Below, piece after piece: positions 1 through 64,000 of a stretch of DNA of 64,000 nt. Location: positions 126,565-190,564 of the forward strand of contig NZ_KB904691.1 of the NCBI RefSeq assembly GCF_000380165.1, in the 5' to 3' direction. This stretch comes from Wenjunlia vitaminophila DSM 41686 (GTDB lineage: Bacteria; Actinomycetota; Actinomycetes; Streptomycetales; Streptomycetaceae). The first letter of the stretch is position 1. Each line of letters starts with the position of its first letter. Below the pieces are notes generated by a model that did no database searches, was not told where the DNA came from, and worked only from the letters and a program-made list of their open reading frames with translations. A program made the position numbers and the translations under genes.

Positions 1-1349
1 TCGCCGCGATCCGGGCCGCTCAACTGGGGCTGAGCACAGCCATCGTCGAAGAACGCTACTGGGGCGGGGTCTGCCTGAACGTGGGCTGCATCCCGTCGAA
101 GGCGCTGCTGCGCAACGCGGAGTTGGCGCACATCTTCACCCAGGAGGCGAAGACCTACGGGATTCGGGTCGATGGCCAGGTCAGCTTCGACTACGGCGAG
201 GCGTTCCAGCGCAGCCGCCGGGTGGCCGACGGCCGGGCCAAGGGTGTCCAGTTCCTGATGAAGAAGAACAAGATCACCCAGTTCGAGGGCCGGGGGAGCT
301 TCACCGACGCGAACACCATGACGGTGACGCGCAAGGACGGCAGCAGCGAGACGGTCACCTTCGCTCACTGCATCATCGCCACCGGCGCCTCGGCCAGGCT
401 GCTGCCCGGCACCTCGCTGAGCGAGCGCGTGGTCACCTACGAGGAGCAGATCCTCTCGGACAACCTGCCCGGGAGCATCGTCATCGCGGGGGCCGGCGCC
501 ATCGGCATCGAGTTCGCCTACGTGCTGCACAACTACGGCGTCAAGGTCACCATCGTGGAGTTCCTCGACCGGATGGCGCCGCTGGAGGACGAGGAGATCT
601 CGGCCGAGCTGGCCAAGCGCTACCGCCGGCTGGGGATCGACGTCCTCACCTCCACCCGGGTGGAGTCCATCGACGACTCCGGGGACAAGGTCCGGGTCAC
701 CGTCACCAAGGACGGGCAGCAGCAGGTCCTGGAGGCGGACAAGGTCCTGCAGGCCATCGGTTTCCAGCCGCAGGTGCAGGGCTACGGCCTGGAGAACACC
801 GGGGTGCGGCTCACCGAGCGGGGCGCCATCGACGTGGACGGCCGGGGCCGCACCAGCGTGCCGCACATCTTCGCCATCGGTGACGTCACCGCGAAGCTGA
901 TGCTGGCGCACGCCGCCGAGGCGATGGGCGTCGTCGCGGCCGAGACCATCGCCGACGCCGAGACGATGGAGCTCGACTACGTGATGATCCCGCGGGCGAC
1001 GTACTGCCAGCCGCAGATCGCCAGCTTCGGCTGGACCGAGGCGCAGGCCCGGGAACGCGGCTTCGACGTGCAGGTCGCGAAGTTCCCGTTCATGGCGAAC
1101 GGCAAGGCCCACGGGTTCGGCGACACCACCGGGTTCGTGAAGGTCCTCAGCGACGCGAAGCACGGCGAGCTGCTGGGCGCACACATGATCGGCCCGGAGG
1201 TCACCGAGCTGCTGCCCGAGCTCACCCTGGCCCAGCAGTGGGACCTGACCGTCCACGAGGTGGCACGGAACGTTCACGCCCACCCGACGCTCAGCGAGGC
1301 GGTGAAGGACGCGATCCACGGACTGGCCGGCCACATGATCAACATGTAG
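1..1349 (+). CDS. lpdA: Dihydrolipoyl dehydrogenase, 5'-truncated by window edge
   Basis: Flavoprotein disulfide reductase that reoxidises dihydrolipoyl groups of 2-oxoacid dehydrogenase complexes with NAD+. The reading frame is already open at base 3, so the true start and the first FAD glycine motif lie upstream of the window; the GTG at 81 lies inside the active site and is not a start. Visible are the redox disulfide motif CLNVGC followed by IPSK (bases 72-101), the second nucleotide-binding motif [13 protein letters not shown] (about 490-530), the FAD segment FAIGDVT (about 870-890), and the C-terminal catalytic HAHPTLSE (about 1279-1302) with the His-Glu pair. The C-terminus is complete. 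A very strong hairpin follows 31 bp after the stop. The aceE gene at the other end of the window is a possible functional partner. The family call is secure; which 2-oxoacid complex it serves is not shown. Confidence 0.95.
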
Positions 1350-1380
1350 GACAGTCCGTGGTGCCGCCGGTGGCGGTATC

Positions 1381-1437
1381 CCCGCACGGAACGGGCCTAC
1401 CTGGTGCGATGCACCAGGTAGGCCCGTTCCGTGCGGG
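1381..1437. terminator. 27-bp perfect inverted repeat, terminator
   Basis: Arms 1381-1407 and 1411-1437 are exact reverse complements with a 3-nt loop (GAT). There is no U-tract on either side, as is usual for actinobacterial terminators. It lies 31 bp after the lpdA stop and about 160 bp beyond the stop of the convergent kinase gene, so it can end transcription from both sides. Confidence 0.85.
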
Positions 1438-1600
1438 CTTGCGACCCGTGGGGGCGGCGGGCCGGAGCTTCCCCGGCGCGAACCCACGGGTCTCCCCGTG
1501 TGTGTCAGGCCGGTGCGTCCGTGGGTTCAGGTGAAACACGAGGATGCCGACCGGGCAGAAACAGCGCGGGCCGGCAGGCTGTGGCTGGCGGCCCCGACAT

Positions 1601-2599
1601 TCACACCGGTGGCTCGGTGAAGAGTTGCAGCAGCCAGTGGGCGCTTTCTGCGGCGCCCGTGGTTGTGGTTGCTCCGGGGAAGAGGCGGCCCCAGGAGCAC
1701 GCGCGGCCAAGAGCACTCAGTCGCCACGCCAGGGTCACCGCGCGTCGCAGTTCCGCGCTCGTCCGACCGCCTCCCGTCCAGGGTTCCAGGTAGGCGTCCC
1801 GGAGCCGTGGCAGAACTTCGGAGCCGTATCGTGCACTGGCTGCCCGGGCCGCGACCGGGAAGCTGCAGAAGGGGTGGGAGACCGCGGCGTCGCCCCAGTC
1901 GAAGAATATGAATCGGCCTGGCTCTGGGTTGAACAGCTGGCCGTCGTGCAGGTCGGAATGGTCGAGGGAGTCAGCGATGCCCACGTCGGCAAGTTCCGTG
2001 CACCAGTTCACCAGGCGCGGCCGGAGTTCATGGAGTCTCTTGAGGTCGTCCGGCCGAAGTGCGGTGTTCTCCGCGACGACCCGGTCGAAGACGTCAGGAA
2101 GCGCGGTGGTGCGCGCGCCGGGGACACCGAGCAGTTCCATCTCGTGAGCGTGCGGAGCAAGCGCGCGCTGCATGCTCGCGTACTGGCCCAGGAGCTCCTC
2201 CCAGACCCGTGGATCGGCGGGGCTGCGGTTGAGCAGGTCCCCGAAGAGCTCGCCGCCGTGGGGAAGCAGCGACCAGCCGTGGTCGACATCGACGGCGAGG
2301 GGTTGCAACACGTGCTGCGGCACCCAGTGGGCCAGGGCCGAGGTCAGCGTCGCCTCGAAGGCGCTGGCGGGCGGGTTGGCTTTGAACCACACGGCGTTGT
2401 GCCCCTCGACCGGCAGGCACACCAGAACAGACCACGGTCGTAGCCGCACGCTCCGTTGCCCCGTCTCGTGTAGGCCGCGAGCAGCGAGCTCGCGCTCAGC
2501 CCATCCGAGGGCAGCGTCTCGCCAGGCTTCCTGCTCCCAGGGCGTGACCGCATCTTGGTACTGGCCCCGGTCCACGACCGTCGACGCGTCATGTCGCAT
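1601..2599 (-). CDS. APH/choline-kinase-fold small-molecule phosphotransferase
   Basis: About 332 aa from the ATG at 2599. It has the kinase fold of aminoglycoside phosphotransferases: catalytic loop HSDLHDGQ (residues 214-221, catalytic Asp in SDLHD) and metal-binding DWGD (234-237). The segment VWFKANPP (about 70-77) probably supplies the ATP-binding lysine. The substrate is unknown; many such actinobacterial proteins are annotated as aminoglycoside kinases without evidence. Start choice: the frame stays open to 2806, but the segment upstream of 2635 reads as basic low-information sequence. ATG 2635 (MANRR) is the main alternative; ATG 2599 has a weak GGGATGG upstream and begins where the protein starts to look conserved. 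It stands alone, convergent with lpdA. Confidence 0.75.
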   Translation of the reverse strand: MRHDASTVVDRGQYQDAVTPWEQEAWRDAALGWAERELAARGLHETGQRSVRLRPWSVLVCLPVEGHNAVWFKANPPASAFEATLTSALAHWVPQHVLQPLAVDVDHGWSLLPHGGELFGDLLNRSPADPRVWEELLGQYASMQRALAPHAHEMELLGVPGARTTALPDVFDRVVAENTALRPDDLKRLHELRPRLVNWCTELADVGIADSLDHSDLHDGQLFNPEPGRFIFFDWGDAAVSHPFCSFPVAARAASARYGSEVLPRLRDAYLEPWTGGGRTSAELRRAVTLAWRLSALGRACSWGRLFPGATTTTGAAESAHWLLQLFTEPPV

Positions 2600-2954
2600 C
2601 GCGCCATCCCAGCATCGTGCCCGCCGGTTCGCCATCGATTTTCGGCGGTGAGGTTGCGGGTGCCCCGGGTGGTCCAGGGCTTGCCGGCCGGGCAGGGCGG
2701 CGTCCCTGGGTCCCCGCGGGCGGTTCATCTCGTCGATCGGCGCCGACCCGAGCCTCCTCGACTTCACCCGATCGCAGACGATCGGACGAAGTGAGAACTG
2801 CACCATCCTGAAGTCGCGTCACTGACTCGAAGTACCCCCAAGGTGACAGAACACCCCAGGCCACGTGGGCAGAGACCCAGCGGGGCTCAGCGGAACTCTC
2901 GGATGTCGCACAGAAGCCGGTTGGCCGGGAGGTCGCGGTGCGCCCCCCGCCCGG
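2600..2954. other. Intergenic region upstream of the kinase
   Basis: 355 bp between two leftward genes. The left part is still open in the kinase frame (to 2806) but shows no convincing start. The right part is less GC-rich and contains an inverted repeat at 2767-2784. I see no small gene that I can support. Confidence 0.5.
2767..2784. promoter_or_regulatory. Operator-like palindrome
   Basis: CCGATCG (2767-2773), a 4-nt spacer, and CGATCGG (2778-2784) form a perfect 7-bp inverted repeat. It lies upstream of the leftward kinase gene in a less GC-rich stretch, so it could be a repressor site. No neighbouring regulator is an obvious partner. Confidence 0.35.
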
Positions 2955-3377
2955 TCAGCCCAGGAAGCTCAGTCTGACCTGGCGACGCGGGTTGTCCACG
3001 TTGGTGTCGACCAGCACCACCGACTGCCACGTTCCCAGCGCCAGCTCCCCGCGGACGACCGGGAGGGTGGCGTGCGGGGGGACCAGCGCGGGCAGCACGT
3101 GGTCCCGCCCGTGTCCCGGGGTGCCGTGCCGGTGACTCCACCGGTCGTCCGCGGGCAGCAGGTCCCGCAGCGCCGCCAGGAGGTCGTCGTCGCTGCCTGA
3201 GCCGGTCTCGATCAGGGCGATGCCCGCGGTGGCGTGCGGCGTGAAGACGTTCAGCAACCCGTCGCGACCCGACGCCACGTCGTGCAGGAACGCCGCGCAC
3301 TCCCGGGTGAGGTCGTGGATGGACTCGCTGGCGCCGGTGATGACGTCCAGGGTGCGGGAGGTGAAGGTCTCTGCCAT
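2955..3377 (-). CDS. YjbQ/UPF0047 family protein
   Basis: 140 aa, the normal length for this single-domain family of small beta-barrel proteins. Family landmarks are FTPHATAGIALIE (about 45-57), which carries a conserved His and Glu, and HRHGTPGHGRDHVLPAL (about 82-98). Some members have been reported to have weak thiamin phosphate synthase activity, but the physiological role is not settled. Start at ATG 3377 (MAETFTSR) matches family length; the frame stays open far upstream only because of GC bias. It is leftward, 221 bp downstream of the TPR protein gene. Confidence 0.85.
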   Translation of the reverse strand: MAETFTSRTLDVITGASESIHDLTRECAAFLHDVASGRDGLLNVFTPHATAGIALIETGSGSDDDLLAALRDLLPADDRWSHRHGTPGHGRDHVLPALVPPHATLPVVRGELALGTWQSVVLVDTNVDNPRRQVRLSFLG

Positions 3378-3598
3378 GGCTCCATGGTCTCGCGGTCCGG
3401 CGCGCCGGGGCGAGCGGCCGGACGCCCCGTCACACCGGGCGCTGGACGGCCACCCGATCGGCGGGCGCACGCCACTCCGTCCGGGCCCCCGGTCCGGGGA
3501 GCCACCGAGCCGGGAGCAACGGAGAGGTGCCCCGCCGGCCGCCGCGCAGCGGCGCTTGCATAGCCGGCGGGGGAGGGAACGGTGGAGGGGTGCCCCGC

Positions 3599-4804
3599 TC
3601 AGCGGGGGGCGGGCCCACGGGGCCCGGGGGCGGCGCAGTGCTGGCGGAGCCGGGCGGCCCGGGGAACCCTGGTGCGGGCGCCCTCGTCCTGGAGGATGGC
3701 CAGGGCCTCGTCGAGGGGTGCGCGGGCCTGCTCCGGGCTGCCCGCGGCCAGGCGCAGCTCCCCCAGGTCCACCAGGGCCTGCGCCAGCTCGCAGCGGTCG
3801 GGCAGGGCCCGCAGGGCCGCGACGGCGCGGTCCAGCGTCCGCCCTGCCTCCCGGGACCGGCCGAGGGCCGCGAGGGCGCGGCTGCGGTGCCGGTCCAGCA
3901 CGGCGGGGGCGAGCCGGTCCGCGGTGCCGTGCACCAGCTCGGCGGCGGCGTCGAACAGGGCGAGGGCGTCCTGGGGGCGCCCCTGACCCAGCCGGACCAG
4001 GCCGAGCCCTTCCACCGCCGCCGCCTCGCCACGGGGGTGATGGGCGCCGCGGTCCAGCCGGGCGGCGCCCCGGAACTCGTCCTCGGCCTGCGCCAACCGG
4101 CCCAGTGCCAGGGAGCCGGTCCCTGTCTGCACGCGCATCCTGGCCTCGGCCCGGGGATCGGCGCAGCGGGCCGCGGCCCGCACCCCGCGGTGGTGCAGCG
4201 CCACCCACTCCCGGGGTTGGCCGAGGCGGTCGTGGAACGTCCACAGCGCCTCGCAGAGCTGCCAGACCAGGGTGTCGCAGCCGTACTCCTCGGCGGCGCG
4301 CACGGCGGCTTCCTGGCCGCCCCGGTCCCCCAGGAGGTCGTACAGCGCTCGGCCGCCGCGGCGGTCGGCGGGGGCCTCGGCCGGGGGCCCGAGCCGCCAC
4401 CTGCCGGGGGCCGCGGACGCGTCGAGGCGGATCACGTGCCGCAGGTGGGCCTCGAGCATCCGCCGGACCGCGGCCCGGCGGGCGGCGGGCGGCTCGTGCC
4501 GGAGCGCCTCGGCCGCCGCGTGGTCACGGACCACCGGGGGCATGCGGTACCGGCCGGCGTCGGCCGGTGCGAGCAACGCGGCGCGGGTCAGCTCGGCGAG
4601 GCACCGCGTCACCACGGCGGGACCGGCCTCGACCGCCGCGGCGGCCACGGCCGGCTCGAACCGGGGCTGGGCGTACAGGCCGAGCAGCCGGTAGAGGCGG
4701 GCGGCCGGTGGGCCGAGGGCCCGGTAGGCGGAGTCGACCCCGGCGAACCCGGCCGCGGGCGTCACCGCGCGCCCGGCTCCGGCGCTCGCCGCCCCCTGCC
4801 CCAC
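3599..4804 (-). CDS. TPR-repeat protein resembling the C-terminal half of a STAND/AfsR-type regulator
   Basis: 401 aa. Residues about 25-95 (SAYRALGPPAARLYRLLGLY onward) resemble the winged-helix-like module that follows the NB-ARC ATPase in actinobacterial STAND and SARP regulators. Residues about 170-385 are Ala/Leu/Arg-rich paired helices typical of tetratricopeptide repeats (for example ALALFDAAAELV and AQALVDLGELRLAAG). There is no Walker A motif and no N-terminal DNA-binding domain, so this is either a stand-alone TPR scaffold or the surviving half of a longer regulator. GTG start at 4804 has GGAGG five bases upstream, so the short form is a real translation unit. The end contains a low-complexity PGPRGPAPR tail. 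Function unknown. Confidence 0.7.
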   Translation of the reverse strand: MGQGAASAGAGRAVTPAAGFAGVDSAYRALGPPAARLYRLLGLYAQPRFEPAVAAAAVEAGPAVVTRCLAELTRAALLAPADAGRYRMPPVVRDHAAAEALRHEPPAARRAAVRRMLEAHLRHVIRLDASAAPGRWRLGPPAEAPADRRGGRALYDLLGDRGGQEAAVRAAEEYGCDTLVWQLCEALWTFHDRLGQPREWVALHHRGVRAAARCADPRAEARMRVQTGTGSLALGRLAQAEDEFRGAARLDRGAHHPRGEAAAVEGLGLVRLGQGRPQDALALFDAAAELVHGTADRLAPAVLDRHRSRALAALGRSREAGRTLDRAVAALRALPDRCELAQALVDLGELRLAAGSPEQARAPLDEALAILQDEGARTRVPRAARLRQHCAAPGPRGPAPR

Positions 4805-4927
4805 GATCGCCTCCGTTCGCCACGCGGTTGACCCGGTGTCACCACCGTAGGGCCCAGCACTGACACTGACGCCGGGTACTCGGGTTCCGGTGGTCGCTCG
4901 GGTTGGCCTGACGGCCCCGCAGGTCCG

Positions 4928-5314
4928 TTACCCGTTCCCCACGGCCCGGTGGGCGCCCACCCGCGCACCGGTCCCGGTCAGCGGTTCGCCGTCGAGCAGG
5001 TGTTGCCTGCCCCAGGCACCCAGCGGTGCCAGGGCGTCGTTGAGGGAGACGCCCCTCGGGGTCAGCGAGTACTCGACGCGGGGAGGGACCTGGTCGTACA
5101 CGTGCCGGTGCACGATCCCGTCCTCCTCCAGCTCCCGGAGCTGGGAGGTGAGCACTTTCTCGGTCACCCCTGGAATCAGCCGACGCAGTTCGCCGAAGCG
5201 GGACGGCTTCTCGTTGAGGGCCCAGAGGACCAAAACCTTCCATCTCCCGCCGATGACGTCCATGGCCGCGTCGATTCCACAGTGATGGGCTCCTGGCCGC
5301 CGACTTGTTGCCAT
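4928..5314 (-). CDS. HxlR-family winged-helix transcriptional regulator
   Basis: 128 aa. It carries the HxlR signature: N-terminal CGIDAAMDVIGGRWKVLVLW (a Cys at about residue 12, then the first helix), the recognition region RFGELRRLIPGVTEKVLTSQ, and the wing PRVEYSLTPRG. In this family the N-terminal Cys often senses thiol-reactive or quinone compounds; here its position is compatible with that, but the role is inferred. ATG 5314 is preceded by GGAGGG six bases upstream. The gene is divergent from the imine-reductase-like gene across 91 bp that contain a candidate operator, so it probably controls that neighbour and itself. Confidence 0.92.
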   Translation of the reverse strand: MATSRRPGAHHCGIDAAMDVIGGRWKVLVLWALNEKPSRFGELRRLIPGVTEKVLTSQLRELEEDGIVHRHVYDQVPPRVEYSLTPRGVSLNDALAPLGAWGRQHLLDGEPLTGTGARVGAHRAVGNG

Positions 5315-5405
5315 GCCGTTCCCTCCTGTCGGCCCGCCCCTCGGAAAGCCACTTACCTGGAAGTGCGTACTTGATTGTTTCGTGGGCCGCGCACAGCCTA
5401 ACTGC
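5315..5405. promoter_or_regulatory. Shared divergent promoter/operator, HxlR - reductase
   Basis: 91 bp between divergent genes. CACTT (5350-5354) and AAGTG (5361-5365) form an inverted repeat, and AAGT (5361-5364)/ACTT (5369-5372) a second overlapping one, so 5350-5373 looks like an HxlR binding site. The rightward gene has no clear ribosome binding site; TTGATT (5371-5376) and CAGCCT (5394-5399) at 17-bp spacing would give a leaderless or nearly leaderless transcript with the operator over the -35 box. This promoter reading is inference. Confidence 0.5.
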
Positions 5406-6299
5406 ATGAACATCAGTACGGATACACGAACTCCGCTCACCCTTCTCGGAACTGGCGCCATGGGGACGGCGCTCGCCCATTCCTGGCTCGGGGCCGGGCA
5501 TCCGCTGGCCGTGTGGAACCGCACCCCCTCCCGGGCGCAACCGCTCGCCGCCCAGGGGGCCGAGCTCTTCGCGTCCGCGGCCGACGCCGTCGCCGCGAGC
5601 CGCCTGGTGGTGGTGTGCCTGCTCGACGACTCCACGGTCGGCGAAGCCCTCGCGGGCGTGGACCTGCGGGGGAAGGACCTGGTCAACCTGACCACCGGCA
5701 CACCCGCCCAGGCCCGGTCCCGCGCCGAGTGGGCACAGGCGCGCGGGGCGCGTTTCCTGGACGGCGGAATCATGGCGGTCCCGCCGATGATAGGCGCGGC
5801 GGGCTCCGGTGGATATGTCTTCTACAGTGGTTCACGTACCCTCTTCGACACCCACCAGGAAGTCCTGGCCGTTCCGGCCGGCACTCTCTTCGTCGGTGCG
5901 GACGCCGGATTCGCGGCGCTTCACGACGTCGCGCTGCTGAGTGCGATGACGGGGATGTTCGCCGGCGTCGCACACGCCTTTGCGCTCCTTCGAAAGGACA
6001 ATGTCCCACCGAGGGAATTCGCGCCCCTGCTCGCCGGTTGGCTCACCGCCATGACGCCCTGGGTGCACAAGGCAGCGGACCAACTCCAGGACGGCGACTA
6101 CACCAAGGACGTGGTTTCCAATCTCGCCATGCAGGTCGCCGGAAGCGCGACGCTGCTGCGCACGGCCGAGGAGCAGCAGGTGAGTTCGGAACTGCTCGTC
6201 CCCTACCTGGCACTGATGGAGCGGCGGCTGGCCGGGGGACACGGCGAGGAGGACATCACCGGGGTGATCGACCTGCTGGCGCGGCCCTCGGTCGCCTGA
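5406..6299 (+). CDS. NAD(P)-binding imine reductase / beta-hydroxyacid dehydrogenase-like protein
   Basis: 297 aa. N-terminal Rossmann domain begins with LLGTGAMGTALAHSWL (residues about 12-27) and a WNRT motif that in the beta-hydroxyacid dehydrogenase/imine reductase superfamily favours NADPH. DGGIMAVPPMIG (about 118-129) sits where substrate-binding GG motifs lie. The C-terminal helical half (from about 160) with multiple Met/Ala helices fits the imine reductase C-terminal domain rather than 6-phosphogluconate dehydrogenase. The substrate cannot be assigned. Divergent from the HxlR regulator, which suggests induction by a reactive or xenobiotic compound. Start chosen at ATG 5406 because it places the Rossmann strand at the usual distance; no strong Shine-Dalgarno is seen. 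Confidence 0.85.
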   Translation: MNISTDTRTPLTLLGTGAMGTALAHSWLGAGHPLAVWNRTPSRAQPLAAQGAELFASAADAVAASRLVVVCLLDDSTVGEALAGVDLRGKDLVNLTTGTPAQARSRAEWAQARGARFLDGGIMAVPPMIGAAGSGGYVFYSGSRTLFDTHQEVLAVPAGTLFVGADAGFAALHDVALLSAMTGMFAGVAHAFALLRKDNVPPREFAPLLAGWLTAMTPWVHKAADQLQDGDYTKDVVSNLAMQVAGSATLLRTAEEQQVSSELLVPYLALMERRLAGGHGEEDITGVIDLLARPSVA

Positions 6300-6382
6300 C
6301 GGGAGGCGTCCGGCTGACCGGGGGCTGGGCGTCGGCGGCACGCCCGTCCCCGGGCGCGGTCGTCGGCGGCACCGGGCGGGTG

Positions 6383-6411
6383 AGGACCGGACGACCGGGT
6401 GACCCGGTCCT
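6383..6411. terminator. Hairpin between convergent genes
   Basis: AGGACCGG (6383-6390) can pair with CCGGTCCT (6404-6411); an alternative compact stem GACCGGG/CCCGGTC with loop TGA lies at 6393-6409. It sits between the convergent reductase and L,D-transpeptidase genes and can serve both. Confidence 0.5.
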
Positions 6412-6418
6412 CGACGAC

Positions 6419-7225
6419 CTATTCGGCGAGGAACTCCCGGTCCCCCATCACCACCACCGGGTGCTGCGCCGGGTCCAGGGTGCGCAGCAGTTCGCGCATG
6501 GCGGCCCGGGAGACGCTGACACAGCCGGAGGTGCCGCTGCCGTGGTCGAGGTGGAGCCATATCCCACCGCCCCGGCCCTGGCCCAGGGGACGGGTGGGGT
6601 CCAGCGGGGAGGTGCCGGGCACCCGGTTGTAGTCGATGGCGATGACGTGGTCGAAGTCGTGGTGGGTCCGCGGCGCCCAGGTGGCGGGCGGGGTGAACGC
6701 CGGTGAGGACGTGTAGGGCAGCTTGGCTCCGGGGTCGGGCAGCACGCCGCCCGCGTCGCTGAGGGTGAACACACCGCTCGGGCTCTTCTTGTCGCCCTCG
6801 TGGTGTTCGCGGGTCCAGCCGCGCCTCCCGTTGTGGGCGGGCCAGCTCTCGGCCCGGTGCCAACCCCCGTCCCGGCGGAGGTAGAGCGTGACGGTGGAGC
6901 TGGCGGACGCGGCGTCACCGCCGTGGACCACGACGACCTGGGTGCTCCGCGCCGGGACCCGTTGCCGCAGTCGGGGGCCGAGGTCCGGAATCTGGCGGGC
7001 GTCGGTGGACGGTCCGGGCGTGCCCGGACCGTGGTGCGGGCCGGCGGTCCGGTCCCCGGCCCCGTCGCGGGCGGGGCCGCCGTCCGGGCCACCGCAACCC
7101 GCCAGGCCGACCCCCAGCAGGGTCGCCGTGGCGAGCGCCACCGCCGCACGTGTCCGGCGCGAGCCGTGGCTTTTTTCCCGCCCCCGGCGGGTGTGCCCGG
7201 CCGGGCCGGGACTCAGGCCCCACAT
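6419..7225 (-). CDS. L,D-transpeptidase (YkuD fold) lipoprotein
   Basis: 268 aa. Twin-arginine-like basic N-terminus, hydrophobic stretch VALATATLLGVG and lipobox LAGC (Cys about residue 44) predict membrane anchoring outside the cell. A Gly/Pro/Asp-rich linker follows. The catalytic domain ends with HLDHGSGTSGCVSV (about 225-238), the YkuD motif containing the active-site His and Cys; it also has HHEGDKKSPSGVF typical of the family. These enzymes make or modify 3-3 peptidoglycan cross-links or related cell-wall bonds. ATG 7225 has GGGGGAG upstream. It is divergent from lutA across 185 bp. Confidence 0.9.
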   Translation of the reverse strand: MWGLSPGPAGHTRRGREKSHGSRRTRAAVALATATLLGVGLAGCGGPDGGPARDGAGDRTAGPHHGPGTPGPSTDARQIPDLGPRLRQRVPARSTQVVVVHGGDAASASSTVTLYLRRDGGWHRAESWPAHNGRRGWTREHHEGDKKSPSGVFTLSDAGGVLPDPGAKLPYTSSPAFTPPATWAPRTHHDFDHVIAIDYNRVPGTSPLDPTRPLGQGRGGGIWLHLDHGSGTSGCVSVSRAAMRELLRTLDPAQHPVVVMGDREFLAE

Positions 7226-7410
7226 GGCGGTCTCCCCCTTGTCTGCCCCTTCGTGTCCTGATCTTATGATTCCATCGCCTGTTGTCCGTCACGCCCGATC
7301 GCCCCCGGCGGCCGAGGTCGAGGCCCCCCTGGGCTTGGGCCCACGGTTGCGGCTAAGGTCAATAAGAACGATTCAATTGCCACTGGGGCACCCTCGAGCC
7401 AGGAGGCGTG

Positions 7411-8187
7411 ATGCGTGTCGCCCTCTTCGTGACCTGCGTCAACGACACGCTGTACCCCCGTACGGGGCAGGCGACGGTCACGCTGCTGCGCCGTCTCGGC
7501 GTTGACGTGGAGTTCCCGTCCCAACAGACCTGCTGCGGCCAGATGCACTACAACACCGGTTACCGGCACCAGGCGGAACCGCTGGTGCGGGACTTCGCGG
7601 AGACGTTCGCCGACTACGACGCCGTGGTGGCCCCGTCCGGGTCGTGCGCCGGGATGGTCCGGGACATCCATCCCCGGGTGGCCCGGCGGTCCTCCGGGCG
7701 GGTGGACCCGGAACGGGTGGACGCGGTGGCACCGAAGGTGTACGAGCTGTCGGAGTTCCTGGTGGACGTGCTGGGGGTGACCGACGTGGGGGCCTACTTC
7801 CCGCACCGGGTGACGTACCACCCCACCTGCCACAGCCTACGGCTGCTGAAGGTCGGCGACCGCCCGACCCGGCTGCTGCGCGCGGTGCGGGGCCTGGACC
7901 TGGTGGAGTTGCCGGGCGCGGACGAGTGCTGCGGCTTCGGCGGAACGTTTGCCCTGAAGAACTCCGCGGTGTCCGCCGCGATGTGCTCGGACAAGCTCAG
8001 GCACGCCGCGGACACCGGAGCCGAGGTGCTGTGCGCCGCCGACAACTCGTGCCTGATGCACCTGGACGGCGCCCTGCGGCGGCAGCACTCGGGGGTGCGC
8101 ACCCTGCACCTGGCGGAGATCCTGGCCCGAACGGAGGACGACCCGCACGGCACGAGCTGGTCGCGGGCGACAAGGAGCCTGGCGTGA
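7411..8187 (+). CDS. lutA: L-lactate oxidation iron-sulfur protein LutA
   Basis: 258 aa with two cysteine-rich CCG domains: CVNDTLYPRTG with QQTCCGQMHYNTGY near the N-terminus and HPTCHSLR with DECCGFGGTF around residues 147-180. This is the arrangement of LutA/YkgE proteins, the electron-transfer subunit of the flavin-independent L-lactate oxidation complex that converts lactate to pyruvate. ATG 7411 has AGGAGG at 7401-7406; GTG 7408 is too close to it. The stop overlaps the GTG start of lutB by four bases, so the genes are translationally coupled. No lutR-type GntR regulator or lactate permease is adjacent. Confidence 0.95.
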   Translation: MRVALFVTCVNDTLYPRTGQATVTLLRRLGVDVEFPSQQTCCGQMHYNTGYRHQAEPLVRDFAETFADYDAVVAPSGSCAGMVRDIHPRVARRSSGRVDPERVDAVAPKVYELSEFLVDVLGVTDVGAYFPHRVTYHPTCHSLRLLKVGDRPTRLLRAVRGLDLVELPGADECCGFGGTFALKNSAVSAAMCSDKLRHAADTGAEVLCAADNSCLMHLDGALRRQHSGVRTLHLAEILARTEDDPHGTSWSRATRSLA

Positions 8188-9611
8188 GCGTCGTTTCCCT
8201 GGGCATGCCCGCGTTTCCCACGACCGCGGAGTCCGCCACCCGCGACGCCCAGTTGCGGCACAACCTGCGGAACGCCACCCACACCATCCGGGACAAGCGC
8301 GCCCACGCGGTCGCCGAACTCGCCGACTGGGCCGAGCTGCGGGCCGCCGGGGCCGCCATCAAGGACCGCACCCTGCGCCACCTGGACCACTACCTGGTCG
8401 AGCTCGAGATCGCGGTCACCAGGGCGGGCGGCCAGGTGCACTGGGCGAGCGACGCCGCCGAGGCCAACCGCATCGTGACCGAACTGGTGCGGGCGACCGG
8501 CGAGACCGACGTGGTCAAGGTCAAGTCCATGGCGACCCAGGAGATCGGACTCAACGAGGCGCTGGCCGACGCCGGGATCACCGCCTACGAGACGGACCTC
8601 GCCGAACTCATCGTGCAGCTCGGTGACGACCGTCCGTCCCACATCCTGGTGCCGGCGATCCACCGCAACCGCGCGGAGATCCGGGACATCTTCCGGCAGG
8701 CGATGGGCCGCTGGGGCCGTCCGGCGCCCGAAGGACTCACCGACCGCCCGGGCGACCTGGCCGAAGCGGCCCGGCTGCACCTACGGGAGAGGTTCCTCAC
8801 CGCCAAGGTCGCCGTCTCCGGCGCCAACTTCATGGTCGCCGAGACCGGCACCCTGGTGGTGGTGGAGTCCGAGGGCAACGGCCGGATGTGCCTGACCCTG
8901 CCGGAGACCCTGATCTCCGTGGTCGGCATCGAGAAGGTGGTGCCGACCTGGCAGGACCTCGAGGTGTACCTGCAGTTGCTGCCCCGTTCCTCGACCGCCG
9001 AGCGGATGAACCCCTACACATCGACCTGGACCGGGTGCACCGAGGGCGACGGACCGCGCCAGTTCCACCTGGTACTGCTGGACAACGGGCGCACCGCCAC
9101 CCTCGCCGACGAGGTGGGCCGCCAGGCGCTGCGCTGCATCCGCTGTTCGGCCTGCCTGAACGTGTGCCCGGTCTACGAGCGGGCCGGTGGCCACGCCTAC
9201 GGCTCCGCGTACCCGGGGCCGATCGGTGCCATCCTCACCCCGCAACTCCGGGGCATCGCCAGCGCGCTGGACGCCTCCCTGCCGTACGCCTCGTCGCTCT
9301 GCGGTGCCTGTTACGAGGTCTGTCCCGTGGCCATCGACATCCCCGAGGTCCTGGTGCACCTGCGGGAGCGGGTCGTGGAACGGAGTCGCGGACACCTGGG
9401 CGAACGCGCGGCCATGCGGGCGGCCCGTTGGGTGTTGCAGGACCCGGACCGGCTGCGCCGCGCCCAGCGGATGGCGGCACGAACCCGACGTCTGCACCCG
9501 AAGCGGCTGCCGGGTCCCGGCGCCGCGTGGACCGACACCAGGGACACCCCGCAGGTCCCCGCGGAGTCCTTCCGCGACTGGTGGCGGCGCACCCAGGAGG
9601 AGGAGCGGTGA
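8184..9611 (+). CDS. lutB: L-lactate oxidation iron-sulfur protein LutB
   Basis: 475 aa. The N-terminal two-thirds is the LUD domain (for example ETGTLVVVESEGNGR, about 220-235). The ferredoxin-like part holds two 4Fe-4S motifs: CIRCSACLNVCPVY (about 318-331) and CGACYEVCPVAI (about 373-384). LutB is the core subunit of the LutABC lactate oxidase. GTG 8184 overlaps the lutA stop (GTGA) and has AGGAG at 8173-8177. The stop overlaps the lutC GTG in the same way, so lutABC is one tightly coupled operon. Confidence 0.96.
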   Translation: MSVVSLGMPAFPTTAESATRDAQLRHNLRNATHTIRDKRAHAVAELADWAELRAAGAAIKDRTLRHLDHYLVELEIAVTRAGGQVHWASDAAEANRIVTELVRATGETDVVKVKSMATQEIGLNEALADAGITAYETDLAELIVQLGDDRPSHILVPAIHRNRAEIRDIFRQAMGRWGRPAPEGLTDRPGDLAEAARLHLRERFLTAKVAVSGANFMVAETGTLVVVESEGNGRMCLTLPETLISVVGIEKVVPTWQDLEVYLQLLPRSSTAERMNPYTSTWTGCTEGDGPRQFHLVLLDNGRTATLADEVGRQALRCIRCSACLNVCPVYERAGGHAYGSAYPGPIGAILTPQLRGIASALDASLPYASSLCGACYEVCPVAIDIPEVLVHLRERVVERSRGHLGERAAMRAARWVLQDPDRLRRAQRMAARTRRLHPKRLPGPGAAWTDTRDTPQVPAESFRDWWRRTQEEER

Positions 9612-10258
9612 AGTCCAGTCGTGAGGTGGTCCTGGCCAGGGTGCGCGCCGCGCTCGCCGACGTGCCGCGGGACGAGCTGCCGGAGGACGTCCCGGTCCCG
9701 CGGGACTACCTGCGTTCCCACACCGACCCGGACCCCGGGGTCGTCGCCGACCTGCTGGCGGAGCGCCTCGTCGACTACGGCGCGGTGGTGCACCGTCCCG
9801 CCACCGAGCAGGAGCTGCCCGAGCTGGTGGCCCGCGTGTTGCGGGACCGCGGGGCGAGCACCGTCGCGGTCCCCGAGGGACTGCCCCCGGCATGGCTCCC
9901 CGCCGCCGACGGGGTGGAGTTCGTGACGGACGACGGCACGTTGACGGCGCAGCGGCTGGACCGGCTGGACAGCGTGGTGACCGGCTGCGCGGTCGCCATC
10001 GCGGAGACGGGCACCATCGTGCTGGACGCCGGCCCTGGGCAGGGCCGTCGGCTGCTCACCCTCGTGCCCGACCACCACCTGTGCGTGGTGCGCCCGGAAC
10101 AGGTGGTGGCCTCGGTGCCGCTCGGTGTCGCGGCGCTGTCCGCGACCCGCCCCCTGACCTGGATATCCGGTCCGTCCGCGACCAGCGACATCGAGCTGAA
10201 CCGGGTCGAGGGCGTGCACGGGCCCCGCACCCTGGAGGTCGTCCTGCTGGACCACTGA
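9608..10258 (+). CDS. lutC: L-lactate oxidation protein LutC (LUD domain)
   Basis: 216 aa LUD-domain protein, the third subunit of the LutABC complex. It has the family segments AIAETGTIVLDAGPGQGRR (about 138-156) and the terminal SDIELNRVEGVHGPRTLEV, diagnostic of YkgG/LutC. GTG 9608 overlaps the lutB stop with AGGAG just upstream. It closes the operon; 247 bp then precede the ABC exporter pair. Confidence 0.95.
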   Translation: MKSSREVVLARVRAALADVPRDELPEDVPVPRDYLRSHTDPDPGVVADLLAERLVDYGAVVHRPATEQELPELVARVLRDRGASTVAVPEGLPPAWLPAADGVEFVTDDGTLTAQRLDRLDSVVTGCAVAIAETGTIVLDAGPGQGRRLLTLVPDHHLCVVRPEQVVASVPLGVAALSATRPLTWISGPSATSDIELNRVEGVHGPRTLEVVLLDH

Positions 10259-10386
10259 ACGGGTGGACCGGCACGGCCGCGTTCGCGCGGCCGGTGCGCC
10301 GCCCCCGCTCGTGAACCGGGAGCGCGAACCCGGGTCGTGGGTCCGGCACGGCGGGCGCGGGACGTGGTCCGGTGGGGGAAAACCCT

Positions 10387-10415
10387 TTGACGCCGCCCCG
10401 TGTTTTCGCCACCCT
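10387..10415 (+). promoter_or_regulatory. Weak candidate promoter for the ABC exporter
   Basis: TTGACG (10387-10392) and CACCCT (10410-10415) are separated by 17 bp, within the 247-bp gap after lutC. The -35 is good and the -10 poor. If real, the exporter has its own start about 90 bp upstream of its ATG; otherwise it is read from the lut operon. Confidence 0.3.
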
Positions 10416-10505
10416 GACACGGCTCCGCATCCCGACCGGTTCCCATGCCTCACCGGACCTCCAACCCGGGCGTCGTCAGACCCGGCCGACCCGTTTTGGG
10501 ACGTC

Positions 10506-12320
10506 ATGTCACTGCGCAACCTGCCCCACGCCGACCCGGGCGTTCCCGACACCCGTTCCGGATTCCGGTTCCTGCTGTGGCTGGGGCGGAACCAGGTGCG
10601 CGGGCAGGTCCTGGCGATGTTCTGGTTCACCCTGTACACCGGCGCGCTGGCAGGGGTTCCGGCCCTGGTGGGTCTCGGCGTGCAGGCCGCGGTGGACGGG
10701 TCGGGGTCGCGCATCGTCGTCGCGGGGTGCCTGACCCTGGCGCTCGGCGCGGTGATCGCCGTCTCCGACTCGCTCGGTCACTGGGCCGCCGTCACCAACT
10801 GGATCACCGCCGCCACCCGGGTGCAGCAGCTCCTGGCCCGCAAGGCCGCCGAGCTGGGCTCGGTGCTGACCCGGAGGGTCGCCGCGGGCGAGGTGGTCGC
10901 GGTGAGCACCGGCGACGTGGAGAAGATCGGCTGGTTCGTGGAGGCCCTGGCCAGGTTCGCGGCGGCCGTCCTGGCCTGTGTCGGCCTGGTGGTCGCCCTC
11001 CTGGTCTTCCAGCCGGTGCTGGGCCTCGCGGTGGCCGTGGCGCTTCCGGTGCTCACCCTGGCCGTGCTGCCGTTGCTGCCGCCGGCCCAGCGCCGCGCCG
11101 ACGACCAGCGGGAGAAGGCAGGACGGGCGACGGAGCTGGCCGCGGACACGGTGGCCGGGCTGCGGGTGCTGCGCGGCATCGGCGGTGAGGACCTGTTCCT
11201 GCGGCGTTACCGCGACGCCTCGCAGGAGGTGCGGGCGGCGGCCGTGCGCAGCGCCCGGATGTGGTCGCTGATCGCGGCGATCCAGGTGGCGCTGCCGGGT
11301 CTCTTCCTGGTCGGGGTGGTCTGGTACGGGGTGCGGCTGGCCTCCGACGGCAGGATCTCGGTGGGTGACCTGGTGACCGCCTACGGGTGCATCGCCTACC
11401 TCCTCCTGCCGCTGCGCATGTTCGAGGAGATCGCGATGGCCTGGACGTTCTCCAGGACCTCGGCGACGCGGGCCGCCCGGGTGCTGTCCCTGCGCCGGGA
11501 CACCGAGGTGGACGTCGCCGACGGGGTGCCGGAGGTCGAGGCGTTCGCCGGGGGCGACCTCGTGGACCCTACCTCGGGGCTGACCGTGCCGGCCGGTTCG
11601 TTCACCGCGGTGGTCTGCGGCGACCCGGACACCGCCGGGCGGCTGGCGGACCGGCTCGGCGGGCACAGCCCGGACGGCGCGGGCGCCGCCTCGCCGCTGC
11701 TGGGCGGGGTGGCCCTGGACCGGGTCCCGTTGGAGACGGCACGGACCGCGGTGCTGGTCCAGGACAAGGACCCGGTGCTGCTGTCCGGGACGTTGCGCGA
11801 CCTGCTGGACGTGCCCTCCTCGGGGGCGGTGACACCGCAGGCCGCACTGGCCGCGGCGGAGTGCGCCGACGTGCTCTCGGTCCTGGCGCGGACCCTGCCC
11901 GGCCCGGACGCGGGGGCCGCGGCCGGGGAGCGGGACGCCATGGGGGCCCGGCTGACCGAACGCGGCAGGTCGCTGTCCGGGGGGCAGCGGCAGCGGCTGG
12001 CGCTGGCCCGTTCGCTGGTGGTGGACCCGCCGGTGCTGGTCCTCGACGAACCCACGAGCGCGGTGGACGCGCACACCGAGGCGCGGATCGCCCGCGGGCT
12101 GCGGACACTTCGGGAGGGGCGCACCACGGTGGTGTTCACCTCGAGCCCGCTGCTGCTCGGCCTGGCCGAGCGGGTGGTGTTCGTGCCGGAGGGCGAGGTG
12201 GTCGCCGCCGGGCGCCACCAGGACCTGCTGCGCACCCACCGGGGCTACCGGTCGGTGGTGACCCGCGTGGAGGACACCGCTTCCGACGACCACACGAGGA
12301 GTCCGCGTGAAACGGCCTGA
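10506..12320 (+). CDS. ABC exporter half-transporter with degenerate Walker A
   Basis: 604 aa: an N-terminal six-helix exporter membrane domain (about 30-330) fused to an ATPase domain (about 345-595). The P-loop position reads CGDPDTAGRLADRL (about 371-384) and lacks the glycine-rich GKS/T with its lysine. The signature LSGGQ (490-494), Walker B LVLDE (511-515) and Q-loop (Q419) are intact, while the switch His is replaced in FTSSP (about 544-548). Such a subunit cannot build a complete ATP site alone but supplies LSGGQ to its partner. The next gene overlaps it by 14 bases and has the complementary pattern, so the two form a heterodimer. The frame is open further upstream to 10263 but the ATG at 10506 begins the conserved region. 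Substrate unknown. Confidence 0.9.
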   Translation: MSLRNLPHADPGVPDTRSGFRFLLWLGRNQVRGQVLAMFWFTLYTGALAGVPALVGLGVQAAVDGSGSRIVVAGCLTLALGAVIAVSDSLGHWAAVTNWITAATRVQQLLARKAAELGSVLTRRVAAGEVVAVSTGDVEKIGWFVEALARFAAAVLACVGLVVALLVFQPVLGLAVAVALPVLTLAVLPLLPPAQRRADDQREKAGRATELAADTVAGLRVLRGIGGEDLFLRRYRDASQEVRAAAVRSARMWSLIAAIQVALPGLFLVGVVWYGVRLASDGRISVGDLVTAYGCIAYLLLPLRMFEEIAMAWTFSRTSATRAARVLSLRRDTEVDVADGVPEVEAFAGGDLVDPTSGLTVPAGSFTAVVCGDPDTAGRLADRLGGHSPDGAGAASPLLGGVALDRVPLETARTAVLVQDKDPVLLSGTLRDLLDVPSSGAVTPQAALAAAECADVLSVLARTLPGPDAGAAAGERDAMGARLTERGRSLSGGQRQRLALARSLVVDPPVLVLDEPTSAVDAHTEARIARGLRTLREGRTTVVFTSSPLLLGLAERVVFVPEGEVVAAGRHQDLLRTHRGYRSVVTRVEDTASDDHTRSPRETA

Positions 12321-14178
12321 CCACGATCCCGCGGCGCCGCAGGAGGCCGACCGGCTGCCGGTCGGCTCACCGAGGACGGTGCGGTCCTACGTCCGTGAGC
12401 TGGGCAGGCGGCACCACAGGGCCTTCGTCGTCCTGATCGTGGTCAACTCGGTGGCCTCGGTGGCCTCCATGGTGGGTCCCTTCCTCCTCGGCGACCTGGT
12501 GAACGACCTGGCGTCCGGCGCCGAGGACCTCCCCGTGGAGCGCACGGTCGCCGTGTTCGCCGCCGCGCTGGTGGTCCAGGCGGTGTTCGTGCGGCTGACG
12601 CGGCTGCGCGGAGCGGTGCTCGGCGAACGGATGCTCGCCGACCTGCGGGAGGACTTCCTGGTGCGGTCGGTGGCGCTGCCGCCGAGCGTGCTGGAGCGGG
12701 CGGGGACCGGGGACCTGCTGTCCAGGATCACCACGGACGTGGACCGGCTGTCCAACGCGATGCGCGAGGCGGTCCCGCAGTTGTCCATCGCGGTGGTCTG
12801 GACGGGGTTGCTGCTCGGAGCGCTGGCGGTGACCGCTCCCCCGCTGGCCCTGGCGTCGCTGGTGGCGGTGCCGATCCTGCTGGTCGGGTGCCGGTGGTAC
12901 TTCAAGCGGGGGCCGTCGGCGTACCGGTCGGAGGCGGCCGGGTACGCCGCGGTGGCGGCGGCGCTGGCCGAGACGGTGGACGCGGGGCGGAGCATCGAGG
13001 CGCACCGCCTGGGCGGGCAGCGGGTGGCGCTGAGCGACCGGCGGATCGGCCAGTGGGTGGCCTGGGAGCGGTTCACCCTGTGGCTGCGCATGGTGTTGTT
13101 CCCGGTGGTCAACGCCACCCACACGGTGGCCCTCGCCGCGGTGTTGACGATCGGCGGTGCCATGGTGCTCCGCGGCTGGATCACCGTGGGGGAGCTGACC
13201 ACGGGAACGCTGTACATCCAGATGCTGGTCGATCCGGTGAACATGCTGTTGCGCTGGTACGACGAGTTGCAGGTGGCCCAGGTCTCGCTGGCCCGGCTGG
13301 TGGGGGTGCGGGAGGTGCCCGCGGGGTCCGGGGACGACCGGGTGACCCCTGCCGGGCGGACCGTGCTCGCCGACCGGGTCCGCTTCGGCTACCAGCGGGA
13401 CAACGACGTGCTGCACGGGGTGAGCCTGACGGTGCGGCCGGGGACGCGGATGGCGCTGGTGGGTCCTTCGGGCGCGGGCAAGTCCACGCTGGGGCGGTTG
13501 CTGGCCGGGATCTACGCGCCCCGCGCCGGCGCGGTGACGCTCGGCGGGGCGGCACTGTCCGAGATGCCGGCCGAGCGGGTGCGCAGCCACGTCGCCCTGG
13601 TCAACCAGGAGCACCACGTGTTCGTGGGGTCGCTCCGGGACAACCTGCTGCTGGCGAGGACCGACGCGGGTGACGCCGAGCTGTGGGCGGCCCTGCGGGC
13701 GGTGGACGCCCACGCCTGGGCCGAGGCGTTCCCGGAGGGCCTCGACACCGAGGTGGGTTCCGGCGGGGTGGCGCTGACGCCGGCGCAGGCCCAGCAGGTG
13801 GCCCTGGCCCGGCTGGTCCTCGCCGATCCCCACACGCTCGTCCTCGACGAGGCCACGTCACTGCTGGACCCCAGGGCCGCTCGTCACCTGGAACGTTCGC
13901 TGGCCCGGGTGCTCGAGGACCGCACGGTGGTGGCCATCGCGCACCGGTTGCACACCGCGCACGACGCGGACCTGATCGCTGTGGTGGAGGACGGCCGGAT
14001 CGTGGAGCTGGGCAGTCACCAGCAACTGGTGGCGGACGGCGGCGCCTACGCGGCGCTGTGGCGGTCCTGGCACGGGGACCGGGCAGAACGGGACGGGGGC
14101 GCCGCGGAACGCGACCTGGACCGGGCGGAACCGGGCGGGGACGGCCTGGTGGGCCGCGCGGGGGCGCTGGAGGCCTGA
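12307..14178 (+). CDS. ABC exporter half-transporter, catalytic partner
   Basis: 623 aa: exporter membrane domain (about 25-330) and ATPase domain (about 345-595). Walker A GPSGAGKST (about 386-394), Walker B LVLDEAT (about 511-517) and switch His in AIAHRL (about 545) are intact. The signature is replaced by LTPAQ (about 490-494). With the preceding subunit this gives one canonical ATP site (this Walker A with the partner's LSGGQ) and one fully degenerate site. GTG 12307 lies inside the end of the preceding gene, showing translational coupling. The last about 30 residues are charged and Gly-rich. These exporters move lipids, peptides or drugs; nothing here fixes the substrate. Confidence 0.92.
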   Translation: MKRPDHDPAAPQEADRLPVGSPRTVRSYVRELGRRHHRAFVVLIVVNSVASVASMVGPFLLGDLVNDLASGAEDLPVERTVAVFAAALVVQAVFVRLTRLRGAVLGERMLADLREDFLVRSVALPPSVLERAGTGDLLSRITTDVDRLSNAMREAVPQLSIAVVWTGLLLGALAVTAPPLALASLVAVPILLVGCRWYFKRGPSAYRSEAAGYAAVAAALAETVDAGRSIEAHRLGGQRVALSDRRIGQWVAWERFTLWLRMVLFPVVNATHTVALAAVLTIGGAMVLRGWITVGELTTGTLYIQMLVDPVNMLLRWYDELQVAQVSLARLVGVREVPAGSGDDRVTPAGRTVLADRVRFGYQRDNDVLHGVSLTVRPGTRMALVGPSGAGKSTLGRLLAGIYAPRAGAVTLGGAALSEMPAERVRSHVALVNQEHHVFVGSLRDNLLLARTDAGDAELWAALRAVDAHAWAEAFPEGLDTEVGSGGVALTPAQAQQVALARLVLADPHTLVLDEATSLLDPRAARHLERSLARVLEDRTVVAIAHRLHTAHDADLIAVVEDGRIVELGSHQQLVADGGAYAALWRSWHGDRAERDGGAAERDLDRAEPGGDGLVGRAGALEA

Positions 14179-14219
14179 GTCCACGCCGGCCCGGGCGGGC
14201 TCCTGGCCCCGGCACGCTG

Positions 14220-14263
14220 CGCCGCCCACAGATGAAACGTCGCCGTTCCATCTGTGGGCGGCG
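14220..14263 (+). terminator. Strong hairpin after the ABC exporter operon
   Basis: A 15-bp perfect stem (14220-14234 with 14249-14263) continues after one mismatch into four more pairs around a TCGC loop. It lies 42 bp after the exporter stop and ends the lut/ABC transcription block. Confidence 0.85.
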
Positions 14264-14279
14264 TAGGGGCAGCCTCGCG

Positions 14280-14500
14280 ATGGTGATCGGCCTGGCGGTC
14301 GGCATCGACCACGCGCTGTTCATCGTCTCCCGCTACCGCTCCGAGCTGGCCGAGGGCCGCGAACGCGGGGACGCCGCCGGGCTGGCCGTGGGCACCGCGG
14401 GCTCCGCGGTGGTCTTCGCCGCCCTGGACGCCCTCACCCTCATCCCCGCCCTGCTCGCCTTCGCCGGTGCCAGGGTCGTGCCGCGACGGGCACGCGGGGA
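14280..14500 (+). pseudogene. Remnant of an MMPL/RND transporter
   Basis: The + frame from 14280 reads GLAVGIDHALFIVSRYRSEL and then AEGRERGDAAGLAVGTAGSA, the hallmark segment around transmembrane helices of MMPL-family transporters. It then jumps to DALTLIPALLAFAGARV, which in intact proteins lies about 50 residues further on. Both the ends and this internal stretch are missing, so it is a deletion remnant of about 70 codons. A lipid or small-molecule exporter gene once stood here, next to the ABC exporter. No product is expected. Confidence 0.75.
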
Positions 14501-14580
14501 CGCGGGGACGCGGGGAGCAACCGCCCCGGTGGTCGGCGCCGGAAGGACACGGCGGGCCGGTCCGCGGCCCAACGGCCCGC

Positions 14581-15402
14581 TCACCGGCCCCCTGGACGGC
14601 CGAGCAGGGCACGGAGCCGGCCGGGGGGCAGCCCCGTCTCCGCACGCAGCACCCGGCTCATGTGGGCCTGGTCGTAGAACCCGGTGTCCGTGGCGAGGGC
14701 CGCGAGGTCCGGTTCGCCCTCGAGCAGCCGTTCCAGGGCCGCGGCGACCCGCAGCCGGGTGCGGTACTGGCTGAGCGTGACACCGGTGACGGCCCGGAAG
14801 GTCCGGCTGAGGTGGTACGGCGAGCAGCCCAGCCGGCGCCCGAGTTCGGTGAGGCCCACCTGCCAGTCCTGCGCCAGCGCCGCCCGTGCCTGATCGACGA
14901 GGCGGCGCCGGGCGGCGTCGGTCGCCGGCGCCCCGCTCGCCGCCCGCCGTGGGGCGAGGCCGGCGAGGACCTGGCCGGCCAGGGCGACGGTGCGCTCGGT
15001 GAGCTCGAAGGCGTCGGCGTGGCCCCGCGCCCGGGTGAGCAGCAGCCGCTGGGCCAGCGCGGCGGCGGGGGTGGCCAGCGCGAACCCGGCGGGCGCGGTG
15101 GGGTCGCCGCCGAGCATGCCGGCGAGCAGCGGCTCGGACAGCACGATCTCCGTGTAGGTGTCACCCCCGTACGGATGCGCGAACTGCTGCTCGGTGCCGA
15201 GCCGTTCGACGAAGACGGTGGCCGGGTCCATGACCTGGGTGACGCCCTCGGCCCTGGCCAGCACCATGCCCCGGCGGACCAGGACGAGTCCGAAGACCGT
15301 CGCCGGCCGGGTCTCGCTCCACCCGTGGGGAGGGCCGGCGCAGTCCACGTCGGCCAGGTACAGGTCGTCGTCCCGCAGCAGGGTCCGTCGGTGCACCGTC
15401 AT
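14581..15402 (-). CDS. AraC-family transcriptional regulator
   Basis: 273 aa. The N-terminal half is a cupin-like sensing domain (about 5-115). The C-terminal about 100 residues hold two helix-turn-helix motifs, the first around VGLTELGRRLGCSPYHLSRT and the second around LAALATDTGFYDQAHMSRVL, typical of AraC/XylS proteins. Start at ATG 15402 (MTVHRR). It is divergent from the metallo-beta-lactamase-fold gene across 118 bp, so control of that gene is the most likely role. The inducer is unknown. Confidence 0.9.
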   Translation of the reverse strand: MTVHRRTLLRDDDLYLADVDCAGPPHGWSETRPATVFGLVLVRRGMVLARAEGVTQVMDPATVFVERLGTEQQFAHPYGGDTYTEIVLSEPLLAGMLGGDPTAPAGFALATPAAALAQRLLLTRARGHADAFELTERTVALAGQVLAGLAPRRAASGAPATDAARRRLVDQARAALAQDWQVGLTELGRRLGCSPYHLSRTFRAVTGVTLSQYRTRLRVAAALERLLEGEPDLAALATDTGFYDQAHMSRVLRAETGLPPGRLRALLGRPGGR

Positions 15403-15520
15403 TCGCCGCCCCCGTCCGTCCGGCTTGTGCCACGCGTCCGCCGTCGGACAAGACGGTACAAGAGGCCGCTGGGTCCGCCGCGCCAGCATGCGACGCACGA
15501 CCACGATGCTGGAGGCCGAG
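15403..15520. promoter_or_regulatory. Divergent promoter region, AraC regulator - MBL-fold enzyme
   Basis: 118 bp between divergent starts. It holds the GGAGG ribosome binding site of the rightward gene (15511-15515). I see no clear palindrome; AraC proteins usually bind direct repeats, which I could not assign here. Confidence 0.5.
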
Positions 15521-16420
15521 ATGAGCAACCCCACCTATCCCCGCCACCGCACCCGCAGAGGGGTGCTGACCGGTTCCGCCGCCGCGCTGGGAGTCGCCGC
15601 GCTGCCCGCCTGGACCCTCCCGCGTTCCCACGGCGGTCTCGAGGTGCTCGCCCTGCTCGACGCCGCCGGACCGTTCCCCTGGAAGAGCGCCGCCGCGTTC
15701 CCCGACGCCACCACGGACGACTGGGCGCGGGCGAAGCGTCTCGACCCGGCCGCGTTCGGGCCCGACGACGGCTGGAACCTCGTCTTCCGGTGCTTCGCGG
15801 TCCGCCGCCCCGGCGGCCGGGTCACCCTGGTGGACACCGGCGTCGGCCCCGAGGGCAGCCCGGCGTCGAGCTGGGCGCCGGTGCCGGGACGACTGCCCGA
15901 CGCGCTGTCCGAGGTGGGCATAGCGGTGTCCGACGTGGAACGGGTGGTGCTGACGCACCTGCACGAGGACCACTACGGCTGGGCCGTGCTGCCCGACGGC
16001 ACCCCGATGTTCCCCGACGCCCGCTACGTGGTGCAGCACGCCGAGGTCGCGTCGTTGGACGCTGGCTCCTCGTCGATCAGCTACGTGGTCGATCCGCTGC
16101 GGCGGGCCGGGCAACTGCACGAGGTGCAGGGCCGGGTGCGCGTCCCCGCGGCCGGCGGGAGCCTGACGCTGTTGCCGACCCCCGGTCACACCGTGGGACA
16201 CCAGTCGGTGTTGGTCGAGGGCGGGCGCCGGCGGATCCTGATCACCGGTGACGTCCTGGTGCACGCCGTGCAACTGGCGGCCCCCGAGGTGAGTTACGCC
16301 CTCGAGGCGGACCCCGCGACGGCCCGTCGCAGCCGCCTGGCCCTGTTGGAGCTGGCCCGGGAGCGCCGGGCGCTGTTGGCCACGGCGCACCTCAACCACC
16401 CGTTCATCGAACCCCGGTGA
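15521..16420 (+). CDS. Exported metallo-beta-lactamase-fold hydrolase
   Basis: 299 aa. N-terminus RHRTRRGVLTGSAAALGVAA looks like a twin-arginine signal, although the RR is followed by GVL rather than the ideal xFLK. The zinc-binding motif THLHEDH (about 145-151), a further metal His in PGHTVGHQS (about 225-233) and the Asp in TGDVLVH (about 248) are all present, so a binuclear metal site is likely. The family includes lactonases, glyoxalase II and arylsulfatases; the general layout resembles quorum-quenching lactonase relatives but this is not decisive. ATG 15521 has GGAGG at perfect distance. Probably regulated by the divergent AraC protein. Confidence 0.85.
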   Translation: MSNPTYPRHRTRRGVLTGSAAALGVAALPAWTLPRSHGGLEVLALLDAAGPFPWKSAAAFPDATTDDWARAKRLDPAAFGPDDGWNLVFRCFAVRRPGGRVTLVDTGVGPEGSPASSWAPVPGRLPDALSEVGIAVSDVERVVLTHLHEDHYGWAVLPDGTPMFPDARYVVQHAEVASLDAGSSSISYVVDPLRRAGQLHEVQGRVRVPAAGGSLTLLPTPGHTVGHQSVLVEGGRRRILITGDVLVHAVQLAAPEVSYALEADPATARRSRLALLELARERRALLATAHLNHPFIEPR

Positions 16421-16445
16421 CGCCGGGTCGGACACGGAGGTCGGT

Positions 16446-16511
16446 GGGGCCGGCGCGTTCGGCGTGCGCGGGTGGGTGGCGTCAGTACAGGATGCCGAGC
16501 GCGCCGGCCCC
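16446..16511. terminator. Long stem-loop between convergent genes
   Basis: GGGGCCGGCGCG (16446-16457) is the exact complement of 16500-16511, with an inner CGGC/GCCG pairing (16460-16463 with 16494-16497). The stop of the leftward gene lies in the loop. It may terminate both convergent genes. Confidence 0.5.
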
Positions 16512-17270
16512 GCTGACCCCGCCGACCACCAGGAAGGCCGGCATCAGGACCTTGTTCTCCACCCAGGCGCCGGCGCGGAACCGCATCGCGCGGGGCGGGC
16601 CCAGCGGGTACCAGCGTTTGCGACCGATCGGTATCGGCCAAAGGATCGGGCACCCCGAGATGGTCAGTGCGTCACCGACGCAGTGCACCAGCACCCCGAG
16701 CGCCACCGGGAGGCCCAGCCACAGGTACTCCTGCCCCGGGTCGGTGAAGAGCCAGTCCGCGCCGTCCTCGACGAGCACGTCGGACATGACGTAGGTGCTG
16801 GCCGCGCCGAGCAGCCACACCAGGACGTCGCTGGAGGCCCGTGCCTGACGCCACAGCAGCCCCTCGATGGCGAGCACCATGTGCACGAAGAGCACCACCA
16901 GCACCGCCCAGCGTCCCCCGAGGACCGCCAGCGCCGAGGTGCCGGCCCCGAGCAGCGCCGCCCACACCCAGGTGTGGGTGAGGGTGCGGTGCCCGCCGGA
17001 GCGCCGGGGGTCCCCGGTCTTGCGGGTCGCCCGGTAGACGCCGTAGGAGAGCTTGTCGACGACCCCGCAGGCCACCTTGGACACCGGTCCGAAGGACCGG
17101 GATATCGTCGCCGCCTTGTGGTCCAGGTCGGGGGCGAGCGCCGCACCGGCGCAGATGATCGCCCCGATCAGCAGCACCGGCCAGGGCATCGGCTCCCCCG
17201 CCGCCTCGGTCACCGCCCCGACGACCAGCCACGCGGTGGCCCCGGACAGCGAGTGCGCGGGCCCCATCAT
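16482..17270 (-). CDS. YdjM-type metal-dependent membrane hydrolase
   Basis: 262 aa, with about six hydrophobic helices and conserved metal-ligand motifs APDLDHKAA (about 45-53) and GGHRTLTHTW (about 88-97), as in the YdjM/LexA-regulated membrane hydrolase family. It is an integral membrane protein whose substrate is not known; related proteins in some bacteria are stress- or damage-induced. Two adjacent ATG codons (17270 and 17267) follow a run of G (GGGGGG) eight bases upstream; I use the first. It is divergent from the helicase gene with 100 bp between. Confidence 0.82.
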   Translation of the reverse strand: MMGPAHSLSGATAWLVVGAVTEAAGEPMPWPVLLIGAIICAGAALAPDLDHKAATISRSFGPVSKVACGVVDKLSYGVYRATRKTGDPRRSGGHRTLTHTWVWAALLGAGTSALAVLGGRWAVLVVLFVHMVLAIEGLLWRQARASSDVLVWLLGAASTYVMSDVLVEDGADWLFTDPGQEYLWLGLPVALGVLVHCVGDALTISGCPILWPIPIGRKRWYPLGPPRAMRFRAGAWVENKVLMPAFLVVGGVSGAGALGILY

Positions 17271-17370
17271 CGTCGTTTCCCCCCCAGGTGCGCCCGAACC
17301 CCCCGGTCCGGCGAGGGCAAGGCTAGCCGGCTGGCCGACACGTTCGATCATCCGGGGCTCGGCAGGCACT

Positions 17371-19884
17371 ATGGGGAGTGTGAGCCTCATCGACCGGTTG
17401 CCAGACAGCCCGGACCCCGACGCCCTGTTCGACGCCTTCTCCTCCTGGGCCAGAGACGGCGGGATCACCCTGTATCCCGCCCAGGAGGAGGCGTTGATCG
17501 AGGTGGTGTCGGGGTCCAACGTGATCCTGAGCACACCGACGGGTTCCGGGAAGAGCCTGGTCGCCGCGGGGGCCCACTTCGCGGCCCTGGCGGACGGTCG
17601 CCGTACCTTCTACACGGCCCCGATCAAGGCCCTGGTGTCGGAGAAGTTCTTCGACCTGGTCAAGGTGTTCGGCACCGAGCGCGTCGGGATGATGACCGGC
17701 GACGCCAGCGTCAACCCGACCGCGGACATCATCTGCTGCACCGCGGAGGTGCTGGCCAGCATCGCCCTGCGGGACGGCGAGCGGGCCGACGTCGGCCAGG
17801 TCGTGATGGACGAGTTCCACTTCTACGCCGAGCCGGACCGGGGCTGGGCCTGGCAGATCCCGCTGCTGGAACTGCCGCACGCGCAGTTCCTGCTGATGTC
17901 GGCGACCCTCGGGGACGTGGAGCGCTTCGAGCGGGACCTGACCCGGCGCACCGGCCGCCCCACCACGGTGGTCCGGTCGGCGACCAGGCCGGTCCCGTTG
18001 GCGTACGAGTACCGGACGACCCCGCTGCACGAGACACTCCAGGAGCTGCTCGAAACCCGGCAGGCACCGGTGTACATCGTGCACTTCACCCAGGCGTCAG
18101 CGATGGAGCGCGCCCAGTCGCTCATGAGCATCAACATGTGCACCCGGGCGGAGAAGGACGCCATCGCCGAACTGATCGGCAGGTTCCGGTTCACCACCAG
18201 GTTCGGCCGGAACCTGTCCCGCCTGGTGCGGCACGGCATCGGGGTGCACCACGCCGGGATGCTGCCCAAGTACCGCAGGCTGGTGGAGCGGCTGGCGCAG
18301 GCCGGGCTGCTGAAGGTGATCTGCGGCACCGACACCCTGGGCGTGGGGGTCAACGTGCCGATCCGGACCGTGTTGTTCACCGCGCTGAGCAAGTACGACG
18401 GCTCCCGCGTGCGGCTGCTGCGGGCCCGGGAGTTCCACCAGATCGCCGGCCGCGCGGGGCGGGCTGGTTACGACACCTCCGGTCTGGTGGTGGCGCAGGC
18501 GCCGGAGCACGTGATCGAGAACGAGAAGGCGCTGGCGAAGGCGGGGGACGACCCGAAGAAGCGGCGCAAGGTGGTGCGGAAGAAGGCGCCGGAGGGCTCG
18601 GTCAACTGGAGCCAACAGACCTTCGAGAGGCTCATCGCTGCCAGCCCCGAGCCGCTGACCTCGCGTTTCCGGGTCAGTCACGCCATGCTGCTCTCGGTGA
18701 TCGCCCGGCCGGGCAACGCCTTCGAGGCGATGCGCCGGCTGCTCGAGGACAACCACGAGGACCGCCGCGCCCAACTCCGGCACATCCGCCGGGCCATCGC
18801 GATCTACCGGTCGCTGTTGGCCGGCGGGGTGGTGGAGCGCCTGGACACACCGGACGACCACGGCAGGATCGTCCGGCTGACGGTGGACCTCCAGTCGGAC
18901 TTCGCCCTCACCCAGCCCCTGTCCACGTTCGCCCTGGCCGCGTTCGAGCTGCTGGACCGGGAGTCCCCGACGTACGCGCTGGACGTGCTGTCGGTGGTGG
19001 AGTCCACCCTCGACGACCCCCGGCAGATCCTCGCCGCCCAGGAGAACAAGGCCCGCGGGGAGGCCGTCGCCCAGATGAAGGCCGACGGGGTGGAGTACGA
19101 GGAGAGGATGGCCAAGCTCCAGGACATCAGCTACCCCAGGCCCCTGGAGGACCTGCTGTTCCACGCGTACGGCGTCTACCGCAAGGGACACCCGTGGGTG
19201 GGCGACCATCCGCTCAGCCCCAAGTCGGTCGCCCGCGACCTGTACGAGCGGGCGCTGACGTTCACCGAGTACGTCGGTCTGTACGAGCTGGCCCGGGCGG
19301 AGGGGATCGTGCTGCGCTACCTGGCCAGCGCGTACAAGGCCCTGCAGCACACCGTTCCGGAGGACGCCAAGAGCGACGACCTGAAGGACCTCATCGAGTG
19401 GCTGGGCGAGTTGGTGCGCCAGGTGGACTCCAGCCTGCTGGACGAGTGGGAGCAGTTGGCCAACCCGCAGGACGAGCCGGCGGACGCCCAGGTGCCCGAC
19501 GACCGCCCGGCCCCGGTCACCGCGAACGAGCGGGCGTTCCGGGTGCTGGTGCGCAACGCGATGTTCCGCCGGGTGGAGCTGGCGGCCCTGGAGCGCTACG
19601 CCGAGCTGGCCGAGGTGAGCCAGGACGACGGGTGGGACGCGGACACCTGGGCGGACGCGATGGCCCCCTACTGGGAGGAGCACGACGACCTGGGCACGGG
19701 GCCGAACGCCCGGGGTCCGCGGATGCTGTTGATCGACGAGCAGCCCGGAGCGTGGGTGGTGCGGCAGGTCTTCGACGACCCCGCCGGGGACCGCGACTGG
19801 GGGATCACCGCCGAGGTGGACCTGACCGCCTCGGACGAGGAGGGCCGTGCGGTGGTCCGGGTCACCGGGGTGAACCGGCTGTGA
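17371..19884 (+). CDS. Ski2-like DEAD/DEAH-box RNA helicase
   Basis: 837 aa superfamily 2 helicase. Motif I STPTGSGKS (about 50-58), motif II DEFH (about 146-149), motif III SAT, motif VI QIAGRAGRAGYD (about 363-374), and the Ski2-type linker HHAGMLPKYRRLVE (about 290-303). The C-terminal 400 residues match the long helical extension (DUF3516) found in actinobacterial members. The partner RNA is unknown; a role in RNA turnover is inferred from Ski2/Mtr4 relatives. ATG 17371 has weak SD. The stop lies in a hairpin shared with the convergent lipoprotein gene. Confidence 0.93.
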   Translation: MGSVSLIDRLPDSPDPDALFDAFSSWARDGGITLYPAQEEALIEVVSGSNVILSTPTGSGKSLVAAGAHFAALADGRRTFYTAPIKALVSEKFFDLVKVFGTERVGMMTGDASVNPTADIICCTAEVLASIALRDGERADVGQVVMDEFHFYAEPDRGWAWQIPLLELPHAQFLLMSATLGDVERFERDLTRRTGRPTTVVRSATRPVPLAYEYRTTPLHETLQELLETRQAPVYIVHFTQASAMERAQSLMSINMCTRAEKDAIAELIGRFRFTTRFGRNLSRLVRHGIGVHHAGMLPKYRRLVERLAQAGLLKVICGTDTLGVGVNVPIRTVLFTALSKYDGSRVRLLRAREFHQIAGRAGRAGYDTSGLVVAQAPEHVIENEKALAKAGDDPKKRRKVVRKKAPEGSVNWSQQTFERLIAASPEPLTSRFRVSHAMLLSVIARPGNAFEAMRRLLEDNHEDRRAQLRHIRRAIAIYRSLLAGGVVERLDTPDDHGRIVRLTVDLQSDFALTQPLSTFALAAFELLDRESPTYALDVLSVVESTLDDPRQILAAQENKARGEAVAQMKADGVEYEERMAKLQDISYPRPLEDLLFHAYGVYRKGHPWVGDHPLSPKSVARDLYERALTFTEYVGLYELARAEGIVLRYLASAYKALQHTVPEDAKSDDLKDLIEWLGELVRQVDSSLLDEWEQLANPQDEPADAQVPDDRPAPVTANERAFRVLVRNAMFRRVELAALERYAELAEVSQDDGWDADTWADAMAPYWEEHDDLGTGPNARGPRMLLIDEQPGAWVVRQVFDDPAGDRDWGITAEVDLTASDEEGRAVVRVTGVNRL

Positions 19885-19915
19885 ACCGCCCGCCGCGTCA
19901 CCGCGGTCAGCGGTT
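19884..19915. terminator. Bidirectional hairpin at convergent gene ends
   Basis: AACCGC (19884-19889) pairs with GCGGTT (19910-19915) and an inner CCGCG/CGCGG stem (19893-19897 with 19902-19906). It overlaps the stops of the helicase and the lipoprotein, which converge here. Confidence 0.5.
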
Positions 19916-20398
19916 GCCGGAGGGGAACCGTTCCACCCGCACCGCGCGCACCCGGGTGGCTTCCGCGCTGGCGCCGCCGGCGTCGTGTTCCGGGTGGTGC
20001 TGGGCCGTCCCCCTGGCCGTCTGGCCGGCCGCGAGCGAGCTGACGTCGCCGTAGACGTCAGCCACCCGGTCCCCCCGTCGGTCGAGCAGCTCGAAGGCGA
20101 TCACGTAGTCCGAGGTGGTGTCGGTGCTGTTGCGCACGGTGAAGTCCACCCGGTAGACCCGTGCCCCGCCGGGCTCGCTGACCCAGCGCCCGGCGGCTGA
20201 CCGGACGTCGCTGAGCGGTTCGCTGCCAGGCCCGCTCCTGCGGGACGGCGCCGCGTCGTCGTGCGGCTGTTCCCCGGTGGCGCCAGCGGTGACCGTGGTG
20301 GTGGCGGTGACGGTCCGGGACGGGGCCGCCCCGCCCCCACCGCACCCGGTGAGGACCAGCAGGGCGAGGACGGCCAGGCCTCCGGGGACACGGAGCAT
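19907..20398 (-). CDS. Small lipoprotein with FxLYD-like beta domain
   Basis: 163 aa. Signal peptide MLRVPGGLAVLALLVLTGC with lipobox LTGC (Cys 19), then a Ser/Thr-rich linker and a domain from about 70 to 145 with VYRVDFTVRNSTDTTSDYVI and FELLDRRGDRV, a pattern seen in extracellular FxLYD-type immunoglobulin-like domains of actinobacterial lipoproteins. ATG 20398 is preceded by AGGAGG. Function unknown; anchored to the outer face of the membrane. Confidence 0.8.
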   Translation of the reverse strand: MLRVPGGLAVLALLVLTGCGGGGAAPSRTVTATTTVTAGATGEQPHDDAAPSRRSGPGSEPLSDVRSAAGRWVSEPGGARVYRVDFTVRNSTDTTSDYVIAFELLDRRGDRVADVYGDVSSLAAGQTARGTAQHHPEHDAGGASAEATRVRAVRVERFPSGNR

Positions 20399-20608
20399 GA
20401 TGCCTCCTTGGAATCGAACGGTCGCTGAGCGTATCTGCCCGGGAACCGACCGTACTCGCATCGACGCCGATCGGTGGTGACGGCGGGCCGGCCGGGCACT
20501 CGAAGGACGGTCCCCTCCGTCGGGCCACCCGGCCCAGCACGGTCTCGACGGGAACGCGACACCCTGCGTACCCTCGTCAACAGAGCGTGATCGAACAGGG
20601 GAGCGGTG

Positions 20609-22135
20609 ATGGACACGACCGGGACGAGCACGACCGGGACGGAGCACTCTGCGCCCAGCACGACCAGCGCCGACACCGGAGTGGTCAGCGCCGGCCCGAC
20701 CGACGAGGACCTCGTCTGCTACGCCGGGGTCGCCGGGCAGCTCGCGATGCTGGAGCGCGGCGAGCTCTCCTGCCGCGAACTGGTGGAGCTGACGCTCCGC
20801 CGCATCGGGGCGGCGGACCGGGAGCTCAACGCCTTCCGGGTGGTCAACGCCTACGCCGCGCTGGCCGCCGCGGACGCCGCGGACCGCGCCCGTGCACGGG
20901 GGGACCACCGCGCCCTGCTGGGCATCCCGATCGCGGTCAAGGACGACACCGACGTCGCCGGCGAGAGCACCACCCACGGCACGTCGGTGCGGCCGGTGCC
21001 CGCCGCGCGGGACGCACACCTGGTGGCGCGGCTCCGCCAGGCCGGGGCGGTGATCGTGGGCAAGACCCGGATGCCGGAGTTCGGCCAGTGGGCGTTCACC
21101 GAGACGGCCGGCGGTGGTCACACCCGCAACCCCTGGGACCTCGCCCGCACCACCGGGGGCTCCAGCGGCGGGAGCGCCGCAGCGGTCGCCGCGGGTCTGG
21201 TGCCGGCCGCCACCGGCACGGACGGCGGCGGGTCGATCCGGATTCCCGCCGCCTGCTGCGGGCTGTACGGCCTGAAGGTCCAGCGGGGCAGGGTCAGCAC
21301 CCAGCCGCGGTCCGCCCGCTGGTCCGCGCTCGCCGTGGTCGGGGCGCTGACCAGGAGCGTCGAGGACGCGGCGGCCCTGTACGACGTGGTCAGCGGCGCC
21401 CTTCCGGGCGATCCCTGGCTTGCGGCTCCCCCACCGGTGCCGTTCCGCCAGGCGGTGTGCGCCGGGCCGGGTCCGCTGCGGATCGGGGTGGCCCCGCGCC
21501 CCACGGTGCCCGGGGTGCGGCTCGACCCGGAACAGGAGTCGGCGCTGTGGGCCACCGCGGACGCCCTGGCCGACCTCGGCCACCAGGTGCGCCTGGTGCG
21601 GCCCCGGTACCCGGAGTTCCTGTCCGTCTGGACCACCCAGGCGCTCGGCGCCCTGGGGCCCGACGCCCAGGACCTGTGCGCCGCGGCGTCCCACCCCGAC
21701 GCCCGGCACGTGCTGGAGCGCCGCACCCGGGAGAACCTGGCGCTGGCCCTGCGGATGCCGGCGGCGGCGTCCGCCTGGGCGACGCGCCGCGCGGAGCGGA
21801 TCACCGCCGCCGTGACCGGCATGTTCACCACCATGGACCTGCTGCTGACCCCGGCCATCGCCGAGGTGCCGCGGCGGGTGGGCGCCCTGGACGGGGTCAG
21901 CGCCCGGCGGGCCTCACTGCGCAGCCTGCCGTCGATCGCCTACACCGCGCTGTGGAACCTCACCGGCCAGCCGGCCGCGGCACTGCCCGCCGGCCTCTCC
22001 CGGGACGGGCTCCCGCTGGCGGTGCAGCTCGTCGGGCGGCCGGGCGACGAGACCACGGTGCTGCAGGTCTCCGCCCAGCTCGAACGGGCACGGCCGTGGG
22101 CCGCGCTCCGGCCGCCGGCGCTGCCGCCCCGGTGA
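20609..22135 (+). CDS. Amidase-signature hydrolase
   Basis: 508 aa. Carries the amidase Ser-cisSer-Lys triad: Lys in IPIAVKDD (about 107-114), TTGGSSGGSAAAVAAGL (about 180-196) with the cis-Ser, and GTDGGGSIRIPAACCG (about 203-218) with the nucleophile Ser. Ends with the usual LPLAVQLVGRPGDE. The N-terminal 25 residues are Thr/Ser-rich and poorly conserved. The family hydrolyses amides and includes GatA, but no gatB/gatC are adjacent and the sequence fits a stand-alone amidase. ATG 20609 has GGGGAG upstream; GTG 20606 is possible. Confidence 0.9.
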   Translation: MDTTGTSTTGTEHSAPSTTSADTGVVSAGPTDEDLVCYAGVAGQLAMLERGELSCRELVELTLRRIGAADRELNAFRVVNAYAALAAADAADRARARGDHRALLGIPIAVKDDTDVAGESTTHGTSVRPVPAARDAHLVARLRQAGAVIVGKTRMPEFGQWAFTETAGGGHTRNPWDLARTTGGSSGGSAAAVAAGLVPAATGTDGGGSIRIPAACCGLYGLKVQRGRVSTQPRSARWSALAVVGALTRSVEDAAALYDVVSGALPGDPWLAAPPPVPFRQAVCAGPGPLRIGVAPRPTVPGVRLDPEQESALWATADALADLGHQVRLVRPRYPEFLSVWTTQALGALGPDAQDLCAAASHPDARHVLERRTRENLALALRMPAAASAWATRRAERITAAVTGMFTTMDLLLTPAIAEVPRRVGALDGVSARRASLRSLPSIAYTALWNLTGQPAAALPAGLSRDGLPLAVQLVGRPGDETTVLQVSAQLERARPWAALRPPALPPR

Positions 22136-22186
22136 CCCGCCCCGCACGGCCGCCGCCCCCCGGGTCGGTGGGGCCGCGGCCCGCCC

Positions 22187-24445
22187 TCAGCGCCCGCCCC
22201 CGGCCGGGGCGCCGCTGTGACACCGGGGCGCGCCGGACGTCACCGGGGAACCGCCGGGCGTCCAGCGGTCGGCGCCACCGGCCGTGCACAGCGCGCTGAT
22301 TCGTTCCGGCGGACCCGGCCGCGCGAAGAACCACCCCTGCGCCGTCTCGCACTCCAACGCCCGCATCCGCTCGGCCTGGAGCTCGGTCTCCACTCCCTCC
22401 ACGGTGACCGCGAGGTCCAGGGTGTGGGCGAGGGAGACCAGGCCCGCGACGATCTTGAAGTCCCTGGGGTGCTCCGGTGAGTCGGGGTCCTGCAGCCCGC
22501 TGATGAACGAGCGGTCGATCTTCAGGGTGTGCACCGGTATCCGGCGCAGGTAGGACAGGTTCGAGTAGCCGGTGCCGAAGTCGTCCAGGGCCAGGCCGAT
22601 GCCCATGGCGGTCAGCTCCCGCAGCGCGTGCAGCGCCTGGTCCTCGGCACCGATCAGGGCGCTCTCGGTGATCTCCAGGTGGAGCCGGGAGGCGTCCAGC
22701 TCGGTCTCCTTCAGGATCCGCGCCACGTCGGCGACGAGCCCCGGGTCACGGGCCTGCCGCACCGACAGGTTGACGTTGATCAGCGGCGCCCCCTCGGCCA
22801 GCTCCAGTTGCCAGGCGCGGGCCTGACGGCACGCCTGCTCCAGCACCCAGTAGCCCAGGGGGACGATCAGCCCGGTCTGCTCGGCCAGCTCCACGAAGCG
22901 GTCCGGGCCCAGCACCCCCTGCTGCGGGTGGCGCCAGCGCACCAGGGCCTCCGCCCGCCGCACCCGGCCGTCGTCCAACCCCACCAGCGGCTGGTACTCC
23001 AGGAAGAACTCCCCCTCCTCGAGTGCGGCGGGAAGCCGGGTGGTCAGGCCGTAGCGGGTGATCTCCCGGGCGTTGACCTCGGCGTCGAACACGGCCAGCC
23101 GGTTGCCGCCCTGGGCCTTGGCCCGGTACAGGGTGATGTCCGCCGCCTGCACCATCTGCGCGGCCCGCATGGACGTGGCCGAGCACTCCAGCACGCCGAT
23201 GCTGACGGTTGCCGACAGCTCCCGGTCGTCGATCCTGATGGGGGCGGCGAGCGCGCCCAGCAGCCGACGGGCGAGGTCCGCGACCTCCTCACGGTCAGCG
23301 GGGTCGGTGACCAGGGCCACGAACTCGTCCCCGCCCATCCTGGCGAGCAGTTGGTTCCGGTCGGTGAGGCAGGCGGCGAAGCGTTCGGCGATGGCGACCA
23401 GGAGCCGGTCCCCCACCTCGTGCCCGAGGCTGTCGTTGACCGCCTTGAAGCCGTCGAGGTCGAGGTAGCACAGGCCGATCCGGGTGGTGGGCGAGCCGGT
23501 GTCCAGGACCCTGGTCAACGTCTCGAAGAACAGGGCGCGGTTGCCGAGGCCGGTGAGCGGGTCGTGGGTGGCCTGGTGGCGCAGCCGGTCGTGGAGCAGC
23601 CTGCGTTCGGTGATGTCCTCGAGCATGGCGACCTGGTACTGCGGGGCGCCTGACTGGTCCCGGATCAGGGAGACCGTCAGGTCAGCCCAGATGGCCGTGC
23701 CGTCCCGGCAGTAGTAGGGCTTCTCGAACCGGTAGTGGTCGCGGTCGCCGCGGACGAGCTGCCGGTAGTGCTCCCAGACCTCGGGATCGTCCTCGGGGTG
23801 CACGAAGTCGCTGACGTTGCGGTCCCGGAAGTCCTCGGGGCGAGCCCCGAACATCCGGGCGAGGGACTCGTTGACGTCCATGATCCGGCCGTCCACCGCC
23901 CCGATGCCGATCCCGATGGCCGCCTTCTCGAACAGGGCCCGGAAGCGGGCCTCGCTGGCGTGCAGTGCCTGCTCCGCCTTGGCCTGGGCGATCAGCGAGG
24001 CACGGGCGATGGCCTCCTGCTCGGCCAGGGTGCGGTCGCGCAGCGCCTCGGCGAACCCGGCGGCGAACGCGTGCTGCATCCGGGCCAGGTGGGCCCGCGC
24101 CACCTCGTGGTCCACGCCGGATGCCGGTGGGTGGTACAGCAGCAGGTAGGAGTCGATGACCGCCAGGCTCTGGGCCAGTACCTGGGGGTCGGTGCAGTGC
24201 GCGGCCACCATGGACCGGCCCACCCCACCCGCCGATCGGGGGTCGAACGGCAGGGAGTCCAGGATCGTGACCAGCCGCCGGGTCTGTGTGAAGAGGTGTT
24301 CCTCGAGCTCGACCCTGGTCATCGAGGTCGCGGTGAGCGGGTCGATCACCCGGCTCCAGATGGCCGCGAACCGTCGGCTCGGGTCCGCGGGCTCGTCCGG
24401 ACCGGCGACGCCGTCGGCAGCGGAGCCGGTGGCGCGCAGACTCAT
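22187..24445 (-). CDS. PAS-GGDEF-EAL cyclic-di-GMP protein
   Basis: 752 aa, soluble. Residues about 1-165 are an unassigned helical sensing region, about 170-295 a PAS domain (RFRALFEKAAIGIGIG), about 310-470 a diguanylate cyclase domain with intact MGGDEF (about 370), and about 480-735 an EAL phosphodiesterase domain with EALVRW (about 498) and DDFGTGYSNLSYL. Both catalytic signatures are intact, so it could make and degrade cyclic-di-GMP; the balance cannot be read from sequence. No membrane segment is evident. The start ATG overlaps the stop of the upstream methyltransferase by one base (TGATG), so translation is coupled. Confidence 0.93.
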   Translation of the reverse strand: MSLRATGSAADGVAGPDEPADPSRRFAAIWSRVIDPLTATSMTRVELEEHLFTQTRRLVTILDSLPFDPRSAGGVGRSMVAAHCTDPQVLAQSLAVIDSYLLLYHPPASGVDHEVARAHLARMQHAFAAGFAEALRDRTLAEQEAIARASLIAQAKAEQALHASEARFRALFEKAAIGIGIGAVDGRIMDVNESLARMFGARPEDFRDRNVSDFVHPEDDPEVWEHYRQLVRGDRDHYRFEKPYYCRDGTAIWADLTVSLIRDQSGAPQYQVAMLEDITERRLLHDRLRHQATHDPLTGLGNRALFFETLTRVLDTGSPTTRIGLCYLDLDGFKAVNDSLGHEVGDRLLVAIAERFAACLTDRNQLLARMGGDEFVALVTDPADREEVADLARRLLGALAAPIRIDDRELSATVSIGVLECSATSMRAAQMVQAADITLYRAKAQGGNRLAVFDAEVNAREITRYGLTTRLPAALEEGEFFLEYQPLVGLDDGRVRRAEALVRWRHPQQGVLGPDRFVELAEQTGLIVPLGYWVLEQACRQARAWQLELAEGAPLINVNLSVRQARDPGLVADVARILKETELDASRLHLEITESALIGAEDQALHALRELTAMGIGLALDDFGTGYSNLSYLRRIPVHTLKIDRSFISGLQDPDSPEHPRDFKIVAGLVSLAHTLDLAVTVEGVETELQAERMRALECETAQGWFFARPGPPERISALCTAGGADRWTPGGSPVTSGAPRCHSGAPAGGGR

Positions 24446-25248
24446 CACTTGATTCCAAAGCCCGCGTAGCCGCTGTACCTGGCGGGGTCGCCCGCCTCCT
24501 CGGACTCTGCGTCGGGCTGCCACTCGCTCAGGAAGACCACGCCGGGATCGACGAGCGAGAAACCGTCGAAGAAACGCTCCACCGCATGGCGCGAGCGCAT
24601 GATCAGCGGGCTCCCCATCCGCTTGTAGACGTCCTTGTCCTCCTCCAGCTCGCCGTACTGCCCCTCGTCGGTGGCGTGGCTGACGATCAGGCAGCTCCCC
24701 GGTGCCAGGGTGTCGCGGAGGTGGGCGACGATCTCCTCGGGGTGATCGGCGTCCTGCAGGAAGTGCAGCACGGCGACCAGCAGCAGGGCCACGGGCCTTT
24801 CGAGGTCGAGCAGGCCGCTGACCTCGGGGGACTGGAGGATCTCGGCGGGTTTGCGGATGTCGGCCTGGAGCACCGCCGTCCTGCCGTCCCCGGCGATGAT
24901 GGCCTGGCTGTGCGCCACCGCCACCGGGTCGTGGTCCACGTAGGCCACCCGCGCCTCGGGGTTCGCCGCGCGGGCCACCTCGTGCACGTTGCCGAAGGTG
25001 GGGATGCCGGAGCCGATGTCGAGGAACTGGGTCACGCCGCACGCGACCGCGTGGCGCACCGCGCGACGCATGAAGGCGCGGTTGGCACGCATGATCGCCG
25101 GCAGGTCGGGCCAGACTTCGAGGGCCTGTCGGGCGGCGGCGCGGTCCACCTCGAAGTTGTGAGATCCCCCGAGGTAATAGTCGTACATACGAGCCACACT
25201 CGGTCGGGTGAGGTCGATACCGGGTGGAGCCCATGCAGGCCGTTCCAT
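24445..25248 (-). CDS. SAM-dependent methyltransferase (PF04672/DUF574 type)
   Basis: 267 aa. Family landmarks are the N-terminal RPSVARMYDYYLGGSHNFEVD (split here: RPSVARMYDYYLGG then SHNFEVD), the SAM motif I FLDIGSGIPTFGNVH (about 75-89), the acidic VDHDPVAVAHS and the C-terminal PGVVFLSEWQP. This is the actinobacteria-specific methyltransferase family, whose substrates are unknown. It is the first gene of a two-gene operon with the GGDEF-EAL protein. Start at ATG 25248. Confidence 0.9.
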   Translation of the reverse strand: MERPAWAPPGIDLTRPSVARMYDYYLGGSHNFEVDRAAARQALEVWPDLPAIMRANRAFMRRAVRHAVACGVTQFLDIGSGIPTFGNVHEVARAANPEARVAYVDHDPVAVAHSQAIIAGDGRTAVLQADIRKPAEILQSPEVSGLLDLERPVALLLVAVLHFLQDADHPEEIVAHLRDTLAPGSCLIVSHATDEGQYGELEEDKDVYKRMGSPLIMRSRHAVERFFDGFSLVDPGVVFLSEWQPDAESEEAGDPARYSGYAGFGIK

Positions 25249-25683
25249 CGAGGTCTCCCCTATTTCCTTGGCGTCTTATCGGCGAATTCCAGCCGCACTT
25301 GCCAGTGGCATATCGGCGACACACTACGGGCGAAGGCTACCTCCGCTAAAGATCCGCACTGTTCGAACAAACGGAACCGGCCATGCTGTTTTGGCCATCC
25401 TTCGACGCGGTTTGACCCTGATGAACGGGCGTTTAGCGGGATTTTACCGACCAAAGCACTGAGACCCAATGCAGCGAGGCGTCCGGTCACGGTACGCCGG
25501 CGCACTTACCCATGAGTCGAGCGCCGGGTCGCGAACCACCCTGTCAGCCCTCCAGAGGCATCGACATAACGCCACTACCAACCCAAAACCCCCAGGGGAA
25601 CCGACACCCCGCCACCCTCCCGGCGCCCGCCCAACTCCCCGCCACCCCCGGGCGGGCGACTCCGATCGATGCTCGAGCGCGTC
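25249..25683. other. Non-coding region between two leftward genes
   Basis: 435 bp. The left half (25260-25480) is unusually A/T-rich for this genome and is the likely promoter region of the methyltransferase/GGDEF-EAL operon; it contains the palindrome TGTTCGAACA (25360-25369). The right half is C-rich (runs of CCCGCC, CCCCCG) with no usable hairpin that I could find. No open frame here has a credible start and codon pattern. Confidence 0.5.
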
Positions 25684-26523
25684 TCAAGGTGTAGGCAGAA
25701 TCTGTTTGAGTCCGGTCCTAGGGTGCTGCGGACGGCTCCACTCCCGCGGGTAGCCGACCGACACCTCCTCGAATCGAACTCCGTCGTGCCAGGTCGTTCT
25801 GGGAATGTGCAGGTGCCCGTAGACCACGGTTTTCGCGTGGAAGCGCACGTGCCAGTCCGCGGTGCGGTCCGTTCCACACCACTGGGCGAACTCGGGATAC
25901 CGCAGGATTCGCGTGGGTTCCCGGACCAACGGGAAGTGGTTGACCAACACCGACGCCGGGCCGTCCGGGCCGCACGCGTCCTCAAGGCGCCGCTCCGTCT
26001 CCTCCAGGCGGGCGCGGCACCAGGCGTCCCGGGAGGGGTAGGGGTCGGGGTGGAGCAGGAACTCGTCACTGCACACGATGCCCGCCTTGTACGCCTGGGC
26101 CAGCGACTCCTCCTTGGTGGATGCCGTGGGGGTGCGGAAGCTGTAGTCATAGAGCACGAACAGCGGTGCGACCAGCACGGGCCCTCCGGCGCCCTCCCAC
26201 ACCGGGTACGGGTCCTCCGGCGTGACCACGCCCAGGTCCCGGCAGAGCTGCACCAGGTGCCGGTAGCGGGCGTCTCCCCGCAACTGGACGGGGTCCCGGC
26301 GCGGCGTCCACAACTCGTGGTTGCCCGGCACCCATATCACCCGGGCGAACCGGCGGGCGAGCACCCCGAGCGTCCAGGCGATGTCCTCCACCAGTTCGCC
26401 GACGTCCCCCGCGACGATCAACCAGTCCTCGTCCGTCTCCGGCCGCAGGTTCCGCACGATGTCACGGTTCTCCGGATACGCCACGTGCAGGTCGCTGACG
26501 GCCAACAGCTTTCCCTCAAACAT
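25684..26523 (-). CDS. Calcineurin-like metallophosphoesterase
   Basis: 279 aa. Metal-binding motifs in order: AVSDLHVAYPENRD (about 8-21; D-x-H), VAGDVGE (GDxxE type), WVPGNHELW (GNHE), and YGHLHIP (GHxH) near the C-terminus, with VNHFPL supplying another His. This is the full calcineurin-like set, so it should be an active metal phosphoesterase. The substrate is not known. No Shine-Dalgarno precedes ATG 26523, but a good -10 sits where a leaderless transcript would need it. Confidence 0.9.
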   Translation of the reverse strand: MFEGKLLAVSDLHVAYPENRDIVRNLRPETDEDWLIVAGDVGELVEDIAWTLGVLARRFARVIWVPGNHELWTPRRDPVQLRGDARYRHLVQLCRDLGVVTPEDPYPVWEGAGGPVLVAPLFVLYDYSFRTPTASTKEESLAQAYKAGIVCSDEFLLHPDPYPSRDAWCRARLEETERRLEDACGPDGPASVLVNHFPLVREPTRILRYPEFAQWCGTDRTADWHVRFHAKTVVYGHLHIPRTTWHDGVRFEEVSVGYPREWSRPQHPRTGLKQILPTP

Positions 26524-26529
26524 CGTCTG

Positions 26530-26535
26530 AGAGTA
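26530..26535 (-). promoter_or_regulatory. Probable -10 box of a leaderless promoter
   Basis: On the minus strand TACTCT ends six bases before the ATG at 26523, matching the TANNNT pattern and spacing of leaderless actinobacterial promoters; no ribosome binding site is present. A CTGACG 14 bp further up is a weak -35. Confidence 0.45.
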
Positions 26536-26584
26536 TCCGGATGACGTGCCGTCAGCATCGGTCGGGCGGGTACCGCGCCAGACG

Positions 26585-27916
26585 TCACGCCAGCGCGGCT
26601 GCCTTGCGCAGCAGCACCGACCGCTCGCGGACGTTGCGGCACAGCCGGGCGGCGAGCTCGAGCTCGGCCCGTGCCTCGGCGGTCCGGCCGAGCCGGGCCA
26701 GCAACTCGCCACGCACGCTCGGGAGCAGGTACGACCCGGACAGCCGGCCGGAGACGACCAGCTCGTCCACGATGGCCAGCGCCTCCCGCGGTCCGTGCGC
26801 CATCGCCACCGCCACGGCCCGGTTGAGCTCGACGACGGGTGACGCGGCCACGCGGCCGAGCACCTCGTAGAGCAGCACGACACGCTCCCAGTCTGTCTCC
26901 CCCACCGAGGGCGCCGACGCGTGGCAGGCGGCGATGGCCGCCTGCAGCCCGTAGGGGCCGAGACCACGCCCGACGGCCTGGGCCCGGCCGAGCGCGGCCA
27001 GACCGCGACGGATCGCCGACCGGTCCCACAGGCGCCGGTCCTGGTCCTCCAGGAGCACCGCCTCGCCGTCGGGCCCGGTGCGTGCGGGGAAGCGCGCGGC
27101 CGTGAGCTCGAACAGGGAGAGCAGCCCGTACACCTCCGGCTCGTCGGGCAACAGCGCGGCCAGCGTCCTGGCCAGCCGGATCGCCTCGTAGGCGGCGTCG
27201 GGACGCAGCAGGGAGTCGCCGGTGGTCGCCGTCGACCCCTCCGTGAAGATCACGTACAGCACGCCCAGGACACCGCCGAGCCGCTCGCGTCGTTCCTCCG
27301 GCGGTGGCAACTCGAACGGCACCCCCGCCGCGGCGATCGTCTTCTTCGCCCGCGTGATCCGTGCCTGGACCGTCGGCACGGGGACCAGGAACGCCCGGGC
27401 GATCTCCTCGCTCGACAGGCCGCCGACCACGCGCAGCGTCAGGGCCACCCGGGCCTCGGGCGAGAGCACCGGGTGGCAGGCCACGAACATCAGCGCCAGG
27501 ACGTCGTCGTCCATCCGGTCGGGGTCCCACGGCAGGTCGTCCGTCCGGTCCCGCGACGGCACCGCACCGGAGCTCGCCTCGCCCTCGGAGAGCTGGCCGG
27601 CGAGCAGGGCGTACCGGGCGTCGAGCGCCGACCGGCGGCGGAAGCCGTCGATGGCGCGCCTGCGCGCGGTCGAGAGCAACCAGCCCACCGGGTTCGCCGG
27701 CGCCCCCTCACGCGACCAGGTGACCAGCGCCTCCGCCACCGCCTCCTGGGCGATGTCCTCGGCGAGGTCGAAGTCCCTGGTGTAGCGGGTGAGCGCGCCG
27801 ACGATCCGCGCGGACTCGATCCGCCAGACGGCCTCGACGGCCCGCCGCGCCGACTCGGCGCTCGACGGGCCACCGCTGGCCGTGGGCGTCAGAGCTGGCC
27901 CGTCCGCTCGCGCCAC
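26585..27916 (-). CDS. ECF42-type RNA polymerase sigma factor
   Basis: 443 aa. Sigma2 region about 25-95 (YTRDFDLAEDIAQEAVAEAL), sigma4 about 140-195 (EARVALTLRVVGGLSSEEIA then PTVQARITRAKKTI), followed by a 230-residue C-terminal extension (DUF6596) with helical repeats. This long extension is the mark of ECF42 sigma factors, in which it replaces an anti-sigma factor in control. It overlaps the DGPF protein gene by 28 bp. GTG 27916 is preceded by AGGGAG at 5 bases; GTG 27937 is the alternative. Targets typically include its own operon. Confidence 0.92.
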   Translation of the reverse strand: MARADGPALTPTASGGPSSAESARRAVEAVWRIESARIVGALTRYTRDFDLAEDIAQEAVAEALVTWSREGAPANPVGWLLSTARRRAIDGFRRRSALDARYALLAGQLSEGEASSGAVPSRDRTDDLPWDPDRMDDDVLALMFVACHPVLSPEARVALTLRVVGGLSSEEIARAFLVPVPTVQARITRAKKTIAAAGVPFELPPPEERRERLGGVLGVLYVIFTEGSTATTGDSLLRPDAAYEAIRLARTLAALLPDEPEVYGLLSLFELTAARFPARTGPDGEAVLLEDQDRRLWDRSAIRRGLAALGRAQAVGRGLGPYGLQAAIAACHASAPSVGETDWERVVLLYEVLGRVAASPVVELNRAVAVAMAHGPREALAIVDELVVSGRLSGSYLLPSVRGELLARLGRTAEARAELELAARLCRNVRERSVLLRKAAALA

Positions 27917-28308
27917 GCCCGCTCCCTGGCAACCCACTCGTTGTCCTGCGGGAACTCGTCAATGGCGGGCACGCGGCGGACCTCACACTTGCTGCCGGCG
28001 AACGCCGGGAGGCGCTTGGCCCACTCGACGGCCTCCTCCTTCGAGGCCACGTCGATCAGGTAGAAGCCGCCGAACAGCTCCTTCGTCTCCCCGTAGGGAC
28101 CGTCGGTGACCACCGGTGCCTCACCGCTGAAGTCGACCACCACGCCCTGGGACGGGTCGTCCAGGCCCTCGACGGCGACGAGCACGCCGGCCCGGATCAT
28201 CTCCTCGTTGAAGCGGCCCATCGTCTCGAGCATCTGCTCGAAGGGCGTCTCCATCATCTTCGCAACGGACTCGTCCGTGCCGCGCATGATCAGCATGTAC
28301 TTGGCCAT
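27889..28308 (-). CDS. DGPF/YCII-related protein, ECF42 partner
   Basis: 139 aa. Ferredoxin-like YCII fold with the eponymous motif DGPYGETKELFGGFYLI (about 75-91). DGPF proteins are encoded next to ECF42 sigma factors across actinobacteria and are regulated by them, but their biochemical role is unknown. ATG 28308 has AAGGAG upstream. The gene is first in the operon and its 3' end overlaps the sigma gene start. Confidence 0.93.
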   Translation of the reverse strand: MAKYMLIMRGTDESVAKMMETPFEQMLETMGRFNEEMIRAGVLVAVEGLDDPSQGVVVDFSGEAPVVTDGPYGETKELFGGFYLIDVASKEEAVEWAKRLPAFAGSKCEVRRVPAIDEFPQDNEWVARERAWRERTGQL

Positions 28309-28456
28309 CGTTGGTCTCCTTGCCACGGGTCGCTCCTCGACCCTCACACCGAGGTCGAACGGTGCAGCCGCAGATCGACACCACGGACGAGGGTGCGGAC
28401 CAATTTCTTTGATCCTGACCCGGGGTCGGAGTCGGAGGTTCGGTCCCTGTGGAGTA

Positions 28457-29419
28457 CTAGCCGCGGGCGGCCTTGCGGGCGAGCAGGGCCTCGCGGCGTT
28501 CGTCGAAGCGGACGGCCTGGGCCTCGAGGCCGTCCAGGTACAGCCCCAGCTCCTCCTGGGCCTGCTGCCCCTCGGGGCCGAGCCCCTCCAACTGGAGCGA
28601 CTTCAGGTGGCGCAGCACCGGCTGGAGCACGTCGTCCTGGTGGATGCGCAGGTTGTAGATGCCCCCTATCGCCATCCGGGCCGCGGCGCGTTCGAAGCCG
28701 GGAATGCCGTGGCCGGGCATGCGGAAGGCGGTCACCACGTCGGCGATGGCCCGCATCGCCTGGTCCGGCGCCAGTTCCAGGGCCGCGGCCAGCAGGTTGC
28801 GGTAGAAGACCATGTGCAGGTTCTCGTCGGTGGCGATGCGGGCCAGCATGCGGTCCGCCACCGGGTCGCCACAGTGGTGACCGGTGTTGCGGTGCGAGAC
28901 CCTGGTGGCCAGCTCCTGGAACGCCACGTAGGCCACCGAGTGCAGCACGCTGTGCCGGTTGTCGGACTGGAACCCGGCGCACATGTGCTCCATGCGGAAG
29001 CGTTCCAGGGCCACGGGATCGACCGCCCGCGTGGTGAGCAGGTAGTCCCGCATCACGATGGCGTGCCGTCCCTCCTCAGCGGTCCAGCGGTGCACCCACG
29101 TCCCCCAGGCACCGTCCCGCCCGAACAGGGTGGCGATCTCGTGGTGGTAGCTGGGCAGGTTGTCCTCGGTGAGCAGGTTCACCACCAGGGCGGTGCGGCC
29201 GATCTCCGTGACCTTGGACTGCTCCGGGGACCACGCCTCGCCGCCCATGACGCCGTCGAAGTCGCGCCCCTGGCTCCAGGGCACGTACTCGTGCGGCATC
29301 CACTCCTTCGCGGCCTTCAGATGGCGGTTGAGTTCGGTCTCCACCACCTCTTCCAGCGCATGCAGCAACTGGGTGTCGCTCCATCCCGATCCGGCACGAA
29401 CGGCGGGGGCAGTGGTCAC
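28457..29419 (-). CDS. Acyl-ACP desaturase (ferritin-like di-iron)
   Basis: 320 aa, soluble type. Di-iron ligands are visible as ExxH motifs EEGRH (about 114-118) and DENLH (about 196-200), with the first Glu ligand probably in LVVNLLTEDNLPSYHHEI. This is the stearoyl-ACP desaturase (type 2) family that inserts a double bond into acyl chains on ACP, lowering membrane rigidity. GTG 29419 has AGGAG five bases upstream and is preferred over an upstream ATG at 29566, which would translate the palindromic promoter region. The promoter carries repeated CGTAGG elements. Confidence 0.92.
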   Translation of the reverse strand: MTTAPAVRAGSGWSDTQLLHALEEVVETELNRHLKAAKEWMPHEYVPWSQGRDFDGVMGGEAWSPEQSKVTEIGRTALVVNLLTEDNLPSYHHEIATLFGRDGAWGTWVHRWTAEEGRHAIVMRDYLLTTRAVDPVALERFRMEHMCAGFQSDNRHSVLHSVAYVAFQELATRVSHRNTGHHCGDPVADRMLARIATDENLHMVFYRNLLAAALELAPDQAMRAIADVVTAFRMPGHGIPGFERAAARMAIGGIYNLRIHQDDVLQPVLRHLKSLQLEGLGPEGQQAQEELGLYLDGLEAQAVRFDERREALLARKAARG

Positions 29420-29443
29420 ATCGGCTCCTGACGACGACGGATA

Positions 29444-29476
29444 CCTACGGATACGTAGGTTACGAAACCGTAGGTT
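29444..29476 (-). promoter_or_regulatory. Palindrome/direct-repeat operator upstream of the desaturase
   Basis: CCTACG (29444-29449) and CGTAGG (29454-29459) form a perfect inverted repeat with a 4-nt spacer. CGTAGGTT occurs twice, at 29454-29461 and 29469-29476. The unit spacing of 15 bp and A/T-rich context fit a double binding site for a TetR-type lipid regulator. No regulator gene is adjacent. Confidence 0.6.
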
Positions 29477-29653
29477 GAGGATCGCGGAAATGGCAACACC
29501 GCTGGTAGGCGAACCGGGAGCCGGCAGTTGATTCGAGCCGGTCTCCAGCACCTCCTCGCCGAGCATAACGGCTGGCGATCACACGAACGCGGACCGTGCC
29601 CCGTCCGCCACCGACGCGCCGGGACCGGCCCTGGCAGTGACGTCCGGGACCCC

Positions 29654-32095
29654 TCAGGAGCCGTCCCAGCGCCAGTCGCGGACTTCCGGCAGGTCGATGC
29701 CGTGGGTCCGGATGTAGTCGTGGTGCTCGGCCCGCAGCTCCCGCATCCGCTGTCGGAGTTCCACCGCGGTCAGGGCCAGCCCGGGGGTCCGGTCGATGAC
29801 GTCGATGACCAGCCGGTAGCGGTCCAGGCCGTTCCGCACCACCAGGTCGAACGGCGTGGTGGTGGTTCCTTCCTCCCGGTAGCCGTGGACGTGGAAGTTG
29901 TCGTGTCCGTGCCTGCGGTAGATCAGCCGGTGGATGAGCCACGGATACCCGTGGTAACCGAACACCACCGGCCGGTCGGTGGTGAAGAGCGCATCGAACG
30001 TGGTGTCGTCCAGACCGTGCGGGTGCATCTCGGGCGGCGGCAGCCGGAGCAGGTCCACCACGTTCACCACCCGCACCGCGAGCCCGGGCAGGTGCCGGCG
30101 CAGCAGGGACGCCGCGGCCAGCACCTCGAGGGTGGGCACGTCACCGGCCGCTGCGAGCACCACGTCCGGCTCCCGTCCGGCGTCGGTGCTCGCCCAGTCC
30201 CAGACACTGACACCGCGGGCCACGTGGTGCACCGCCTCGTCGATGGGCAGCCAGTCGAAGGTGGGTTGCTTGCCGGCGATGACCACGTTGATCAGGTCGG
30301 TGGCGTCCAGACTGGCCGCGGCGACCGCGAGCAGGGTGTTGGCGTCCGGCGGGAGGTAGACCCGGATGGTCTGCGGACTCTTGTTGACCACCTGGTCCAC
30401 GAAGCCGGGGTCCTGGTGGGAGAAGCCGTTGTGGTCCTGGCGCCACACGTGCGAGGTGAGCAGGTAGTTGAGCGCGGGGATCGGCGCCCGCCAGGACTGC
30501 TCCCGGGAGCCCTTGAGCCACTTGGCGTGCTGGTTGGCCATCGAGGTGACGATGGGGACGAACGCCTCGTAGGACGTGAACAGGCCGTGCCGGCCGGTCA
30601 GCAGGTACCCCTCGAGCCACCCCTGGCAGTTGTGCTCCGACAGGGTCTCCAGCACCCGGCCGTCCCTGCTCAGGTACTCGTCCACGGGCCAGATGGCCGC
30701 CTGCCAGCCGTTGCCCGTGGCCTCGTGGACCGCGGAGAGCTCGTTGGAGTCGATCTCGTCCGGGGCGAAGATCCGGAAGTCCCGCCGGTCTGCGGTGCGG
30801 CGCAGCAGGTCGCGCAGCAGGCCGGCGAGGACCTCGGTCGGGTGGTGCAGGGTGGCGCCGGGGCCGGTGACCTCCACGGCGTACTCCCGCACGCCGGGCA
30901 GCGGCAGGGCACGCCGCAGCCTCCCCCCGTTGGCGTGCGGGTTGGCGGCGAGCCTGCGGGCGCCGGCGGGGACGTTGCGCAGCAGCCCGCCCGTCGGCCG
31001 GCCGGTGGCGTCGAACAGTTCCTCGGGCCGGTAGGAGCGCATCCACTCCTCGAGCCGGCGCAGTCGCCCCGGGTCGTCCCGCACCCCGGAGAGGGGGACC
31101 TGGTGGGAACGCCAGGTGGCGGCCACCGGGCGGCCGGCGACCTCACCCGGTCCAGTCCATCCCTTGGGGGTGCGCAGGACGATCATCGGCCACCGGGGGC
31201 GCTCGGTGACCCCGCCCTCGCGGGCGGCCCGCTGGGCGTCGGTGATCAGGTCCAGGCAGTGGTCCAGTGCGGCGGCGAACGCCCGGTGGACGGCGGGTGG
31301 CCCCGCCCCGTCGCCGCGCTCGGTGCCGTCGCCGACGTACACCGGGTCGTGGCCGAGACCGCGCAGGAGCTGGTCGAGTTCCTCCTCGGGGATACGGGCG
31401 AACACCGTCGGATTGCCGATCTTGTACCCGTTGAGGTGGAGGATGGGCAGCACGGCCCCGTCGTGCACCGGGTCGAGGAACTTGTTCCCGTGCCACCCGG
31501 TGGCCAGCGGACCGGTCTCCGCCTCCCCGTCACCGATGATCGCGGCGACGACCAGGTCCGGGTTGTCGAACGCCGCCCCGTAGGCGTGGCTGAGGGCGTA
31601 GCCCAGTTCACCGCCCTCGTGGAGGGAGCCGGGCACCTCGGGGCCGTTGTGGGTGGGGAGCCCGCCGGGGAACGAGAACGACCGGAACAGCCGGCGCATC
31701 CCGGTGGCGTCCCTGGGCACCTCCGGGTAGGTCTCGCTGAAGGTCCCGTCCAGCCAGCAGCAGGCGAGGGTGGCCGGTCCCCCGTGCCCCGGTCCGGTAA
31801 TGTGGATCATGTTCAGGTCGCGGGTCCTGATGACCCGGTTCAGGTGGGTGTAGACGAAGGTCAACCCGGGGGTGGTCCCCCAGTGGCCGAGGACCCGGGG
31901 CTTGATGTGCTCCGGGCGCAACGGCTCGGCGAGCAGCGGGTTGTCCATCAGGTAGAGCTGGCCGACCGCCAGGTAGTTCGCCGCTCGCCAGTACGCGTCC
32001 AGGGCGGCGAGCTCGTGGTGGTCGAGCACGGCGTCGGGGGGCGCGGCGCCGCCGGTGACGGTGCGGCCGGGCGCGGAGGACGAGGCGGTGGCCAC
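29654..32095 (-). CDS. xfp: Phosphoketolase (xylulose-5-P/fructose-6-P)
   Basis: 813 aa, full length. TPP- and Mg-binding [19 protein letters not shown] (about 183-201), substrate region [16 protein letters not shown], and the conserved [11 protein letters not shown] near residue 97. It cleaves xylulose 5-phosphate (and often fructose 6-phosphate) with phosphate to acetyl phosphate plus an aldose phosphate. No acetate kinase or phosphotransacetylase is adjacent. GTG 32095 is preceded by AAGGA. It lies 141 bp downstream of the leftward O-methyltransferase gene. Confidence 0.95.
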
Positions 32096-32236
32096 GGTGT
32101 GGTCCTTCCTGGTGTCGGCTGCGGCGCGCCGGCACCGGGCCGGTCCACGCCCCTGGACCGCCTACGGGTACCCGGAGCCGCCCCGATCATCCCCGTTCCG
32201 CGGCACCCGCCCGTGGGTGCCGCGGGCGGCCCGTCC

Positions 32237-33289
32237 CTACTTGGTCGCCACCACCATCTGGTCGGCCCCCGCAAGCGGGGCCACCCAGCTCTCCTGGAAA
32301 CCCGCCTCGGCCAGCCAGCCCCGGCAGTCCGCCGCGGTGAAGTCGAAGCCGCCCTCCGTTTGGAGCAGCATGTTCAGGCTCATCAGCATGGCGAACCAGT
32401 TGGTGCGCCGCTCGTCGTCGATCAGCGCCTCGTAGACCACGACGGTGCCGGACTCGGGCAGCGCCCGGTGGGCCTTGGCCAGCAGCATCCGCTTGGTGTC
32501 CAGGTCCCAGTTGTGCAGGACGTGCCCGAAGACGATCACGTCCGCGGGGGGCAGCTCGTCGGTGAAGAAGTCGCCGGGGGTGAAGGTCACCCGGTCGGCG
32601 ACCCCGCGCTCCCGGGTGAGTTCCGCGAACAGGCCCTGAACCGGGGGCAGGTCGAAGCCGACGCCGGTCAGGTGCGGGTGGCGCACCGCGAGTTCGGCGA
32701 GCAACGCCCCCTGGGAGCAGCCGATGTCGGCCACCGTGTGGTACCGCTCCCAGGGCAGCCGTTCCGCCAGCACCCTGCCGGACCGGGTGGAGAAGTCCGT
32801 CATGGCCCCCACGAAGGCCCTGCGCTTGTCGTCGTCGCCGTACACCGCGGGGTACAGGCCGGCCTCGGCCACGTCGTTCTGTGGTTGCCCCGTCCGCAGC
32901 GCGTCGGTGAGCTGGGCCCAGAACGGGTAGACCCGCTGGGCGGCCATCTCCAGCAGCCCCTGGTAGGTGGGCTTCCCGCGGACCAGGAAGAGCTCGCTCT
33001 CCTCGGTGTTGGAGTAGGCGCCGTCCTCGTCCCGGTCGAGCAGGTCGAGGGCGACCAGGGTGTCGAAGAAGTCACGGGCGCCACGCGGGTGCACGCCGAG
33101 CCGCGCCCCCAGCGCCCCGGCGGTCCCGGGCCCGTTCGTGGAGAGCTCGGTGAAGACCCCGAGCTCAATGGCGGAGAGCAGCACCCTGGACTCCCGGAAG
33201 GCCAGGGCGAGGTGCCTGATCCGCTCCGGGACGGGCACCGCCGCCCGGTCCGTGTTCCGCTGTCCACCGGGCGTGCTCGCTGATGTCAC
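32237..33289 (-). CDS. Class I SAM-dependent O-methyltransferase
   Basis: 350 aa, the length of plant-type/polyketide O-methyltransferases (PF00891). N-terminal dimerisation and winged-helix part (about 20-100), then the SAM-binding VADIGCSQGALLAELA (about 183-198), the acidic motif GVGFDLPPV, and the post-motif FGHVLHNWDLDT, where the His is the usual general base of this family. The substrate is not deducible; no biosynthetic cluster surrounds it. GTG 33289 has GGAGG five bases upstream. Confidence 0.9.
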   Translation of the reverse strand: MTSASTPGGQRNTDRAAVPVPERIRHLALAFRESRVLLSAIELGVFTELSTNGPGTAGALGARLGVHPRGARDFFDTLVALDLLDRDEDGAYSNTEESELFLVRGKPTYQGLLEMAAQRVYPFWAQLTDALRTGQPQNDVAEAGLYPAVYGDDDKRRAFVGAMTDFSTRSGRVLAERLPWERYHTVADIGCSQGALLAELAVRHPHLTGVGFDLPPVQGLFAELTRERGVADRVTFTPGDFFTDELPPADVIVFGHVLHNWDLDTKRMLLAKAHRALPESGTVVVYEALIDDERRTNWFAMLMSLNMLLQTEGGFDFTAADCRGWLAEAGFQESWVAPLAGADQMVVATK

Positions 33290-33525
33290 GTGTCCTCCGT
33301 GCGTCGGAACGACCAGGAAATGACGGCGGGGGCCGGTGCGCCACGGCGCGCCCCGGGTATGACGGTGCTACGAAGGACACCGGCCCACCAGGCTCTTATT
33401 CAAATTTCAACTTTGTCATCGTCTGGTTGAGTCCTGGCGGAGCCGGGCCTCGGGGACGCGTCCCGCGTCGGGACGGACGCAGCGTCTGAGACGCCGCCAG
33501 ACGCCGAACGTAGGGAGAAGATCTG

Positions 33526-33843
33526 ATGCTGGTCGCATTCTCAGTCGCACCGAGTGGGACGGGCGATGCCGACGGCTCGGTCTCCGAGGCCGTTGCCGCT
33601 GCGGTCCGGGTGGTGAGGGAGTCGGGGCTCCCCAACCGAACTGACGCGATGTTCACGACCATCGAGGGCCCTGACTGGGACACCGTGATGGACGTGGTGA
33701 AGCGCGCGACGGATGCCGTCGCGGCCTACGGGTCGCGGGTGTCGCTGGTGCTGAAGGCAGACATTCGCCCCGGATACGACGGCCAGATCGACGCGAAGGT
33801 CGAACGCGTCGAGTCCGCGCTCGCCCGCTCCGAGGAATCCTGA
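33526..33843 (+). CDS. Thiamine-binding/MTH1187-YkoF family protein
   Basis: 105 aa single ferredoxin-like domain with MLVAFSVAPSGTGDADGSVS at the N-terminus and MFTTIEGPDWDTVM in the middle, the pattern of the MTH1187/YkoF family (PF01910), some members of which bind thiamine or its hydroxymethylpyrimidine. The ligand here is inferred. ATG 33526 is preceded by AGGGAG. A nearby CTGAGA and GTAGGGA resemble pieces of a TPP riboswitch but the core is missing (see rejected items). Confidence 0.8.
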   Translation: MLVAFSVAPSGTGDADGSVSEAVAAAVRVVRESGLPNRTDAMFTTIEGPDWDTVMDVVKRATDAVAAYGSRVSLVLKADIRPGYDGQIDAKVERVESALARSEES

Positions 33844-33973
33844 GTCACGAGTCCCATGCGAAACGCCATGGCGGCGCGTGGACGCGGTCGTGACCACTCC
33901 CTCTCATGGACAACGATCTCGGGGGCAATTGAGTTGAGGGCGGGCTGGCCTGGGGGGTCGGCCGGTGGGTGAT

Positions 33974-34834
33974 TCAGCGGGTCATCGTGCGGACGGGCAC
34001 CAGGGCGGTGCTGGCGCGTCGTCTGCTGGGTCGCTTGGCGGAGCGGTCGGAGACGATGCCAGCGATCGCTGCGTGGGTTTCGGCGTAGGTGTCGCGGCGT
34101 CTGGTGAAGCGTTGGAGTGGGCGCCACTTCTTCAGCTCGGCGTTGGTGTGCTCGATACGGATCCGGGCCGAGGACTGCCTCCGATTCGCCTCGCGCCAGG
34201 CCCGCTTCTCGCCGTCGCAGCCGTCGTCGGCGGGCTGCTTCGGCGGGCTGCTTCGGCGGGGCGGAGACCTGATCGGGGAACTCGTTCGCCAGGCCCCGGT
34301 AGCCGTCGTCGGCCTCGGCTTCTACCCCGGGATGCTGACGGAATTGCTCGGCGATTCCTTCGCTGCGCACGCTTGCGGCCGGGCCGGTGTGCCTGGGGGC
34401 GGCGGACTTGGACCTCGGTCCCGTCGATCCGCAGGTCGATGTCCTCGGCTTCGGCGTCGGCGAACAGGTCCTCTAGCGTACGGAGACGCAGCCCGGGACG
34501 GTCGGGGACGGCGAACCCACGCTCAGCGAGCAATGCCCGCATTTCCCGCACGGCGGTGGAGACGGTGGAGCGGTCCACCGAGTACAGGTCGGCCAGTGCC
34601 GCATGGGGCGGCTGATGGCGCAGACAGATCAGGGGTGATCAGCAGCCGGTCAGTGAGCACCAGTTTGGGCTTGCGCCCGGCTCCGGCTGCCCTGCGGCGT
34701 TCGCCTCCGCGGCGCTCGGTACGGTCGGACTCCCGGGACGCCTCCCAGCGCGGCGCCAGCTCGGCGAAGGGTTGGCGTGTTACGCCCGTGAAGGCAGGAT
34801 GCGACAGGGCGGCGCGATTCAGGGCGGGAGTCAC
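33974..34834 (-). pseudogene. Decayed IS5-type (DDE) transposase
   Basis: The leftward frame begins at 34834 with MTPALNRAALSHPAFTGVTR and then LSAPSAAP; it shifts to a second frame carrying VDRSTVSTAVREMRALLAER, RPGLRLRTLEDLF and LRIDGTEVQVRRP (34578 region), then to a third with GIAEQFRQHPGVEAEADDGY RGLANEFPDQVSAP (34370 region; motif quoted in parts), and finally the terminal PVRTMTR stop at 33974. These pieces line up in order with a helix-turn-helix plus DDE transposase of the IS5 type. At least three frame changes and some deletion mean it is dead. I found no convincing terminal inverted repeats. Confidence 0.85.
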
Positions 34835-34946
34835 ATCTCCCGATCGTGCCGCCCGCCACTGACATCCCGTCAGTCCCGCTCAACGGCCTCAAGGCCGAAC
34901 GCGGGCATCACTGAACGACGCACACCTTCCAGGAAGTGAGACACCC

Positions 34947-35570
34947 GTGGCACCGTACGACGTCAAGCGAGAGCGGAAAGAGTTCTACGCGCCCAAGAAC
35001 ACGGCGTGGGCCGTCGTGGACGTTCCCGAACAGCAGTTCATCGCCATCGACGGTACGGGCAACCCCAACACGGCGCCCGCCTACGTCAGCGCGGTCGAGG
35101 CCCTCTACGCGGTCGCCTACACCCTCAAGTTCGCCAGCAAGCACACGGCGGACGGCGACTTCGTCGTCGCTCCGCTGGAGGGACTGTGGTGGGCGGACCA
35201 GCCCGAAGCCTTCACCACCCGGGCCAAGGACACCTGGAAGTGGACCATGCTCATCACCATGCCCTCCTGGATCACCGAGGAGATGATCGAGGACGCCCAG
35301 CAAACCGCGCTGGCCAAGAAGAAGAACCCCGCGATCTCCCAGCTCCGGCACCTCACCCTTCACGAAGGCCCCAGCGCCCAGGTGCTGCACATCGGCTCCT
35401 ACGACGACGAGGCACCCGTGCTCCGCGAACTCCACCACACCTACCTCTCCGCCAACGGCCTGCGGCCAACGGGCCTGCACCACGAGATCTACCTCAGCGA
35501 CCCCCGCAAGACCGCTCCCGAGAAGCTGAAGACCATCCTGCGCCAGCCAGTCGAAGACCTCGACAGGTAG
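34947..35570 (+). CDS. GyrI-like small-molecule-binding domain protein
   Basis: 207 aa. Begins MAPYDVKRERKEFYAPKN, then VVDVPEQQFIAIDGTGNPN and LEGLWWADQPEAF, the features of GyrI-like (SBM/PF06445) proteins of this length. Such domains bind small hydrophobic ligands or hydrolyse cyclopropanoid compounds; the ligand here is unknown. GTG 34947 has AGGAAG about ten bases upstream. It lies directly after the dead transposase. Confidence 0.88.
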   Translation: MAPYDVKRERKEFYAPKNTAWAVVDVPEQQFIAIDGTGNPNTAPAYVSAVEALYAVAYTLKFASKHTADGDFVVAPLEGLWWADQPEAFTTRAKDTWKWTMLITMPSWITEEMIEDAQQTALAKKKNPAISQLRHLTLHEGPSAQVLHIGSYDDEAPVLRELHHTYLSANGLRPTGLHHEIYLSDPRKTAPEKLKTILRQPVEDLDR

Positions 35571-35805
35571 GCCCTGGTGCCCACCGCACGACGACCCGCC
35601 CTCACCTCAGTTGCCCCGAGGTCGTAAGGGGACTTCTCGTTACGCCGTGTGGCTTCGCGACGGACCAGCCGGCCCGTAGGACGTACGGGGCGGGGCGCCG
35701 GGCGGTGGCGAGGTCCGGCGTGCGTCCGCGGAAGTCGGCCGGGATACCGTCGAGGTGAGGCGCCGGAGGCGGGTCCGGTGACCGGCGACACGAACCCGCC
35801 CCGGG

Positions 35806-36093
35806 GTGTCGGTGCTGGGCCGCGGGGACCTCGTGGCCGTCCCCCCGGTCTGGCTGACCCACGGCCCCGGCCCCCACTGGCGGGTGCCGTTCTCCGCCGA
35901 CGCCCACCTCACCGACCAGGACCGGCTGCGCGGCGCCCTTGCGGCCGCCATGGGCAGGCTCGGGGCACCGGAGGCGGACGACGCGCTGACCGGTCTCAGC
36001 GCGGCGCAGCGCGCTCGCCGGAACGCGGTGTTGAGCGCCCGGCTCCGGGAGGTCAACCACCGCAGCGTCACGCGGGAGGTGCGGCCCTGGTGA
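35806..36093 (+). CDS. Small hypothetical protein
   Basis: 95 aa. I do not recognise the family. The frame has a balanced composition (MSVLGRGDLVAVPPVWLTHG, then a helical LRGALAAAMGRLGAPEADDA and LTGLSAAQRARRNAVLSARL) rather than the Arg/Pro/Gly bias of shadow frames, and the opposite-strand frame is less protein-like. Its GTG start has no strong Shine-Dalgarno. The convergent RNHCP gene ends at 36175. Confidence 0.45.
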   Translation: MSVLGRGDLVAVPPVWLTHGPGPHWRVPFSADAHLTDQDRLRGALAAAMGRLGAPEADDALTGLSAAQRARRNAVLSARLREVNHRSVTREVRPW

Positions 36094-36174
36094 GGCACGA
36101 CCTGCCGTGCCGTGACCGACCGCCCGGGGCCGCGCGGCAGCGAGTGTGCCGCTGCCGGCGGCCCCGGTCGGGTC

Positions 36175-36606
36175 TCACAGGGTGAGGAGGGTGCGACTGG
36201 CCATGGTGGTGTCCCGGAGCGGTCTGACCGCGAGGCGCACCAGGGCCAGGGCGTTGTCGTCGCCGGCGATGCGGTTGGCGCTGAGCTCACCGCAGGACAG
36301 GCAGTGGTGGATGATCATCCACTCACCGTCCTGCCGTACCGACAGGCTCAGCGCCTCCATCCGTCCACGGCAGCCCGAGGCCCGGTCACCGGGGACGCGG
36401 TGGTCCACGTGGAGGCTGGTCAGGCAGGTGGGGCAGTGGTTGCGGTGGGCGGTGCCCGGGGCGTCAGGGGACACCTCGAGCCGGCAGCCGACGCACCGGA
36501 AGGCGTTGCCCCGGTGCCCGCCCTGGGTGTGCAGGACGTCCTTGTGCCGCTGTGGGCGCCGAAGTCGGTTCCGTTCCCGTGGCAGTTTCCGTCGTGGCAT
36601 GGTCAT
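36175..36606 (-). CDS. RNHCP zinc-ribbon protein 1
   Basis: 143 aa. Zinc-knuckle pairs FRCVGC (C38, C41), RNHCPTC (C58, C61) and HHCLSCGEL (C102, C105), with the family-defining RNHCP around residue 55. The N-terminal 30 residues are strongly basic (PRRKLPRERNRLRRPQRHK), which could contact nucleic acid. Function of RNHCP proteins is unknown. ATG 36606 follows AAGGA. It lies 19 bp downstream of a paralogue and is surely cotranscribed with it. Confidence 0.85.
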   Translation of the reverse strand: MTMPRRKLPRERNRLRRPQRHKDVLHTQGGHRGNAFRCVGCRLEVSPDAPGTAHRNHCPTCLTSLHVDHRVPGDRASGCRGRMEALSLSVRQDGEWMIIHHCLSCGELSANRIAGDDNALALVRLAVRPLRDTTMASRTLLTL

Positions 36607-36625
36607 CTGGTCCTTCCGGCCCGGG

Positions 36626-37009
36626 TCACAGGGTGCCGAACGCTTCGAGCGGGAACGGCGCCTGCGCCAGCGGCCGTACGGCGATGCGCATCAGGATGAG
36701 CTGGTTGTCGTCCGTGCAGACCGGGTTGGACGTGAGCTCGTCGCAGCGCACGCAGCGGTGGATGACCATCCAGTCGCCGGTGCGCAGCACGGCGATGGCG
36801 ATCGGGGTCATGCGTGCGCGGCACTCGCTGGTACCGCCCTCGACGTGGTCGGTGACGTGCTGGGAGTGCAGGCACGAGGGGCAGTGGTTCCGCCGGGTTC
36901 CGTCGGCGGCGAAGGTGGAGACGGTCAGTCCGCACCAGGCACAGGTGAAGGTCCCGACCTTCAGGGTGTGCTGGTGGCTGCTGGAACGGGGGTTGTTGGG
37001 GTTGGACAC
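36626..37009 (-). CDS. RNHCP zinc-ribbon protein 2
   Basis: 127 aa from GTG 37009, which has AAGGAG eight bases upstream (an in-frame ATG at 37048 is less likely). Same layout as its neighbour: FTCAWCG (C23, C26), RRNHCPSC (C43, C46) and HRCVRCDEL (C86, C89), followed by ILMRIAVRPLAQ, matching VRLAVRPL in the paralogue. Core identity between the two is clear, so they arose by tandem duplication. This copy has an Asn/Ser-rich rather than basic N-terminus. Confidence 0.85.
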   Translation of the reverse strand: MSNPNNPRSSSHQHTLKVGTFTCAWCGLTVSTFAADGTRRNHCPSCLHSQHVTDHVEGGTSECRARMTPIAIAVLRTGDWMVIHRCVRCDELTSNPVCTDDNQLILMRIAVRPLAQAPFPLEAFGTL

Positions 37010-37292
37010 CCGGGGTGCTCCTTGCTGGAACGTTGACGATGACAGCAAGAGCAGGCCGAGCGCCCTCGACGTACCCGGTTGCGGGCGAGGAAGGGCACCA
37101 CGGATCGCCGTCCGGACGCCGCACGGAACGGTGGCGGAGGGAACGGACGGTTACGCGGTACGCCGAGGGGTGCTCGGCGCGGGCCGGGGCATCAAACACT
37201 CTTCCTAGGGCGAACAGCCCGGGTGACGATCGGTACGGGACCGTCAGCCTAGGACGGCCCCGCGGGCCGACGCCAGCGAATTATCCGGCGGT

Positions 37293-38654
37293 TCAGGCCC
37301 TGGTCACCAGCGTCTTGGTGTGCTCGCGGACCTTCTCCCGGGACATGTAGGAGTCGGTGTACTCGAAGTCCTGGAGCCGCGCCGGGGTGCTGGCCAGGAA
37401 CCCGGTGCGGACGAAGTCGTCGCCCGCCACCGCGTTGAGCAGCCAGTTGGCGCCCACCCGGAACTTGGCCACGCCGGTGCGCAGCGCGATCAGGTGGTAG
37501 CCGCGGGCGACGGCCTGGGCCGGGAGGCCGGTCAGCTCGATGCCGAGGGGCTTGGAGACGGCGTCCGCGCCACCGAGGTCCACCACGAGGCCGAGGTCCC
37601 GGTGCCGGTAGGGCTCGAGGGCACGGCCGCGCAGCGACGCCACCACGTTGTCCGCGGCGGTCCTGCCCTGCCGCTGGGCGTGCTGGGCGGTCGGCGGGCA
37701 GATCGCCCCCTGCCCCTGCACCAGGTCGGGCACGGCCGCCGCGTCGCCGAGGGAGAAGACCCCGTCGAGGTTGGGCACCGCGAGTTCCGGGGTGACCACG
37801 AGACGTCCCTTGATCGTCTCTGCCCCGAGCGTTCCGACGAGGGGACTCGCCGCCACCCCGGCGGTCCAGATCAGGGTGCGGCAGGGCAGTACCCTCCCGT
37901 CGGTGAGCCGGACCCGGTCGGCGGTGACCTCGTCCACGGACACCTCGAGGGAGACCTCCACGCCGCGGGCCCGCATCAGGTCCAGGGCGCGGTGGCCGAG
38001 GCGCTCCCCCAGCTCGGGCATCAGGCGCGGCGCGATGTCCACGATGTGCCAGCGGACCAGTGAGGGGTCAAGACGGGGGTACCGCTCGCGGCAGGCCGCC
38101 GTGGTGAGCCGCTGGAGGTGGGCCGCGGTCTCGGTCCCCGCGTAGCCGCCGCCCACCACCACGAACTGGAGCCGGGACCTGCGTTCCTCCTCGTCCGTGG
38201 TGGCCGACGCCAGGTCGAGTTGGGCGATCACGTGGTCCCGGATGTAGGCGGCCTCGGCGAGGGTCTTCATGCCCCTGGCGTGCTCGTCGAGACCGGGGAT
38301 GTCGAAGGTGCGGGTGATGCTGCCGGGAGCGAGGACGAGCCGGTCGTACGGCACGTTGACCATCTCGTCGGTGATCTTCCGGACGACGCAGACCTTGGCC
38401 TGGGTGTCCACGCCGACCACCCCGCCGGGGATGATGTCCGTCCGCCTGAGCACCCGGCGCAGCGACACGGCCACCGACTGGGTGGTGAGCACGCCGGAGG
38501 AGATGTGCGGGAGCAGCGGCAGGTAGACCTGGTAGCTGTACGGCGTGACCAGGGTGATCTCGGCCTCCTCGGCGGTCAGCCTGCGCTCCAGGCGGCGCGC
38601 ACAGGTGACGCCGGCGAAGCCACCGCCGACCACGACGATTCGGGAGCGTTCCAT
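37293..38654 (-). CDS. NADH dehydrogenase type II (NDH-2-like)
   Basis: 453 aa FAD/NAD(P)-dependent oxidoreductase. FAD motif VVVGGGFAGVTCARRLE (about 7-23), NAD motif FVVVGGGYAGTETAAHL (about 160-176), the second FAD segment GVFSLGDAAAVPD (about 305-317) and a C-terminal amphipathic region (from about 390, ending EKVREHTKTLVTRA) that attaches such enzymes to the membrane. It passes electrons from NADH to quinone without proton pumping. ATG 38654; divergent from the Tat lipoprotein gene across 322 bp. Confidence 0.9.
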   Translation of the reverse strand: MERSRIVVVGGGFAGVTCARRLERRLTAEEAEITLVTPYSYQVYLPLLPHISSGVLTTQSVAVSLRRVLRRTDIIPGGVVGVDTQAKVCVVRKITDEMVNVPYDRLVLAPGSITRTFDIPGLDEHARGMKTLAEAAYIRDHVIAQLDLASATTDEEERRSRLQFVVVGGGYAGTETAAHLQRLTTAACRERYPRLDPSLVRWHIVDIAPRLMPELGERLGHRALDLMRARGVEVSLEVSVDEVTADRVRLTDGRVLPCRTLIWTAGVAASPLVGTLGAETIKGRLVVTPELAVPNLDGVFSLGDAAAVPDLVQGQGAICPPTAQHAQRQGRTAADNVVASLRGRALEPYRHRDLGLVVDLGGADAVSKPLGIELTGLPAQAVARGYHLIALRTGVAKFRVGANWLLNAVAGDDFVRTGFLASTPARLQDFEYTDSYMSREKVREHTKTLVTRA

Positions 38655-38976
38655 GAGTCATCCCTCGCTGGCGCTGGTGTGGGCCCGGCGGTGGTGTGGG
38701 CCGGCGGCCCCTGGGGTGCCGGTCCTGCGACCACGGTCGCCACACCGCCGGGGGGCGGGTCCGCGCGACACGGCCCGCGACCTCTTCGGCCTCTTCTGCC
38801 CGTTCCGTCCTTCCCCACACGTTCCGTCGGACAACCGGGTTCCCGGCCCGGCGGCTCCCATGCCGGAGCGGTCGTGGTGCTCCGCTCGGCGGCCAGCGGT
38901 TTGCCGCGCCGCCCGGCCCGTCCGAGGATGGGCACAAGATCCTCAAAGCACACACACCGACAAAAGGTGATCGGGG
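38655..38976. other. Divergent intergenic region, NDH-2 - Tat lipoprotein
   Basis: 322 bp. The right end is A/T-richer (CAAGATCCTCAAAGCACAC) and contains AAAGGTGA as the ribosome binding site of the rightward gene. The rest is GC-rich. Frames on both strands here are Arg/Gly/Pro-rich and unsupported. I see no defined operator. Confidence 0.45.
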
Positions 38977-40524
38977 ATGAAGGACCTGGGGTGCGACACC
39001 GGCCGGGCGACACCCCGGCGCCGGTTCCTCGGCTACTGCGCGGCCGGTATCGGGGCGCTGTCCCTTGCGGGGTGCGACCGTGCGTCCACGGACGGCCACC
39101 GGGACTCCTCGCCGGCGGAGCGCGACCTGCCGGGCACCTCGGACTGGCGGGTCGTCGACCGCGGTCCTGACGACGCGATCCTCGGGTACGCCGACCAGGT
39201 GAGCGTGCGGCCCGGCCAGCCGCTGGCCCTGCGGGTCTCGACGACCGCCCGTCGTTTCCGGGTGTCCGCCTTCCGGGTCGGCTGGTACCAGGGCGCCCAG
39301 GCGAGGCTGGTGTGGCGTTCCGAGCGGGTCCCGGGACGGGAACAGCGGGCACCGGACCTCCACCCCCTCACCCGCACGGTGCGTGCCGGCTGGCGCCGGA
39401 CGCTCACCGTGGACACCGAGGGCTGGCCGGAGGGCGCCTACCTGCTGCGTCTCGACGCCGACGAGGGCCACCAGCGCTACGTCCCCGTGGTGGTCCGCTC
39501 GGCCAGCGGCGCGGGACGCACCGTGCTGCTCCACGCGCCGGCGACGTGGCAGGCGTACAACGGCTGGGGCGGCTACAGCCTCTACTCGGGGCAGGACGGC
39601 GGCTACCAGCAGCGGTCCACGATCGTCAGCTTCGACCGGCCCTACGACGGCAGCGGCGCCGAGAAGTTCCTGGTCTACGAGCGGGCCGCGGTGGTGCTCG
39701 CCGAGCGCCTCGGCATCCCGTTGGCCTACACCACGGGCATCGACGTGCACCGCGACCCCGGTGTGCTGAGGAAGGCCACCGCGGTGGTCGTGCTCGGCCA
39801 CGACGAGTACTGGACGCCCCGTCAGCGCCGGGAGCTGGTCCGGGCGCGGGACGCCGGAACGAACGTCGCCATCCTCGGCGCCAACACCTGTTTCCGCCGG
39901 GTCAGGTTGGAGACCCACGGCGACGAGCCCGGGCACCGCCCCGGCCGCAGCGTCGTCTGTTACAAGAGCTCGTTCGCCCGGGACCCGAGTTACCCGGCCC
40001 GGCCCGATCTGGTGACCACCGACTTCCGCTCGGGTCCCGGTGCCGATCCGGAGTCCTCGTTCACCGGCGTCCTGTACGAGGGGTTCCCCACGGACGCGCC
40101 CTACGTCGTCCACCAGCCCCGCCACTGGCTCTTCGAGGGAACCGGCGTGCGGCAGGGACAGGCGTTCGACCACCTGGTCGGGGTCGAGTACGACCGGGTC
40201 ACCCCGACGGCCCCCACGCCGCGGCGCATCGAGATCGTCGCCCACTCGCCCCTGCGGTGCAACGGCGAACGGAGCCACCAGGACTCGGCGTACTACACCG
40301 TGCCCAGCGGCGCCGGCGTCTTCGCGACCGGCACCATGCGCTGGGTCGAGGCGTTGATGGCCGGGACCCGGGACAACGGCCGCAACCACGCGATGGACGC
40401 GGCGACCGGCGCGTTCGTCACCCGGACCACGGAGAACCTGCTGCGCGCCTTCGCCGAGGGCCCCGCCGCCCGGCACCGACCGCAGCCGCGGCGCAACGTG
40501 GAGGAGGTCTACGGGCGGTCTTGA
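38977..40524 (+). CDS. Tat-exported lipoprotein related to N,N-dimethylformamidase large subunit
   Basis: 515 aa. N-terminus RRRFLGYCAAGIGALSLAGC combines a twin-arginine signal with a lipobox (Cys about 33), so it should be folded before export and then lipid-anchored. After a short linker the protein carries a beta-rich stretch with FRVSAFRVGWYQGAQARLVW and TVLLHAPATWQAYNGWGGYS, followed by VLGHDEYWTPRQRRELVRAR and NVAILGANTCFRRVRL. These fit the N,N-dimethylformamidase beta-subunit C-terminal-like family (PF20254), where a Tyr/Glu-coordinated mononuclear iron is used. Whether this protein is an amidase is unknown. ATG 38977 follows AAAGGTGA. Confidence 0.82.
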   Translation: MKDLGCDTGRATPRRRFLGYCAAGIGALSLAGCDRASTDGHRDSSPAERDLPGTSDWRVVDRGPDDAILGYADQVSVRPGQPLALRVSTTARRFRVSAFRVGWYQGAQARLVWRSERVPGREQRAPDLHPLTRTVRAGWRRTLTVDTEGWPEGAYLLRLDADEGHQRYVPVVVRSASGAGRTVLLHAPATWQAYNGWGGYSLYSGQDGGYQQRSTIVSFDRPYDGSGAEKFLVYERAAVVLAERLGIPLAYTTGIDVHRDPGVLRKATAVVVLGHDEYWTPRQRRELVRARDAGTNVAILGANTCFRRVRLETHGDEPGHRPGRSVVCYKSSFARDPSYPARPDLVTTDFRSGPGADPESSFTGVLYEGFPTDAPYVVHQPRHWLFEGTGVRQGQAFDHLVGVEYDRVTPTAPTPRRIEIVAHSPLRCNGERSHQDSAYYTVPSGAGVFATGTMRWVEALMAGTRDNGRNHAMDAATGAFVTRTTENLLRAFAEGPAARHRPQPRRNVEEVYGRS

Positions 40525-40538
40525 ATCCTCCCGGGAGC

Positions 40539-41570
40539 TCAGCCCCGCTGTCTGCGGCGGCGGCTCCACTCCAGCAGTTCGTCGGCCGAACGGGTGTTGA
40601 TCACGCGTTCCTCCGGCACGCCGCACTCCGCGGCGCGGACGCAGCCGAGGATCTGCCAGTCGAGCTGCCCGGGGGCGTGGGCGTCGCTGTCGATGGCGAA
40701 GTCCACCCCTTCCCGCAGGGCCTGGCTGATCAACCGGCGTGGCGGGTCCGCGCGCTCCGGCCGGCAGTTGATCTCCACCGCGGTACCCGTCTCGGCGCAG
40801 GCGGCGAAGACCGCGGCGGCGTCGAACGCGCTCTCCGGCCGGCCGCGCCCGGTGAGCAGGCGGCCGGTGCAGTGCCCCAGGACGTCCACCCGGGGGTGCC
40901 GCACCGCGGTGACCATCCGCTGGGTCATCGCCGCGGCCTCCGACCTGAGCCCGGAGTGCACGGAGGCGACCACGATGTCCAGCCTCTCCAGCAGCTCGGG
41001 GTCCTGGTCCAGGCTGCCGTCGCTGAGGATGTCGCACTCGATCCCGGTGAGCAGCCGGAACGAGGACAGCGCGGCGTTGAGCTCGGTGACGCGGTCCAAC
41101 TGCACCCGCAGCCGCTCCGGGGACAGGCCGCGGGCCACGGTCAGCCGGGGCGAGTGGTCGGTCAGCACCGCCCACTGGTGCCCCAGGTCCCGGGCCGCGA
41201 ACGCCATCGTCTCGATCGGGCTGGCGCCGTCGGACCAGTCCGAGTGCAGGTGGCAGTCCCCGCGCAGCGTCTCCCGCAGCGCCTGGCCGGCGGGGGTGTG
41301 CTCGACGCGGCCGCGCTCCTCGAGCACCGCCAGGTAGTCGGGGACACCGCCCTGCATGCTCTGGTGCACCACGGCGGCTGTGGTCACCCCGATGCCGCGC
41401 AGCTCGGTGAGGGTGCGGGTGCGGTGGCGGCGCAGCAGTTCGTCGCCGCGCAGTGCGGCCACGGTGGCCGCGGCGGTGCGGAACGCCCGCACCCGGTAGG
41501 TGGGGGCCCCGTCCCGTTCCAGTAGGAACGCGATCCGCTCCAGTGCCCACACCGGGTCCGTCCCGGTCAT
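40539..41570 (-). CDS. PHP-domain phosphoesterase with PolX-type HhH N-terminus
   Basis: 343 aa. Residues about 1-90 (ALERIAFLLERDGAPTYRVR and LTELRGIGVTTAAVVHQSM) match the helix-hairpin-helix domain of family X DNA polymerases. Residues about 105-335 are a PHP domain with all metal motifs: GDCHLHSDWSDG, VLTDHSP, GIECDILSDG, ASVHSG, GHCTGR and AIDSDAHAPGQ. The polymerase palm/thumb is absent, so this keeps only the DNA-contact and nuclease/phosphoesterase parts of a bacterial PolX. It is the last gene of a Ku-ligase-PHP unit, 47 bp after the ligase. It is therefore a good candidate end-processing enzyme. ATG 41570 has AAGGAGG upstream. Confidence 0.88.
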   Translation of the reverse strand: MTGTDPVWALERIAFLLERDGAPTYRVRAFRTAAATVAALRGDELLRRHRTRTLTELRGIGVTTAAVVHQSMQGGVPDYLAVLEERGRVEHTPAGQALRETLRGDCHLHSDWSDGASPIETMAFAARDLGHQWAVLTDHSPRLTVARGLSPERLRVQLDRVTELNAALSSFRLLTGIECDILSDGSLDQDPELLERLDIVVASVHSGLRSEAAAMTQRMVTAVRHPRVDVLGHCTGRLLTGRGRPESAFDAAAVFAACAETGTAVEINCRPERADPPRRLISQALREGVDFAIDSDAHAPGQLDWQILGCVRAAECGVPEERVINTRSADELLEWSRRRRQRG

Positions 41571-41617
41571 CTCGCGCCTCCTTCCGTCCCCGCCCGCCAG
41601 CAACGGGCCCCCCGGCG

Positions 41618-42595
41618 TCACGGCACCTCCCGGTTCCCCCCGCTCAGCCCGCGCCACACCGGCTGCCGCAGGTACCCCGAGTCCGTCCACTCGCGGAACT
41701 CGACCCTCGCGGTGAGCACCGGACGCACCCACCGCACGGGTTCGGGGCGGTCCAGGGCCTGTCGGGCGTTGACGAACGGGGGCTCGGTGGTCTGCAGGCG
41801 GGACAGCACCGCGCCCAGCCTGCGCCGCTCCACCTGGGTGAAGCCTGAGCCCACCGCCCCGCAGTACCGCAGCAGGGCGCCCTCGTCCACGCCGACCAGC
41901 AGCGACTTCACCTCGGTGGCCCGGGGGCCGGCCGGAATCCAGCCGCCGATCCGCAGCTCCTCCGTGGTCTGGTGCTTGATCTTCAGCCAGTCCCTGGAGC
42001 GCACCCCGGGCCGGTAGACGGAGGTCAGCCGCTTGGCCATCACTCCTTCCAGGCCCATCTCCCCGGTCCACCGGGCGGCCTCGTCGCCGTGGCCCTCCCA
42101 GATCGGGGGGACACTGATCCGTTCCGCCTCGAGACCGAGGTCCTCGAGGCGGTGGCGCCTGGCCGTGTAGGGGTGCCCGGTGAGCAGTTCCCCGGACGCC
42201 CACAGCACGTCGAAGAGCATCAGTGCCACCGGGGTCCTGCGGGCACCGGCCCGGATGGCCGCGGGCCCGTTGAGGTGCATCCGCTCCTGGAGCCGACCGA
42301 AGCTGGGCCGTCCCGCGCGGTCGGGGGCGATGATCTCCCCGTCCAGGATCAGGTCGGTCCCGGGCAGCAGCGCGGAGAGTTCCTCGAGCTCCGGGTAGCG
42401 GAAGGCGACCTGGAGGCGGTTGCGCGAGACCAGGCGCAGCCTGCCGTCGCCGGGGAGGTACGCCACCACCCGCATGCCGTCCCACTTCACCTCGAACGCC
42501 CATGCGGTCTGGTCCCTGGGCAGCTCGGTGGCCGGTGTGGCCAGCATCGGTGCCAGCACCGGCAGCTCGCCCGGGGTGGGCTGTCCGAGGGCCAT
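41618..42595 (-). CDS. ligD: ATP-dependent DNA ligase, LigD-ligase-domain type
   Basis: 325 aa. Adenylation motif EVKWDGMRV (about 36-44) with the nucleophilic Lys, motif IIIa-like LDGEII (about 85-90), LFDVLWAS, GLEGVMAKRL (about 195-204) and WLKIKH (motif V), followed by an OB-fold. This is the ligase domain that in many bacteria forms part of multidomain LigD, here a separate protein. It seals double-strand breaks with Ku. It sits 6 bp after the ku stop and is certainly in the same operon. The polymerase domain is encoded divergently. Confidence 0.93.
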   Translation of the reverse strand: MALGQPTPGELPVLAPMLATPATELPRDQTAWAFEVKWDGMRVVAYLPGDGRLRLVSRNRLQVAFRYPELEELSALLPGTDLILDGEIIAPDRAGRPSFGRLQERMHLNGPAAIRAGARRTPVALMLFDVLWASGELLTGHPYTARRHRLEDLGLEAERISVPPIWEGHGDEAARWTGEMGLEGVMAKRLTSVYRPGVRSRDWLKIKHQTTEELRIGGWIPAGPRATEVKSLLVGVDEGALLRYCGAVGSGFTQVERRRLGAVLSRLQTTEPPFVNARQALDRPEPVRWVRPVLTARVEFREWTDSGYLRQPVWRGLSGGNREVP

Positions 42596-42601
42596 GACCG
42601 C

Positions 42602-43699
42602 TCAGGACGCCCGACGTCGGGGGGCCGGCTTCTTCCCCTTGTCCCCCTCGGCCTTGCCGCTCGCGCTCCTGCCGGAGGTGGTTCCCTTCCCCGCCGTCTT
42701 CTTCGCCGCCGTCTTCTTCGCCTGCGTCTTCTTCGCCGCGGCCCTCCCGGCGGTCTTCCGGCCCTCCCCCGCCGACTTCCCGGCGGCCTGGCCCGCCCCC
42801 GCGCCCCCTGCGGGCTTCCCGCCCGCGGCCTGCTTCGCCGTCCTGCGCCCGCCGCCCGTTCCGCCCCCGCCCGCCGCCAGCCGCTGCTCCTCCTCGGGCT
42901 CCTCCTGCGCCCCGGCGGCCCTGGCACGTCCCCGGGCCGCCTTGACGCTGCCGCGGAGCGCCGCCATCAGGTCGATGACCTCGCCCTCCTCCGGCCGTGC
43001 CGCCTCCTCGTGGGGCAGCTCGACCCCGTGCAGCCGGGCCTCGACCACCTGCCGCAGCGCGTCCTGGTACTCGTCGTGCAGCTCCCCGAGGTCGAAACCC
43101 TCACTGAGGGTGTCCATCAGCGACCTCGCCATCTTCAGCTCCTGGGGGCGCACCGAGGTGTCCCCCTCGGGGGCGGCGTCCTCGGCGGGGCGGATCTCGT
43201 CGGGCCAGAGCATCGTCTGCAGGACCAGGACGTCCTGCCGGGCGCGCAGCACCGCCAGTGACTCCCGGGTGCGCAGCGTCACCTTGGTGACGGCCAGTTG
43301 CCCGGCCTCCCGGAGGGCCTCGCGCAGCAGCACGTACGGTTTCGCGCCGGCCCGGTCCGCGCCGACGTAGTAGCTGCTGGAGAGCGCCACCGGGTCGATC
43401 TCGGAACTGTCCACGAACGCCAGGACGTCGATCAGCTTCTTGCTGGGCAGCGGCAGGTCGGCCAGGTCCTGGTCGTCGAGGACCACGGTGCGGCCGTCCG
43501 GCGACTGGTAGCCGCGGGCGATCTCCTCGTAGGGAACCTCCTTGCCCTCCTTCTCGCAGAACCGGTGCATGCGGATGCGGGAGCCATCCCTGGCGTGCAC
43601 CTGGTGGAGCGGAACACGATGCTCCTGGGTGGCGGAGAAGAGCTGGACCGGGATGCTGACCAACCCGAAGGAGATTGTTCCTTTCCATATACTCCGCAT
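42602..43699 (-). CDS. ku: Ku DNA end-binding protein
   Basis: 365 aa. The Ku core occupies about 1-260: MRSIWKGTISFGLVSIPVQL at the N-terminus, then HRFCEKEGKEVPYEEI. It forms a homodimeric ring on broken DNA ends and recruits the ligase. The last about 80 residues are a low-complexity Lys/Ala/Gly tail (AAKKTQAKKTAAKKTAGKG), as in actinobacterial Ku, thought to let Ku bind away from ends. First gene of the operon; ATG 43699 with AAGGAGGG upstream. Only 31 bp separate it from the divergent LigD polymerase gene. Confidence 0.95.
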   Translation of the reverse strand: MRSIWKGTISFGLVSIPVQLFSATQEHRVPLHQVHARDGSRIRMHRFCEKEGKEVPYEEIARGYQSPDGRTVVLDDQDLADLPLPSKKLIDVLAFVDSSEIDPVALSSSYYVGADRAGAKPYVLLREALREAGQLAVTKVTLRTRESLAVLRARQDVLVLQTMLWPDEIRPAEDAAPEGDTSVRPQELKMARSLMDTLSEGFDLGELHDEYQDALRQVVEARLHGVELPHEEAARPEEGEVIDLMAALRGSVKAARGRARAAGAQEEPEEEQRLAAGGGGTGGGRRTAKQAAGGKPAGGAGAGQAAGKSAGEGRKTAGRAAAKKTQAKKTAAKKTAGKGTTSGRSASGKAEGDKGKKPAPRRRAS

Positions 43700-43730
43700 G
43701 CTTTTGTCCCTCCTTGGGGACCTTCAGGTT
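43700..43730. promoter_or_regulatory. 31-bp divergent start region, ku - LigD polymerase
   Basis: Only 31 bp separate the two start codons. The interval holds the ku ribosome binding site (AAGGAGGG read on the minus strand, about 43706-43713), leaving no space for two promoters, so the -35/-10 boxes must lie in the opposing coding sequences or both genes have very short leaders. Confidence 0.6.
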
Positions 43731-44618
43731 ATGCCGGAGCGGACCGTGACGACAGTGGACGGCCGCCGTCTGGTCCTGTCCAACCTGGACAAGGTGCTGT
43801 GGCCGCGGACCGGGACCACCAAGGCGGAGGCCCTGCACTACTACGCCCGGATCGCCCCGGTGATGCTGCCCCACCTGCGACGGCGCCCGGCCTCCTTCCT
43901 CCGGTTCCCGGACGGGGTGGACGGGGAGCGCTTCTACATCAAACAGCCCCCGCCCGGCCTGCCGCAGTGGGTGCCGACGGTCCCGGTGCCCAGCGGCGCG
44001 GGGGCGCGGCGCCACGTCTCGGTGGACGACCTGCCGTCACTGATGGCGATGGCGAACCTCGCGGCGCTCGAGCTGCACGTGCCGCAGTGGCGGGACAGCA
44101 CCCCCGAGGTCCACGACCGGCTGGTCATCGACCTCGACCCCGGTCCGGGCATGGACCTGGTGGCCTGCTGCCGGGTGGCGCTGCTGGTCCGTGCGGCGCT
44201 GGCCGAGGACGGCCTGGTCTGCTGGGCCAAGACCAGTGGCGCCAAGGGACTGCACCTGTACGCACCGCTCGCCGACGTGCCGGCGGCACGGGTCACCGAC
44301 TACGCCAGGGCGCTGGCCCGGCGGCTCGAGGCCGGCCACGGCGACCTGGTGGTGCACCGGATGGCCAAGGCCCTGCGTCCAGGCAAGGTCTTCGTGGACT
44401 GGAGCCAGAACGCCTCCGCCAAGACCACCGCGGCGCCCTACACCCTGCGGGCCCGCGGCACGCCCGCGGTCTCCGCCCCGGTCACCTGGGAGGAAGTCGC
44501 CTCCTGCACCGACCCGGAGCAGCTCGCGTTCGACCCGGACCAGGTCGTCGCCCGGGCCGAGCGGGACGGGGACGTGCTGGGCGGACTCCTTAACCCGGCC
44601 CTCGCGGCACGGCTGTGA
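43731..44618 (+). CDS. ligD: LigD-type polymerase (primase-polymerase) domain protein
   Basis: 295 aa, the usual length of the stand-alone polymerase domain of LigD. DNA/5'-phosphate and catalytic motifs: LSNLDKVLWPRTGTTKAEAL (about 16-35), catalytic DLDPGPG (about 133-139), SGAKGLHLY and KVFVDWSQNASAKTTAAPYT (about 222-241) with the third catalytic Asp. It is an archaeo-eukaryotic primase-type enzyme that fills in ends during non-homologous end joining. Divergent from ku/ligase/PHP, so the LigD activities are split over separate genes. ATG 43731 has only a weak Shine-Dalgarno. Confidence 0.93.
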   Translation: MPERTVTTVDGRRLVLSNLDKVLWPRTGTTKAEALHYYARIAPVMLPHLRRRPASFLRFPDGVDGERFYIKQPPPGLPQWVPTVPVPSGAGARRHVSVDDLPSLMAMANLAALELHVPQWRDSTPEVHDRLVIDLDPGPGMDLVACCRVALLVRAALAEDGLVCWAKTSGAKGLHLYAPLADVPAARVTDYARALARRLEAGHGDLVVHRMAKALRPGKVFVDWSQNASAKTTAAPYTLRARGTPAVSAPVTWEEVASCTDPEQLAFDPDQVVARAERDGDVLGGLLNPALAARL

Positions 44619-44685
44619 CCCGGTCGCACCCGGACGGGCCGGGTGGCGACGGCCCGTCCCTCCCCCGGATGCGCGGGCCGCACCG

Positions 44686-44704
44686 CCTCCCTAGGCTCGG
44701 GAGG
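44686..44704 (+). terminator. Hairpin after the LigD polymerase gene
   Basis: CCTCCC (44686-44691) pairs with GGGAGG (44699-44704) around a 7-nt loop, with CGCC/GGCG flanks that can extend it. It lies 67 bp after the stop. Confidence 0.45.
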
Positions 44705-44775
44705 GGGCGCTCGCCGCGGGTGTGCGCACGGCGAGCGAACGAGTCCGCCTCCCAGCACCAGGAGGGAGCCCCCGC

Positions 44776-45720
44776 GTGGAACTCTTCCCCCCGATCCCGT
44801 TGTCCGAGTGGCGGGATTCCAAGGAGACACTGCACCGTTTCGCCCAGGTGATCGGAAAGATCCGGCTGGCGAGCAGCGTGCGGCGCAACCACTGGTGGAA
44901 CGTGGCCTACCACCTGACCGGCCGGGGCATGACCACCCGCCCGATGGGTCTGGTGGACGGGAACCCGATCTTCACCATCGACTTCGACTTCGTCGACCAC
45001 CTGCTGATCGCCCGCTCCGTGGACGGCCGCACCGCGTCGTTCCCGCTGATGGGCCAGTCGGTCTCCGGGTTCTACCGGAACACCCTGAACACCCTGGAGG
45101 CGATCGGCGTGCGGCCGGTCATCACCCTCCCGCACCCCTTCGACCTGCCCGACCAGGACCGCCCGTTCGAGCAGGACACCGCGCACGCCGCCTACGACCC
45201 GTTCTGGGTGAACCGGTACTGGCAGGTGCTCAGCCAGGTCAACCTGCTGCTCGAACAGTTCGCGTCCGGCTTCTCCGGGAAGATCAGCCCGGTGCACCAC
45301 TTCTGGCACACCTTCGACATCGCGGTGACCCGCTTCTCCGAACAGCGGGTGGACCAGCCGACGTCGGTGGACCCGGTGACCAGGGAGGCGTACTCCAGGG
45401 CGGTGATCAGCTCGGGGTTCTGGTTCGGGGACGACAAACTCCCCCGGCCGACGTTCTACTCCTACGCGGCGCCCGAACCCGCCGGCCTCGCCGATCGACC
45501 GCTGCACCCGGCGAGCGCCCGCTGGATCCCCCAGGACTCCAGCCACCTGGCGGTCCTCGACTACGACGACGTCCGCCGGGAGAAGGACGCCTGGAACCAG
45601 GTCCTGGACTTCTTCGAGTCGGTCTACGCCGCCGCGGCGGACCTCGCCGGCTGGGACCCCGCCCACCTGGCGTGTCCCGGGGGGATCACCGACCCGCAGA
45701 CCACCCGGGCCGCCGGGTAG
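44776..45720 (+). CDS. DUF5996 family protein
   Basis: 314 aa. Opens with LFPPIPLSEWRDSKETLHRF and has IRLASSVRRNHWWNVAYHLT and FTIDFDFVDHLL, then ISPVHHFWHTFDIAVTRFS (about 175-193) and a C-terminal SYAAPEP segment, the pattern of DUF5996. Conserved His and Trp residues suggest a binding pocket or metal site, but no function is established. GTG 44776 has AGGAGGGAG upstream. It converges with a GNAT gene only 30 bp away. Confidence 0.85.
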   Translation: MELFPPIPLSEWRDSKETLHRFAQVIGKIRLASSVRRNHWWNVAYHLTGRGMTTRPMGLVDGNPIFTIDFDFVDHLLIARSVDGRTASFPLMGQSVSGFYRNTLNTLEAIGVRPVITLPHPFDLPDQDRPFEQDTAHAAYDPFWVNRYWQVLSQVNLLLEQFASGFSGKISPVHHFWHTFDIAVTRFSEQRVDQPTSVDPVTREAYSRAVISSGFWFGDDKLPRPTFYSYAAPEPAGLADRPLHPASARWIPQDSSHLAVLDYDDVRREKDAWNQVLDFFESVYAAAADLAGWDPAHLACPGGITDPQTTRAAG

Positions 45721-45750
45721 CGCCGGCGGGCTCCGCACTGGTCACGGGAC

Positions 45751-46251
45751 TCAGACCAGCTCCTTGTGCATGACGACGCAGGGCCGGCCGTGCTGGATGT
45801 CGAGCCGGCGGTCGACCTCCCTCCAGCCCAGGGAGTTCCAGAAGGTCCAGGCCGTCGGATTGTTCTCCAGGACGGCCAGGCGGACCCCGTCCCCGCCCTG
45901 GTCACGGAACCGTTCCTCAACGAGGGCCACGAGCTGCCTGCCGACGCCCCGACGGCGCAGCTCACCGTGGACCATCAGCAGCCCGATCCAGGGGTAGCCG
46001 TCCCCGGGGTGCCGGTGGAGCAGGGAGAGCAGGCCGACCGCGCGGTCCTCGGCGTCGCGGGCGAGCAGCACCGCACAGCCCTCCGTGCCGACCTCCGCCC
46101 GCAGGTCGGCCTCGACCCGGGCGACCGGGATGTCCGAGGGATCGTACTCGCCCGCCGCGCGCAGGTACTCCGGGTTGCTCGCGTACAGGGCGACGACCTC
46201 GGCGACCTCGTCGGGGGTGGGGCGGAGCGCGGAGAGGCGAAGGGCGGACAT
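45751..46251 (-). CDS. GNAT-family N-acetyltransferase 1
   Basis: 166 aa. Acetyl-CoA binding motif A is GLLMVHGELRRRGVGRQLVA (about 100-119, with the RRRGVG pyrophosphate loop); motif B is LENNPTAWTFWNSLGW (about 135-150). The N-terminal LRPTPDEVAEVVALYASNPEYL is typical of small-molecule acetyltransferases. The acceptor is unknown. ATG 46251; it lies 59 bp downstream of a second acetyltransferase. Confidence 0.85.
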   Translation of the reverse strand: MSALRLSALRPTPDEVAEVVALYASNPEYLRAAGEYDPSDIPVARVEADLRAEVGTEGCAVLLARDAEDRAVGLLSLLHRHPGDGYPWIGLLMVHGELRRRGVGRQLVALVEERFRDQGGDGVRLAVLENNPTAWTFWNSLGWREVDRRLDIQHGRPCVVMHKELV

Positions 46252-46310
46252 GCCCGGCAGGGTAACCGGGCACGCGTGCGCGCACCGCGGCCGGGCTCCG
46301 CGCCGTCGGC

Positions 46311-46979
46311 TCAGGCGGGTGTTGAGGTCCTGGGACGGGGCAGGAACAGCGCCTCCGCGCCGACCGGCCGGAACCCCGCCGCCTGGAAGGCGCGGACGCT
46401 GCGCGCGTTGCCCGCCGCCTGCTGGGACCACACCGGTTCCCCGGCCGGGACCAGGTGGCGCGCCGCGGTCGCCAGGGCCCGGCCGAGGCCGCGGTGGCGC
46501 GCCGTCTCCTCCACCTCGACCGCGGCTTCCCAGCGCCCGGCCACGCCCCGGCCCAGCACCAGCAGCCCGCCTTCGGCGGCCCAGACCGCCACCTCGTCGC
46601 GGCGCTGCCGGGCCCGCACCACCCGGGGGTGCTCCCGGTCCACGATCCGACGCAGCCCGATCGGCGGGTCCCCCGGCAGCGCGGTGGCCACCGTCAGCAG
46701 GTCGATGGTGTCGGTGGTCCGTCCGGTCCTTTCGAGCAACGCGGTGAGGAACCTGGTGTTCATCGTGGCGGCGAGTTCGTCGCAGTCCAGGGCGGCCAGG
46801 GTCGCCCGCACCCAGGCCGGGTCCTCGTCGGTGAACACCACCGAGTGAGCCGTGAAGGCGATCACCCCGGCGTCGCGCCGGTTGGGCTGCGGGACCACGG
46901 TCACCGCCCCGTCAGCCGGCGGGAACCGCCCCGTGGCCGCGGCGTCGAGCAGCCCCGCCAGAGTCCGTTCCGTGTCCAT
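46311..46979 (-). CDS. GNAT-family N-acetyltransferase 2
   Basis: 222 aa. The GNAT core is in the C-terminal half: VEVEETARHRGLGRALATAA (about 165-184) as motif A and QQAAGNARSVRAFQAAGFRPV as motif B. The first about 100 residues (PADGAVTVVPQPNRRDAGVI and following) form an extra domain seen in many actinobacterial acetyltransferases. It probably forms an operon with the next leftward GNAT gene. ATG 46979 has GGGGGTGG upstream. Acceptor unknown. Confidence 0.85.
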   Translation of the reverse strand: MDTERTLAGLLDAAATGRFPPADGAVTVVPQPNRRDAGVIAFTAHSVVFTDEDPAWVRATLAALDCDELAATMNTRFLTALLERTGRTTDTIDLLTVATALPGDPPIGLRRIVDREHPRVVRARQRRDEVAVWAAEGGLLVLGRGVAGRWEAAVEVEETARHRGLGRALATAARHLVPAGEPVWSQQAAGNARSVRAFQAAGFRPVGAEALFLPRPRTSTPA

Positions 46980-47282
46980 GACGCCACCCCCGTACCTCAA
47001 CTGCGATCATGCTCGCACGCCGCCGCGGAACGGCCGCCGCCGGGTCCTGCGGGCCCTGACGGCCGGGGAACGAGGGCCGGCCGGTGTGCCCGGACGGCCC
47101 CGGCCGGCGTCAACGAAGCATGCGGGGCGCACCACCGGGTACCTCACAGGGGCACACGAGCCGACGGCCGCCCGCCGGGAGCGCGGGACCGGCCGGAGAC
47201 GCCCGCCCGCCCCGAGAACGGCACGGCCCTTCCGGAGGCGTCCCCCGGGCCGGCGGTGGCCGCCGGAGGTAAGGAAGACACC
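46980..47282. other. Divergent intergenic region, GNAT 2 - PEP synthase
   Basis: 303 bp of GC-rich DNA. It ends with GGAGGTAAGGAAG as the ribosome binding site of ppsA. I see no strong inverted repeat and no convincing small gene. Confidence 0.45.
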
Positions 47283-49733
47283 ATGGCTGAGCAGCACTCC
47301 GGTCACGATCTGGTCAGAGCGTTCGAGGACGTCTCGGCGCGGGACACGGCCGTGGTCGGCGGCAAGAACGCCTCCCTCGGGGAGATGATCCGGCACCTCG
47401 CCTCGCAGGGCGTCCCGGTCCCGGGCGGATTCGCCACCACCGCGCGCGCCTACCGGGAGTTCCTGGAGGAGAGCGGCCTGCGCGACCGGGTCAGCGAGCA
47501 GATCGACGCCCTCCACCGGGGCGCCGAACTGGCCGAGGTGGGCGCGGAGATCCGACGGGCGTTCCGGGAGGCCGAACTCCCACGACGGCTCGCCGACGCC
47601 ATCGGGGACGCCTACCGGGAACTCGGCGCCACCCTGCGCCGGGAGGACCCGGACGTGGCGGTGCGCTCCAGTGCCACCGCGGAGGACCTGCCCGAAGCGA
47701 GCTTCGCCGGCCAGCAGGAGACCTTCCTCGGCATCAGCGGTGAGGCCGCGCTGCTGGACGCCTGCAAGCGCTGCTACGCGTCGCTGTTCACCGACCGGGC
47801 GATCAGCTACCGGGAACACCAGGGCGTCGACCACCTCCAGGTGGCGCTCTCCGTCGGCGTGCAGCGGATGGTCCGCTCCGACAAGGCCGGGGCCGGGGTG
47901 GCGTTCACCCTGGACACCGACAGCGGCTTCCCGCGCGTGGTCCTGGTCAACGCCTCCTGGGGGCTGGGCGAGTCCGTCGTCTCGGGCACCGTCGACCCGG
48001 ACGAGTACCAGGTGTTCAAACCCCTGCTCGACCGGACGGACCTCACTCCGGTGATCTCCAAGACGGCCGGCAGCAAGGAAACCAAGGTCGTGTACTCCAG
48101 GTCCGGGGACGGCCCCACCGCGACCGTGGGGACCACCCCCCACGAACAGGCCGCGTACGTCCTGGACGACCAGGAGATCCTGCAACTGGCCAGGTGGGCC
48201 GTGGCCATCGAGGAGCACTACGGCCGGCCGATGGACATCGAGTGGGCCAAGGACGGGTTCACCGGGGACCTGCACGTCGTCCAGGCGCGGCCGGAGACCG
48301 TGCAGGCCCGCAAGGAGGCCGGCACCCTGCGCTCCTACGAGCTGAAGGAACACGGCACACGACTGGTCGGCGGCCTCGCGGTCGGCGACGCCATCGCCGC
48401 AGGGAAGGTCTGCAACCTGCGCAGCGCCGACGAGATCGGCCGCTTCCAGGACGGCGCCGTGCTCGTCACCGGCGCCACCGACCCGGACTGGGAACCGATC
48501 ATGAAACGGGCGGCGGCCATCGTCACCGACCACGGCGGTCGCACCTCACACGCCGCCATCGTCAGCCGCGAGCTCGGGGTGGCGGCGGTCGTCGGCACCG
48601 GGAACGCCACGGCCGCCCTGACCGACGGGCAGGAGGTCACCGTCTGCTGCGCCGAGGGGGAGGAAGGGGTCGTGTACGGGGGCGTCCTCGACTTCGACGA
48701 GCGCGAGATCGATCTCTCCGAGGTCCCGTCCACGGCCACCGGGGTCATGCTGAACATCGCCAATCCCTCGGCCGCCTTCCGGTGGTGGCGGCTTCCCGCG
48801 GACGGCGTCGGCCTGGCCCGGATGGAGTTCATCGTCAACAACCACATCAAGATCCACCCGATGGCCCTGGTCCACTTCGACGACCTGCGCGACGCCGCCG
48901 CCCGGGACCTGATCGCCGAGCTGACCCACGGCTACGACGACAAGGCGGAGTTCTTCGTCGAGCGGCTGGCCCACGGGATGGCCCGCATCGCCGCGGCCTG
49001 GTGGCCGAAGCCGGTCATCGTCCGGATGAGCGACTTCAAGACCAACGAGTACGCCAAGCTGATCGGTGGGCAGGAGTTCGAACCCCCGGAGGAGAACCCC
49101 ATGCTCGGCTGGCGGGGTGCCAGCCGCTACTACAGCGAGGGCTACCGGGCCGGTTTCGGCCTCGAGTGCCGCGCCGTCCACCGGGTCAGGAACACCATGG
49201 GTCTGACCAACACGGTGGTGATGATCCCGTTCTGCCGCACCCTGGGGGAAGCGGACCGGGTCCTGGCGACCATGGCCGAGCACGGCCTGGTCCGGGGGCG
49301 CGACGGGCTGGAGACCTTCGTGATGGCGGAGATCCCCTCCAACATCATCCTCGCCGACCAGTTCGCCGACCGCTTCGACGGCTTCTCCATCGGGAGCAAC
49401 GACCTCACCCAGCTCACCATCGGCGTCGACCGGGACTCCGAACAGTTGTCGGAGTTGTTCGACGAGCGCGACCCGTCGGTGATCCGCAGCATCGGGACGC
49501 TCATCGCCGAAGCGCACGGCAAGGGCCGCAAGGTCGGCCTGTGCGGCCAGCGCCCGAGCGACGACCCGGACTTCGCCCGCCTCCTGGTGGGCGCCGGCAT
49601 CGACACCGTCTCGGTCACCCCGGACAGCTTCCTTCGGGTGAAGGAGAACGTCGCCGCGGCCGAACGGGGAGCGGGGCGGTCGGTCAGTGGGCCCGGAGGC
49701 GGTCCGGGGCGTCGTCCAGCGGCAGGTGGCTGA
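47283..49733 (+). CDS. ppsA: Phosphoenolpyruvate synthase
   Basis: 816 aa. ATP-grasp N-terminal domain (VVGGKNASLGEMIRHLASQG about 25-44; VRSSATAEDLPEASFAGQQE), swivelling His domain with GGRTSHAAIVSRELGV (catalytic His about residue 422), and the TIM-barrel PEP domain with GFSIGSNDLTQLTIGVDRD and KVGLCGQRPS. It converts pyruvate, ATP and water to PEP, AMP and phosphate, feeding gluconeogenesis from substrates such as lactate. The C-terminal about 20 residues (SVSGPGGGPGRRPAAGG) look non-native and are antisense to the end of the convergent mreB gene, with a 50-bp overlap. ATG 47283 has a strong GGAGG. Confidence 0.95.
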   Translation: MAEQHSGHDLVRAFEDVSARDTAVVGGKNASLGEMIRHLASQGVPVPGGFATTARAYREFLEESGLRDRVSEQIDALHRGAELAEVGAEIRRAFREAELPRRLADAIGDAYRELGATLRREDPDVAVRSSATAEDLPEASFAGQQETFLGISGEAALLDACKRCYASLFTDRAISYREHQGVDHLQVALSVGVQRMVRSDKAGAGVAFTLDTDSGFPRVVLVNASWGLGESVVSGTVDPDEYQVFKPLLDRTDLTPVISKTAGSKETKVVYSRSGDGPTATVGTTPHEQAAYVLDDQEILQLARWAVAIEEHYGRPMDIEWAKDGFTGDLHVVQARPETVQARKEAGTLRSYELKEHGTRLVGGLAVGDAIAAGKVCNLRSADEIGRFQDGAVLVTGATDPDWEPIMKRAAAIVTDHGGRTSHAAIVSRELGVAAVVGTGNATAALTDGQEVTVCCAEGEEGVVYGGVLDFDEREIDLSEVPSTATGVMLNIANPSAAFRWWRLPADGVGLARMEFIVNNHIKIHPMALVHFDDLRDAAARDLIAELTHGYDDKAEFFVERLAHGMARIAAAWWPKPVIVRMSDFKTNEYAKLIGGQEFEPPEENPMLGWRGASRYYSEGYRAGFGLECRAVHRVRNTMGLTNTVVMIPFCRTLGEADRVLATMAEHGLVRGRDGLETFVMAEIPSNIILADQFADRFDGFSIGSNDLTQLTIGVDRDSEQLSELFDERDPSVIRSIGTLIAEAHGKGRKVGLCGQRPSDDPDFARLLVGAGIDTVSVTPDSFLRVKENVAAAERGAGRSVSGPGGGPGRRPAAGG

Positions 49734-50736
49734 GGCACATCCCGGAACCGAGGGCGACGCAGAGCAGGGGCTGCGCGGCGATCAGCACGGGCATGCCCGT
49801 CTCCTGGCTGATCCGACGGTCCAGGTGACGCAGCAGGGCGCCACCGCCGGTGAGGACGATGCCGCGCTCCATGAGGTCGCCGGCGAGTTCCGGGGGGCAC
49901 CGGTCCAGCGCCTTCTTCACCGTCTGGACGATGGCACCGACCAGGTCCTCGATGGCGAGCTGGATCTCCTTGACACCGACCACCACCGTCCGGGGCAGAC
50001 CACTGGCCTGGTCACGCCCGCGCACCGGCAGGGTGGCCGCGAGTTCCTCGGCGTCCTCGGGAGCCACCGGGCCGTCGACGTGGACCGATCCGATGCCGAG
50101 CTTGATCGCCTCGGCGGTGCGTTCACCGACCAGCAGGCCGTGTTCCCGGCGCACCGCCTGGGCGATGGCCTCGTCGAGCTTGTCGCCGGCGATCCGCACC
50201 GACTCGGCGACGACGATGCCCCCGAGTGAGATCACGGCCGCGTCGGTGGTTCCCCCGCCGATGTCCACCACCATGCTGCCCGCGGCCTCGTGCACCGGCA
50301 GGTCGGCGCCGATGGCGGCGGCCAGGGGTTCCTCGATCAGGTGCACCGAGCGCGCCCCGGCCTCCCGGGTGGCCTCGATGATGGCCCTGCGCTCCACGCC
50401 GGTGGCGCCCATCGGCACGCACACCACCACTCTGGGGCGGAAGAACCGGCTGGGGCGGGCCTTGCGCACGAAGTACCGCATCATGCGTTCGGCCACCTCG
50501 TAGTCCGCGATCACGCCGTCCCGCAGGGGCCGTGAGGCGATGATGTGGCCCGGGGTGCGACCGACCATCCGCTTGGCCTCCGCGCCCACCGCGAGCACAC
50601 CTCCGGTGTCGTGGTGCACGGCCACCACCGAGGGCTCGTTGAGCACGATGCCCCGGCCGTTGACGTGCACCACGGTGTTCGCGGTGCCGAGGTCCATTCC
50701 GATGTCGCGGCCACTGGCCACGGTGTTGGGTGCCAT
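49684..50736 (-). CDS. mreB: MreB/Mbl actin-like protein
   Basis: 350 aa, intact actin fold. Phosphate 1 DLGTANTVVHVNGRGIVLNE (about 15-34), connect motifs PMGATGVERRAI and VHLIEEPLAAAIGA, phosphate 2 MVVDIGGGTTDAAVISLGGI (about 155-174), and adenosine motif IVLTGGGALLRHLD. In filamentous actinomycetes MreB/Mbl act mainly in sporulation and spore wall formation rather than in lateral growth. No mreC, mreD or other division genes are next to it, so it is an orphan copy, possibly Mbl. ATG 50736. An inverted repeat about 110 bp upstream may be regulatory. Confidence 0.93.
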   Translation of the reverse strand: MAPNTVASGRDIGMDLGTANTVVHVNGRGIVLNEPSVVAVHHDTGGVLAVGAEAKRMVGRTPGHIIASRPLRDGVIADYEVAERMMRYFVRKARPSRFFRPRVVVCVPMGATGVERRAIIEATREAGARSVHLIEEPLAAAIGADLPVHEAAGSMVVDIGGGTTDAAVISLGGIVVAESVRIAGDKLDEAIAQAVRREHGLLVGERTAEAIKLGIGSVHVDGPVAPEDAEELAATLPVRGRDQASGLPRTVVVGVKEIQLAIEDLVGAIVQTVKKALDRCPPELAGDLMERGIVLTGGGALLRHLDRRISQETGMPVLIAAQPLLCVALGSGMCLSHLPLDDAPDRLRAH

Positions 50737-50844
50737 GGAGCTGGGAAGCCTTCCGCACGGGACTGAGGTGGGACTCTTCGTCTGTTGACGGCCATTGTGC
50801 ACAAACCAGGGCGATGCCCTTGACCACCCATCCGCCTCATCATT

Positions 50845-50871
50845 CAACTCCCGTGCTACTCAAGGGAGTTG
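50845..50871 (-). promoter_or_regulatory. Inverted repeat upstream of mreB
   Basis: CAACTCCC (50845-50852) and GGGAGTTG (50864-50871) are perfect complements separated by 11 bp. It lies 109 bp from the mreB start in a less GC-rich stretch and may be a repressor or activator site. Confidence 0.4.
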
Positions 50872-51208
50872 TGCCTCACCCCTGGCTCTGGTCTCCTTGG
50901 GGCGGATGTGACGGGCGACCAGGAGGCGGGGGACGAACATGCATAATCCCCTCAGGCCCGGCACACGGCCCGGCCCACCGACCCACCCGGCGCCGAACCG
51001 GCCCCGGGTGGTGGGACGCCGCTGCCCGGGCGCGCGCGCAGCGGTCCACACCCTCGGGTTGACGCGCGTAGCTCGACGGCGGGGCAGGTGCCGCGGGGCC
51101 ACCCCCGCCCTCCACGCGGAGGGGCCCCGCCCGCGCCGCGCCGCACCCCGACAGCGGTCGGACGACCGCGGCGGCGCGTGGCCGGCTCCCACCCCGGACC
51201 CGAACGGT

Positions 51209-51245
51209 CGCTGTCGGCGGGCCACGTGGTGGCCCGCCGACAGCG
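51209..51245 (-). terminator. 17-bp stem terminator
   Basis: Arms 51209-51225 and 51229-51245 pair perfectly around GTG. It lies 8 bp after the stop of the secreted-protein gene and is a strong factor-independent-type hairpin without U-tract. Confidence 0.85.
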
Positions 51246-51253
51246 CCTCGGGG

Positions 51254-52747
51254 TCAGTTCCCCCGGGTCCAGAGCACCGCCTGCGGCCGAGCGGTGGTCA
51301 ACACCTGCTCGCCGGTCCACTCGGCGAACGACGGCTGCGGGAGGTAGTCCTCACCGAGGAAGAAGGCCCGGCTGACCCGGGTGACGCTGAGCGCAGCCCC
51401 GGTCTCCACGATCGGCGAGCGCAGCGCGACGATCTCGGTGACGTCGTCCGGGCCGGTGCCGGCCGGCAGCTCCACGGTGGTCGCCGCCGCGCCGTCCCGG
51501 TTGAGGGAGCCGAGCGGCACGCCGTGGTGCGAGGTGTACAGCCGGTCGTCGCCGCGCAGCCGCACCCCGACCGCGAGTCCCACCGCGCCGGTCTGGTCGG
51601 CCGGCGACGCCGTGTGGGTCACCGCGACGTACAGGTAGGTGCGCAGGTCACCCACCTCACCCGTGTCCGGGTTCGACGGTGTCTCCAGCCTGCCCTCCCG
51701 CAGCATCTCCTGGGCCATCACCGAGTAGGTCCAGGGGTTGGTGTCCATCAGGTGCTCGCGGGGCTCCCCCCCGGGCAGCGACTGTGTCGGGGACAGCGAG
51801 AAGCGCATCGGGTTGCTGATCGTGTCGCACAGGTTGTTGTTGGAGGTGCAGGTCTCGAGCCGGGGGCGGTCACCCTCGAAGACGCCCTTGTAGTGCAGCG
51901 TCTGGTGGTTGGGCGCCTGGTACACCGCCGTGCCGGGCACCCGGTCGCCCCGCCCGTCAACCTCGACCTGGTAGGCCCACTCGATGTCGGTGGTCCTGCC
52001 CCAGCGGGCCATGAGCCCCGGGGTGTTGGTGCCGCCGTCCTCGTTGCTCCAGATCACCGTGTACTTCAGGACCCGGTGGCCGGGGGTGGCCGCGGGGAGC
52101 ACCTCGTGGTAGGCGAGCAGCGGCGTGTCGGTGGTGCTGTTCTGGAACGGCCCGCCGAGTTCGGACAGCCCCCGCCCGTAGACCACGGGGGCGTGCCGCT
52201 GCACCAGGGCCTCGGTGCTGCCGGGCGACGGCGTCCGCAGCCGTACGTCCGAGACCCGGGCCTCGGTGGCGCCCAGCGGGGAACGGTCGTCCGCGAACCG
52301 CAGCCGCACCAGGTGCGGGCCGGCGCCGAGCCGGCCCACGGTGAACTCACGGGCGACCGGGCGGTCCGTGGGGATCACCAGGTCAGTGACGTAACGCCCG
52401 TCCACCGACACGGTGACCACCGCGGACTCGGCGCCCGGGCGCTGCCAGGAGACCCCGGGCGCCGACGCGGTCACCGACAACACCGCCGGCCCGTCGTGCC
52501 GGGCGAACACGGGGAGCACGCGGCCGGGGCCGTCCCTGCGGACCGTGACGGTCGGTCCGAGGCCACCGGGCCGCTCCGCGGCGGCACCGTCCGCGGGGGT
52601 GCCGGGTGAGCCGGGGGACGCCGTGGCGGCCGTGGCGGGAACGGCGACCAGCGCGGGGACGGCCAGGGTCACCGCCGCGACCGTGCCGAGCCACCTGGGC
52701 CTGCCGGCTCCCGGTGTCGTGCGGTGGGCACTGGGCTTTGGGGTCAT
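51254..52747 (-). CDS. Secreted protein of unknown function
   Basis: 497 aa. Sec signal peptide with basic start (MTPKPSAHRTTPGAGRPRWL), hydrophobic AVTLAVPALVAVPATA and cleavage near ATAATA-SPG (about 40). The mature protein is mostly beta-strand. About 65-185 resembles a secreted beta-sandwich with EFTVGRLGAGPHLVRLRF; the rest has YTVIWSNEDGGTNTPGLM, and two Cys (CTSNNNLC, about 290-297) may form a disulfide. I cannot name the family. ATG 52747 follows AGGGAG. It is divergent from the phnM-like gene across 286 bp. Confidence 0.85.
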   Translation of the reverse strand: MTPKPSAHRTTPGAGRPRWLGTVAAVTLAVPALVAVPATAATASPGSPGTPADGAAAERPGGLGPTVTVRRDGPGRVLPVFARHDGPAVLSVTASAPGVSWQRPGAESAVVTVSVDGRYVTDLVIPTDRPVAREFTVGRLGAGPHLVRLRFADDRSPLGATEARVSDVRLRTPSPGSTEALVQRHAPVVYGRGLSELGGPFQNSTTDTPLLAYHEVLPAATPGHRVLKYTVIWSNEDGGTNTPGLMARWGRTTDIEWAYQVEVDGRGDRVPGTAVYQAPNHQTLHYKGVFEGDRPRLETCTSNNNLCDTISNPMRFSLSPTQSLPGGEPREHLMDTNPWTYSVMAQEMLREGRLETPSNPDTGEVGDLRTYLYVAVTHTASPADQTGAVGLAVGVRLRGDDRLYTSHHGVPLGSLNRDGAAATTVELPAGTGPDDVTEIVALRSPIVETGAALSVTRVSRAFFLGEDYLPQPSFAEWTGEQVLTTARPQAVLWTRGN

Positions 52748-53033
52748 CGGGTGTCTCCCTGTCAGTTCGTCGGACTGCGACGGGTGGCGGTGGGACGGCG
52801 AGTGGAGCGCCGCCTGACGCGTCTTCCGTGGTAGCTGAGCAGGATGTGATGAACGACCGGTGAGCGCAAGGATGTTGACGACGAACGCTCGAGCGGCTTT
52901 CCCATGACCACGGGCCCTGTGGACCTGGTATGTGCCCCAGATGGCAAACCTAGGCTTCATTGCTGTGACGGGCCGGTCTCGGCGTGTCACCGGGCCCGGC
53001 CGAGGCTGCGACGACCGAGACGGCGGTGAGGTC

Positions 53034-54128
53034 ATGACCACCATGTGGACCGCGGGCGCGGCGGTCGCCCAGGACCGGGTCGTGAGCCCGGGAACGGTGA
53101 TCGTGGACGACGACGGGGTGATCGAGGCGGTGGTCCCCCGACGGGTCACCGGCGCCCACGACCTCGGCAGTCGATCGCTGCTGGTGCCCGGGGCCGTGGA
53201 CCTGCACGGGGATGCAGCGGAACGATTCGCCGAGCCGAGGCCGGGCGCCCGCATGCCCCTCACCGTCGCCGTGCGGGCCCTGGACCAGCGTCTCGCGGCA
53301 GCCGGTGTGACCACCGCGTGCACGGCGCTCAGCCTCACCAGCGAGAAGGACGGGCTGCACGACCGGGCCAGCGTCGAGGCGCTCGGCCACGAGCTGCGCG
53401 GACTCGCCGACCCACGGGTGGACCACCGGCTGCACCTGCGGGTGCTCGCCGCGGGTGACGAGAACGTCGTCGCGGCCGAACACTTACTCCGCCGCGGCGG
53501 GGTGGCCGTGCTCTCGGTGCTGGCCGGTTCGCCGCTCGGGTGGCCCACCGCCACCGACTCCTGTGGGTGCGCGGACCGCGCGGAACCGGCACCGGTGACC
53601 ACCGCGGACCACGACGGGGAGGCGACGCCCGACACCTCGCACGAGGAGCGGCTGGAACGCCTCGCCGCCGCGGCCCGGCGTGCCCACGTGCCCCTGGCCT
53701 GGCACCACCCGGAGTCGCCGGAGACCATCGCCAGGGCGGCGGCGCTCGGCACCACGATCGCCCAGTTCCCAGCCACCGTGCACACCGCCCGCGCGGCGGG
53801 CCCCGCGGGGATGGTGGTCGCCATGGGCGCGCCCAGCCTGCTGCTGCGGCGGGTCACCCGGGGGGCGCTCAGTGCCCGGCAGGCACTGGCCGCGTCCACC
53901 CTCGACGTTCTGGTCAGCGACTACTACCCGGAGGCGCTGTGGCCCGCGGTGCTGGACACCGCGCTGCCGCTGCCGGAGGCGGTGGACCTGATCACTGATG
54001 CCCCGGCCCGGGCGCTCCGGCTCACCGACCGGGGTGCGCTCGCGCCCGGCAGGCGCGGCGACCTGGTGGCGCTCCGGCCGGACGGCACGGTCCGCCGCAC
54101 GGTGGTGGGCGGCCGGGTGGTGCACTGA
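53034..54128 (+). CDS. phnM: PhnM-like amidohydrolase (orphan)
   Basis: 364 aa. Metal-site motifs LVPGAVDLHGDAAERF (about 50-65, with HxD as HGD), a His-rich PLAWHHPESPE (about 222-232), and the PhnM-specific VVAMGAPSLLL (about 262-272) and SDYYPEALWPAV (about 295-306). PhnM hydrolyses the triphosphate of ribosyl methylphosphonate in C-P lyase pathways; no other phn gene is present here, so the actual substrate is uncertain. Insertion around 165-210 carries a Cys pair (CGC) and charged residues not typical of E. coli PhnM. ATG 53034 has GGTGAGG upstream. Co-directional with the next two genes. Confidence 0.8.
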   Translation: MTTMWTAGAAVAQDRVVSPGTVIVDDDGVIEAVVPRRVTGAHDLGSRSLLVPGAVDLHGDAAERFAEPRPGARMPLTVAVRALDQRLAAAGVTTACTALSLTSEKDGLHDRASVEALGHELRGLADPRVDHRLHLRVLAAGDENVVAAEHLLRRGGVAVLSVLAGSPLGWPTATDSCGCADRAEPAPVTTADHDGEATPDTSHEERLERLAAAARRAHVPLAWHHPESPETIARAAALGTTIAQFPATVHTARAAGPAGMVVAMGAPSLLLRRVTRGALSARQALAASTLDVLVSDYYPEALWPAVLDTALPLPEAVDLITDAPARALRLTDRGALAPGRRGDLVALRPDGTVRRTVVGGRVVH

Positions 54129-54300
54129 GGGCGGCCCGCCGGCCGGCCAGGGCCACCGCCGGTTCCGCCTCGCTCCGGGCTCCGGCACCACGGGCCACCC
54201 GTGCGGCCCACCCGGGCGGCCAGGTTTCCGGCACGCCCCGGCCGGTTACCCGACCCCCATACGGGGCTGTCATGCCCAGCGTCACGACGTCAGGACCCCT

Positions 54301-55257
54301 ATGACCTCGTTCGGCTACTTCCTTTCCAGTGAGACATCCACTCCGCGGGACCTGCTGGAGCAGGCCAGGATGGCCGAGCAGGCAGGATTCGAGGCACTGT
54401 GGATCTCCGACCACTACCACCCGTGGACCAGGACCCAGGGCGAGAGCCCGTTCGTCTGGTCGGTGATCGGTGGGCTCTCCCAGGTCACCTCGCTCCCCGT
54501 GGAGACCGCGGTGACCTGTCCCACGGTGCGCACCCACCCTGCGGTGGTGGCACAGGCCGCGGCCACCTGCGGCGTGATGCTCGAAGGATCGTTCCGCCTC
54601 GGCATCGGCAGCGGCGAGGCCCTGAACGAGCACGTGGTGGGCGGGCCCTGGCCACCGGCGTCGATGCGCCTGGAGATGGTCGAGGAGGCCGTGACGGTGA
54701 TCCGTCGCCTCTTCTCCGGCGAGGAGGTCACCCACCACGGCAAGCACTACACCGTGGAGAACGCGCAGCTCCACACGCTTCCCGAGGAGCCGGTGCCGAT
54801 CGACATCTCCGGCCTGGGCTCCAGCGCCGTCGCGCTGGCCGGACGGATCGGGGACGGTCTGATCACCATGGCACCGGACGCGGACCTGGTCGCCCGGTAC
54901 CGGAAGAGCGGCGGCAAGGGAAAGCCGGTACACGGCGGCACCAAGGTCTGCTGGGGCACCGACCGGGACGAGGCGGTGCGCACCGCGCACCGGATCTGGC
55001 CCAACGACCACCTCCCGGGCGAGCTCCCCCAGGTGCTGCCCACGCCGCAACACATCGAGCAGGCGTGCACCATGGTCACCGAGGAGACCGTGGCCGAGTC
55101 GGTGGTCTGCGGGGACGACGTGGACGAACACCTCGCCTGGCTCCAGTCGTTCACCGACGCCGGGTTCGACACCGTCTACATCAACCAGATCGGTCCGGAC
55201 CACCGCGGCTTCTTCGACTTCTACCGCACCAAGATCCTCCCCCAGCTCACCCTCTGA
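54301..55257 (+). CDS. F420-dependent LLM-class oxidoreductase (G6PDH-like, TIGR03557 type)
   Basis: 318 aa luciferase-like TIM barrel. ISDHYHPWTRTQGESPF (about 37-53) and FRLGIGSGEALNEHV (about 98-112) are the substrate and F420 contacts of the F420-dependent glucose-6-phosphate dehydrogenase branch. It probably oxidises an alcohol or sugar phosphate with reduction of F420, or the reverse; true Fgd identity cannot be fixed. The presence of the gene implies that the cell makes coenzyme F420. ATG 54301 has only a weak GGACC upstream; 64 bp to the next gene. Confidence 0.9.
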   Translation: MTSFGYFLSSETSTPRDLLEQARMAEQAGFEALWISDHYHPWTRTQGESPFVWSVIGGLSQVTSLPVETAVTCPTVRTHPAVVAQAAATCGVMLEGSFRLGIGSGEALNEHVVGGPWPPASMRLEMVEEAVTVIRRLFSGEEVTHHGKHYTVENAQLHTLPEEPVPIDISGLGSSAVALAGRIGDGLITMAPDADLVARYRKSGGKGKPVHGGTKVCWGTDRDEAVRTAHRIWPNDHLPGELPQVLPTPQHIEQACTMVTEETVAESVVCGDDVDEHLAWLQSFTDAGFDTVYINQIGPDHRGFFDFYRTKILPQLTL

Positions 55258-55321
55258 GGCGGCGCCCGGCCACGGCCAGCCCTCCCCCGGCCCGGGGCCG
55301 ACCGCACCAGGAACCCGCCGC

Positions 55322-56968
55322 ATGAACGCCAAGGTTTCCGACCACGTGCTGCGCCGCCTGCGCGCATGGGACATCGACCACGTGTTCGCCCATCCGGGAG
55401 AGGGCCTCAAGGGGTTCGCCGCCGCCTGGGTACGCGCCGGAAACCGCCCCCACCTGGTGCGGGCCGGGACCGGGGCCACAGCCGTGCTCGAGGCCGTCGG
55501 CCATGCCCGGTTCTCCGGGAAGACGGGGGTGTGCGCGGCGAGTCGCGCACCCGGCCCGGTCCACCCGCTGGACGGCCTGTACGACGCGGCACTCGCCCGG
55601 GTGCCGGTCGTCGTGCTGCTCGGGCGGGCCCGCGGCGACACGCCGGACGGCGCCGGTGACCGCGCCTCGGACCTGCTGGCGCTCCCGGAAGGCGTCGCCC
55701 CGGTGCGCTGCCGGACGGTGACCGCTCCGGAGCGGGTGCCCGACGTCATCGACGAGGCGGTGCGCACCGCCCGCGAGCACCGTGGCCCCACCGCGGTGCT
55801 GGTGGACGCGGAGATGCAGGAACGCGACGCGGCCCCCGGCTGGCCGGAGCCCCCCGGGTGTCCGTGGAGCCAACGGCCCCGGGGGACACCGGCAGCCGCC
55901 GCGGGACAGGACCTGGAGAACGCCGCTGAGGTGCTCAACTCGGGGCGGCGGGTGGCGATCCTCGTCGGACCGGACGCCCGGGGTGCCGCCGAGGAGGTGC
56001 GCCGGACCGCCGAGACGCTGGGGGCGGGCGTAGCCAAGACCCTGCTCGGCAAGGACGCGCTCTCCGACGTCCTCCCCTGGGTCACCGGCACCGCCGGCCC
56101 GGCGGGGACCCGGCCGAGCCGGGAGCTGCTCCGGGACTGCGACACGCTGCTCACCATCGGCGCCACCGCCCCCGAGGACCGGTTCCCCGCCGGGTGCGGC
56201 CCGGGGCGTGAGGTACGGATCTGCCGTGCCCCAGGTCCCCCCGGGGCACGGCACCCGCACGGCGTGGACCTGACCGGGGACGTCCGCGTGACCCTGGCCG
56301 CCCTGCTGCCGCTGCTGCGCCGCACGGACGACCGGCTCTGGCAGCACGCGGTGGAGCGGAACGCGGAGCGGTGGCGGACAGCCCTGGAACGCCGCGCCAC
56401 GGCCCCCGCACACCCGCTCGACCCGGAACACCCGGTGCACGCCCTGGACCCGCTGCTCCCCGCGGACGCGGTGGTCTGTGCCGACTCCGGCCCGGCCGCC
56501 ACCTGGTACGCCCACCACCTCCGGGTCCGCGGCGCCCTGCGGGGCTGCGTCGTCGTAACCCGGTCAGTCGCGGGCTCGGTGGTGCCCTGCGCCATCGGCG
56601 CGAAGTTCGCGGAGCCTGACCGCCCTGCCATCGCCCTGGTCAGCGACGTCACCGGGCACCCGGACGGCCTCACCGAGCTGGTCACCGCGGCGCGGTGCTA
56701 CCGGGAGTGGTTCGACCCCCGGCTAGTCGTCGCGGTCTGGAACGGCCACGGCACCGACCCGGCCGGCGGCGGGGGGCACACTCGGCGTGGCACGCCGGGG
56801 TCCGGGCGGGCACGCTGGCTCCCCGGGGCGTCGTACGCGGAGTTCGCCCGGTCCCTCGGGCTCTACGGCACCCGGGTGGAGGAGCCCGGCGACGTGCGGA
56901 GGGCGTGGCTGGGCGCCCTGCGTGCGGACCGTCCGACGGTGGTGGAGTTCCTCCGAGAACGCCGCTGA
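55322..56968 (+). CDS. Degenerate thiamine-diphosphate-enzyme homologue (pseudoenzyme)
   Basis: 548 aa with the three-domain layout of pyruvate oxidase/acetolactate synthase: Pyr domain about 1-165, middle domain about 195-330, PP domain about 370-545. Fold-level matches include VFAHPGEGLKGF (21-32), HPLDGLYDAAL (81-91), GAGVAKTLLGKDALSD and TADSG-like VVCADSGPAATWYAHHL. Catalytic parts are gone: where family members have RHEE with the Glu that activates TPP, this reads RAGTGATAVLEA (47-58); where they have GDG near 440, it reads SDVTGHPDG (441-449); and the paired Asn further on are WNGHG (473-477). It should not bind TPP and cannot use it for catalysis. The open frame, GC3 bias and a 5'-AGG(A/G)-type site show it is not a decayed gene; it is probably a retained pseudoenzyme. 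ATG 55322. Confidence 0.85.
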   Translation: MNAKVSDHVLRRLRAWDIDHVFAHPGEGLKGFAAAWVRAGNRPHLVRAGTGATAVLEAVGHARFSGKTGVCAASRAPGPVHPLDGLYDAALARVPVVVLLGRARGDTPDGAGDRASDLLALPEGVAPVRCRTVTAPERVPDVIDEAVRTAREHRGPTAVLVDAEMQERDAAPGWPEPPGCPWSQRPRGTPAAAAGQDLENAAEVLNSGRRVAILVGPDARGAAEEVRRTAETLGAGVAKTLLGKDALSDVLPWVTGTAGPAGTRPSRELLRDCDTLLTIGATAPEDRFPAGCGPGREVRICRAPGPPGARHPHGVDLTGDVRVTLAALLPLLRRTDDRLWQHAVERNAERWRTALERRATAPAHPLDPEHPVHALDPLLPADAVVCADSGPAATWYAHHLRVRGALRGCVVVTRSVAGSVVPCAIGAKFAEPDRPAIALVSDVTGHPDGLTELVTAARCYREWFDPRLVVAVWNGHGTDPAGGGGHTRRGTPGSGRARWLPGASYAEFARSLGLYGTRVEEPGDVRRAWLGALRADRPTVVEFLRERR

Positions 56969-57033
56969 CTCCCCTGGTCCCGGGACGCCGGCTGCCCGGG
57001 GACGGCGCCGGTCGTACCGGCGTGGAGCGCGGA

Positions 57034-57075
57034 CGTGTCCCCGCCCCGGGCCGCGCGGCCCGGGGCAGGGGCACG
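57034..57075. terminator. 21-bp stem hairpin between convergent genes
   Basis: 57043-57066 is a perfect 24-base palindrome. With one mismatch (57042/57067) and one G-U pair the stem extends to 57034-57075. It lies between the rightward pseudoenzyme gene and the leftward small acidic protein gene. Confidence 0.85.
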
Positions 57076-57092
57076 GGCACGTCCGGGGGTGG

Positions 57093-57323
57093 TCAGTCGA
57101 TGGGCTCGTCGGCGTCCGTGTCGCCCTGGGCCAGCCGGGAGTCGCGCCCGGCGCCCCGTCCGCGGCGCGTCCGCTCGTCGTCGTCGCCGGGCGGCTCGGG
57201 GAGCCCGGGATCGGGGTCCCACGGGTCAGCGCGGCCGATGGTGCCACCGGCCTGCTGGTCCGGTAGGTCTCGGGGCACCGCCCCGGCGTGCGATGCCGGT
57301 TCTTCCGAACGCCGGTCGGTCAT
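57093..57323 (-). CDS. Small acidic hydrophilic protein
   Basis: 76 aa, very rich in Asp, Glu, Pro, Gly and Arg (DPDPGLPEPPGDDDERTRRG), without hydrophobic core, and likely disordered. The start ATG 57323 has GGAGGG seven bases upstream, a better signal than most shadow frames show, and a terminator follows. No family recognised. It is divergent from the short-chain dehydrogenase gene. Confidence 0.55.
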   Translation of the reverse strand: MTDRRSEEPASHAGAVPRDLPDQQAGGTIGRADPWDPDPGLPEPPGDDDERTRRGRGAGRDSRLAQGDTDADEPID

Positions 57324-57493
57324 GTGACGTCCCTCCAGGGTCGGTCTCCAGATCGGTGGGCCCTGGGGTACCCCCCGCTCCGCCGGGGCATGCCACCCAC
57401 CGCATGGACGCACCCGTCCTGGGCACCCGGAGGGTCCGGCCCGCCCGGTCCACCGACCAGCCCGGCGGGTGAAGACGCTGAAGGAGGTGCGGG

Positions 57494-58468
57494 ATGCGGG
57501 AGCTGAACGGGCTCTCCGCCCTGGTCACCGGAGGTTCCCGGGGACTCGGTCTGCTGCTGGCCCGGGAGTTGGCGGGCCGCGGCTGCCGGGTCACCATCGC
57601 GGCCCGCGACCCCCACGAGCTGGCGGAGGCCGCCGAGCTGCTGCGTTCCGACGGCGCCGAGGTGCGCACCGCCGTGTGCGACGTCAGGGACCAGAACCAG
57701 GTGCGGGGCCTGGTCACCGGCACGGCGCGGGAACAGGGCGGACTGGACATCGTGATCGGCAACGCCGGGATCATCCAGGTGGGCCCGGTCGGCGTCCTCG
57801 GCGCGCGGGAGTTCCACGACGCCCTGGACTCGATCTTCCTGGGCGCCCTGTACACCTCGTTGGAGTCGTTGCCGTACCTGCGCGAGAGTCCCGCCGGGGG
57901 TCGTCTGGCGCTCATCGGCTCCATCGGCGGGCTGCTGGCGGTGCCGCACCTGTTGCCGTACTCCTGTGCCAAGGCCGCCGTGGGCACCCTCGCCGAGGGG
58001 CTGCACGAGGAACAGGCGAGGTACGGGGTCAGCGTCACCGCGGTGCACCCGGGGCTGATGCGGACCGGGTCCCACCTGCACGCACGGTTCACGGGCAACG
58101 CCGAACGCGAGTTCGCTTGGTTCTCCACCCTGGCCGGGTTGCCCCTGCTGTCGATGAACGCCGAACGAGCCGCCGGCCGCATCGTCACCGCCGTCGCCCG
58201 GCGCCGGCCCCGCGTGGTGCTGACCCCGCTGGCCAGGACCGGCGCCCGGCTGCACGGGGTGGCCCCGGTGCTCACCACCCGGATGAACCGGCTGTTCGCC
58301 CGGATGCTGCCGCGGGCCGACGAGGGCCCGAGCCGTCCCCTCGAGGGGTCCCGAGCCGCGCCGCGGGACCGCACCGCGGCCACCAGGGCGCGCCGGCTCG
58401 CCACCGTCCTCAACGAGCGCGCGGCCGACCGGCTGAACCAGCGCGGCCCGAGCACCGGCACCCGATAG
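57494..58468 (+). CDS. Short-chain dehydrogenase/reductase
   Basis: 324 aa. Classical SDR: TGGSRGLGLLLARELAGRG (about 12-30, cofactor motif), NAGI (about 90-93), IGSIGG (catalytic Ser about 143) and YSCAK (Tyr 156, Lys 160). After residue about 245 it has an extra 80 residues with an Arg-rich helical tail (RTAATRARRLATVLNERAAD), longer than minimal SDRs. Substrate unknown. ATG 57494 has AAGGAGG upstream. Followed at 79 bp by a zinc alcohol dehydrogenase, likely in the same transcript. Confidence 0.9.
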   Translation: MRELNGLSALVTGGSRGLGLLLARELAGRGCRVTIAARDPHELAEAAELLRSDGAEVRTAVCDVRDQNQVRGLVTGTAREQGGLDIVIGNAGIIQVGPVGVLGAREFHDALDSIFLGALYTSLESLPYLRESPAGGRLALIGSIGGLLAVPHLLPYSCAKAAVGTLAEGLHEEQARYGVSVTAVHPGLMRTGSHLHARFTGNAEREFAWFSTLAGLPLLSMNAERAAGRIVTAVARRRPRVVLTPLARTGARLHGVAPVLTTRMNRLFARMLPRADEGPSRPLEGSRAAPRDRTAATRARRLATVLNERAADRLNQRGPSTGTR

Positions 58469-58547
58469 GCGCGGAACCACCCACCCGCGCGAAGCACGTC
58501 CGAGCCGAGCCCGGCCCCTCACCGGACGCCCGGCGGGAGGAGCGAAG

Positions 58548-59732
58548 ATGAGAGCGTTGACCTGGCAGGGACGACGGGACGTCCGGGTGGACACGGTGCC
58601 CGACCCGGGGCTGAAGGACCCCACGGACATCGTCGTGCGGGTCACCTCCACCGGCGTCTGCGGCTCCGACCTGCACCTGTACGAGATCCTCGGGCCGTTC
58701 CTCGAACCGGGGGACATCCTCGGTCACGAGCCGATCGGGATCGTGGAGGAGGTCGGCGACGAGGTGACGGAGGTGCAGCCCGGCGATCGGGTGGTCATCC
58801 CGTTCAACGTCTCCTGCGGCACGTGCTTCATGTGCGGCCAGGGACTGCACTCCCAGTGCGAGACCACCCAGACGCGTGAGCGCGGCACCGGCGGCGCCCT
58901 GTTCGGCTACACCCGGCTCTACGGTCAGGTCCCCGGGGGTCAGGCGGAGCTGATGCGGGTACCGTTCGGCAACACCCTTCCGATCAAGGTCCCCCAGGGG
59001 CCGTCGGACGAGCGCTTCCTGTACCTGTCCGACGTGCTGCCCACCGCCTGGCAGGCGGTGGAGTACGCGGCCGTACCACCCGGGGGCACGGTGGTGGTGC
59101 TGGGGCTGGGCCCGATCGGGGACATGTGCGCCCGGGTCGCGGCGCACCGCGGCGCCGGCCGGGTCATCGGCGTGGACCTGGTCAGCGACCGGCTCAGCCG
59201 GGCCAGGGCACGCGGCGTGGAGACGGTGGACCTGCGGGAGTACCCACGGTCCCTGACCGCGAAGATCCGTGACATGACCGACGGGAGGGGGCCGGACTCG
59301 GTGATCGACGCGGTGGGCATGGAGGCCCATGGCGCGCCCGCGGCCCGGCTGGCCCAACAGCTCACCGGGCTGCTGCCGGACATGGTCGCCGGCAGGCTGA
59401 TGGAACGCGTCGGCGTGGACCGGTTGCAGGCGCTCTACTCGGCCATCGACCTGGTCCGCCGCGGCGGCACGGTGTCACTGGCCGGCGTGTACGGGGGGAT
59501 GGCGGACCCGCTGCCGATGCTGACCATGTTCGACAAGCAGATCCAACTGCGGATGGGGCAGGCCAACGTCCACCGTTGGGTGCCCGACCTGCTGCCGCTG
59601 CTCGGTGACGACGACCCGCTGGGCGTGGAGGGGTTCGCCACCCATGTGATGTCCCTGGAGGACGGTCCGCGCGCCTACCAGATGTTCCAGGCCAAGGAGG
59701 ACGGCGCGGTCAAGATCCTGCTCCGGCCGTGA
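58548..59732 (+). CDS. Zinc-dependent alcohol dehydrogenase (formaldehyde-dehydrogenase-like)
   Basis: 394 aa medium-chain dehydrogenase. Catalytic zinc ligands in GVCGSDLHLYE (about 36-46) and GHEPIG (about 64-69); structural zinc Cys cluster CGTCFMCGQGLHSQC (about 91-105); NAD-binding GLGPIGDMCARVAA (about 186-199). The insert GFTR/GYTRLYGQVPGGQAEL and length fit the glutathione-independent formaldehyde dehydrogenase branch. ATG 58548 has GGGAGGAG upstream. It converges with the decarboxylase gene. Confidence 0.92.
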   Translation: MRALTWQGRRDVRVDTVPDPGLKDPTDIVVRVTSTGVCGSDLHLYEILGPFLEPGDILGHEPIGIVEEVGDEVTEVQPGDRVVIPFNVSCGTCFMCGQGLHSQCETTQTRERGTGGALFGYTRLYGQVPGGQAELMRVPFGNTLPIKVPQGPSDERFLYLSDVLPTAWQAVEYAAVPPGGTVVVLGLGPIGDMCARVAAHRGAGRVIGVDLVSDRLSRARARGVETVDLREYPRSLTAKIRDMTDGRGPDSVIDAVGMEAHGAPAARLAQQLTGLLPDMVAGRLMERVGVDRLQALYSAIDLVRRGGTVSLAGVYGGMADPLPMLTMFDKQIQLRMGQANVHRWVPDLLPLLGDDDPLGVEGFATHVMSLEDGPRAYQMFQAKEDGAVKILLRP

Positions 59733-59813
59733 CCCCGTGACCCCTGCCCGCGGCCCCCGGGAGCGCGGCGGTCAACGGTCATCGGTCAGTGTGCCGTCGG
59801 CGGGGCGGGGCCG

Positions 59814-61292
59814 TCAGGTGCGGTGGTGCTCCTCCACCATCACCCGCACGGTCCGCAGCCCGGCGCTGGCCGCGTCGGGGACGTTCATGCCGGCCGCGAC
59901 GCCGGTGCGCAGGTACTCAAGCACCGGCTCGGTGAGCCGTTCGCCGGGCAGGGCCACCGGAATGCCGGGTGGGTACGGGGTGAGCATCTCCGCCGCGACC
60001 CGGCCCACCGCCCGGGAGACCGGGACGTCCTCGACGTCCCCGAAGAACGCGTCCCGGGGCAGGTGGACCTGCTCCACGCGCAGTTCCTCGGGCGTCGGGA
60101 CGGCCACCGTGGGCGTCGGCCCCAGCTCGTCCGCGTGCGCCACCAGATCGGCCAACGCGGTCACCAACGCGTCGGCGGTCTCCTCGTCGTCGGCGTGGGT
60201 GAGCTGGGCGCTGATCCGGCGGTGGTCACTCAGGTGGAGGTCCACGTGGTGCCGTTCGCGCAGCCAGTCACCGGCCCGGTAGCCGGCGATGCCGAGCGCG
60301 GTGATGTCGATGACCGTCGGCAGCGGGTCCAGGTCGGCGGCACGGCCGGGGCCCACGTACTCCGGTCGGCCGTCCACGTGCAGCCCGTCGATCCCCTTGA
60401 CGACCTCGTGCACCCGCCCGGCCAACCCCAGCGCGCCGCCCAGCAGTTCCTCGCCGTGCAGCGCCATCTGCCGCCGCCAGCCGTCCAGGCCCGCGTAGAT
60501 CAGCACCGAGGGGCTGGTGGTGCCCAGCAGGTCGGCCCGGGACATTAGGACGGCGGGCTCGAGCAGGTCGCCCTGGAGGTGGAACACCGAGCCCTGTTCC
60601 AGACCGCTGCCCATCTTGTGGATGCTGGTCACGCAGACGTCGGCGCCCGCGTCCATCGCCCACACGGGCAGGTCGGGGTGGAACGGCAGGTGGGCGCCCC
60701 ACGCCTCGTCCACGATCAGCGGTCGGGAACGGCGGTGGCACACCTCGGCGATGCCGGCGAGGTCGGCGCAGCACCCGTACGGCGTGGGGCTCGTCACCAG
60801 GGCTCCCCGGGCGTCGGGGTGCTCCTGCCACCGCGCCTCGTAGGAGGCCGCCGACGGCGGATGTGCCAGATGGCGCTCGGGGTCCCACTGGGGCTCCACC
60901 CAGATCGGCACCACCCCCGAGAGGATCAGGCCGGACACCACCGACTTGTGGGCGTCACGGCCCACCAACAGCTTCTGGTGCGGTCCGGCCGCGGACAGCA
61001 TGGCGGCCTTGACCGACAGGGAACTGCCGCAGGTCGAGAAGAAGGTGTGCTCCGCGTGGACGGCGTCGGCCATCAACTCCTCGGCCCGCCGCAGCAGCCC
61101 CTGCCCGGAGAGCCGGTCGTCGAGGCCCGCGGTGGCCAGCACGTCGCTGTGGAACACCGCGTCACCCAGAACCCGGCGCACCGAGGGGTCGGCGCCTCGC
61201 GCCTGTTTGTGGCCGGGCGGGGTGAAACCCAGCTCGTGACGTCGGTGGTATCGGTCGAGTGCTTCCAGAATCGGCGCCGATGTGTGATCCAT
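59814..61292 (-). CDS. Orn/Lys/Arg-family PLP decarboxylase
   Basis: 492 aa, fold-type I, of the shorter Gram-positive (SpeA/YaaO-like) kind without the N-terminal wing domain of E. coli LdcI. PLP site: SIHKMGSGLEQ (Lys 226 as Schiff base), DEAWGAHLPFHP (195-206, Asp binding the pyridine N), STCGSSLSVKAAM (86-98) phosphate loop, plus the C-terminal domain with EMLTPYPPGIPVALPGE. It decarboxylates a basic amino acid to a polyamine; which one is not determined. ATG 61292 follows GGAAGG and the protein starts directly with the fold, so no extended disordered N-terminal tail exists. It lies 74 bp downstream of the encapsulin gene on the same strand. Confidence 0.92.
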   Translation of the reverse strand: MDHTSAPILEALDRYHRRHELGFTPPGHKQARGADPSVRRVLGDAVFHSDVLATAGLDDRLSGQGLLRRAEELMADAVHAEHTFFSTCGSSLSVKAAMLSAAGPHQKLLVGRDAHKSVVSGLILSGVVPIWVEPQWDPERHLAHPPSAASYEARWQEHPDARGALVTSPTPYGCCADLAGIAEVCHRRSRPLIVDEAWGAHLPFHPDLPVWAMDAGADVCVTSIHKMGSGLEQGSVFHLQGDLLEPAVLMSRADLLGTTSPSVLIYAGLDGWRRQMALHGEELLGGALGLAGRVHEVVKGIDGLHVDGRPEYVGPGRAADLDPLPTVIDITALGIAGYRAGDWLRERHHVDLHLSDHRRISAQLTHADDEETADALVTALADLVAHADELGPTPTVAVPTPEELRVEQVHLPRDAFFGDVEDVPVSRAVGRVAAEMLTPYPPGIPVALPGERLTEPVLEYLRTGVAAGMNVPDAASAGLRTVRVMVEEHHRT

Positions 61293-61366
61293 GCCTGGAC
61301 GCCTTCCCCGAAGGGGTGCACAAATGCCTTCGACCCACCACGAGCCCGGTCCCCGCCCGGCCCCCG

Positions 61367-62788
61367 TCACGTCGCGCTGGAGATCTCCACGTTCTCCAGA
61401 ATTCCCAGGGCATCGGGAACCAGAATGGCGGCCGAGTAATAGGCGGACACCAGATAGGAGATGATGGCCTTCTCGTTGATACCCATGAAGCGCACGGAAA
61501 GACCGGGCTCGTATTCGTCGGGAAGTCCGGTCTGGTGCAGTCCGATGACGCCCTGGTCGTCCTCGCCGGTACGCAGGACAAGAATGGAGCTCGTCTGCTC
61601 CTTGGTGACCGGGATCTTGTTGCACGGCAGGATCGGAATACCGCGCCAGGCGGGAACGGTGGTGTCGTGCAGCGCCACGCTGTCCGGGTAGAGGCCCCGC
61701 TTGTTGCACTCCCGGCCGAACGCCGCGATGGTGCGCGGGTGCGCGAGGAAGACGCGGGAGCTGCGCCGCCGGCTGAGCAGCTCGTCGAGGTCGTCGGGGG
61801 TGGGCGGGCCGGAGCGGGGCTGGACGCGCTGGGAGTAGTCGCAGTTGTGGAGCAGCCCGAACTCGCGGTTGTTGATCAGCTCGTGCTCCTGGCGCTCCCG
61901 CAGCGCCTCGATGGTCAGGCGGAGCTGCTGCTCGAGCTGGTTCATCGGCTCGTTGTAGAGGTCGGCGACCCGGCTGTGGACGCGCAGGATGGTCTGCGCC
62001 ACGCTGAGCTCGTACTCCCGGGGTGACGGCTCGTAGTCGACGAAGGTGCCGGCGAGCTGCACCTCTCCCTCGTGTCCCGAGGTGAGGGCGATGTCCGCCT
62101 CACCTCGGCGGTTGGTCGGCTGCCGCGCTCCGGCCCGGTAGTCCTCGATGTGCGCCCGCAACTGCGGGGACCCGCCCGCCACCTCCTCGAACGACTGCCG
62201 GTCGAGCCGGAGCAGGCTCCCCGCCGTCTCCGCGCGGACGGTGAACGGCCAGCTCTGACCGGGGTCAGTGATCACCTGGGCCCCGAAGTGGGCGCCGTCG
62301 GCGAGGACGTCCAGGACGGTATCGTCACCGTACTTGCCCTCGCCGAGCTGCTGCGTCCGGCCGTGGACGATCAGGTAGACCTGGTCCGCCGGCTGCCCGG
62401 CCTGCGCGATCACCTCTCCGGCCCGGAAGTCCTGCTGCACGAAGCGGTCCGCGAGGGCGGTGAGCACCGCGGTGTCCTCGAAGTCCCGTAACACCGCGAT
62501 CTCACGGAGCTCGTCCGGGATCACCCGGACCTCGGCGCCGGTCTGCACGAAGGTGATCCGGCCGTCGCCGAGGGTGTAGCTGAGCCGACGGTTCACCCGG
62601 TAGGCACCGCCCCTCGCCTCCACCCAGGGAAGCACGCGCAACAGCCAGCGGGAGGTGATTCCCTGCATTTGCGGCACGGACTTGGTGGTCGTCGCCAGAT
62701 TTCGCGCAGCGGCCGTACCGAGACTGAGCTGCGGTTGGCCGCTTTCCCCTCCATTGACGGGGGGATTCGAAAGAGCATCGACCGACAT
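61367..62788 (-). CDS. Family 2B encapsulin nanocompartment shell protein
   Basis: 473 aa. HK97-type shell protein of encapsulin family 2B: N-terminal arm about 1-45, P-domain start [20 protein letters not shown] (46-65), an inserted cyclic-nucleotide-binding-like domain about 100-218 ([25 protein letters not shown]), then the shell part resuming around [20 protein letters not shown] (231-250) and the A-domain end [20 protein letters not shown] with [20 protein letters not shown]. Such proteins form 60-subunit icosahedral shells holding a cargo enzyme. Known family 2 cargoes (terpene cyclase, polyprenyl transferase, cysteine desulfurase, xylulose kinase) are not nearby; the following gene is a PLP decarboxylase. 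ATG 62788 has AGGAGGG upstream. Confidence 0.93.
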
Positions 62789-62840
62789 GGAGAATTCCCT
62801 CCTCGATGGTTACGCGTGCGCGTCCCATCGTGCCGGTCCG

Positions 62841-62881
62841 GTCCCCCGCGAACCATTCCCCGATCGAGTGACGCGGGGGAC
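62841..62881 (-). terminator. Hairpin after aceE
   Basis: GTCCCCCGCG (62841-62850) is the exact complement of 62872-62881, with a 21-nt loop. It lies 20 bp after the aceE stop and before the encapsulin start, so it may end most aceE transcription or reduce read-through. Confidence 0.5.
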
Positions 62882-62900
62882 TGCGCTGACTCTGGACTTC

Positions 62901-64000
62901 TTATGTCGTTTTCGGCCTGATATCCAGTCCGTAGCGCCGGGCCGCGTCGCGGACGCTTTCCGGCTTGGCCTGGCCGCGCCGGGCGAGGGTGGCCAGGGCC
63001 GCGAGCGTGATGGACTCGGCGTCCACCCGGAAGTGCCGGCGCGCGGCGGTGCGGGTGTCGGAGAGCCCGAAGCCGTCGGTGCCCAACGACGTCCAGTCCT
63101 GCTCCACCCAGGGCCTGATCTGGTCCGGCACCGCCCGCATCCAGTCGCTGACCGCGACCACGGGGCCGGGGGCGCCGTGCAGGGCACGGGTCACGTACGG
63201 CACCCGTTCGCTGCCCTCCCGGCCCTCCGCGGCGTCCGCGAGGTTCTCCGCGTCGCAGGCGAGCGCGTCCCGGCGGAGCTCGGTCCAGGAGGTGGCCGAC
63301 CACACGTCCGCGGACACGTCCCACTCCTCGGCCAGCAGCCGTTGCGCGGCCAGGGCCCAGTGCATCGCGGTGCCCGAGGCCAGCAGTTGCAGCCTGGGCG
63401 CCCGGTCCGAGGTGCCCACGGGCGCGGGCGCGTACCGGTAGAGCCCGCGCACGATGCCCTCGCTCACCCCGTCCGCCTCCGGCATGGGGGGCTGCGCCTT
63501 CGGCTCGTTGTAGACGGTGAGGTAGTAGAAGACGTCCTCGCCCTCGGGCCCGAACATGCGGCGCAGCCCGTCGCGGACGATCACCCCGAGCTCGAAGGCG
63601 AAGGCGGGGTCGTAGGACACGCAGGCCGGGTTGGTCGAGGCGGTGAGCTGGGAGTGCCCGTCGGCGTGCTGGAGGCCCTCACCGGTCATGGTGGTGCGGC
63701 CGGCGGTGGCCCCGATCAGGAATCCCCGACCCAGTTGGTCGGCGAGCGCCCACATCTGGTCGGCGGTGCGCTGCCAGCCGAACATCGAGTAGAAGATGTA
63801 GAACGGGATCACCGGCTCGCCGTGGGTGGCGTACGCGGTGGCCGCGGCGGTGAGGGAGGCCATGGAGCCGGCCTCGGTGATCCCCTCGTTGAGGATCTGA
63901 CCGTCGGCGGCTTCCTTGTAGTACAGGAGCTGGTCCCGGTCCACCGGGTCGTAGGTCTGTCCCAGCGGGGAGTAGATGCCGGCGCTGGGGAAGAGCGACT
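62901..64000 (-). CDS. aceE: Pyruvate dehydrogenase E1 (homodimeric), C-terminal part
   Basis: About 366 codons of the 3' end; the gene continues beyond the right edge. Recognisable segments are [19 protein letters not shown] at the window edge, [59 protein letters not shown] and [20 protein letters not shown], which match the C-terminal half of AceE-type E1. It decarboxylates pyruvate with TPP and passes the acetyl unit to E2 lipoyl groups. lpdA at the left edge is 61 kb away and may supply E3. The stop is followed by a hairpin. Confidence 0.96.

Follow-up and report, generated by a model that had tools for sequence, protein, structure and literature searches.

Does an open reading frame that has the domain layout of a thiamine diphosphate (ThDP) enzyme, and little of its cofactor site, encode a protein that is still in use, or a gene on its way to being lost? 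This question is raised by a gene in a 64,000-nucleotide stretch of Wenjunlia vitaminophila DSM 41686 DNA, the whole of which is called the window here. A first-pass annotation had described its product as a retained pseudoenzyme, perhaps a regulator or a partner of an active paralogue or of the adjacent F420 oxidoreductase.

A ThDP-enzyme-like gene and its family

55309..55312, plus strand: AGGA, 9 nt ahead of the start codon, a plausible Shine-Dalgarno sequence (sequence reading)
55322..56968, plus strand: gene for a ThDP-enzyme-like protein of 548 amino acids with its cofactor site erased (frame, Pfam, NCBIfam, alignment)

The frame starts with ATG and runs for 548 codons without a stop. 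Its product matches the Pfam models PF02776, PF00205 and PF02775 (TPP_enzyme_N, _M and _C), each above the cut-off, so that all three ThDP-enzyme domains (PYR, central and PP) are present and the pyruvate oxidase/acetolactate synthase layout attributed to it from the sequence is borne out. The top NCBIfam model is the actinobacterial PRK08273 (NF006129), 'thiamine pyrophosphate-requiring protein', which covers residues 1-543; unlike the members of this family, about 50% identical to it where intact, the window protein remains below the curated threshold (482.9 against 724 bits) and has neither the ThDP site nor the C-terminal tail, roughly 50 residues long, that is typical of the family. Among solved structures its best relatives are pyruvate oxidases. 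PoxB of Escherichia coli (3EY9/3EYA) and POX of Lactobacillus plantarum (1POX/1Y9D) have, by sequence, the same three-domain layout, whereas the window protein carries Gly for Glu59, SDV for GDG and Gly for the metal-binding Asn; the E59Q variant of the L. plantarum enzyme was among the PDB entries matched. An AlphaFold model computed from three sequences was poor (pLDDT 49.5), and the Foldseek search made with it, in which pyruvate oxidase ranked first with a TM score of only 0.3, was taken as uninformative.

Selective erosion of the cofactor site

55394..55405, plus strand: residues 25-28, PGEG for PGDG; H24/E27 common only to the window protein and two degenerate relatives (alignment, signature scan)
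55466..55480, plus strand: residues 49-53, GTGAT for RHEEM; G51 at the position of the catalytic Glu59 of L. plantarum pyruvate oxidase (alignment)
55907..56356, plus strand: residues 196-345, FAD-type central domain, well preserved as far as about residue 280; GQG changed to GPD, GLLGT to GPAGT, DIDP to CRAP (Pfam, alignment)
56642..56665, plus strand: residues 441-448, SDVTGHPD for GDGAMQMN, the Asp kept (alignment)
56738..56815, plus strand: residues 473-498, WNG and a Gly/Arg/Pro-rich linker for xNN-x-DLNQVTWEMR; second Asn (metal ligand) lost (alignment)

Strong matches to the window protein were retrieved from 106 of 200 family genomes, and motifs were inspected in 51 aligned and 15 weaker-scoring orthologues, some 40 other matches lying outside this inspection. 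All motifs are intact in 51/51 of the former and in 14/15 of the latter, the remaining one having intact HEE, PGDG and GDG and an Asn motif that falls outside the match. Alignment with the 51 intact sequences confirmed the replaced HEE, GDG and Asn-pair motifs as first quoted, residues 474-475 reading NG in the window protein and NN in the orthologues. A local double or compensated frameshift, or a sequencing error, was ruled out, no other frame fitting the intact consensus in the altered segments.

Across the 308 columns that are at least 95% invariant in the 51 intact orthologues, the window protein keeps 55% of the residues. Retention is uneven along the protein (chi-square p = 8e-5), and the losses concentrate in the ThDP motifs, where 19/74 invariant residues are kept against 150/216 elsewhere (Fisher p = 9e-11; eight segments picked from known ThDP motifs, with limits set by hand after the alignment had been seen). 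The claim that the entire cofactor site is gone therefore holds as a selective erasure and not to the letter, since D442 (the Asp of GDG) and N474 (the first Asn) are still present besides the other conserved motif positions. These two residues, together with the fact that some members of the superfamily work without the Glu, are what could be said for an active site that is unusual and still uses ThDP. Glyoxylate carboligase lacks the catalytic Glu, which is consequently not essential across the ThDP superfamily, and the statement that the altered positions are essential throughout the family has to be relaxed for this residue alone. On the other hand, the metal Asn, the GDG glycines, the DLNQVTWEMR loop, the PYR-side Glu, Gln114 and the SGPG motif are all changed, and we regard continued ThDP catalysis as highly improbable. 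The disappearance of the metal Asn and of the whole loop that follows it is a stronger argument for a dead ThDP site than that of the Glu. That the window protein has lost the use of ThDP is our firm conclusion, and it is a homologue without catalytic residues, as expected of a pseudoenzyme.

Half-erased second copies in two related genomes

A scan for the signature H[PA]GEG[IL][NK]G returned, among 346 family genomes, only the window's genome and two cousins of another genus, the latter being the only true relatives that it retrieved; it was found in 0/393 genomes of the genus of G009, a set that overlaps the 346. Both cousins hold an intact and a degenerate copy: Streptomyces humicola RB6PN25 (G008) has its intact L020 and its degenerate L031 on a single contig, separated by about 26 kb, and the Streptomycetaceae metagenome-assembled genome CP_BM_RX_5 (G022) carries intact L022 and degenerate L032 (L032/L069). 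The degenerate copies share with the window protein H24, E27 and the loss of GDG, Asn pair, loop and tail, reading GDH/GEE and NG/NE at the two motifs. Unlike the window protein, they keep the Glu motif (RHEE) and most FAD-domain residues and occur beside an intact copy. In L031 and L032 the PYR half retains 23/31 and 22/31 motif residues and the PP half only 17/43 and 19/43, the S. humicola value contrasting with 191/216 elsewhere in the protein (p = 4e-11).

The FAD-type domain (201-320) of these copies conserves 86-100% of the invariant residues. Over residues 201-280 the window protein keeps 84-85% of the invariant positions and the cousins 89-100%, which would suit a repurposed enzyme or binding protein that has given up ThDP and uses something else, such as FAD or a nucleotide bound in the central domain. 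However, the central-domain motifs of the window protein are broken as well (GQG to GPD, DIDP to CRAP, with 48% retention at 281-320), and we consider such repurposing improbable.

The window's genome differs in its complement of paralogues. A close intact orthologue of the window protein was not found there; the nearest intact-motif paralogue is only 38% identical, and the other PF02775 proteins are all encoded elsewhere in the genome, so that the proposed partnership with a close active paralogue finds no candidate. A contig scan with this single protein retrieved no close relatives, and viral contigs gave no match. A homologue in another genome (G016:C11:898400-899638, 36% identical to the query) has one in-frame TAG and is a possible pseudogene.

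A common origin of the window gene and the cousins' degenerate copies is likely from the sequence comparisons. FastTree joins the query to L031/L032 with support of 0.995, and a mixture-model tree groups them in 49% of bootstraps, the AU test (p = 0.287) neither rejecting nor requiring the clade. Of the derived residues, query and cousins have 9/26 in common and an outgroup pair 3/31 (p = 0.027). Another fast lineage, L033, shares 11/36, however, so the residues common to query and cousins could also be convergent. L033 itself (L033:8939-11332, in G009) is a PRK08273 homologue that evolves fast, keeps its motifs intact and carries residues that its kin lack; next to it are genes for an aminotransferase and a beta-lactamase-fold protein, which the degenerate L031 copy has as neighbours too.

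Decay or retention

The alternative that weighs most on the interpretation is a decaying gene, whose role has been lost and whose constraint is fading without a stop or frameshift having appeared yet, the high GC content masking decay because stops are rare. The uninterrupted frame put forward in the first-pass annotation is real and says little in this respect, since at such GC content the antisense strand is open as well: a frame at 54022-56685 (minus strand) runs through 887 codons and covers most of this region. In addition, the gene is absent from G001, the only congener, and the erosion extends to the FAD-domain motifs. The terminal branch of the query is extremely long (2.86 changes per site), its GARP content is 0.465 against a mean of 0.348, and GC1/GC2 are high (0.81/0.59); these features of the sequence point to relaxed constraint.

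The uneven pattern of retention speaks against decay. So does a neutral simulation: run to 56% identity under three equilibrium GC values, it kept the frame free of stops in only 0.3%, 3% and 10% of cases, indels being uncounted. Codon usage resembles that of active neighbours, with a GC content at fourfold sites of 0.908, like neighbouring genes, over a rough intergenic value of 0.72, and with 0 TTA codons. The cousins provide the clearest case. Maximum-likelihood estimates for the degenerate pair are dN 0.070 and dS 0.89, and for the intact pair of the same genomes dN 0.031 and dS 1.59; with dN/dS of about 0.08, the degenerate copies are clearly under strong, if somewhat relaxed, purifying selection. 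In a codon branch model of 11 sequences omega was 0.082 on the cousin branches, where omega = 1 costs 143 log units (2 delta lnL = 287), and 0.076 on the query branch, where it costs 63 (2 delta lnL = 125), a value that is soft owing to saturation at synonymous sites and a shift in composition; a stem estimate of 7.4 lay at the search bound and was set aside. The dN/dS check that had been suggested thus speaks plainly for the cousins, whereas the window gene, whose degenerate form is a single sequence in our data, rejects neutrality only within the model.

Decay is accordingly a possible reading that we hold to be unlikely, and retention of the window protein as a folded, selected protein is rather likely. 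The explanation that we favour, and judge probable, is that of a pseudoenzyme, a lineage-specific Streptomycetaceae descendant of the PRK08273 FAD/ThDP 'pyruvate-oxidase-like' proteins in which ThDP-Mg binding is gone and the folded protein is kept. The description as a retained pseudoenzyme is thereby upheld as regards the selective loss of the site and the purifying selection on the cousins; for the window gene retention depends on the model, and a non-catalytic function, including a role as partner or regulator, is what we infer.

Gene neighbourhood

54295..55257, plus strand: TIGR03557 family F420-dependent LLM oxidoreductase, adjacent upstream, 64 nt from the ThDP-like gene (NCBIfam)

Relatives of the LLM gene lie directly beside the intact enzyme in four genomes (G003, G004, G016 and G027), a more distant one (46%) adjoins it in S. 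humicola, and in seven others (G002, G006, G007, G009, G038, G045 and G048) an LLM relative is found about 1 to 30 kb from the PRK08273-like gene. In G016 the pair is followed by a homologue of the window's decarboxylase-like gene (59814-61709); apart from this gene and the LLM gene, the comparison revealed little conserved order. No LLM gene was found in this comparison near the degenerate L031 or L032. The association of the LLM gene is with the cluster. The suggested partnership with the F420 oxidoreductase may fit the proximity of its gene to that of the intact enzyme in many relatives, but neither degenerate copy of the cousins has it as a neighbour.

The window holds further genes of note. 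A Family 2B encapsulin shell protein (61367-62788, minus strand; NF041163, 783 bits against a cut-off of 400) is encoded next to the decarboxylase-like gene, which is weakly matched to Orn/Lys decarboxylases. At the window edge (62901-63944, minus strand) lies the C-terminal part of a homologue of the homodimeric pyruvate dehydrogenase E1 (aceE), another ThDP enzyme, and 46455-49733 encodes a PEP synthase that is extended at its N terminus by about 280 residues.

A proposed stepwise history and its implications

We infer a history in two steps. In the first, a second copy would have shed the C-terminal tail and the part of the ThDP site that belongs to the PP domain. With the Glu-bearing PYR half and the FAD-type domain still in place, it may have joined the intact copy in a mixed oligomer as a subunit without catalytic activity. 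The lineage of the window lacks an intact copy; there, erosion would next have reached the PYR half and some of the FAD-domain motifs, reducing the protein to a scaffold or a binding protein whose ligand may be a product of its gene cluster. In the pyruvate oxidase group ThDP is bound at a subunit interface, between a PYR domain and the PP domain of a second subunit, and the dead PP half and mostly kept PYR half of the cousins would suit a mixed oligomer for this reason. The changes Q114R and N84G in the PYR half weaken such a reading of the cousins' pattern.

A two-stage family of ThDP pseudoenzymes in the Streptomycetaceae, in which a subunit with dead PP and live PYR halves could pair with an intact paralogue and, once that paralogue is missing, a fully cofactor-free protein has its own role, is put forward as a tentative and rather doubtful proposal. 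If it were true, a dimer of a dead-PP subunit and the intact paralogue would have one working and one dead site. We did not find in the open-access literature a paper on a cofactor-free pseudoenzyme of the pyruvate oxidase-type ThDP group. Genes of this kind are likely annotated, wrongly, as thiamine-pyrophosphate enzymes. With intact, half-erased and nearly fully erased forms in one bacterial family, both the partner hypothesis and the order in which the site was lost can be put to a direct test.
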